Assembly: GCA_013812395.1 (NCBI GenBank)
Contig: JACCTL010000119.1
Span: 1 to 37,391 of the forward strand
Direction: 5' to 3'
Length of the DNA: 37,391 nt
Source of the DNA: Euzebyaceae bacterium
Lineage (GTDB): Bacteria > Actinomycetota > Nitriliruptoria > Euzebyales > Egibacteraceae
The notes beneath the pieces are model-generated. The model was not told the DNA's origin and searched no databases. It saw only the letters and a list, made by a program, of their open reading frames with translations. Of this stretch, positions 1 to 37,391 are shown one piece after another (the first letter of the stretch is position 1; each line of letters opens with the position of its first letter). The position numbers and the translations under genes are program-made.

Positions 1-318
1 GACATCGCCGAGGGCGCGCACCGCGTCAAGTCCAACGTCGTCTGCGACGCGCTGCTGCTGGACGAGACCGCCCGCAGCGACACCTACCCGTACATGAACA
101 TTGCCGAGGAGGACGCCCAGATCTCCCACGAGGCCTCGGTGTCGCGCATCGGTGAGGAGCAGCTGTTCTACCTGCAGTCGCGCGGCGTGGCCGAGACCGA
201 GGCGCAGGCGATGATCGTGCGCGGCTTCATCGAGCCGATCGCCAAGGAGCTGCCCATGGAGTACTCGGTCGAGCTGAACCGCCTGATCTCGTTGAACATG
301 GAAGGTTCAGTCGGCTAG
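1..318 (+). CDS. sufB: Fe-S cluster assembly protein SufB, C-terminal part (gene begins upstream of window)
   Basis: Open from base 1; ...YPYMNIAEEDAQISHEASVSRIGEEQLFYLQSRGVAETEAQAMIVRGFIEPIAKELPMEYSVELNRLI is a typical SufB C-terminus; sufD follows. Confidence 0.95.
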   Translation, partial: DIAEGAHRVKSNVVCDALLLDETARSDTYPYMNIAEEDAQISHEASVSRIGEEQLFYLQSRGVAETEAQAMIVRGFIEPIAKELPMEYSVELNRLISLNMEGSVG

Positions 319-332
319 TCGGTCTTGCAACG

Positions 333-406
333 GCGGGGTGCCACGACGGCTCCGGGCCGCTGAACCCGCCCGCCCTCCAAGGCCCTCCGCCGTCGCGGCA
401 CCCCGC
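333..406 (+). terminator. Strong intercistronic hairpin between sufB and sufD
   Basis: GCGGGGTGCC-A-CGACGGC (333-350) pairs with GCCGTCG-C-GGCACCCCGC (389-406), 17 of 18 positions, 38-nt loop, followed by TTTCCCTCCGTCTT. Confidence 0.6.
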
Positions 407-492
407 TTTCCCTCCGTCTTGCCGTCTGTGCGCCTTTGCGCGGTCAGTGGGCGGTACCACCTCGAATCTCGTAAGGAGCTAGGAACAGCGCA

Positions 493-1812
493 GTGGTGAG
501 GATCAAGGATCTCAGCGAGGAGGATGTGCTCGCGATCTCTGACTTCTATGGGGAGCCGGAGTGGTTGCGGGATCGGCGGCAGGTGGCGTTCAAGGCTTTT
601 GCCGATTTGGAGTGGCCGAACAGCCGCGATGAGGAATGGCGATACACCAATCCCGCGCGCTTGCACTTGGAGCGCCCGGTGTTGCTGGAGGCTGCCGCGA
701 TTCCTGCTCGTCAGGAGGGCATTGTTGCCGGTGCGGTTGGCGCGCTGGCCGGTGAGGTCAGGATCGTCGACGGCGGTGTCGCTCAGGCCGTGGTGGCCGA
801 CGAGGCAACGGCGCAAGGTGTGGTCGTCACCGATCTGGTGACCGCCGCCCACGAGCACGCGGCACTGGTGCAAAGCCACCTTGGCACCGTCGTTGGTGCC
901 GACGCCAAGTTCGAGGCGGCCAACCTCGCGGCGTTCACCAACGGGGCGTTCGCCTACGTGCCCGCCGATGTCGAATTGACCGAGCCGATCGCGATCACCG
1001 TGCAGGCCACCGGCGATGGCAGCGTGCTGCCCCGCGTGTTGATCGTGCTCGGCCCGCACGCGAAAGCCAGCTTCTACGTCGACCACTCGGGCGACGCGCA
1101 GGCCACGGTCATCGAGGTCGTCGAGGTCGTCGTCGCCGAGGGCGCCACCGCTCGCATCGTCAACGCCCAGGACTGGGGCCCGGACGTCGACCACATCGCC
1201 GCCCACACCGGCGTCGTCGGCTCCAACGGCGACTACCGCGGGCTAGAGGTCAACCTCGGCGGACGCACCGTCTACGTGCGGCCCGATGTCCGGCTGGACC
1301 ACCCCGGCGGCAACGGCGAGCTACTCGGCGTCTACTTCTGCGACGAGGGTCAGCAGGTGGAGATGCGCTCGCTGGTGCACCACAATGCCTCGCATACCAC
1401 CTCGGACCTGATGTACAAGGGCGCGCTGCAGGGCGACAGCCGGGCCACCTTCTACGGGACGATCCGCATCGAGGAGCACGCCAAGGCCACCGCCTCAGAC
1501 GAGACGAACCGCAACCTGATCCTGACCGACAAGGCCAGGGCCGACTCGATCCCCGTGCTGGAGATCCTCAACTCCGACGTTGTCCGCTGCGGCCACCACT
1601 CCTCGGTCGGACAGGTCGACGAGCTGCAGATGTTCTACCTGGAGTCGCGTGGCATCCCCCGCGAGGAGGCGGCGCGCCTGCTGGTGTTCGGCTTCTTCGG
1701 GGAGGTCACCGACCGCATCCAGCTGCCCGGGGTCGCCGAGGTGATCCTGGCCGAGGTGGAGCGCGAGGTCCGCTCCGGGCCGACCAACCTGATGGACCAG
1801 CGGCGACGCTGA
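493..1812 (+). CDS. sufD: Fe-S cluster assembly protein SufD
   Basis: 439 aa, GTG start after AAGGAG; C-term NSDVVRCGHHSSVGQVDELQMFYLESRGIPREEAARLLVFGFF is SufD-like. Confidence 0.93.
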   Translation: MVRIKDLSEEDVLAISDFYGEPEWLRDRRQVAFKAFADLEWPNSRDEEWRYTNPARLHLERPVLLEAAAIPARQEGIVAGAVGALAGEVRIVDGGVAQAVVADEATAQGVVVTDLVTAAHEHAALVQSHLGTVVGADAKFEAANLAAFTNGAFAYVPADVELTEPIAITVQATGDGSVLPRVLIVLGPHAKASFYVDHSGDAQATVIEVVEVVVAEGATARIVNAQDWGPDVDHIAAHTGVVGSNGDYRGLEVNLGGRTVYVRPDVRLDHPGGNGELLGVYFCDEGQQVEMRSLVHHNASHTTSDLMYKGALQGDSRATFYGTIRIEEHAKATASDETNRNLILTDKARADSIPVLEILNSDVVRCGHHSSVGQVDELQMFYLESRGIPREEAARLLVFGFFGEVTDRIQLPGVAEVILAEVEREVRSGPTNLMDQRRR

Positions 1813-2171
1813 TGGCGTTCGTCAAAGTGGCCAGCCTGGACGAGATTCAGGTGGGAGCGACCCGGCTCGCCGAACTGGCGGAGCCGGTATGCCTGGTGCG
1901 CACCGACGCGCACACAGTCAAGGCGGTCCACGACACCTGCAGTCACCAGCAGTACTCGCTGTGCGAGGGGTGGATCGACCTCGACAGCTCGGGCGGGGGC
2001 GGCTCCGTCGAGTGCTCCCTGCACGGGTCCACCTTCGACCTCGACACCGGCCACCCCGACGCACTGCCGGCGGTCAAGCCCATCCCCGTCTACGCCTGCA
2101 AGGTGGACGACGGCGCGGTGTGGGTGGACATCGACCAACAGCTCAACGACGCACCTGTGCCACGGCACTGA
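1812..2171 (+). CDS. Rieske-type [2Fe-2S] ferredoxin
   Basis: CSHQQYSLCEGW...CSLHGSTFDLDTGHP; TGATG overlap with sufD. Confidence 0.88.
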   Translation: MAFVKVASLDEIQVGATRLAELAEPVCLVRTDAHTVKAVHDTCSHQQYSLCEGWIDLDSSGGGGSVECSLHGSTFDLDTGHPDALPAVKPIPVYACKVDDGAVWVDIDQQLNDAPVPRH

Positions 2172-2188
2172 ACGGAGACCACGAAATC

Positions 2189-2929
2189 ATGACAGAGCTG
2201 GAGATCAAGGGCCTGACCGTCGAGGTCGACGGCAAGCAGATCCTCAAGGGCCTCGACCTGGTCGTCACCAAGGGAGAAACCCACGCGCTGATGGGCCCCA
2301 ACGGCTCGGGCAAGTCAACCCTGGCGTACGCGATCATGGGGCACCCCGCCTACAACGTCACCGACGGCTCGATTCTGGTGCAAGGAACCGACATCGGCGA
2401 GCTGCCGCCCGACGAGCGCGCGAAGATGGGTCTGTTTTTGGCCATGCAGTACCCAACCGAGATTCCCGGCGTCAGTCTGACCAACTTCCTTCGTACCGCC
2501 ATCAACGCCACCCGGGAAGAGGACCTGCCGGTCCGCCAGTTCATGACCTCGCTGCGCGAGCACATGTCCGCGCTGCAGATGGACGAACGCTTCTTGCAGC
2601 GCAACGTCAACGAAGGCTTCTCCGGGGGTGAGAAGAAGCGCTTCGAGATCCTGCAGATGGCGATGCTGCAGCCGCAGATCGCCGTGCTCGACGAGACAGA
2701 CTCCGGGCTGGACGTTGATGCCTTGAAGGTCGTGGCCGAAGGCATCAACCGGCTTCGCGGCCCGCAGCTTGGTGTGCTGCTCATCACCCACTACACACGG
2801 ATCCTGCGCTACATCACCCCCGACCACGTCCACGTCATGGTTGACGGGCGGGTCGTGCAGTCCGGTGGGCCGGAGCTGGCCGCAGAGCTCGAAGAGGGCG
2901 GCTACGAGCACCTGCGGGTTTCGGCCTGA
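2189..2929 (+). CDS. sufC: Fe-S cluster assembly ATPase SufC
   Basis: Walker A GPNGSGKST, signature FSGGEKKR, Walker B IAVLDETDSGLD. Confidence 0.96.
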   Translation: MTELEIKGLTVEVDGKQILKGLDLVVTKGETHALMGPNGSGKSTLAYAIMGHPAYNVTDGSILVQGTDIGELPPDERAKMGLFLAMQYPTEIPGVSLTNFLRTAINATREEDLPVRQFMTSLREHMSALQMDERFLQRNVNEGFSGGEKKRFEILQMAMLQPQIAVLDETDSGLDVDALKVVAEGINRLRGPQLGVLLITHYTRILRYITPDHVHVMVDGRVVQSGGPELAAELEEGGYEHLRVSA

Positions 2930-2939
2930 TGGTCTGCCC

Positions 2940-3005
2940 GGTGACCGCGCCATCCGTGGCTCCGCAAACACCCTTTCACGCTGCGCCGCGCATGGCGCGG
3001 TCACC
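2940..3005 (+). terminator. 14-bp perfect inverted repeat between sufC and sufS
   Basis: GGTGACCGCGCCAT (2940-2953) and ATGGCGCGGTCACC (2992-3005) with a 38-nt loop; no clear T-tract. Confidence 0.55.
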
Positions 3006-3049
3006 TACCCTGGACGTTTCGCGCAGGGGTTCGTGAGGATGGTGGCTAG

Positions 3050-4312
3050 ATGACCGCGATGTTGGATGCGTTGGATGTGGAGACGGTTCGGAAGGACTTT
3101 CCGATCCTGGAGCGGCGGGTGCACGGGCGGCCGCTGGTGTACCTGGACTCGGCTGCCACGTCGCAGAAGCCCCAGGCAGTGCTCGACGCCATGGACCGCT
3201 ACTACGAGCAGTCCAACGCCAACGTGCATCGCGGCGTCCATGCGCTGGCCGAGGAGGCCACCGAGGCCTACGAGAGCGCTCGCGGCAAGGTCGCTCGCTT
3301 CGTCGGCGCCGACCCCCGCGGCGTGGTGTTCACCAAGAACGCCACCGAGGCATTCAACGTGCTGGCCTACTCGCTGGCGGCCAACCGGTTGGGGGACGGT
3401 GACATCCTGCTGTCCACGCAGATGGAGCACCACGCCAACCTCGTGCCCTGGCAGCTGGTGCAGCCACGAGCCGGGTTCGAGATCCGCTATGTCCCGGTCA
3501 TGGCTTCGGGGCCCGACGCCGGCACGCTGGACCTTGCCGCCTTCGACGAGATCGTCGCCACCGGCCGGGTGAAGCTGTTGACGGTGACGGCGATGTCCAA
3601 CGTCGTCGGCACCATCAACCCCGTTGCCGACCTCGCTGCTCGGGTGCGTGCCGCCAACGCCGAGGCGGTCGTGGTCGTGGACGGTGCGCAGAGCGTGCCC
3701 CACATGCCTACGGACATGCTCGCGCTGGAAGCCGACTTCTTGTGCTTCTCCGCTCACAAGATGCTGGGCCCGACCGGCATCGGCGTTCTGGCCGGCAAGC
3801 CTGAGCTGCTCGACGACATGCCGCCGTTTCTCGGCGGCGGCGAGATGATCGCCAACGTCACCCTGGAGGGCACGACCTTCAACGAGGTGCCCTACAAGTT
3901 CGAGGCCGGCACGCCGCCGATCGCCGAGGCGGTCGGCCTGGGAGCCGCCGTGGACTACCTGTCGGCGCTGGGCATGGAGTCGGTTCGCGCGCATGAGGTG
4001 GCGCTGCTGGAGCATGTGCTGCCGGCGCTGAACGCCGTCGAGGGCGTCACGGTGCACGGCCCCACGGACCCTTCCCGGCGCGGCGCCGCGGTGAGCTTCG
4101 GGGTGGGAGGGCTGCATCCGCACGACATCGGTACGATCATGGATCGCGAGGGGGTGGCGGTGCGCGCAGGCCATCACTGCGCCAAGCCGCTGGTCCGGGT
4201 GCTGGGCTCGGCCGCCACGACTCGCGCCTCGTTCTATGTCTACAACACCCTCGACGAGGTGCAGGCGCTGATCGACGCGATCGAGACCACCAAGCGCTTC
4301 TTCGCCCGTTAG
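3050..4312 (+). CDS. sufS: Cysteine desulfurase SufS
   Basis: 420 aa; YLDSAATSQKP..., FSAHKMLGPTGIGVL (PLP lysine), RAGHHCAKPL. Confidence 0.96.
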   Translation: MTAMLDALDVETVRKDFPILERRVHGRPLVYLDSAATSQKPQAVLDAMDRYYEQSNANVHRGVHALAEEATEAYESARGKVARFVGADPRGVVFTKNATEAFNVLAYSLAANRLGDGDILLSTQMEHHANLVPWQLVQPRAGFEIRYVPVMASGPDAGTLDLAAFDEIVATGRVKLLTVTAMSNVVGTINPVADLAARVRAANAEAVVVVDGAQSVPHMPTDMLALEADFLCFSAHKMLGPTGIGVLAGKPELLDDMPPFLGGGEMIANVTLEGTTFNEVPYKFEAGTPPIAEAVGLGAAVDYLSALGMESVRAHEVALLEHVLPALNAVEGVTVHGPTDPSRRGAAVSFGVGGLHPHDIGTIMDREGVAVRAGHHCAKPLVRVLGSAATTRASFYVYNTLDEVQALIDAIETTKRFFAR

Positions 4313-4375
4313 GCGATGCTGTCCATGCCGCTCATGTCATTCCGTCACCGAAGCCGAAGGCGCTAGGACTCGCAG

Positions 4376-4858
4376 ATGTCTTCGTCACTGGACGACCTGT
4401 ACCAAGAAATCATCCTCGACCATTACCGCAAGCCACGGCACCGGGCCGCTGAGCTGGAGCCCCACGACGTCCACGTCCACCACGCCAACCCGTTATGCGG
4501 CGACGAGCTCGACCTGCGCCTGCAGGTGGACTCGACGGGCTCATCGGCGCCCCGGGTCGGGGCGGTGGTCTACGACGGCGACGGCTGCTCGATCTCCATG
4601 GCCAGTGCCTCGGCGATGACCGAGGCGGTCACCGGCCGCGAGCTGGCCGACGCCGACGACCTGGGCGAGGCCTTCCGCCTGATGATGCACGGCGAAGGCC
4701 TCAAGCGGGAGGACGACCTGCTCGACGGGGTCGCCTTCCAAGGCGTGGCCAAGTTCCCGGTGCGGGTGAAGTGCGCACTGCTGGGATGGATGGCCCTCAA
4801 GGACGCAATCGGCACCTATCGCGACGGCAACCAGGAGCATCGAGTGACCCATGAGTGA
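4376..4858 (+). CDS. sufU: Fe-S cluster assembly / sulfur transfer protein SufU
   Basis: LYQEIILDHYRKPRH...NPLCGDELDL...DGDGCSISMASASAMTE...RVKCALLGW. Confidence 0.94.
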   Translation: MSSSLDDLYQEIILDHYRKPRHRAAELEPHDVHVHHANPLCGDELDLRLQVDSTGSSAPRVGAVVYDGDGCSISMASASAMTEAVTGRELADADDLGEAFRLMMHGEGLKREDDLLDGVAFQGVAKFPVRVKCALLGWMALKDAIGTYRDGNQEHRVTHE

Positions 4859-5276
4859 CACGACGCAAACCACCGACCGCGGCAGCTGGCCCGAGGGTGA
4901 GGAGAGCGACGAAGCTTTTGCAGCCAAGCAAGACTTCGCCGACGTCGCCCTCGACGCCGACGGCATGCCGGCCGAGGACGAGATCCGCATCGCGCTCAAG
5001 GCGGTGATGGACCCCGAGATCGGCATCAACATCGTCGATCTCGGCCTCGTCTACGGCATCGACAAGGCCGACAGCAAGGTGACGGTCACGATGACGTTGA
5101 CCTCGATGGGGTGTCCACTCACCGAGCTCATCCACCAGCAGTGTTCCCTGGTGCTGGCGCGGCTCCCCGGCGTCGATGACGTCGACGTGGACTTCACCTT
5201 CTCCCCGCCGTGGTCGACCGACATGATCTCCGACGAGGCAAGCGACGAGCTGCGCGCGATGGGCTTCAACGTCTGA
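4851..5276 (+). CDS. sufT: SufT / MIP18 (DUF59) family metal-sulfur cluster assembly factor
   Basis: KAVMDPEIGINIVDLGLVYGI...TSMGCPL...FSPPWSTDMIS; overlaps sufU stop. Confidence 0.92.
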   Translation: MSDTTQTTDRGSWPEGEESDEAFAAKQDFADVALDADGMPAEDEIRIALKAVMDPEIGINIVDLGLVYGIDKADSKVTVTMTLTSMGCPLTELIHQQCSLVLARLPGVDDVDVDFTFSPPWSTDMISDEASDELRAMGFNV

Positions 5277-5748
5277 GGGTCACCGCGGCGTCCGCCCACG
5301 GCCGGATCTCCCGTTCGCCCGGTCGTGACACCGTCACCGTCGTCCCGCCGACCCAGTTCGGTTGGCTGCGAACGAGGTGCCTTGGGGCGGTTGTGGCGCT
5401 GCTGGTGGAGGAGCGATTCGAGCTGGAGGTGGAGCTCGGCGCGCGCCCGTGCGCGTGGCCACCCGCCCGCCTGCTGCTGGCCCGTCTTGCTGATCGGGCC
5501 GGCATCCTGCAATGCGGCGCTCGCTGCGCTCGGGCACGGTCCGGTCCGGTGCGCCAACCCACGGTCCGTCTGGATCGACTGGCCGGACGGCTGATCGTCG
5601 ACGCACCCGGACCTCGAGAGCATCGGCGAGTCCTCAGCCGAGCGCTGGCTCGCCGAGCTGGCTGACCCCCACACCTGGGCTCACCCCTGCCCCAGCACAG
5701 CGGCGGCTGCCCTACGAGCTGTGGGCGGAGGGGTAGACCGCGAGGTTC

Positions 5749-7279
5749 GTGGACATTCCTCATGGCACCGCCGCTGCTGAGGTCGGCGTCACGGTGGGCG
5801 ACGCTTTGCTCGACGGCGATGTCGAGGGTTGGTGGCAGCGCTGCGGCGCTTCGCCGCAGCTACGGCCGTTGCGGGCGGGACGGCGGCTGCTCACCGGGCC
5901 ACCGGGGCGGCCTCGGACCTTCACCGCGCGCAAGCGGACGGGGCAGATCGTGCGGTGGAGCGAGGCGTTCTCGCAGCGGCGCAGCGAACCGGTCGTCGAC
6001 TGGTATCGCCGTGTATCCGGTTGCGGCTACCTGCGTGTGACCGCGTGGCCCGACACGGGCGAGACCGGGGCAGGGCTGTGCCTGCTCTCACCGATCGAGG
6101 CGACGCCCCGCTCCGGCGGCATAGCGCTGGCACGGTCGGTTGGGTTTCTGACTGATCCGCTGACGTGGGGCTTTGCGCCCGGCGCCGACGCCGCCGCCGT
6201 GCACGACCTCGCCGGGGTAGGCACGGTCGCCAGCCGGATCCGCGAGATCAGGGTCCATGTCGTGACTGTCCCTGTCGGCACGGTCCAGGCAGCCATCGCC
6301 GCCTACGAGGGTCTGCCCGGCGTGGCGTACGCCGAGGCCAACACCGCCTGGAAGACGTTGCGTGCTCCCAACGACCCGCTACTGGAACAGCAGTACCAGG
6401 TCGACCACATCAACGCGGTCGCCGGCTGGAACCGCTACAACAACGCGGTTGACGCCAAGCCCTACGCACCCAACGGCGGCGCGACGCTGGCGATCCTGGA
6501 CTCTGGCATCGACCGCACGCACCCCGAGCTGGCCAGCAAGATCGTCGAGTGCGCCAGCTACCTGACGACGACGGGCAACCGGGTCAACGGGATGTGCCAG
6601 GACTCCAACTTCCACGGCACCTATGTCGCCGGCATCGCTTCGGGGATCGCGAACAACGCCCAGGGCATCGCCGGCATCGGCTTCGACGCAGACCTGCTCG
6701 TCTACCAGGTCTGCACCCTGTTCTGCTTCACTGCGGACTCCGCGTCCGCCATGGTCGACGCCGCGGGCTGACGCCGCCAACTACTCGTTCGGTGGCGCGA
6801 GCCCCAACAACACCAGCCGGCGCGCGGTCGAGTTCGCACACTCCAAGGGGATGCTGCAGGTTGCCTCGGCCGGCAACTCCGGCGACGAGGGGCCCAACAG
6901 CGTTGGCTTCCCCGCCGCCTACCCGAACGTGATCGCCGTCGCGGCGACCGATCGCAACAAGAAGCGAGCCTCCTTCTCCTCCTACGGCCCCGAGGTCGAT
7001 GTGACGGCACCGGGCGTTGGCATCCTGTCGACCATCCCGGGCGGCGGCTACTCCGACCGCTTCAGCGGCACGTCCTTCTCCGGGCCGGCGGTCGCCGGAC
7101 TGGGTGCGCTGCTGCGCAACCTTGGCTTGAACCACAAGCAGGCGGCGAAGGCGATCATCGACGGTGCCAACCCACAAGCGGTGGGCGCGACCGGCTTCAC
7201 CAACAAACACGGGCACGGCATGGCCGATGTCGAGGCCAGCGTCCAACGCGCGCAGCAGATCCTGCGCGCGCAACGCTGA
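5749..7279 (+). pseudogene. S8 (subtilisin-like) serine protease split by a frameshift near 6765
   Basis: ORF 5749-6771 has propeptide-like sequence, catalytic Asp (LAILDSGIDRTHPEL) and His (FHGTYVAGIASG); ORF 6623-7279 in another frame has ANYSFGG, ASAGNSG and catalytic Ser (FSGTSFSGPAVAG). Confidence 0.8.
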
Positions 7280-7319
7280 CCGGCGCCGAGCCGCCGGCAT
7301 CGTAGCCGCGGCAGGTCCA

Positions 7320-7341
7320 GGGGGCGGAGCAGCTGGCCCCC
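7320..7341 (+). terminator. Putative terminator downstream of the subtilase
   Basis: GGGGGC (7320-7325), 10-nt loop, GCCCCC (7336-7341), followed by CTTCCT. Confidence 0.35.
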
Positions 7342-7523
7342 CTTCCTGCTGCTCGTTGCTGTGGAGGCGCCGCGGCGGTGGCCGTCGGCCCTCGCCGGCC
7401 CCCGGCTTTGCACTGTCGCCACTGCTCCGCGGCCGCTGACCGTCCATGGCGACCCGCGTAGCCTTGCGGGCAGGTTCCGTCCGCCGGCGGAATGACCCGG
7501 GCCTCGGAGAGGTTGGACCAGGC

Positions 7524-8690
7524 ATGGAACCGTTGATCAAAGACCCAGCCGCGCTCACCAACGACGAGATCCGGCGCTATAGCCGCCACCTGATCATGCC
7601 CAACGTGGGCGTCGAGGGGCAGGGGCGACTCAAGGCCTCCAAGGTGCTGCTCGTCGGCACCGGCGGCCTGGGATCACCCTTAGCGATGTATCTCGCGGCC
7701 GCCGGCGTTGGCACCCTCGGCCTGGTCGACTTCGACGTGGTCGACGAGTCGAACCTGCACCGCCAGGTCATCCACGGCACCTCCGACATTGGTAAGCGCA
7801 AAGTGGTGTCGGCGGCCGAGACCATCGCCGACATCAACCCGCACGTGAACGTCGAGATCCACGAGACGGCACTCACCAGCGACAACGCGATGGAAATCAT
7901 CCGGCCCTACGACCTGGTGATCGACGGGACCGATAACTTCCCGACTCGCTACCTCGTCAACGACGCCTGCGTGCTGTTGGGCAAGCCCAACGTGTACGGC
8001 TCGATCTTCCGCTTCGACGGCCAGTTGGCGGTCTTCTACGCCGAGGAAGGTCCCTGCTACCGCTGCATGTTCCCCGAGCCGCCGCCGCCGGGGATGGTCC
8101 CGTCGTGCGCTGAGGGCGGCGTCTTCGGCGTCATCTGCGCCACGATCGGCGCCGGCCAGGCCACCGAGGGCATCAAGCTGCTGACCGGCATCGGCGAGCC
8201 ACTGATCGGGCGGATGCAGATCTACGACGCGCTGGAGGCGCGCTGGCAAACCATCAAGGTCAACAAGGACCCCGAGTGCCCGGTCTGCGGCAAGAACCCG
8301 ACCGTCACCGAGCTGATCGACTACGAGCAGTTCTGCGGCGTTCCTGCCAACGACCACGAGGCTAGTGAGTCCGCGCTGAGCGAGCTGGAGATCGACCCGC
8401 TCGAGTTGGCCGAGGCCCGCGACCGTGTGCGCCTCATCGACGTCCGCGACCCGCACGAGTATGAAATCAGCCGCATCCCGGGTGCTGAGCTGATGCCGCT
8501 GGGTGACCTGCACCGCCACCTGTCGGAGCTGGATTCCAGCGAAGACATCGTCCTACACTGCAAGTCCGGCATGCGCTCGATGCAGGCGCTGGAGCAGCTG
8601 CAAGGCGCCGGCTTTCGCAAGGTCCGCAGCCTGCGAGGCGGCATCAACGCCTACGCCCGCGAGGTCGACGACTCCATCCCCACCTACTGA
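7524..8690 (+). CDS. moeB: Molybdopterin-synthase adenylyltransferase MoeB/MoeZ-like (ThiF domain plus C-terminal rhodanese)
   Basis: RYSRHLIMPNVGVEGQGRLKASKVLLVGTGGLGSP, CYRCMFPEPPPPGMVPSC, CPVCG; rhodanese HCKSGMRSMQALEQL; ATG at 7524 inside the longer ORF. Confidence 0.93.
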   Translation: MEPLIKDPAALTNDEIRRYSRHLIMPNVGVEGQGRLKASKVLLVGTGGLGSPLAMYLAAAGVGTLGLVDFDVVDESNLHRQVIHGTSDIGKRKVVSAAETIADINPHVNVEIHETALTSDNAMEIIRPYDLVIDGTDNFPTRYLVNDACVLLGKPNVYGSIFRFDGQLAVFYAEEGPCYRCMFPEPPPPGMVPSCAEGGVFGVICATIGAGQATEGIKLLTGIGEPLIGRMQIYDALEARWQTIKVNKDPECPVCGKNPTVTELIDYEQFCGVPANDHEASESALSELEIDPLELAEARDRVRLIDVRDPHEYEISRIPGAELMPLGDLHRHLSELDSSEDIVLHCKSGMRSMQALEQLQGAGFRKVRSLRGGINAYAREVDDSIPTY

Positions 8691-8700
8691 CCCGACTGCG

Positions 8701-9393
8701 TCAGGCAGGTGGCACGATCGCCAGCCAACACACCAGGTGGACATCGTCTTCGTCGACCTCGGGCAGCGGCTCCAATGGCGTGCTGGGTTCCAGTCCCAAC
8801 TCGGTTGCTAACTGAGCCAGCGCCGCAACCTTGTCCGAAGCCGTAGCGGTCGACGCCAGCAGCCGCCGGACCTGACGCAGGGTCCGCTCGGGGTAGGGAG
8901 CCTCGAGGACATCCACCAGGGTGTCGGCCTCCTCCAGCGTCATCGACGGAGGGCGGCTGCTCTGAACCAGGGCTGCCGCGTCACGCATGGCCTTTGGAAC
9001 CGTCGGCTGTAAGTTGGCCGGGTCGGCGGCCACGTTCCACTCAGCGGCAATGTGCGCTCGCGCGGCCGTCCACGCATCGAAGGCCAGCCGGTGGCCATCC
9101 CCGTCGAGGGCGCGTTCGGTGTCAGGTCCCTCCGGTGGCTGCGCCTGTGCCAGGCAGGTCAGGGTGTCGTCGATGATCACCGGGTTCAGCGGGTCGGCCA
9201 TCTCGACGTAGCGGAAGGCTGGTCGCGGATGATCGCCTATCTGGGCGCAGAAGACGTAACCCCGCGCCGCGCCAACTCGTGCCATCCCACTGCCGGAGCC
9301 CCAGGGCAGGCCGAGCACGCGGTCGATCAGGTCGCCGCTTTCATGTCCCTCGCGCAACGGCGTTGGAGGCGACAGGCTACGGGAACGGGCGAG
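8701..9393 (-). pseudogene. C-terminal fragment of a larger protein, possibly an SNF2-type helicase; 5' truncated
   Basis: Frame encodes LREGHESGDLIDRVLGLPWGSGSGMARVGAARGYVFCAQIGDHPRPAFRYVEMADPLNPVIIDDTLTCLAQAQPPEG..., coding-like but with no start domain or helicase core. Family by recollection only; upstream boundary approximate. Confidence 0.4.
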
Positions 9394-9404
9394 CCAGAAT
9401 GTGC

Positions 9405-9442
9405 GGGTGCGGCTTCGGACGGCGGTGTCCGCAACGGCACCC
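9405..9442. repeat. Two-tier hairpin element, copy 1
   Basis: GGGTGC-ggctt-CGGACg-gcgg-TGTCCG-caacg-GCACCC; one G:T in the inner stem. Confidence 0.7.
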
Positions 9443-9477
9443 GCTAGCGCGAGAGAGTCGCTGCGGCCTTGGCGAGC

Positions 9478-9515
9478 GGGTGCGCTATCGGACAGCAGTG
9501 TCCGCAGCGGCACCC
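9478..9515. repeat. Two-tier hairpin element, copy 2
   Basis: GGGTGC-gctat-CGGACA-gcag-TGTCCG-cagcg-GCACCC; both stems perfect. Confidence 0.7.
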
Positions 9516-9717
9516 GCCCGGCCGAGGGCTGCGGCAGCCACCGCCAACGGACCGGGGCCGGTGATCTGCTATCTCCGGGGATGGGAAATCCCAGACGTGG
9601 GAGGCTAATTTAGCTCGTCAGGGGGATGTGCAGCAGGCCAATGGCGGGGCACAATGGTGTCTGCGACGCGACTGACGCATAGTCCGTCCTGCCCCCCCGG
9701 CACTGGACGTTCGTCGC

Positions 9718-9751
9718 AACGGGCCCTGGCTTCCCCCCGCCGGGGCCCGTT
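9718..9751. terminator. Terminator-like hairpin downstream of the VanW gene
   Basis: AACGGGCCC (9718-9726) pairs with GGGCCCGTT (9743-9751), then CTTATT on the + strand. Confidence 0.5.
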
Positions 9752-9764
9752 CTTATTCCGCGTG

Positions 9765-11570
9765 TCATTCATTGGTGTTGCGCGCGACGATGCGAGGCTG
9801 CGGCAGGTAGCGGGTGAACTCCTCCTCGGTCTCGATCTGGCCGTCCGGGAAGCGCAGCGTGCGGGTCACAACCACGTCGAAGCCCTGGCCCGCCTCCTGG
9901 ACGACCACCTCCTGGCCGCGGGGCAGGCTGTCGTTCTCCTGGTACTGCGTCTCGCCGGTCTGCAGGTTGCTGCGCGAGCCGGTGGTGGTGGACACCTCCA
10001 CCCATTTCTTGCCGTAGAAGGTGACCGTGATCGAGGTGTCTGAGTACGAGGTCTTCACCAGTATCCCGTGCGGTGAGGTGTTGGCCACCTTCATGTCGAC
10101 GGTGGGGAAGTTGAGGGTCGCCTCACGGCCCTCGGGGTAGCGGCTGATGTAGTAGGAGTGGGCCTTGTGGTCCACGATGTCGTAGCCGCCGAAGTAGGCG
10201 GCGTTGTACATCGTGGTGGTGAACTGGCTGACCCCGCCGCCGATTTGCTCCACATACTCCCCGTCGAGGATGGCGCCGCCACCAACGAACCCCTTGGCCG
10301 TCGTGCGGTCGCCCACATAGCCGTTGAGCGAGAAGGTCTCGCCGGGCTCGATCACGACTCCGTCGACGATGTCCGCCATGCGATGGATGTTGGTGACCCG
10401 GCTCTCACAGCACAGGTGGTAGGTGGTGAACGACGAGACCCGCCGGCGGATGTTCAGCGCCTCGGCCTCCGCCCGGGTGCGCCGCGGCTGGGTGATGTTG
10501 CCCGCCAGGACGGCGCTGCGGTCCCCGCGGCGCGATGCCACCCGCCACACCTGGCGAGCCGCCTTGGCGGCGTTGTAGGAGAAGCCGACCTGCCCGCCCA
10601 CCACGCGCACGCTGCGGTCGTTGACCACGAAGGAGGCACTATCCGGTTCGGACGCGAAACGCTGGATTGTGCGGCGGCCGATGGCGTCGCGGACCGCTCT
10701 GGGCTCCACGGCAATCGTGATCGCGGCGTCCTTACCACCACCACTAATCCGCGCGGCGAGCGCGTCGCCGATCTGGGCTCGCGTCAGCCTTGCGGTGACG
10801 CCGTTGCGTCGCAGCGTCACCGGCGCTGACACGGCGCGACGCGCTTGGCGAACCGCTCGGCGCACATCGGCTGCGGTGGTCCGCGGCGGCAGCGGTTCGG
10901 TCTCCACGCGCAGCACCCCGCCGTCGCCGGCCAGCAGGCGTTCCCGGGCTGCCGCCATCAGCGGTTGCTGTAGGACCCGGGCTCCTGAGCGCGGCTGGAC
11001 ACCGCGGACACGTGCCCCATTGATGAGCACGCGGCCCTCGCGCGGCGGCAGCTTGAGCCGCTCGGCCACCCGCTTGGCCCAGGCCTCCAAGGGTTCATCG
11101 CGGACCTGCTCGACAGGGGGTACCGCGATCGTGGCGCTGAAAGCGGCCAGGTGGTCGCGCAGTGCAAGGAGCGGATCGGACTGGCGACCGCGCTGCAGCG
11201 CGGCGGCGACCGTCGCGTCGACGTCCAGGGAGTAACCAAGGTCAGCCGCCTCGCCGGTTACCGGCCCGGTACTACCGGCCGTACGACCCGCCGACCCGCG
11301 CACCGCCCGCACGGTGGCGGCGCCCTTGATCTCGGCATGGCGCCGCAGCGCCGCCCGAGCCCCTGCCTCTGACTGGCCGCCGAGGCCGACCCCGTCCACG
11401 TTTACCCCGGGCAGCACGCCGCTGCGCGCCGCGCGCAAGCCCAGCAAGCCCCCAGCCACCACCACCACAGCGGCGACCAGGACGATGAGCACGGTGCGCA
11501 CGCGTCGCAGCCCGCGCCTGGGTGGAGACGGGGAAGCGGTGCGGCTTGGCGGCGTTGCCGATTTGACCAT
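9765..11570 (-). CDS. VanW family protein with N-terminal TM and peptidoglycan-binding-like region
   Basis: FTTYHLCCESRVTNIHRMADIVDGVVIEPGETFSLNGYVGDRTTAKGFVGGGAILDGEYVEQIGGGVSQFTTTMYNAAYFGG is the VanW signature. Confidence 0.92.
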   Translation of the reverse strand: MVKSATPPSRTASPSPPRRGLRRVRTVLIVLVAAVVVVAGGLLGLRAARSGVLPGVNVDGVGLGGQSEAGARAALRRHAEIKGAATVRAVRGSAGRTAGSTGPVTGEAADLGYSLDVDATVAAALQRGRQSDPLLALRDHLAAFSATIAVPPVEQVRDEPLEAWAKRVAERLKLPPREGRVLINGARVRGVQPRSGARVLQQPLMAAARERLLAGDGGVLRVETEPLPPRTTAADVRRAVRQARRAVSAPVTLRRNGVTARLTRAQIGDALAARISGGGKDAAITIAVEPRAVRDAIGRRTIQRFASEPDSASFVVNDRSVRVVGGQVGFSYNAAKAARQVWRVASRRGDRSAVLAGNITQPRRTRAEAEALNIRRRVSSFTTYHLCCESRVTNIHRMADIVDGVVIEPGETFSLNGYVGDRTTAKGFVGGGAILDGEYVEQIGGGVSQFTTTMYNAAYFGGYDIVDHKAHSYYISRYPEGREATLNFPTVDMKVANTSPHGILVKTSYSDTSITVTFYGKKWVEVSTTTGSRSNLQTGETQYQENDSLPRGQEVVVQEAGQGFDVVVTRTLRFPDGQIETEEEFTRYLPQPRIVARNTNE

Positions 11571-11820
11571 GAGTCGGCCAGCAGCCTAGCAGCCGCTTGC
11601 GCCGGTTCCCGGCTCGGGTTCCCTGCGGGAGCGGCTGACCGGCTCGTGGCGGCGTATGCGACGCCCGCTCCCGTGTTCACCGCCACCCGCCGTGGTGTTG
11701 TCCGCTATGCCCCAAGCTTTGACCCGGCTGAAGCGGGTAACTAGTCTGTGCGACCAATCCCCCGACCTCGTTATCGCCACCTCCCCCGCCCTGGGAGCGG
11801 CGATGTGTTCATGGAGCCGT

Positions 11821-13047
11821 ATGCCCGCCCCGCAACGCCCACGTCAACACGTCGTCGTCCTCGTCATCCTCGCCGCCACCATCGCGGCCGTCCTGCCGGC
11901 AACGGCGGACGCGCTACTACCGGAGGAAGAGCGGCTGGCCGACATCAGGGCAAGGATCGCCACGGTCCGCGAGGAAATCTCGGCGGCCAAGGTCACGAAT
12001 CGACGCGATGCGGTGTCCTACGCCAACGCGCAGCGCCAGCTGGCGGTCGTCATGGACGCGCTTGCGGCCGCCGAACAGGCGGTGCAGCGCCAAAAGGCCG
12101 TCGTCGACGAGGCCCAGGTGCGTCTGGCCGCGCTGCAGGCACGCGAGGCACAGCAGCGTCAGGTCATGGCCGGCCGTGCGGTGACGCTGTACAAGCGAGG
12201 CGGGATGGACTCGCTGACCACGGTCCTGGGCTCCGACAGCACCACCGATGCGCTACGCCGCTCCGCTTACGTCGACGCGGTCAACCGTGCCGATACGCGG
12301 TCAGTGCAGAAGGTGACGTCCACCCAGACGGCGGTGGACGCCCAGCGCGCGCAGCTTCGCATTGAGCAAGGCTCGCTCGAGCGGGTCGTCGCCGAACAAC
12401 GCCAGGTGGCTGCCGAGGCCGAGGATGTCCGCGACGACCGGGCAGCGGCCCTGGCCGCGAGCAGCAGCCGGGTCAACACCCTGCAGACCCGCGAGACGCA
12501 CCTGGAGTCCGAGAGCCGTCGGGTCGCCGCGCTGGCGCGCCGCGCTGAGCGCCTGGCCGCGGCCAGCCGCGCGCGACAGGCGGCGACGAGTACCGCCACC
12601 TCTGGCGCCTCGACCAGCACGTCGACCGATGCCACCACCGCAGCGACCGACACCACTGCCGCCTCCACCGACGTCGGAGCGGGCGGTTGGACCTGGCCGG
12701 CCGGCGGCACCGTCACCAGTGAGTTCGGCTACCGCTGGGGACGGCTGCACGCGGGGCTTGACATCGGCGCGCCGGAGGGATCGCCGATCTGGGCCGCCCG
12801 GTCGGGCACCGTGACCTATGCCGGCGCCATGGGCGGCTACGGCAACATTGTGTTGCTCGACCACGGTGGTGGCCTTTCCACCGCCTACGCGCACCAAAGC
12901 GCCATCCTGGTCGGCGTGGGCGCCAGCGTGTCGACCGGCGAGCAGATCGGCCAGGTGGGCTCGACTGGCAACTCCACCGGTCCGCACCTGCACTTCGAGA
13001 CGCGGATCGGCGGGACTCCCCAGAACCCCCGCAACTACCTGCCGTAG
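11821..13047 (+). CDS. Secreted coiled-coil M23 family peptidase (EnvC-like)
   Basis: Signal peptide MPAPQRPRQHVVVLVILAATIAAVLPATADA, coiled coil, C-term GYRWGRLHAGLDIGAPEGSPIWAARSGTV...GNSTGPHLHFETRIGG. Start internal to ORF 11656-13047. Confidence 0.9.
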   Translation: MPAPQRPRQHVVVLVILAATIAAVLPATADALLPEEERLADIRARIATVREEISAAKVTNRRDAVSYANAQRQLAVVMDALAAAEQAVQRQKAVVDEAQVRLAALQAREAQQRQVMAGRAVTLYKRGGMDSLTTVLGSDSTTDALRRSAYVDAVNRADTRSVQKVTSTQTAVDAQRAQLRIEQGSLERVVAEQRQVAAEAEDVRDDRAAALAASSSRVNTLQTRETHLESESRRVAALARRAERLAAASRARQAATSTATSGASTSTSTDATTAATDTTAASTDVGAGGWTWPAGGTVTSEFGYRWGRLHAGLDIGAPEGSPIWAARSGTVTYAGAMGGYGNIVLLDHGGGLSTAYAHQSAILVGVGASVSTGEQIGQVGSTGNSTGPHLHFETRIGGTPQNPRNYLP

Positions 13048-13050
13048 CAC

Positions 13051-13070
13051 GCCCCGCGCTGTTTCGGGGC
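13051..13070. terminator. Terminator between convergent M23 and LCP genes
   Basis: GCCCCG-cgctgttt-CGGGGC in a 53-nt convergent gap. Confidence 0.5.
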
Positions 13071-13100
13071 TCCCCGGTTTATGGGCGGGCTGGGGCAAAG

Positions 13101-14348
13101 TCAGCAGTCGGCCGGCGGTGGGCCCGAGCCGTTGTAGCGGGTTTCGGCAATCAGCTCGATGCCGTCGACCTGTGACGGGCCCGACGCGGCCCGCTTTCGC
13201 TCCAGCACCGAGCCGTTGCGGAACGACCGGAAGATGCGCTCGGCCTCGGCCTCGTTGGGCACGATCACAGCGGCGCCGCCGATGACGCTGTCGGTTCCCG
13301 GCACCGCAAAGGACCGCAGGCGCGACCCGCCCAGGCTGCGACCCGCCCAGGCCAGCTTGCCGAGATCCACCAGGCCCAACCCACGGTCGGCCGTCAACGC
13401 GGCACCGGCTGCGTTGGCCGTGCGGAACAGCCGCAACGGGTTGAGCAGGGTGCTTGGCTGCGCAGCCTCCTTGGCCAGCTCCTTGACGAAGCGCTGCTGA
13501 CGCGCGATGCGTCCGAGGTCGTTGTCGACCTTGCGCACCCTGACAAAACCCAAAGCTTGACGACCGTTGAGCGTCACACAGCCGGCGGGCAGGTCGATGT
13601 GGGCGTCGCGGTCGGACAGCGGCTCGTCGAGAAAGACGCTGACGCCACCCACCGCGTTCACGATCTGGGCAAACCCCAGAAAGTCGACCTCCATGTAGTG
13701 GGAGACCGGGATGCCGGAAAGCTCGGTCACCGTGTCAACCAGGCAGGACGGTCCGCCACGCGCGTAGGCGACGTTGATCCTGCCCTGGCTACCGTCGCAA
13801 CGGGTCACGAACAGGTCACGGGGAAACGACAGCATTGCTGCGCGGTTGCCCTGGACTTGCAGCAGCAGGATGGTGTCGGTGCGAAGCCCGTCGGCCGAGC
13901 CGGTGCCCAGGCGCCGCCGTTGCTGCTCGTTGAGCTGCTCGCGGCTGTCGGAGCCGACGATCAGCACGTTCATCCGGCCACCCGCGTCCTGCAGGCCCTT
14001 GACGTCGACCCGCGACATCCGCGCCGCCGCGGTCGTCGCGGCCGCCACACCCATCAGGACCACGACGAGGCCGACGACGAGCAGGATCAGCAGCAACCGG
14101 CTGCCGAGGCCCCTCCTGCGTCCCCGAGCGGCTGGCGAGAACCCGTGATCGTCGTCGGGCCCACGGGGGACGCTCGCGCCGGCAGCCCGGGCGCCGGCAG
14201 GCCGCGCCCTGGCGGCCTGGGCCCCGGCGGGCTGGGCGCCGGCATCTTGCGCGCCGCTCCCGCCGCTGCGGCGTTCATTGCTGACAGCCGACTTGCCGCC
14301 ACTGCCACCGCGCTGCGGCGGTCCGAAGCCCTCGTCTAGATCCGACAC
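13101..14348 (-). CDS. LytR-CpsA-Psr (LCP) family protein
   Basis: TM segment, MNVLIVGSDSREQL...RTDTILLLQVQGNRAAMLSFPRDLFV...INVAYARGG...VDFLGFAQIVNAVGGVSVFL. GTG start at 14348 preferred over the ORF start at 14564. Confidence 0.9.
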   Translation of the reverse strand: MSDLDEGFGPPQRGGSGGKSAVSNERRSGGSGAQDAGAQPAGAQAARARPAGARAAGASVPRGPDDDHGFSPAARGRRRGLGSRLLLILLVVGLVVVLMGVAAATTAAARMSRVDVKGLQDAGGRMNVLIVGSDSREQLNEQQRRRLGTGSADGLRTDTILLLQVQGNRAAMLSFPRDLFVTRCDGSQGRINVAYARGGPSCLVDTVTELSGIPVSHYMEVDFLGFAQIVNAVGGVSVFLDEPLSDRDAHIDLPAGCVTLNGRQALGFVRVRKVDNDLGRIARQQRFVKELAKEAAQPSTLLNPLRLFRTANAAGAALTADRGLGLVDLGKLAWAGRSLGGSRLRSFAVPGTDSVIGGAAVIVPNEAEAERIFRSFRNGSVLERKRAASGPSQVDGIELIAETRYNGSGPPPADC

Positions 14349-14460
14349 GACGCCTTCCTCACCGCTGGTGTCGACATCACGGTGCCACAGCGGGCGCCGC
14401 GCGCACGTGAACCGTCGGACGGGCGACGCGTCGCCCCTGAACGGACGAGCGGGTCGTCGC

Positions 14461-16023
14461 TCAGGCCGGCGGTTCGCCCCAGCCGCCCCCACCGGGGGTC
14501 TCGATGCGGACCCGGTCGCCGCGCCGCAGCGGCCAGGTCCCTTTGGACCCCAGCGCCTCGGCATCGGGCTCCCCGCGGTGGATCAGCCAGTTGCGGCCGG
14601 GGTGACCGTCGCGGCCGCCGGCCAGACCCCACGGCCCGCGCAGGCGGCGCTCGCTTTGCAGCGTCAGCGTGGCATCGGCCAGGGCTTCGATCTCGCGCAC
14701 CACACCCTCGCCGCCGGGGTGGCGCCCAGCCCCCGCGGAGCCGTCACGCAGCTCGGCACGCCAGACTCGCAGGGGATAGGCCAGCTCCATGGCCTCGGCG
14801 GGGGTGTTGCGGGTGTTGGTCATCCCGGTGTGGACCCCGGACATCCCCGCCCGGGCGGGCGTGCCGCCCTCGCCGCCCGCGATCGTCTCGTAGTAGCTGA
14901 AGGCGTCGTCGCCCCCGCTGCCGATCAGCACGTTGTTCATGGTGCCCTGGCTCGCGGCGGGCACGCGGTCGGGCAGCGCCTGGGCGAAGGCCGCCAGCAG
15001 CACGTCGACGATGCGTTGACTGGTTTCGACGTTGCCCGCCGCGACCGGAGCCGGGGCGACGGCGTGCACGATGCTGCCGCGCGGCGCAAGCACGGCGCAT
15101 GCGCGGTAGCAACCCGCGTTGGGAGGCGCCGAGGGGTCGGTGAGCATGCGGAACACGAACCAGGTGCTGGAGATCGTGACCGCCAGCACCGCGTTGAGGT
15201 TGACAGGGATCTGTGCGTCGCTGCCCTTGAAGTCCACGCGCACGCACTCGCCGTCGATGGTCACCTTGGCGCGGATCGTGACGCCGTCGCCGACCTCCAA
15301 GGCGTCCTCCGCCGTCCAGGTACCGTCGGGCATCTCGGCCACCGCCGCGCGCACCCGCCGATCGCTGTAGTCACAGACAGCCGTCATGGCCTCTTGCAGG
15401 CTGTCCGTGCCGCCGCGGGCGGCGAGCTCGCGCAACCGCCGGGCGCCAACATGGTTGGCGGCGAACTGGGCTCGCAGGTCGCCGCGGCGCTCGCCGGGCG
15501 TCCGCGAGTTGGCGGCGACCAGCGCCAGCACGTCCTCGCGGACGCCGTGCGCATCGGCCACGACGGTCGGTGGGATGCGCAGGCCCTCCATGGCGATGTC
15601 GGTGGCCGTGGCCGGCATCGACCCCGGAGCCGCACCCCCAACGTCGGCGTGATGCGCTCGGTTGGCGACGTAGCCGAGCAGCCGGCCGTCGTCGTCGCCG
15701 ACCGCGGCCACCAGGGTCAGGTCCGGCAGATGCGTGCCGCCCGCGTACGGATCGTTGGCCAGCACCTGCGTCTCCGGCGGCAGGCGGCCGTCCATCGCGT
15801 CGAGGGCCGCCTCGACGCTGGCGGGCATCGAGCCGAGGTGCACCGGGATGTGCTCGGCCTGGGCGACCATCTGCCCGTCCGGGTCGAACACCGCCGCCGA
15901 GCAGTCGGCACGCTCCTTGATGTTGGGCGAGTAGGCCGCGCGCCGCAACGCCACGCCCATCTCCTCGGCCACGCCGGCCAGCGCATGACGGGCGACTTCC
16001 ATGGCCACAGGGTCCAGGGTCAA
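14461..16023 (-). CDS. Hydantoinase B / oxoprolinase family protein
   Basis: MTLDPVAMEVARHALAGVAEEMGVALRRAAYSPNIKERADCSAAVFDPDGQMVAQAEHIPVHLGSMP. Confidence 0.93.
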   Translation of the reverse strand: MTLDPVAMEVARHALAGVAEEMGVALRRAAYSPNIKERADCSAAVFDPDGQMVAQAEHIPVHLGSMPASVEAALDAMDGRLPPETQVLANDPYAGGTHLPDLTLVAAVGDDDGRLLGYVANRAHHADVGGAAPGSMPATATDIAMEGLRIPPTVVADAHGVREDVLALVAANSRTPGERRGDLRAQFAANHVGARRLRELAARGGTDSLQEAMTAVCDYSDRRVRAAVAEMPDGTWTAEDALEVGDGVTIRAKVTIDGECVRVDFKGSDAQIPVNLNAVLAVTISSTWFVFRMLTDPSAPPNAGCYRACAVLAPRGSIVHAVAPAPVAAGNVETSQRIVDVLLAAFAQALPDRVPAASQGTMNNVLIGSGGDDAFSYYETIAGGEGGTPARAGMSGVHTGMTNTRNTPAEAMELAYPLRVWRAELRDGSAGAGRHPGGEGVVREIEALADATLTLQSERRLRGPWGLAGGRDGHPGRNWLIHRGEPDAEALGSKGTWPLRRGDRVRIETPGGGGWGEPPA

Positions 16024-17993
16024 TGTGCACCGCCGTGCAGCACGAGGTTGCCGGCCGCGTCGACCTCGGCGACGTCGTCGGGTCCGAGCAACGTGGTGCT
16101 GTCGGGCTGTTCCACCAGCGCGGGACCGGTCAGGCGCTCACCGGCGGACAGGCCGGCGCGGTCGACCACGCGGGCGTCGACCTGTTCACCGCCGACGCCA
16201 ATGCGGCGCCGGCGCTCCGGCTGTGCCTCGCCCTGGTCCCAGTCGCGCGGAGCCTCCGGCAGGACAGGGTCACCCTCCACCACGACTCGCAACGTCACCA
16301 CCTCCACGGTCTCGTCGGGCATGGAGTAGCCGTAGGCCTCGCGGTGCGCCTCGTCGAGCAGCGCGGCGATGTCCGCGCCTGGGTTCAGGTCCAAGCGCAG
16401 CTCGTGGGATTGGCCGAGGTAGCGGCAGTCGACCAGCCGCCGCGCCCGCCCTTGCACGTGGGTCTTGGCCTCCTGTGCCAGTTCGTCGTAGACCCCGTCG
16501 AGGTCAGGTGGCCGGCCGTCGCGTGTCCAGCAGGCCATGACGGTGCGCGAGGCCTCGTGGCGCGGCGGCGCCAGCAGCAGGCCCAGCGCGGACAGGACAC
16601 CCGGCGCCGGCGGCACCAGCGCGGCAGTGCAGCCGAGCTCACTGGCGAGTGCCGCGGCGTGCAGGGGCCCCGCCCCTCCGTAGGCCACCAGCACCAGCCC
16701 GGCCGGGTCGACGCCCCGCTCGGTGCTCACCTTGCGCAGGGCCCGCGCCATGGTGGCGCGCACCACGGTGAGCACCCCTTCGGCGGCGGTCAGCGGGTCG
16801 TCGAAGCCCTCCAAGGTCTCCAGGGAGGCCACGGCGGCGGCGCGGTCGAGGGTGACCGCGGCGCCGCTGCCCAGCGCCCGGCCGTCGCCGAGATGGCCGA
16901 GGGCGGCATGCGCGTCGGTGACGGTCGGCTTCGTGCCACCGAACCCATAGCACGCAGGGCCGGGCCGGGCGCCCGCAGATCCAGGCCCTACCCGCAGGGC
17001 TCCGCCGGCGTCCACCCACGCCAGGGAGCCGCCGCCCGCGCCGACGCTATGGACCGCGACCGCTGGCGTGCGAAACGGCAGGCCCGCGATGGTGGCCTCG
17101 ACGGCGATCTCAGGTCGGCCGTGGCGCACCAGGCAGGTGTCGGTGGAGGTGCCGCCCATGTCGAAGGCGACAGCGTCACGATGGCCTGCCGCGGCGGCGA
17201 CCGCGGCGGCCGCCACCACCCCGGCCGCGGGGCCGGACAGCAAGGTGTGCACGGGGAACTCAGCGACGGTGGCCAGGTCGGCCACGCCACCGCCGGATGT
17301 CATGACGGTGACCTCGGTGCCTGGCAGCCGGTCGCGCAGCCCCGAAAGATACCGGCGCATCACCGGAGCAACGGCCGCGTTGAGCACGCAGGTGGAGGCT
17401 CGCTCGTACTCGCGCAACTCCGGCAGTAGCGCGCTGGAACGGGTGATCGGCACGTCCAGGCGCTTGGCCAGCGCCGCGCACAGCCGCTGTTCGTGTTCTG
17501 GGCCGGCATAGGCAAACAGCAGGCTGACCGCCACCGACTCGGGTTGCAGCGCGGCCACTGCCGCGACCAGACGGTCCACCTCGTCGTCGCTCAGCGCCAC
17601 CACCGCGCTGCCGTCGCCGGCGGTGCGCTCGACGACGGTCACCACGTGCTCACGATCGACCAGCGGCGCGGGCCGGACCACTGCCAGGTCGTACAACGAC
17701 GGCCGGTCCTGACGGGCGATCGTCAGCACGTCGCGAAACCCGTCGGTGGTTACCAGGACCGTCGTGGCGACGTTGCGTTCCAGCACGGCGTTGGTCGCGG
17801 TGGTGGTGCCGTGGGCGACTGTGGGCACGTCGGCGTCGGAGGCCGCGCGCAGCCCTTGCGCCAGCCCCTCGCCCTGGTCGTCCGGCGTGGTGGGCACTTT
17901 CACCGCCCGCAGGCGCCCGCCCCCGGTCACGACGACATCGGTGAAGGTGCCGCCGACATCGATGCCGGCGGCCGAACGACGGGAAGTCGGCAT
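16020..17993 (-). CDS. Hydantoinase A / oxoprolinase family protein
   Basis: AAGIDVGGTFTDVVV...VAHGTTTATNAVLER...AFDMGGTSTDTCLV; 4-nt ATGA overlap with the hydantoinase B gene. Confidence 0.94.
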   Translation of the reverse strand: MPTSRRSAAGIDVGGTFTDVVVTGGGRLRAVKVPTTPDDQGEGLAQGLRAASDADVPTVAHGTTTATNAVLERNVATTVLVTTDGFRDVLTIARQDRPSLYDLAVVRPAPLVDREHVVTVVERTAGDGSAVVALSDDEVDRLVAAVAALQPESVAVSLLFAYAGPEHEQRLCAALAKRLDVPITRSSALLPELREYERASTCVLNAAVAPVMRRYLSGLRDRLPGTEVTVMTSGGGVADLATVAEFPVHTLLSGPAAGVVAAAAVAAAAGHRDAVAFDMGGTSTDTCLVRHGRPEIAVEATIAGLPFRTPAVAVHSVGAGGGSLAWVDAGGALRVGPGSAGARPGPACYGFGGTKPTVTDAHAALGHLGDGRALGSGAAVTLDRAAAVASLETLEGFDDPLTAAEGVLTVVRATMARALRKVSTERGVDPAGLVLVAYGGAGPLHAAALASELGCTAALVPPAPGVLSALGLLLAPPRHEASRTVMACWTRDGRPPDLDGVYDELAQEAKTHVQGRARRLVDCRYLGQSHELRLDLNPGADIAALLDEAHREAYGYSMPDETVEVVTLRVVVEGDPVLPEAPRDWDQGEAQPERRRRIGVGGEQVDARVVDRAGLSAGERLTGPALVEQPDSTTLLGPDDVAEVDAAGNLVLHGGAH

Positions 17994-18098
17994 GGCCGCG
18001 AGCCTAGCGATGGGGCGGTTTCCGCCGCCAAGGGCTGCGGGTACATATGAACAGACGGTAACGAAGCAGCGAGACGGTCGACGGGGGAGAGGGTCCGC

Positions 18099-18389
18099 GT
18101 GGAATTCGATGTGGGTTTGGGGGCGGCGGCATTAGTGGTCGGATTCCCACTGCTGCTGCTCGGGTTCATCGGGTTCATGGGGCGGCTGGAGACGTGGATG
18201 CTCTTGCCCGCCGAGCGTGCCGCCGCCGTCGTGGAACTGCTCGAGCAAGTCGACGAGGCCGACGACCTGGAGCGCGCAGTCACCTCGATGATGGCGGGTG
18301 TTGCGCCGGCACAGGCCGTGCGCCGCCGCCGCCGCGATGCGTTGCGGTCGGCCCGTAGGCGCCGCAGCGCGACCGCGACCGCCGACTGA
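18099..18389 (+). CDS. Small hypothetical membrane protein
   Basis: 96 aa with one N-terminal hydrophobic segment and a basic C-terminus. Confidence 0.6.
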   Translation: MEFDVGLGAAALVVGFPLLLLGFIGFMGRLETWMLLPAERAAAVVELLEQVDEADDLERAVTSMMAGVAPAQAVRRRRRDALRSARRRRSATATAD

Positions 18390-18491
18390 CCCGTGAGCAG
18401 GTGAACAAGCCGCAGTGCCCCCACCAGAGCACTAGGCCAAAGCGAGCAGGCCGGGACCTACACTCGGCGTCCCCTCGACAGGAGTGCCGAC

Positions 18492-19427
18492 GTGCCCGTC
18501 CCGGCTGAGCTGGCCTGGCCGATCCTCGAGCGCATCCGCCTGGTGGGCGACCTCGCGATCTCACCCCATGGCATCTCAATCGCCGCCGGCGTCCTCATCG
18601 GCGCCCAACTGATGTTGCACCGTGCCCTGCGTCGCGGGGTCGCCCGTCGCGAGGTTCCAGACATCGAAGCCATCGTGCAGTCCTTGATCACCCGCACGAT
18701 CGTGGGCGGGATCCTTGGGGCGCGCTTCTTCTTCGTCGTCACCCACCTGGACCTGTTCGCAGATCCTCTCAGCTGGCTGCGGGTGTGGGAGGGCGGGCTG
18801 AGCCTGCTGGGCGGCATCACCGGCGCCGTGCTGGCCAACGTGCCCTTCGCGCTGCGTCGCCGCTTGTCGGTGCCACTGCTGCTGGACTCCGTGGCCCCTG
18901 GTCTGGCGCTGGGCATCTTCATCGGCCGCATCGGCGACCTGGTCATCGGCGAGCACCTCGGCGCGCCGACCAGCTTCGTGCTCGGCTGGCGCTGCAGCGG
19001 CGCGTACGGGGATCCGGCCGCGCCGTACCCGTTCCCGGGCGTTGGACCCACCACGGTGCAGGGCTGCTACGACGTGGCCCTCCACCAGACGGCGCTGTAC
19101 GACTTCTTGGCCGGTGGTGTCGTCCTGGCGATCCTGATACTGCTCGAGCGCCGCCCCCGCTTCGACGGCTTCTTCCTGGTGGCCTTCGCCGTGCTCTACG
19201 GCGGCGGGCGCTTCCTCAGCGACTTTGCGCGAGCCGCGGACAGGGATCTGATCGGCCCGCTGACCGGCAGTCAGGTCGGGGCTCTGTGCGCCATCGTTGC
19301 GGCGCTCATCTGGGTCGCGGTGCGGCGTCCCGGCCGCCGGCGGCCCTATGCCTGGCTGCCGCCAGATTTTCGGCATCCCTGGGATTCTGAACAGACCGTA
19401 ACGGAGACAGACGACATCCAGGCGTAG
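18492..19427 (+). CDS. lgt: Prolipoprotein diacylglyceryl transferase
   Basis: ISPHGISIAAGVLIGAQL...GGILGARFFFV...WEGGLSLLGGITGA...GIFIGRIGDLVIGEHLGAPT. Confidence 0.92.
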   Translation: MPVPAELAWPILERIRLVGDLAISPHGISIAAGVLIGAQLMLHRALRRGVARREVPDIEAIVQSLITRTIVGGILGARFFFVVTHLDLFADPLSWLRVWEGGLSLLGGITGAVLANVPFALRRRLSVPLLLDSVAPGLALGIFIGRIGDLVIGEHLGAPTSFVLGWRCSGAYGDPAAPYPFPGVGPTTVQGCYDVALHQTALYDFLAGGVVLAILILLERRPRFDGFFLVAFAVLYGGGRFLSDFARAADRDLIGPLTGSQVGALCAIVAALIWVAVRRPGRRRPYAWLPPDFRHPWDSEQTVTETDDIQA

Positions 19428-19456
19428 GCTGTTCGGCCGAGTGGTCCGGAGGTATC

Positions 19457-20197
19457 GTGGCGCAGATGGACCGGGCTGACGGGCACCGCTACTTCGAGGG
19501 ACTGGCGGTTGCCCACGTGCTCGGCGGCCTGGACGACTCCGAGGGGCGCGTCTTTCGTGCTCACCTGCTGGACTGCGCCGATTGCCGCGCGCGGGTCGGG
19601 GAGTTGCGGGCCATCGCCCACGACCTGGCCGACGTCGAACGAGACGAGCACCGTGTCCGGGCGGCCCAGGTCATCGAAACCAAGCGCCGCGAGTCCGACG
19701 ACGCCGACGACGATCTCGAGGAGGCGCCCCCGGCCACCCGGGTGTCGCGCTTCACCGTGCTGGGGGGACTGTTGTTCCTGGTCGGGCTGTCGCTGTGGAA
19801 CTTCACGCTGCACGGCGAGATGACCCAGCTGGAAACCGACAACCGCAACCTGGTGCGCGCGGGGGTTGTGCGCGAGACCGGAACGTCGTGGCGCAGCGCG
19901 ATCACCGACGCCTCCGTGCAGGGCGTGGTCAAGGACGACGGCACGGATTTCGTCGTCAGTGTGGACGGCCTGGATCCCGAGCAGCGATACGGGCTGTACG
20001 TCAAGGACGAGAGCGGCACGACTGCGTATCGCTTCTACTTCGGCCCGTCCGAGGAGGGGCGGCTGTACCGGCTGTTCGCGCTGCCCGACGACGCTGATCG
20101 GCTACTGATCAGCGATCCCGAGGACACCGGCGACAGTCCTGCCGTGCCCGGCAGTGAGCCAAGCGGGGACACCGTCTTCGAGGCTAGCCGCCCCTGA
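19457..20197 (+). CDS. Anti-sigma factor-like membrane protein with N-terminal zinc-binding motif
   Basis: HLLDCADCRARVGEL (HxxxCxxC), TM FTVLGGLLFLVGLSLWNF, extracytoplasmic beta-rich C-term. Confidence 0.75.
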   Translation: MAQMDRADGHRYFEGLAVAHVLGGLDDSEGRVFRAHLLDCADCRARVGELRAIAHDLADVERDEHRVRAAQVIETKRRESDDADDDLEEAPPATRVSRFTVLGGLLFLVGLSLWNFTLHGEMTQLETDNRNLVRAGVVRETGTSWRSAITDASVQGVVKDDGTDFVVSVDGLDPEQRYGLYVKDESGTTAYRFYFGPSEEGRLYRLFALPDDADRLLISDPEDTGDSPAVPGSEPSGDTVFEASRP

Positions 20198-20283
20198 GAC
20201 GGCCACTGCGCCGGCCAGACCACGCTGGCCGCGATGGGTGCCAGCGGCTATCCTGCGGCCCGGCGGCTGCTCGTCGCCATCCA

Positions 20284-20355
20284 GGGCTCGTAGCTCAGTG
20301 GGAGAGCGCTCGCTTCACACGCGAGAGGTCACAGGTTCAAAACCTGTCGGGCCCA
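20284..20355 (+). tRNA. tRNA-Val (anticodon CAC)
   Basis: GGGCTCG/CGGGCCC acceptor stem, CTCGC-TTCACAC-GCGAG anticodon arm, ACAGG-TTCAAAA-CCTGT T arm. Confidence 0.95.
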
Positions 20356-20375
20356 CCGAACCGATCGGCGTACGA

Positions 20376-20428
20376 ACCGTGCCCTCTCCTCGGGTGCATG
20401 GCACCCGGAAGGTGGGGGAGGACACGGT
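20376..20428. repeat. Imperfect hairpin just downstream of tRNA-Val
   Basis: Core CGGGTGC-atg-GCACCCG (20391-20407) inside CTCTCC/GGGGAG and ACCGTG/CACGGT outer pairing. Confidence 0.55.
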
Positions 20429-20671
20429 CGCGTCCGTTGACGCGTACTTCGTGATCAGGACTTGGAGCAAGGTCTTGCGTTCGCGCTCGGTCCGTTGTGG
20501 ATCGCCGCGAGGCACCTCTTGGCGGGTGTTGGCGATCTGTTGCGCCGTCCTCGGTCCGCCGCCCGCGCGTACGAGGCCGCCGCACCAGGTGGTCCAGGAC
20601 GGGCCGATCCCGAAGGTAGAGCAGCTCGCGCGCCGGACCAGACCGCCGGGGTGTTCGCGTGCCGAGGTGTC

Positions 20672-21528
20672 TCATCCGATGATCGCCAGAGCCTGCAGCA
20701 CCTGGTCGGCAAGTGCCGCGTCCCCGGCGACCGTCGCCCTTTCGCGCGCTGCGTCGGCGTCGATGCCGTTGCTGAAGCGCCGCCAGGCGGTGTCCTGGTC
20801 GAGCACGACGGTGGCGGCTGGCGGGCTGGGCGGATGCTCGTGCAGCACCCAGGCGGCCTGCTCGCGGACTGCGTACCACTGGCCGCCCGCAGACCGGTGA
20901 CGTGCAGCAGCACCGAGGAGTCCACCACCGCGTCCGCGTCGCGCAGCGCGCGGGGCAGTGCGCGGGCGAAGGTGGCCAGCACCGGGTGCAGCAGGTGCGG
21001 CTGGACCAGGCCAGGCCGCCCAACGGCCTCACGAATTTGCTGCTGGTGGACCCAGCGCTCGGTGAACTCCCGGGCGACGTCCAGCCAGTTCGGCGCTGGC
21101 GCCTCACCCGCCCAGGACACCCGCTCGCCTGGCTCGAAGGGGTCCAACTCGGCCAGGTAGGCGTGCAGGGCTGGTCCGGTGGCGGCCAGCAGGTCGATGA
21201 GCACCGGGGTGCTGAGCCACCGCAGCTCGCGGACCCGGCGGGCATTGAGCGCGTCGAGGAACGCCACCAGCGACACGAAGTCCGTGGGGGACGGGAGCGG
21301 CACGGTGCCAGGGGGCGCATCGAAGCCGTCTCGACCGCGTGCCAGCTTGCTTAGGTCCCCGGCCAGCAGGTGCAGCGCGACGTCCTTTACGGGCCAACCC
21401 GCGCAGACCGTCGGCGACGACCACTCCGCGGGTGACAGCGAGCGCAGCATGCCCAGCAGCGCGACACGCTCGGCCGGGAACAGGTCGGCCACCAGCACCG
21501 GCGCGGCGCGATCAGGCAGGATCATCAC
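20672..21528 (-). pseudogene. TIGR03083-type (mycothiol-dependent maleylpyruvate isomerase-like/DinB) protein, frameshifted near 20881-20892
   Basis: N-term LRSLSPAEWSSPTVCAGWPVKDVALHLLAGDL...FTERWVHQQQIREAVGRPGL...VDSSVLLHVTGLRAA; the expected C-term GGQWYAVREQAAWVLHEHP...DTAWRRFSNGIDADAARERATVAGDAALADQVLQALAIIG* is in another frame. Confidence 0.8.
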
Positions 21529-21658
21529 CCGAGTAATAGACCATCCGCTTTGGACCCATTGCTGGATTCAATGGCGCATACAGCCTTGAAGGCCAGCGAT
21601 CGTCGGCGGCCGGAAGTGCGCACGGGCGCGGCTTGCCGGACGCAGGCGGACACGTTCC

Positions 21659-21705
21659 GCTCCCTTCACACGCGAAAGGTCATAGGTTCAAGACCTGTCG
21701 GGCCC
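21659..21705 (+). repeat. Degenerate copy of the 3' part of tRNA-Val (att-like remnant)
   Basis: gctcccttcacacgcgaaaggtcataggttcaagacctgtcgggccc vs tRNA 20308-20354: 43 of 47 identical, no gaps. Confidence 0.88.
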
Positions 21706-22075
21706 GGCAGGTCGCCGACGCGCTCCGCGACCGTCCTCATGTCGATCTCCTCGTAGCACCGAAGTTCTTCGCTGGCGCGAAAGCTGAAGCGGAAGCCGCC
21801 GGCACAAGTTGGGTCGACGAAACCGGTGCCGCCTCCATCCACCTGGACCCGCTGATCATCGTGTGCGGCCGACCACCCAAAAGCCGCCACGCCGAACCTT
21901 CGGCATCGCCCTGGACCCCAGCCACGTTCGCGGTGGATGAGGCTCTGCTGACCGGTACGGCCGGCACCGTCAAGGCCGTGTCCGAACGGACCGAGCTCGC
22001 GATCGGTACGGCCGCGCGTGCGCTGCGACAACTCCATGACGAGGGGTTACTCGAGGCCGGGCCACGCGCGGCCGG
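21706..22075 (+). pseudogene. Truncated AbiEi-like winged-helix antitoxin remnant
   Basis: ARQVADALRDRPHVDLLVAPKFFAGAKAEAEAAGTSWVDETGAASIHLDPLIIVCG...SERTELAIGTAARALRQLHDEGLLEAG begins right at the tRNA fragment edge with no start domain; family by recollection. Confidence 0.5.
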
Positions 22076-22189
22076 CACGCCGGGGGCTTGTGGCCGCCGC
22101 GAGGGAGGCCGACCTCGAGCCGGCCTCCGGCGGTCGGCTGACTCTTCGACCCTTCCCCTTGGCGGCCACCGCAAGCATGAGCCAGCCGG

Positions 22190-22833
22190 TCGACAACGAA
22201 CCCGGCATGTGGTGCGTCGCGTGGCCCACCACTGCGGAGGTACCCCGGAGTTCGTACCGCGCGGAGGTTTCGTCCCCGACCTGCTGTGCTCCCGGTCTGA
22301 CGAGACGCACGCGGGTACCACCGACATCGACGTGCAGGTCGATCTCGAGATCCCGCAAGGGTCGGTCCACACCGCTCGGCTCGAGCGGGCGCTCCGCAAC
22401 GCCGAGTTCGAGCCTGATGATGCTCGGGCCTGGCGCTGGGAGATCCGCGCGAGCGATGCCCACGCCGTGGTCAAGTTCGAACTGCTCGCCGACCAAGACG
22501 ACCTGCCCGGATCCCAGCCCAGCCACCTACCGCGAACGGCGTGCGCCCAAGGACCTCTATGACGTTGCCTTCGTGGTGCTCAACAACGACGCCATCGGAA
22601 GCGCAGGCGCAGTGAGTCACGTCAGCAACCTGCTGGACGACCTCCGGCCATTCCAAATCGCGCTGATGGAGTTACGCCCGGCCTTCGAGCACGTCACGGA
22701 TTTCGGCCCCCGCGCCTACGCCGACCAGCTGCTTCTAAACCATCCCGATCGGGACCTCGAAGAGGCTAAGGCTGACGCCATGGTCGCCGTGCGGCGGTTC
22801 TGCGACCGGCTCGTGGAACACGTGGAGCGGTGA
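22190..22833 (+). pseudogene. AbiEii-like nucleotidyltransferase remnant, frameshifted near 22510-22530
   Basis: RVAHHCGGTPEFVPRGGFVPDLL...TTDIDVQVDLEIPQGSVHTARLERALRNAEFEPDDARAWRW...VVKFELLADQDDLPG in one frame, RERRAPKDLYDVAFVVLNNDAIGSAG...VRRFCDRLVEHVER in another. Confidence 0.5.
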
Positions 22834-22865
22834 GCATCCTGCAAGTTGATGACGCGCCTTGCAAT

Positions 22866-23288
22866 TCAGCCGATCGAGGCGGTCATGAGGCCAACCGAGG
22901 CCGCAGCGTTCAGCAGTGCGCGGTCACCGGCCACGACGACCAGGTCGGTGTCGCCCGCCCGATCAGCGGCCGCCAAATGGACGGCGTCGTAGCCGCGCAG
23001 CCCATGCACTTCGGCGAACTCACCGGCGCGTCGGGCAAGCTCGTCGTCGATCTGCACGACGTCCACTTGCGGGTAGCGATCGTCCAGGGCGCCGACCGCC
23101 GCTCGAAGCTGTGGGGCGGTGAGCCTGCCGACCCGGTGGGCCTGTGCAGTGGCGGCGCGCGCCTCGGGATACAGCAGGCGAACGCTGACGATGCGGATCG
23201 CTTCGTCCCACAGCCGTCGGGCATCGTCCGAGCTGGGTTCGTCGATGAGCAGCGGCACGATCGCTGAGGTATCGAAGTAGGCGTTCAC
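22866..23288 (-). CDS. PIN-domain toxin, VapC family
   Basis: MNAYFDTSAIVPLLIDEPSSDDARRLW...GLRGYDAVHLAAADRAGDTDLVVVAGDRALLNAA carries conserved PIN acidic residues. Confidence 0.9.
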   Translation of the reverse strand: MNAYFDTSAIVPLLIDEPSSDDARRLWDEAIRIVSVRLLYPEARAATAQAHRVGRLTAPQLRAAVGALDDRYPQVDVVQIDDELARRAGEFAEVHGLRGYDAVHLAAADRAGDTDLVVVAGDRALLNAAASVGLMTASIG

Positions 23289-23539
23289 CGCCGCTGGTCG
23301 GCCACGAGGTCCGAGACGGTTCCAAGTGTCTTGATCGGGCGGCTCGACTGTTGCTTCGGCTGCCGGGCCGGAGTCACGAGGCCTTGTGCGATCAGGTGAT
23401 CGATGGTGCGCTCGCCGCTCATCGGCAGGACGCGAGCGATCGCTCTGCCCCGATCTGTGACGACGACCTCATCGCCCGCTTGAACGCGGTCGAGGTAGCG
23501 GCTCAGGTTGTTACGAAGCTCGCGAACGCCCACTTCCAT
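23285..23539 (-). CDS. Phd/YefM-type antitoxin paired with the PIN toxin
   Basis: MEVGVRELRNNLSRYLDRVQAGDEVVVTDRGRAIARVLP; 4-nt overlap with toxin start. Confidence 0.9.
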   Translation of the reverse strand: MEVGVRELRNNLSRYLDRVQAGDEVVVTDRGRAIARVLPMSGERTIDHLIAQGLVTPARQPKQQSSRPIKTLGTVSDLVADQRR

Positions 23540-23675
23540 CACTGCCTCCTCGTAGAGCTGATGGCGCCACTTTACCAGCGCTGTGGTAGCCACTCTTTGA
23601 CGACCGTCCGCCAGCCTTGACGAGCGCTGTGTCGGTAGGGTGCCTGGCACGGCGCAAATCCGCACAGGAGGCGGC

Positions 23676-24338
23676 ATGGCGATCGTGCTCGACCGGCGCA
23701 TCACGCCACGAGGGGAGGTGGTGTTGCGCCGGGAAGGGGCCGCCCTGCAAGTGATCGCCAACGGCGTGTTCCTGATGTCGACCGCCGGCGGGGGTGCCTC
23801 GGAACGCCTGCTGGTGCGCGCAGCGCTGCGAGGGCTGCGCGCTCCCATGCACGTGCTGATCGGCGGGCTGGGTGCAGGCTTCTCCCTGGTCGAGGCGGTG
23901 CGCCACCCTGCGGTCCGGCGCGTCACCGTCGTTGAGGTGGAGAAGGCAATCATCGACTGGCATCGCACGTACTTTCGACAGGTGACCGCTGCGGCCATCG
24001 ACGATCCTCGGGTCAAGGTCGTCCATGCCGACCTCGTTGACTGGCTGGACGACGCCGCCGGGACCGTCGACGCGGTCTGCTTGGACGCCGACAACGGTCC
24101 CGACTGGACGGTCGTGCCGCGCAACGCGCAGCTGTACGGCGATGCCGGCCTGCGGACGCTGTCGAGCGTGATCACGCCCGATGGTGCCCTGTCGGTGTGG
24201 AGTGCAGCCGCCGCCGAGGAGTTTGAGCAGCGCTTGCGACGCCACTTCGGCGTCGTGGAGATCCACACCGTGGTGGTGCAGCGGGGCGAGCCCGACCACG
24301 TCTACGTGGCACGGCGCTCGCACGGAAACTGCATGTAG
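23676..24338 (+). CDS. Spermidine synthase-like SAM-dependent protein
   Basis: ANGVFLMSTAGGGASERLLVRAAL...VLIGGLGAGFSLVEAVRHPAVRRVTVVEVEKAII...VDAVCLDADNGPDW. Confidence 0.75.
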   Translation: MAIVLDRRITPRGEVVLRREGAALQVIANGVFLMSTAGGGASERLLVRAALRGLRAPMHVLIGGLGAGFSLVEAVRHPAVRRVTVVEVEKAIIDWHRTYFRQVTAAAIDDPRVKVVHADLVDWLDDAAGTVDAVCLDADNGPDWTVVPRNAQLYGDAGLRTLSSVITPDGALSVWSAAAAEEFEQRLRRHFGVVEIHTVVVQRGEPDHVYVARRSHGNCM

Positions 24339-24431
24339 TCCATTCGGGGCACTCGCAGCGGCAGATCCGCCATACAGGGATGCTCGGTAACGACCGATCC
24401 TTGTACTTGTATGCATTCAGCTGGGGGAGCG

Positions 24432-25817
24432 ATGACGGCCGTCGGCGCCGTGGGCGAGAGGCTTGCCCGCGTGCCGACGTCCCTGCCGTACCTGCGCGCG
24501 CTGCACTCGCGGATTGCAGCGGTGCTCGCCGCGCCGGCAGGGATCACGCCGGTCTTCCAGCCCATCGTGATGCTGGCGACCGGCAGGATCGTCGGTTACG
24601 AGGCGCTGGCGCGCTTTCCGCAGCTGCCACTGCAGCCGCCGGATGTGTGGTTCGCCCAGGCGCATGCCTGCGGCCTCGGGGAGCCGTTGGAGGCCAAGGC
24701 CGTGACGGTCGCTTTGGCCGCGCCTCGGCCGCCCGGCAAGTACGTGTCGGTCAACCTCAGTCCCTCGGCCGTGACCTCGCTGGAGGTCCTCGAAGCGTTG
24801 CCCACCGACCTGCGGGGCGTCGTGGTGGAGATCACTGAGCAGCAGGCGGTCACCGACGAGCGGGCGCTGGAGGCGGCGCTGATCGCCTTGCGGGGAGCGG
24901 GGGCACGCATCGCCATCGACGACACCGGTTCGGGCTACGCCGGCTTGCAGCGCATGATGCGCACGCGCTCGGACTTTCTGAAGATCGACCGCACCCTGAT
25001 CGAGGGAGTGCACCGCGACCCGGTCAAGGTGGCCCTGATCGAGTCATTGGTTCGCTTCGCCCGCCGCACCGGCACGGACGTGTGCGCCGAAGGGGTCGAG
25101 ACACTCGATGAGCTGACGATGCTGGCCGATCTGGATGTTGCGTACGCCCAGGGGTACGCGCTGGCGCGGCCCGCCGCACCCTGGGCTGCGATCGACGCCA
25201 CCGCCGCGGCGACCTGTGTCGGGGCGAGCTCGTCGGCCATGCAATTCCGGCGGGAGCGGCGCGCGCCCATCGAGGACGCCGACCAGCATCTCGAAGACCT
25301 CGCCGGTGTGCTGCCCGACATCACCTCGCTGGACGATCTCGCCCAGCTAGCCGACGAGTTGGCCGCCATGCTCGGCGCCGACCAAGTGCTGCTGTCGTCC
25401 TTCGACGAGCGGGCCGACACGCTGGAGACCATCGACGTGGCGGCATGGCGCTGCACGGGCGAGCGCTTCCGGCTCGCCGACTACCCGGCGACGGCCGCGG
25501 CGTTCAAGCGCCGCGAGGCGCTGCAGGTGTTGTCCGACGACTCGGGCGCCGACCAGGCCGAGACCGCCGTGCTGCACGCGATGGGCCATCGCTCCGTGCT
25601 GCTGGTACCGCTGCATGCGCGGGGCCGCCCCGTGGGTCTGCTGGAGTTCTACAGCCGCACCCGTCGCCTGTGGACGCGAGCGGAGCTGCACCGCGCTCGG
25701 ATCGTGGCGGGTCAGGTCAGCTTGGTGATCGCGGGGCTTGACGGACGCGGCGAGGCGATCCATGCCCCTTCGGCACGACGCCGCAGGTCGGCGACCCCTT
25801 CGACAAAATTGGCATAG
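24432..25817 (+). CDS. EAL-domain protein with C-terminal GAF-like domain
   Basis: FQPIVMLATGRIVGYEALARF...VNLSP...EITEQ...IAIDDTGSGYAGLQRMMRTRSDFLKID...AEGVET; no GGDEF seen. Confidence 0.88.
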   Translation: MTAVGAVGERLARVPTSLPYLRALHSRIAAVLAAPAGITPVFQPIVMLATGRIVGYEALARFPQLPLQPPDVWFAQAHACGLGEPLEAKAVTVALAAPRPPGKYVSVNLSPSAVTSLEVLEALPTDLRGVVVEITEQQAVTDERALEAALIALRGAGARIAIDDTGSGYAGLQRMMRTRSDFLKIDRTLIEGVHRDPVKVALIESLVRFARRTGTDVCAEGVETLDELTMLADLDVAYAQGYALARPAAPWAAIDATAAATCVGASSSAMQFRRERRAPIEDADQHLEDLAGVLPDITSLDDLAQLADELAAMLGADQVLLSSFDERADTLETIDVAAWRCTGERFRLADYPATAAAFKRREALQVLSDDSGADQAETAVLHAMGHRSVLLVPLHARGRPVGLLEFYSRTRRLWTRAELHRARIVAGQVSLVIAGLDGRGEAIHAPSARRRRSATPSTKLA

Positions 25818-26422
25818 CGCCACAGCGCACTGCCGGACACGAAGACGTCGGCGCCCGCGGCGGCCGCGCCCGCGATGGTGTCGGGCCCGATGCCGCCGTC
25901 GACCTCCAGCTCGATGTCGTGACCGCTGTCGTCGATCATCGAGCGGGCCGCTGCGATCTTGGGCTCCATCGAGGGCAGGTATGCCTGGCCGCCGAAGCCG
26001 GGGTCGACGGTCATGATCAGCAGCAGGTCGACCAGGTCCAGCGCGTGCTCGACGAGGCCCAGCCCGGTGGCGGGAGAGAGGGCGACACCGGTCCGCACGC
26101 CGAGTTCACGGATGGCTGCATACGTGCGGTGCGGCTGTTGCAGGGTCTCGGGATGCACGATGATCAGTTCGCAGCCCGCCTCGATGTAGGCAGGCAGCAT
26201 GTGCTCAGGTCGCTCGCACATCAGATGCGCTTCAAAGCCGCAGGTGGCATGCGGCCTGCAGGCCGCGATGACGTCGGGCCCGAAGGTCAGGTTTGGCACG
26301 AAGTGCCCGTCCATCACATCCCACTGGATGCGATCGACGCCGGCGGCGTCCAACGCGGCGCAGTCGGCGCCGAGGCGGGCGAGGTCGGCTGGCAGCACCG
26401 ACGGGACGATCTTGGCGGTCAT
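25712..26422 (-). CDS. rpe: Ribulose-phosphate 3-epimerase
   Basis: MTAKIVPSVLPADLARLGADCAALDAAGVDRIQWDVMDGHFVPNLTFGPDVI...LLIMTVDPGFGGQAYLPSMEPKI...LEVDGGIGPDT; internal ATG preferred. Confidence 0.94.
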   Translation of the reverse strand: MTAKIVPSVLPADLARLGADCAALDAAGVDRIQWDVMDGHFVPNLTFGPDVIAACRPHATCGFEAHLMCERPEHMLPAYIEAGCELIIVHPETLQQPHRTYAAIRELGVRTGVALSPATGLGLVEHALDLVDLLLIMTVDPGFGGQAYLPSMEPKIAAARSMIDDSGHDIELEVDGGIGPDTIAGAAAAGADVFVSGSALWRYANFVEGVADLRRRAEGAWIASPRPSSPAITKLT

Positions 26423-26536
26423 GCGGGTCTCGAAGGGCGAAGCCGGCGGGGACAGCGTGGAGCTTAGATCGGTGCGGTCCCTCTGCTTGAGCGTCGAGCC
26501 GCGGCCAGCCATCCGCCTGCACCGCCCACCGGCGCT

Positions 26537-28135
26537 TCAGACCCCCTTTGCTTCGCTACGCGGCCCGATCCCGGCCGGCGGGTGGTCAGCACCGCATGGC
26601 AGCGCCAGCGCGAACGACGCGCCGCCGCCCTCTCGCTCCTCCACCCACAGCTGGCCGGCCTGCGTGCGCAGCAGCTGCGCGGCGATGTACAGGCCCAGAC
26701 CGCTACCGGGCACGTTCGCGGCGCCGTCACCGCGAACGCCGCGGCGGAAGATTGATGTGCGCTGCTGCGGGTCGACACCGGGTCCACGGTCCTCCACCCG
26801 CAGGACCACCCGGTCGCCGTCAGCGTGCGCGCGAACCGTCACAGCGGAGCCCGGCGCGTAGCGGCGGGCGTTGTCCAGCAGCGTCTGCACGATCTGCTGG
26901 GTCGAGTCGGCTCGGCCGAGCGCCGTCAGCGCAGCCGGGATGGCCGCGACCACCTCCGTGCCGCGGGTCCGCTCGGTCGCCAGCAGCGGCTCGAGCACCG
27001 CGGCCAGACTGAACTCGGCAATCGTGGGGTCGTCGACTTGGTTGCCGACCAGGCGCTGCAGCCGGCGGATCTCGGTACTGACGCCGGCAGACAACGCACG
27101 CTGGGTCTGCTCGTCGAGGCGCTCGCGGTAGCGCTCCAGCGTCACGGTCGCTCCCTCGATGGCGGCCAGGGCGGAACCCGCCTCGTGTGCGCGCTCCTCG
27201 GCGGCCGCCGCGTCCATGCGCATCCCCTCAGCGGTGGTGGCCGCCCGATACTCAAAGCGGAGCAGTGATCGAGAGGCATCTTGGTAGGTGAGCAGCACTT
27301 CCCGAGTGGCATCGGACAACGCAATGGTGAGTCCGAGCAGCCGGATCAGCTCGCGTCCCAGCAGTCCGCCGACGGCGGAACCGGGGGCGGCAACCCTGGT
27401 CACCTCACCCAGGGTCAGCGCAACCAGCAGCAGGCCACAGCCGGTGAACAGCCACCGCTGTCGGCGTCGCCCGATCCAGAGGAAGGTCCCCACTCCGGTC
27501 AACCACAGCAGTGGCATCACCCCGATGGAGCTCCTGGCGGTGTACGGGCGGGCTCCCGTGCCTACCACGCCGTCCACGAACGAGGAGATTCCCGGCAGGA
27601 ACCCCAGGACCGCCGCGACCAGCCCGGTCACCGCCGCAGCGGTTACGCATACACGCAAGGGCCGCAGACGGCTGTCGGCCGGTGGCGCGACGGCGGCCGC
27701 GGCCAGCAATCCCGCGGTCACCAACAGACTGGCGGGCCGCAACCAGCCGGCCAGAACGCTGACGGCCTCACCGGCCACGACCACGGGCAGCAGCTCGACC
27801 AATCCCAGGCGCACGACCGCGAAAACCAGCAAGGCCGCGGATATCCACAACGAGGCCGCGTCACCGGTTAGCCGCCAGCGGGCGAGGCCCATGGCGCTGA
27901 CTCCAAGCGCGAGCACCAGCGACGCCATCTGCAGCATGCCCGTCAGCAGCAGCGCGTCGGCGTCTCGCGCCGGCGGCAAAGGCAGCACCACAGAGACCAG
28001 CAGCGCGGTCGCGAGCAGCACAGCGACCCCCGCGCCGAGGTGACGTCGCCACGTCAAACGGACCGCCACGGCGATCCGCCGCCGGTCTTCCCCCCGGTAC
28101 GGGGACGCAGACACCCCCGAATTCTTCCCGCCCAT
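26537..28135 (-). CDS. Multi-TM sensor histidine kinase-like protein
   Basis: Several TM segments; ATPase motifs LLDNARRYAPGSAVTV, VLRVEDRGPGVDPQQRTSIFRRG, GSGLGLYIAAQLL. Confidence 0.85.
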   Translation of the reverse strand: MGGKNSGVSASPYRGEDRRRIAVAVRLTWRRHLGAGVAVLLATALLVSVVLPLPPARDADALLLTGMLQMASLVLALGVSAMGLARWRLTGDAASLWISAALLVFAVVRLGLVELLPVVVAGEAVSVLAGWLRPASLLVTAGLLAAAAVAPPADSRLRPLRVCVTAAAVTGLVAAVLGFLPGISSFVDGVVGTGARPYTARSSIGVMPLLWLTGVGTFLWIGRRRQRWLFTGCGLLLVALTLGEVTRVAAPGSAVGGLLGRELIRLLGLTIALSDATREVLLTYQDASRSLLRFEYRAATTAEGMRMDAAAAEERAHEAGSALAAIEGATVTLERYRERLDEQTQRALSAGVSTEIRRLQRLVGNQVDDPTIAEFSLAAVLEPLLATERTRGTEVVAAIPAALTALGRADSTQQIVQTLLDNARRYAPGSAVTVRAHADGDRVVLRVEDRGPGVDPQQRTSIFRRGVRGDGAANVPGSGLGLYIAAQLLRTQAGQLWVEEREGGGASFALALPCGADHPPAGIGPRSEAKGV

Positions 28136-28231
28136 CGCCGTCAGTGTACGAAGGGGAGGGACATCGGCGAAAGACCCACAGCGACTAGATCGAGCTAGTC
28201 CGAACGGAGGATGATGCCACGGATCCCACAG

Positions 28232-29443
28232 TCACCGCAGCCGTTCGACGATCATCGCCATGCCCATCCCGCCACCGACGCACATTGTCTCCAGCCCGAT
28301 GGTTTTGTCGGCGCTGACCAGGCCGTTGAGCAGGGTGTTCATGATCCTCGCGCCGGTCATCCCGAACGGATGACCGACGGCGATGGAGCCTCCGTTGACG
28401 TTGAGCTTGTCGCTGTCGACCCCGAGCTGCCGGGCTGAGGGGATGACCTGGGCCGCGAAGGCCTCGTTGATCTCCACCAGATCGACGTCGTCGATGGTCA
28501 TCCCCGCCCGTGCCAGTGCTTGCCGGCTGGCTTGTACCGGGCCCAGGCCCATGATCTCGGGATGCAGCGCGCTGACGCCCGAGGCCACGATGCGTGCCAG
28601 CGGCGTGATTCCAAGCTGGCGGGCACGGGTGTCGCTGGTGACCACCACCGCGGCGGCACCGTCGTTCAAGGGACAGGCGTTGCCGGCGGTGACCCGCCCG
28701 TCGGGGCGGAACACCGGCTTGAGGTCTGCGAGTTTGTCCAACGAGGTGTCGGGGCGCGGGCCGTCGTCGCGGTTCACCACGGCTCCGTCGGGCAGCGTGA
28801 CCGGGGTGATCTCCCGTTCGAAGAAGCCGTTGCGTTGCGAGGCCACCGCCAGCGTCTGCGACCGCAACGCGAACGCATCCATCGCCTCGCGGGTCACGCC
28901 CTCGGTCTGTGCCACGTTCTCGGCGGTCTGTCCCATGGCGATGTAGATGTCCGGCAGGCCATCGGGTGCGGTCCAGGTGTCCTCACCGCCCTCGGCGCGC
29001 CGTGCCGTGCGAGCGCCGGCCTCGGTGAAGCGGGGGTTCATGGTGTCGGGCAGGCTGTCGGAGTTGCCCTTGACGAAGCGGCTGACCATCTCGACGCCGG
29101 CCGCGACGAACACGTCGCCCTCGCCGGCTTTGATGGCGTGCGCCGCCATGCGGATCGTCTGCAGCGACGACGCGCAGTAGCGGGTGACGGTGGTGCCGGG
29201 GACGTCGTGCAGCCCGGCGAGCACGCTGACGACCCGGCCCATGTTGAACCCCTGCTCGCCGCCGGGCAGGCCACAGCCGAGCAGCACGTCCTCCACCTCG
29301 CTCGGGTGCAGCTCGGGGACCTTGGCCAGCGCCGCCCGCACCATCTCGGCGACCAGGTCGTCGGCGCGCACCTCGGCCAAACAGCCTTTGAAGGCGCGAC
29401 CGATCGGACTGCGCGTGGCGGCGACGATGACGGGTTCTGGCAT
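28232..29443 (-). CDS. Acetyl-CoA acetyltransferase (thiolase)
   Basis: MPEPVIVAATRSPIGRAFKG...TVTRYCASSLQTIRMAAHAIKAGEGDVFVAAGVEMVS...NVNGGSIAVGHPFGMTGARI...CVGGGMGMAMIVE. Confidence 0.95.
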   Translation of the reverse strand: MPEPVIVAATRSPIGRAFKGCLAEVRADDLVAEMVRAALAKVPELHPSEVEDVLLGCGLPGGEQGFNMGRVVSVLAGLHDVPGTTVTRYCASSLQTIRMAAHAIKAGEGDVFVAAGVEMVSRFVKGNSDSLPDTMNPRFTEAGARTARRAEGGEDTWTAPDGLPDIYIAMGQTAENVAQTEGVTREAMDAFALRSQTLAVASQRNGFFEREITPVTLPDGAVVNRDDGPRPDTSLDKLADLKPVFRPDGRVTAGNACPLNDGAAAVVVTSDTRARQLGITPLARIVASGVSALHPEIMGLGPVQASRQALARAGMTIDDVDLVEINEAFAAQVIPSARQLGVDSDKLNVNGGSIAVGHPFGMTGARIMNTLLNGLVSADKTIGLETMCVGGGMGMAMIVERLR

Positions 29444-29536
29444 TCCCCGACGATAGCCCAGAAGGGCCCTCTGCTCGCCGGCTCCAACCACAGCGCGTGG
29501 GAGGCCGGGAGGCCCGACCAGTTAGGCTTGGGTCTT

Positions 29537-29758
29537 ATGGCGGAGCTGCGGGTGCTGACGGCGCGTCCATCCGTGCAGGCACAGCTCATCAAAGGGGCGC
29601 TGGAAGCCGAGGGCATCGTCGTCCGCCTCGATCGCGACGCGCTGGGGTCGGTGTACGGCCTTGACAGCGGCACGTTCGCCACCAGGGTGCTGGTGCCAGC
29701 GGTCGACGTGGAACGAGCCCGTCGGCTCCTGGCCGAGCTGGAGTCCGCCGACTCGTAG
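29537..29758 (+). CDS. Small DUF2007-like signal-transducing protein
   Basis: 73 aa MAELRVLTARPSVQAQLIKGALEAEGIVVRLDRDALGSVYGLDSGTFATRVLVPAVDVERARRLLAELES. Confidence 0.65.
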   Translation: MAELRVLTARPSVQAQLIKGALEAEGIVVRLDRDALGSVYGLDSGTFATRVLVPAVDVERARRLLAELESADS

Positions 29759-29773
29759 GTCCGGCCGCCGAGT

Positions 29774-29818
29774 CGGGACCCAGCCGCCCAGTCGAACCCG
29801 ACGAGGCGCCGGGTCCCG
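29774..29818 (+). promoter_or_regulatory. Stem-loop upstream of thrS
   Basis: CGGGACCC (29774-29781) pairs with GGGTCCCG (29811-29818) in the thrS 5' region. Confidence 0.45.
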
Positions 29819-29885
29819 TAGGTGGGGCAGGCACGCCCGGTATCCTGCGACGTCCGAGTTACCGCGCAGTCATCGGAGCAGCAGC

Positions 29886-31910
29886 GTGGCAGCACAGATC
29901 ACCGTGAAGGGCCCCAACGGTTCGAGCGCTGCCGTGGACGAGGGCGTGACCGCCCAGCAGGCACTGCAGGCACTCGGGGCGATACGCGGGCAGGTGCTGG
30001 CCGCGCGCATCGACGGCGAGGTCCGCGATCTGAGCTCGCAGGTCGTCGACGGCGCAAGCGTCGAGCCGGTTGCGGCCGACTCCGAGGAGGGGCGGGCGGT
30101 GCTGCGCCACTCCGTGGCCCACATCCTCGCCCAGGCGGTCACCGACCTGTTCGGTGACGCCAAGTTCGCCATCGGCCCGCCGATCAGCGACGGCTTCTAC
30201 TACGACTTCGACGTCGCTGAGCCGTTCACACCCGACGACCTGGAACGCATCAGCGACCGGATGCACGAGATCGTCCGGGAGGCGCAGCCGTTCACCCGTC
30301 GCGATGTGTCCCGCGACGAGGCGCTGGCGCTGTTCGCCGAGCAGCCGTACAAGGTCGAGATCATTCAGGGGGTCGCTGGGCACCCCGACGAGTCGGCGGC
30401 CGAAGGCGCCGGTCCGGGAGCTGTCATCTCGGTCTACGAGAACGGTCGACCTGACGGGTCGGCCTGGCCCGACCTGTGCCGCGGCCCGCATATCCCGACT
30501 ACCAAGTGGGTGCCCAGCTTCGCCCTGCAACGGGTGGCAGGCGCCTACTGGCGCGGCGATGAGCGCAACCGCCAGCTGCAACGCATCTACGGCACCGCCT
30601 GGGAGTCGCGCAAGGCGCTGGCCGCCCACCTCGAGCGCCTGGAGCAGGCCCGCCAGCGCGACCACCGCAAGCTCGGCCGCGAGCTTGAGCTGCTGAGCTC
30701 ACCAGAAGAGCTGGGCCAGGGGCTGTTCCTGTTCCACCCCAACGGCGCCCACGTGCGCATGCAGATGGAGGACTACTCCCGCCGCGAGCACCTGCGGCGC
30801 GGCTACCAGCCTGTCTACACACCCCACATCGGGCGGTCGCTGCTGTGGGAGACCTCGGGCCACCTCGACTTTTATGCCGAGGGGATGTACCCGCCGATGG
30901 AGCTGGACGCCAGCGAGTCCAAGCCGGGCGACCGCTACTACCCCAAGCCGATGAACTGCCCCTTCCACGTGCTGGTCTACCGGTCGCGCACCCGCTCCTA
31001 CCGGGAGCTGCCGTTGCGCCTGACCGAGCTGGGGACGGTCTACCGCTACGAGCGCTCCGGCACCGTGCAGGGGATGCTGCGCGCGCGCGGGTTCACTCAG
31101 GACGACTCGCACATCTTCTGCACTCCCGAGCAAGTCGTCGACGAGGTCAACGGCGTCATCGACTTCACCCTCGACTTGTACCGCGACTTCGGCTTTGCGC
31201 AGGGGCCGTCGCGGGTGGCGCTGTCCACCCGTCCGGACAAGGCGACCACGGTCGGCACCGACGAGGGCTGGCAGCGCGCCGAGGCGGCCCTGCGTGAAGC
31301 ACTGGACCGGTCAGGGCTGGACTGGGTGGTCGACGAGGGGGAGGGTGCCTTCTACGGGCCCAAGATCGACTTTCAGATCACCGACGCCATCGGGCGCGCC
31401 TGGCAGCTGACCACCATTCAGATGGACTTCAACCTGCCGGAGCGCTTCGGGTTGACCTACGCCGGCGCCGACGGCAGCGAGCATCGACCGATCATGATCC
31501 ACCGGGCGCTGTTCGGGTCGCTGGAGCGGTTCTTCGCGATCCTGGTCGAGCACTACGGGGGCGCGTTTCCCACCTGGCTGGCGCCGGTGCAGGCCGTGGT
31601 CGTCCCCGTCGCCGACCGTCACAGCGACTACGGGCGCTCGGTCGCCGACCGGTTGCGCGAGGAAGGGCTGCGCGTCGATCTCGACGACTCGCCCGACTCG
31701 ATGGGCGCCAAGATCCGCCGCCACCAGCTGCACAAGGTGCCCTACCAGCTGATCGTCGGCGACAGCGAGGCAGCGGCCGGCACCGTCGCCGTGCGCCCAC
31801 GGCGTGGCAACCAGCGCAAGGACGTCGCGCTGGCTGACTTCGTCGACGAACTCGCTGCGGAGGTGGCGCAGCGCACAGCGCCAGAGCCGCGGGACTCGTC
31901 TGTGGCCTGA
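29886..31910 (+). CDS. thrS: Threonine--tRNA ligase
   Basis: TGS domain; LRHSVAHILAQAVTDLF; PMNCPFHVLVYRSRTRSYRELPLRLTELGTVYRYERSGTVQGMLRARGFTQDDSHIFC; GTG at 29886. Confidence 0.96.
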   Translation: MAAQITVKGPNGSSAAVDEGVTAQQALQALGAIRGQVLAARIDGEVRDLSSQVVDGASVEPVAADSEEGRAVLRHSVAHILAQAVTDLFGDAKFAIGPPISDGFYYDFDVAEPFTPDDLERISDRMHEIVREAQPFTRRDVSRDEALALFAEQPYKVEIIQGVAGHPDESAAEGAGPGAVISVYENGRPDGSAWPDLCRGPHIPTTKWVPSFALQRVAGAYWRGDERNRQLQRIYGTAWESRKALAAHLERLEQARQRDHRKLGRELELLSSPEELGQGLFLFHPNGAHVRMQMEDYSRREHLRRGYQPVYTPHIGRSLLWETSGHLDFYAEGMYPPMELDASESKPGDRYYPKPMNCPFHVLVYRSRTRSYRELPLRLTELGTVYRYERSGTVQGMLRARGFTQDDSHIFCTPEQVVDEVNGVIDFTLDLYRDFGFAQGPSRVALSTRPDKATTVGTDEGWQRAEAALREALDRSGLDWVVDEGEGAFYGPKIDFQITDAIGRAWQLTTIQMDFNLPERFGLTYAGADGSEHRPIMIHRALFGSLERFFAILVEHYGGAFPTWLAPVQAVVVPVADRHSDYGRSVADRLREEGLRVDLDDSPDSMGAKIRRHQLHKVPYQLIVGDSEAAAGTVAVRPRRGNQRKDVALADFVDELAAEVAQRTAPEPRDSSVA

Positions 31911-32440
31911 TGGACGGTGAGCGGCTGGACACGCTGCAGCGGCTGTGGACGCCGTGGCGGATGAGCTACATCAGAGGCGACGCCGGCCAGGACCCACGTG
32001 ATATCCACGGCTGCCCGTTCTGCGACCTGCCGGGTCGCGGGCGCGAGGCCGACGCCGAGTCGCTGATCCTGCACCGCGGCGACCACGCCTACGCGATCCT
32101 CAACGCCTACCCCTACAACCCCGGCCATCTGATGGCGGTGCCCTACCGCCACGTCGCCGGCCTGGATGAGCTGGAACCGGCCGAGCTGTCCGAGCTGGCA
32201 CAGCTGTGCCAGCGCGCGGTGCGCGCCCTCAAGGCCTGCAGTGGCCCGGACGCGTTCAACCTCGGGATGAACCTCGGGGCTGTCGCCGGCGCGGGCATCG
32301 CCGAGCACCTGCACCAGCACGTGGTCCCGCGCTGGTCCGGTGACACCAACTTCATGCCGGTGGTGAGCCAGACCCGGGTACTGCCACAGCTGCTGGAGGA
32401 GACCTACACCCTGCTGGCGCCGGCCTTCGCCGAGGTCTGA
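31910..32440 (+). CDS. HIT family protein
   Basis: CPFCDLPGRG...AYPYNPGHLMAVPYRHV...NLGMNLGAVAGAGIAEHLHQHVVPRW. Confidence 0.93.
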   Translation: MDGERLDTLQRLWTPWRMSYIRGDAGQDPRDIHGCPFCDLPGRGREADAESLILHRGDHAYAILNAYPYNPGHLMAVPYRHVAGLDELEPAELSELAQLCQRAVRALKACSGPDAFNLGMNLGAVAGAGIAEHLHQHVVPRWSGDTNFMPVVSQTRVLPQLLEETYTLLAPAFAEV

Positions 32441-32482
32441 GCGCTGTCCAGTGCGCTACCGCCTACAGCTACCTGAGCGCTG

Positions 32483-33058
32483 ATGGCCATCAACGCCTAT
32501 GCGCGAACGGCGACCGACCGGCTGGTGGTGCCGATCGCCCGAGGGCTGGTCCGCGTCGGGGTCACCCCCAACTGGCTGACCTTCTTCGGGCTGGTCACCA
32601 CGCTGCTCGGCGTGGTCGCGGTGCTGCGCTACGGGCGGGCCGGTGCCTTCATCCTGGCGCTGGGCACCGCCACGGACGCCTTCGACGGCAGCGTCGCCCG
32701 GCTGCGCGGCAGCTCCAGCCGCGTCGGTGCCTTCTACGACAGCGTCACCGACCGGGTCAGCGACGCGTCGATCCTGGGCGCCGCCGTGTGGCTGGTGCGC
32801 GACGACCCGCTGCTGTTCGGCGTGGCGATGGTGGCGCTGGCCGGCGCCCAGCTCACCTCCTACGTTCGCGCCAAAGCGGAGTCGTTGGGCTGGACGGCGA
32901 CCGTCGGGGTTATCGAGCGCCCCGAACGCATGGCGATCATCGTGCTCGGCATCGGCTTCGACCTGCTCACAGCCGCCCTGTGGCTGCTGGCGATCGGCTC
33001 GCTGGTGACCGTCGCCCAGCGCCTGCATGCGGTGCTGGCGCAGGCTGGCTCCAGATGA
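32483..33058 (+). CDS. pgsA: CDP-alcohol phosphatidyltransferase, PgsA/phosphatidylinositol phosphate synthase-like
   Basis: TDAFDGSVARLRGSSSRVGAFYDSVTDRVSD plus TM segments; first gene of the PIM cluster. Confidence 0.9.
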   Translation: MAINAYARTATDRLVVPIARGLVRVGVTPNWLTFFGLVTTLLGVVAVLRYGRAGAFILALGTATDAFDGSVARLRGSSSRVGAFYDSVTDRVSDASILGAAVWLVRDDPLLFGVAMVALAGAQLTSYVRAKAESLGWTATVGVIERPERMAIIVLGIGFDLLTAALWLLAIGSLVTVAQRLHAVLAQAGSR

Positions 33059-34065
33059 CGGCCTACCGGGGGTCGGGTCATCCGGGGGCTGTGGTGGACC
33101 GCAACCCCGGCGCCGCTGGGCGGTTGCCCGAGGACTCCAGACCCGAGAGCGCGCGCCTGCGGCGGATCGCGATTGCGTGGACGGCGCTGTGGGAGGTCGC
33201 CCGCCGGCTGCCCGAGCCGGTGGCCTATGCCGGCGCCGACCTCGCCGGCCGTGTGCAGCACCGCCTGGCGCACGCCGCGCGCGCGCGCGTCCGCGCCAAC
33301 TTCGCCCGAGTGGTGGCGGCCGAGTCTCTGGACGCCACTGTCAAGGCCGCCTTCCGCTCCTACGCCCGCTACTGGGTCGAGGCGTTCCGCGCCGCCGACA
33401 TCGACCCCGCCGACATCGACTGGCGCACGACGACGGCCGGTTTCGAGCACCTCGACGCAGCCCTCGAGCGAGGGCGGGGGGTGGTGGTCCTGCTGGCCCA
33501 TCACGGGTCGTGGGACAGCGCCGCCCGGTGGGCGGAGACCCACGGCTACCATCTCGCCGTGGTCGCCGAGGTGTTGCGTCCCCGCTCGACGTTCAAGCGG
33601 TTCGTGGCCTTGCGCGAGGAGATCGGGCTGGAAGTCGTGCCGCTGGCCAAGGGCGCGCAGCTGACCGGTCGCCTGACAGAGGTGGCCGCCGCCAACCACC
33701 TCGTCGGCCTGCTGACCGACCGAGACCTGACCGGGCGCGCTCCGGTCACCGACTTCTTCGGCGAACCCGCCCGTATCCCGGTCGGCGCAGCCGTGCTCAG
33801 CCGGCGAACGGGAGCGCCGATCGTGCCCATCACGATGGTGCAGCGGCCCGGCCGGCGTTGGCATCTACAGGTGCACCCTGTCGTGGAGGTGGCCGACGTG
33901 TCCCTGGCAGCCGCGGCCGGCCGCATCGCCAAGGCGCTGGAGGCGTTGATCCAGCTGGAGCCAGCGCAATGGCACGCCTTCCAGCCGGTATGGGAGCCCG
34001 GTCTGGCCGCGCGGCGACGCGGCGGGCAGGACCAGGGCGAGCCGACGACCGGTCAGCAACCGTGA
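33055..34065 (+). CDS. patA: LpxL/HtrB-like acyltransferase, probable phosphatidylinositol mannoside acyltransferase
   Basis: VVVLLAHHGSWDSAARWAE, LTDRDLTGRAPVTDFFGEPARIPVGAAVLSRRTGAPIVPI; ATGA overlap with pgsA. Confidence 0.88.
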   Translation: MTAYRGSGHPGAVVDRNPGAAGRLPEDSRPESARLRRIAIAWTALWEVARRLPEPVAYAGADLAGRVQHRLAHAARARVRANFARVVAAESLDATVKAAFRSYARYWVEAFRAADIDPADIDWRTTTAGFEHLDAALERGRGVVVLLAHHGSWDSAARWAETHGYHLAVVAEVLRPRSTFKRFVALREEIGLEVVPLAKGAQLTGRLTEVAAANHLVGLLTDRDLTGRAPVTDFFGEPARIPVGAAVLSRRTGAPIVPITMVQRPGRRWHLQVHPVVEVADVSLAAAAGRIAKALEALIQLEPAQWHAFQPVWEPGLAARRRGGQDQGEPTTGQQP

Positions 34066-34144
34066 AGATCGCGCTGGTCTGCCCGTACGACTGGACCAAG
34101 CAACCGTGAAGATCGCGCTGATCTGCCCGTACGACTGGACCAAG
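34057..34144 (+). repeat. 44-bp tandem duplication at the patA/pimA junction
   Basis: caaccgtgaagatcgcgctg[g/a]tctgcccgtacgactggaccaag at 34057-34100 and 34101-34144, 43 of 44 identical. Confidence 0.97.
34062..34109 (+). CDS. 15-codon minicistron (MKIALVCPYDWTKQP) duplicating the PimA N-terminus
   Basis: GTG at 34062 overlaps the patA stop (GTGA); its own TGA (34107-34109) overlaps the pimA GTG (34106). Confidence 0.55.
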   Translation: MKIALVCPYDWTKQP

Positions 34145-35233
34145 CCCGGCGGGGTGAAGTTCCATGTGGCGGCGCTGGCCGCGTTCCTCGACGCCGACCA
34201 CGCGGTGCGGATCTTCGCACCGGCTTCCGGTCCGCTGGGGCGCACCCGGGCCGACCAGCTGGTCGAGGTGGTCGGCCGCCCGTTCCCCGTGCACTACAAC
34301 CGCTCGGTCGCCCCCGTGGCCCTGTCGCCGCTGGCGGTCAGACGCGTGGCGCGCGCCCTGCACGACTTCGCTCCGCACGTGACCCACGTGCACGAACCGT
34401 TGTCGCCGATGATCTCGGCGGCAGCGTCGGCATTCGCACCGCATCCGGTCGTCGGCACGTTCCATGCATGGTCCTCGTCGGACCGGCTGTATCGGTTGCT
34501 GGCACCGACCGCACGGCGGATCGTGGGTCGCCTCGACGCGCGCATCGCTGTCTCTCCGGCTGCCCAGCAGTTCGCGGCCGAAGCGATGGGCCTGCCGCTG
34601 GGCTCGTTCCGAGTCGTACCCAATGGGGTCGACGCCGCCGCGTTCGCGATGGCCCAGCCGATCCCGGAGCTGGTCGACCCTCAGCGGCCGCTCTTGTTGT
34701 TCGTGGGGCGCCTGGAGCCCAGAAAGGGCCTTGACGTGTTGATCCGCGCCTTCCTGCGGCTGCGCACCTCATGGCCTCGGGTGCGCCTGTGCGTCGTGGG
34801 AGAAGGTCCGCAGCGGCAGCGCTGCCAGCAGATGGTGCCGCCCTCAATCCGCCCGGACGTGCTGTTCGTCGGCGCGGTCGACGAGGCGCAGAAGCCGCGC
34901 TACCACGCCTCGGCCGACGTGTACGTGGCGCCCAACACCGGTGGCGAGTCCTTCGGCATCGTCCTGCTGGAGGCGATGGCCGCCAGCTTGCCGATCGTCG
35001 CCGCGGACATCGCCGGATTCCGCACCGTGATGAAGGACGGCCGCCAGGGACGGATGGTGCCGGCCGGCAACGCCTTCGCGCTGGCTGACGCCATCGGCAC
35101 GCTGCTGGCCAACCGCAGGCTGTCACAGGCCATGGCCGCGGAGGGCCGGCGCACCGTCACCGACTTCACCTGGCCGGTGGTCGGGCGCAGGATCGAGGAC
35201 ATCTACCGGGGGGTGCGTGCCGCCAACGGATGA
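34106..35233 (+). CDS. pimA: GT4 glycosyltransferase, phosphatidylinositol mannosyltransferase PimA-like
   Basis: MKIALICPYDWTKPGGVKFHVAALAAFL...VTHVHEPLSPMISAAA...VGRLEPRKGLDVLIRAF...NTGGESFGIVLLEAMAASLPIVA. Confidence 0.93.
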   Translation: MKIALICPYDWTKPGGVKFHVAALAAFLDADHAVRIFAPASGPLGRTRADQLVEVVGRPFPVHYNRSVAPVALSPLAVRRVARALHDFAPHVTHVHEPLSPMISAAASAFAPHPVVGTFHAWSSSDRLYRLLAPTARRIVGRLDARIAVSPAAQQFAAEAMGLPLGSFRVVPNGVDAAAFAMAQPIPELVDPQRPLLLFVGRLEPRKGLDVLIRAFLRLRTSWPRVRLCVVGEGPQRQRCQQMVPPSIRPDVLFVGAVDEAQKPRYHASADVYVAPNTGGESFGIVLLEAMAASLPIVAADIAGFRTVMKDGRQGRMVPAGNAFALADAIGTLLANRRLSQAMAAEGRRTVTDFTWPVVGRRIEDIYRGVRAANG

Positions 35234-35290
35234 CTCGAACGTGGGCGCTGCGCGCCTGCGTGAGTGGGGCCCGTAGCCCTGTGCACCGTG

Positions 35291-35302
35291 GTCCGATCGG
35301 AC
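35291..35302. promoter_or_regulatory. 12-bp perfect palindrome upstream of the DUF3048 gene
   Basis: GTCCGATCGGAC in the pimA-DUF3048 intergenic region. Confidence 0.3.
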
Positions 35303-35397
35303 GGTCCCGCCTCACGGGGACAGCGCCCGTCCGCTCCTAGGATGCCGCTCGTCTGTACCCGTGGCCGCAAGGCCTGCAACAACAAGGATTGATTCCC

Positions 35398-36420
35398 GTG
35401 CGCCGTGTCCTTCGCGCGCTACTGGTGCTGGCGTTGTCGTCGACCGCCTGCACGACAGATGCGGCCTCGCCGTCGACCGTTGCGGGGCGCCCGGTGGTCA
35501 GGACGGAGGCGCCGGCCGAGCCCGCGCCGCCCCCGATCGCTCCGTTGACCGGTGCGGATCTGCCCGACGACGTGGCCTTGCGTCCCGTGTTGGCGATCAA
35601 GATCGACAATGCGCCCGGCGCCGTACCGCAGCAGGGCCTTGACATCGCCGAGGTGGTGTTCGAGGAGGAGGTCGAGGGGGGCATCACCAGATTCGTGGCG
35701 CTGTACCAGGCGTCGCGGCCTGGGGCGGTCGGGCCGGTGCGCTCCGGGCGAGAGGTCGACGCCGAGCTGTTGCCCCCGTTCTCGCCGGTGCTTGGCATCT
35801 CCGGAGCAGCTCGGCCGGTCACACGACAGTTCGACAAGGCGGGGCTCAGCTGGCTGCAGGAACGTACCGGCGGCCCCGACGATCCCTTCTACCGGGCGCC
35901 CGACCGCACCAGCCCCCACGATTTGTTGGTGCGCACCCATGACCTGCTCGCGCTTGACAAGAAGGCCGAGGCCATCGACGAGCCGGTGTTCGCCTTCGAC
36001 CCGCGATCCCCGGCAGGCGGCCGTGCGGTCAAGGCCGTCGAGTTGGAGTTCTCGCTGTCTACCGAGGTCGGCTGGGAATGGTCGGGTGACGCGTGGAACC
36101 GCCTGCAGAACGGGACCCCGCACCAGTCGGTGGAGGGTGACGGGCTCACCGCCGACAACGTGGTGGTCATGCGCGTGCGCTCGAAGGAGGGCGACCGCGC
36201 CGACTCTCTGGGCAACCCCACCCTGGAGCTGGACGTCATCGGACGCGGCACGGCCACCGTGCTGCGTGACGGGCGGGCGTATCCCGCGCGCTGGCACAAG
36301 GTCTCGGCTGACGACCACATCCAATGGACGACGCCGCAGGGCGACCCGCTGCCGCTGCGGCCGGGCCGCACCTGGATCGAGCTGCTCAAGACCTCTTCAT
36401 CGTTGCGCCTGGGCTCCTAA
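35398..36420 (+). CDS. DUF3048 (YerB-like) domain protein, probable lipoprotein
   Basis: [60 protein letters not shown]...[13 protein letters not shown]-term [18 protein letters not shown]. Confidence 0.88.
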
Positions 36421-36494
36421 GGCTGCCCCGCGATACCCTCGCAGGGGTGCCCAACGACGGCGCCGGATCCAACGCCCGATCGACGAGGTGTGCG

Positions 36495-37391
36495 ATGACC
36501 GACTCCACTGCGCTGCGCGGCACCGACCGGGTCAAGCGCGGCTTGGCCGACATGCTCAAGGGCGGCGTCATCATGGACGTCGTCACCCCCGACCAGGCCA
36601 CCATCGCCGAAGAGGCCGGCGCCGTCGCGGTCATGGCCTTGGAGCGCGTGCCCGCCGACATCCGTCGCGACGGCGGTGTGGCTCGGATGTCCGACCCGGA
36701 CATGATCGATGCGATCGTGCAGGCGGTGTCCATCCCCGTCATGGCCAAGGCGCGCATCGGTCACTTCGTCGAAGCGCAGGTCCTGCAGTCGCTGGGCGTT
36801 GACTATGTCGACGAGTCCGAGGTCCTCACGCCCGCCGACGAGGCTCACCACATCGACAAGCACGGCTTCACGGTCCCGTTCGTGTGCGGCGCCACCAACC
36901 TCGGTGAGGCGCTGCGGCGGATCTCCGAGGGCGCCGCGATGATCCGCTCCAAAGGTGAGGCGGGCACCGGCAACGTCGTCGAGGCGGTCCGTCACATGCG
37001 CGCGATCACCGGTGGAATCCGGCGGTTGGCGGGCATGGGCGCCGAGGAACGCTACGCCGAGGCCAAGCAGCTGCAGGCCCCCTACGACCTCGTTGCCGAG
37101 GTCGCCGAGACCGGCCGGCTGCCTGTGGTGCTGTTCACCGCCGGTGGCGTCGCGACGCCTGCCGACGCCGCGCTGATGATGCAGCTGGGCGCCGACGGCG
37201 TCTTTGTCGGTTCGGGGATCTTCAAGTCGGGTGACCCGGCCAAGCGCGCCCGCGCCATCGTCGAGGCCACGACCTACTTCGCCGACCCCGACGTCATCGC
37301 CAAGGTCAGCCGCGACCTCGGCGAGGCAATGGTCGGCATCGAGATCGACACGCTGACCCCCGACCAGCGGCTGGCCAACCGCGGCTGGTAG
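36495..37391 (+). CDS. pdxS: Pyridoxal 5'-phosphate synthase subunit PdxS
   Basis: [57 protein letters not shown]...; ends with RGW* at the last base. Confidence 0.97.

Follow-up and report, generated by a model that had tools for sequence, protein, structure and literature searches.

A tandem duplication of the patA/pimA junction in an uncultured Euzebyaceae bacterium and its putative relay minicistron

The junction between patA and pimA is present twice in tandem in the genome studied here, and the first copy encodes a 15-codon minicistron that overlaps the stop codon of patA at one end and the start codon of pimA at the other. On balance, we favour a recent slippage duplication as its origin, with the minicistron relaying ribosomes such that PimA would stay coupled to PatA, the whole being a nearly neutral by-product. 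The window analysed (the entire stretch of 37,391 nucleotides) makes up contig C97 in a genome of 2.19 Mb, which is 70.9% complete in 198 contigs.

Structure of the duplicated junction

The features concerned, all on the forward strand, are as follows.

32483 to 33058, forward: pgsA-like phosphatidylinositol phosphate synthase gene (best match PIP synthase model, 151.6 bits, below the cut-off of 170)
33055 to 34065, forward: patA, phosphatidylinositol mannoside acyltransferase (NCBIfam PIM acyltransferase model, 247.6 bits against a cut-off of 209)
34055 to 34098, forward: copy 1 of the 44-bp duplication, with GTC (Val, ancestral-like), from the repeat alignment, TRF and the 35 relatives with Val
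34062 to 34109, forward: minicistron, GTG to TGA, 15 aa, MKIALVCPYDWTKQP, with 4-nt overlaps at both ends
34099 to 34142, forward: copy 2, with ATC (Ile, derived), providing the functional pimA with its 5' end, from the repeat alignment, TRF and relatives
34106 to 35233, forward: pimA, phosphatidylinositol mannosyltransferase (GT4), 375 aa, GTG start (full-length match to the solved mycobacterial PimA, E ~1e-62)
34143 to 34145, forward: AGC microhomology, the trinucleotide that opens both copies and recurs after copy 2 (TRF end 34145)

The pgsA stop codon (33056–33058) overlaps the patA ATG (33055–33057) by 4 nt, making pgsA-patA-pimA a string of overlap-joined genes. Further upstream, the thrS stop overlaps the start of a HIT-family gene by 1 nt (31908–31912); with the pgsA/patA overlap (33055–33058), the operon is thus largely overlap-joined.

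A preliminary description of this DNA, made from the letters alone, had proposed that the junction occurs twice with 43 of 44 positions identical, and both alignment and TRF bear this out. TRF calls the array at 34055–34145 (period 44, 2.1 copies, 97% match) with a score of 175, by a wide margin the highest of any tandem repeat in the window (the runner-up scores 68); the probability of 43 tandem matches in 44 arising by chance is negligible. The sole mismatch is a G in copy 1 (GTC) against an A in copy 2 (ATC). With an AGC at either border, the array admits more than one neighbouring register, and the coordinates first given for it (34057–34144) describe the same array in another register. 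An exact search of the incomplete 2.19 Mb assembly found the 44-bp unit nowhere beyond the two adjacent copies, and repeat analysis of the unit reported no inverted repeat within it.

The duplicated unit spans the 4-nt GTGA overlap of the patA stop and the pimA start. At the first joint (GTGA, 34062–34065) the patA TGA (34063–34065) overlaps the minicistron GTG (34062–34064, GTG1), while at the second (GTGA, 34106–34109) the minicistron TGA (34107–34109, TGA2) overlaps the pimA GTG (34106–34108, GTG2). Both joints hence have the NTGA stop/start overlap of translationally coupled 4-nt gene pairs. The frames confirm the earlier proposal of a stop/start-stop/start chain, and its frame logic was likewise correct in holding that copy 1 does not extend PimA; an N-terminal extension is excluded by the reading frame. 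For a duplicated unit of length L spanning GTGA, TGA2 is in frame with GTG1 exactly when L = 2 mod 3, such that roughly one third of junction duplications give this chain, one third a PimA extension and one third another frame. The chain is therefore no great coincidence, as any overlap duplication of 2 mod 3 length produces one.

Relatives and age of the duplication

Aligning the junction in close relatives had been suggested as a check, and this places the duplication in the source genome only. The pimA start is single in all 35 relatives in which it could be read, including the sister species, which is the second genome of the genus (L003; PimA 89% identical, one junction). The ATGA/GTGA overlap of patA and pimA is kept in 31 of the 35. 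When two pimA starts in succession were used as a search pattern, the source genome alone matched among 66 genomes of the class (0 of 65 others), the pattern being fairly strict and liable to miss diverged duplications. Residue 6 of PimA is Val in 35/35 relatives, these being the genomes with a recognisable pimA start under a search motif that permitted Val, Ile or Ala at this position. By this comparison, the Val of copy 1 is ancestral-like, and the Val6Ile change in copy 2, the copy used by PimA, is derived.

The copies differ at 1 of 44 positions (2.3%), while pimA differs from that of the sister species by 15% overall and by 31% at third codon positions. The duplication is thus probably younger than the species split, an estimate with a wide error because a single substitution underlies it. 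Instability is expected of a direct repeat of 44 bp. That this one persisted until a substitution arose could be a sign of selection, a point against a nearly neutral relay.

Tandem arrays and the question of an assembly artefact

The duplication could have been created during metagenome assembly, by overlapping contig ends or strain haplotypes (the G and A alleles) being joined unmerged. The fragmented and incomplete assembly, the fact that the sister species record is a MAG, and the restriction of the duplication to one genome are all compatible with such a join. The G/A difference had been put forward as an argument against assembly error; alone it is insufficient, as the mismatch could be a strain SNP and two strain haplotypes could yield it.

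A better argument comes from the periods of tandem arrays in general. A 1.02 Mb sample of the source genome contains 29 rows of arrays with period ≥20, 28 of them distinct because one region was sampled twice (~28 per Mb). Three relatives contain 15 arrays in 0.51 Mb sampled (29 per Mb), and the array density of the source genome is ordinary background. In the source sample, the periods of in-gene arrays are divisible by three in 11/11 cases, whereas 8 of the 9 distinct gene-edge arrays have periods that are not; in the relatives, 6/8 in-gene arrays follow the same rule. The gene calls used to sort the arrays came from a rough GC-frame procedure, and part of the in-gene set may consist of old protein repeats. 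Even so, the contrast speaks for genuine DNA that has passed through selection as opposed to assembly joins. Furthermore, two of the relatives with equal array density were sampled from contigs >4.6 Mb. Both arguments apply assembly-wide and not to this locus in particular, where a microhomology of 3 bases is consistent with slippage. Taken together, we regard an artefact as unlikely.

Initiation signals and coupling of pimA to patA

Predicted anti-SD pairing is −2.4 kcal/mol at GTG1 and −3.0 kcal/mol at GTG2, compared to a window background median of −2.8 kcal/mol; hence neither start has an SD-like match above background by pairing energy, and the possibility that the duplication supplied an SD was rejected on the same grounds. 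The pimA start of the sister species (−3.0 kcal/mol) is also at background level, while the median of the relatives is −5.8 kcal/mol. This suggests that pimA in this genus probably relies on coupling to patA. In published work, 13 of 14 tested overlapping gene pairs were coupled (PMC6728339), and the last 15 nt of an upstream gene were enough for coupling (PMC10666635); the duplication carries just 7 nt upstream of the start, which counts against the relay. According to a review, reinitiation works best at spacings from −4 to +3 nt, with losses by ~+40 nt that vary between studies (PMC12548453), and 80–100% of reinitiation in E. coli is abolished when the spacing is +38 nt (PMC10666635).

These values bear on whether the duplication is real DNA but inert, copy 1 not being usefully translated and PimA starting unaided at GTG2 or later. 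Predicted mean unpaired probability around GTG2 is about equal to that of a one-copy control (0.48 vs 0.48), as would be expected of an inert insertion. However, GTG2 is without an SD-like match, would sit ~41 nt past the patA stop, and has a start codon of lower predicted accessibility than in the control (0.27 vs 0.41), which makes an inert duplication a rather improbable account. Control by a hairpin was also rejected, given that no inverted repeat was reported in the unit and overall predicted accessibility is hardly altered.

In the favoured slippage-and-relay model, AGC would most likely be the point at which slippage during replication, or a template switch, produced a 44-bp tandem copy of the conserved patA/pimA overlap. 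As 44 = 2 mod 3, the frame opened at GTG1 runs exactly into TGA2. Ribosomes finishing PatA would restart at GTG1, read 15 codons, terminate at TGA2 and restart once more at the pimA GTG2, the minicistron thereby restoring a −4 joint at both steps despite 44 bp of inserted DNA. With two 4-nt overlaps, reinitiation at each step of the chain is to be expected, coupling in this lineage being itself predicted. The duplication would be tolerated because the minicistron passes ribosomes on to pimA; without it, 41 nt would separate the patA stop from the pimA start, and in published tests coupling is almost lost at such a distance. PimA yield is predicted to equal that of the one-junction ancestor or to fall somewhat below it, since two successive reinitiations presumably add no ribosomes unless there is fresh loading between them.

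Comparison with known systems

One close parallel is with 4-nt overlap pairs that work by termination-reinitiation (PMC6728339; PMC10666635). An RTGA overlap is found at each joint, and the same mechanism is expected for both, but here two such joints stand in tandem, separated by a 15-codon frame. Mycobacterial interspersed repetitive units (MIRUs) integrate at start codons and carry with them a small frame that has −4 nt coupling, a feature that has been read as making the insertion tolerable (PMC12548453). The minicistron at 34062–34109 is similarly a small ORF at a start codon joined at −4 nt. MIRUs, in contrast, are a dispersed and apparently mobile family, whereas the present unit is a local copy of a host junction; identity as a MIRU was rejected, as the exact genome search placed the unit at two adjacent sites only. 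In engineered bicistronic designs and short upstream frames (PMC13255528, PMC10367133), a short frame just upstream likewise feeds ribosomes to the target. The short-ORF booster differs in having a strong internal ribosome-binding site beside the stop of the short frame, while the minicistron has none (−3.0 kcal/mol, background level). Searches of the literature on slippage-type tandem duplication in bacteria and on the patA-pimA overlap found nothing directly usable.

A second duplicated junction and possible regulation

Elsewhere in the source genome (L095, contig C125, 6156–6247), a 41-bp tandem array sits where an M48 peptidase gene (Pfam PF01435) meets a GT4 glycosyltransferase gene. The peptidase stop falls within ATGA (6174–6177) in copy 1, and copy 2 has ACGA at this point, in frame with the glycosyltransferase. 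The length of 41 is 2 mod 3, and the missing TGA would have shared a frame with the ATG of copy 1 (ATG1). Calculated from coordinates, the peptidase and transferase residues that can be aligned are 142 nt apart, against 57 nt in the sister species; the junction has thus grown, by 85 nt and not 41. The array looks like an older, decayed junction duplication of a similar kind. We tentatively raise the possibility, itself doubtful, that duplication of RTGA junctions at 2 mod 3 lengths is a recurrent, self-buffering source of relay minicistrons, with patA/pimA a fresh case and L095 a decayed one. If the patA/pimA case is real, it shows how a tightly coupled operon can take up extra DNA of a length not divisible by three without damage, because the duplicated overlap brings its own stop and start and, at a suitable length, restores the coupling. 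It would also provide a testable rule for which lengths mod 3 overlapping junctions tolerate, and a possible origin of very short frames between operon genes.

The preliminary description had further suggested that PimA translation is tuned by reinitiation or ribosome loading. The reinitiation part is expected from the 4-nt overlaps; the tuning part fares poorly for a recent duplication found in one genome, with a chain that follows automatically at 2 mod 3. A device selected for tuning PimA yield, by ribosome loading or attenuation, would be in keeping with the exact chaining at both ends, with a second junction duplication of 2 mod 3 length in the same genome, and with the ability of engineered short upstream frames to raise translation in E. 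coli (PMC13255528). Against this, the duplication is confined to one of 66 genomes of the class, the prior for a chain given a junction duplication is already 1/3, no SD-like motif lies near the minicistron stop, in contrast to the engineered boosters, and in the second case the stop/start of copy 2 is gone. We hence give this explanation little credence. The patA/pimA duplication is probably a natural accident in an uncultured bacterium, for which selected tuning or regulation is only a candidate role.

Two minor observations concern other arrays. Those at L108:8096-8210 and L066:16201-16302, on different contigs, have a common motif like GTGTCCTACCG...TCGCTACTTGAGGACA and possibly belong to a dispersed repeat family of the source genome. 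In the sister species, tandem arrays at L005:9-138 (45 bp × 3.0) and L005:1335-1474 (71 bp × 1.9) lie ≤1.5 kb downstream of pimA.
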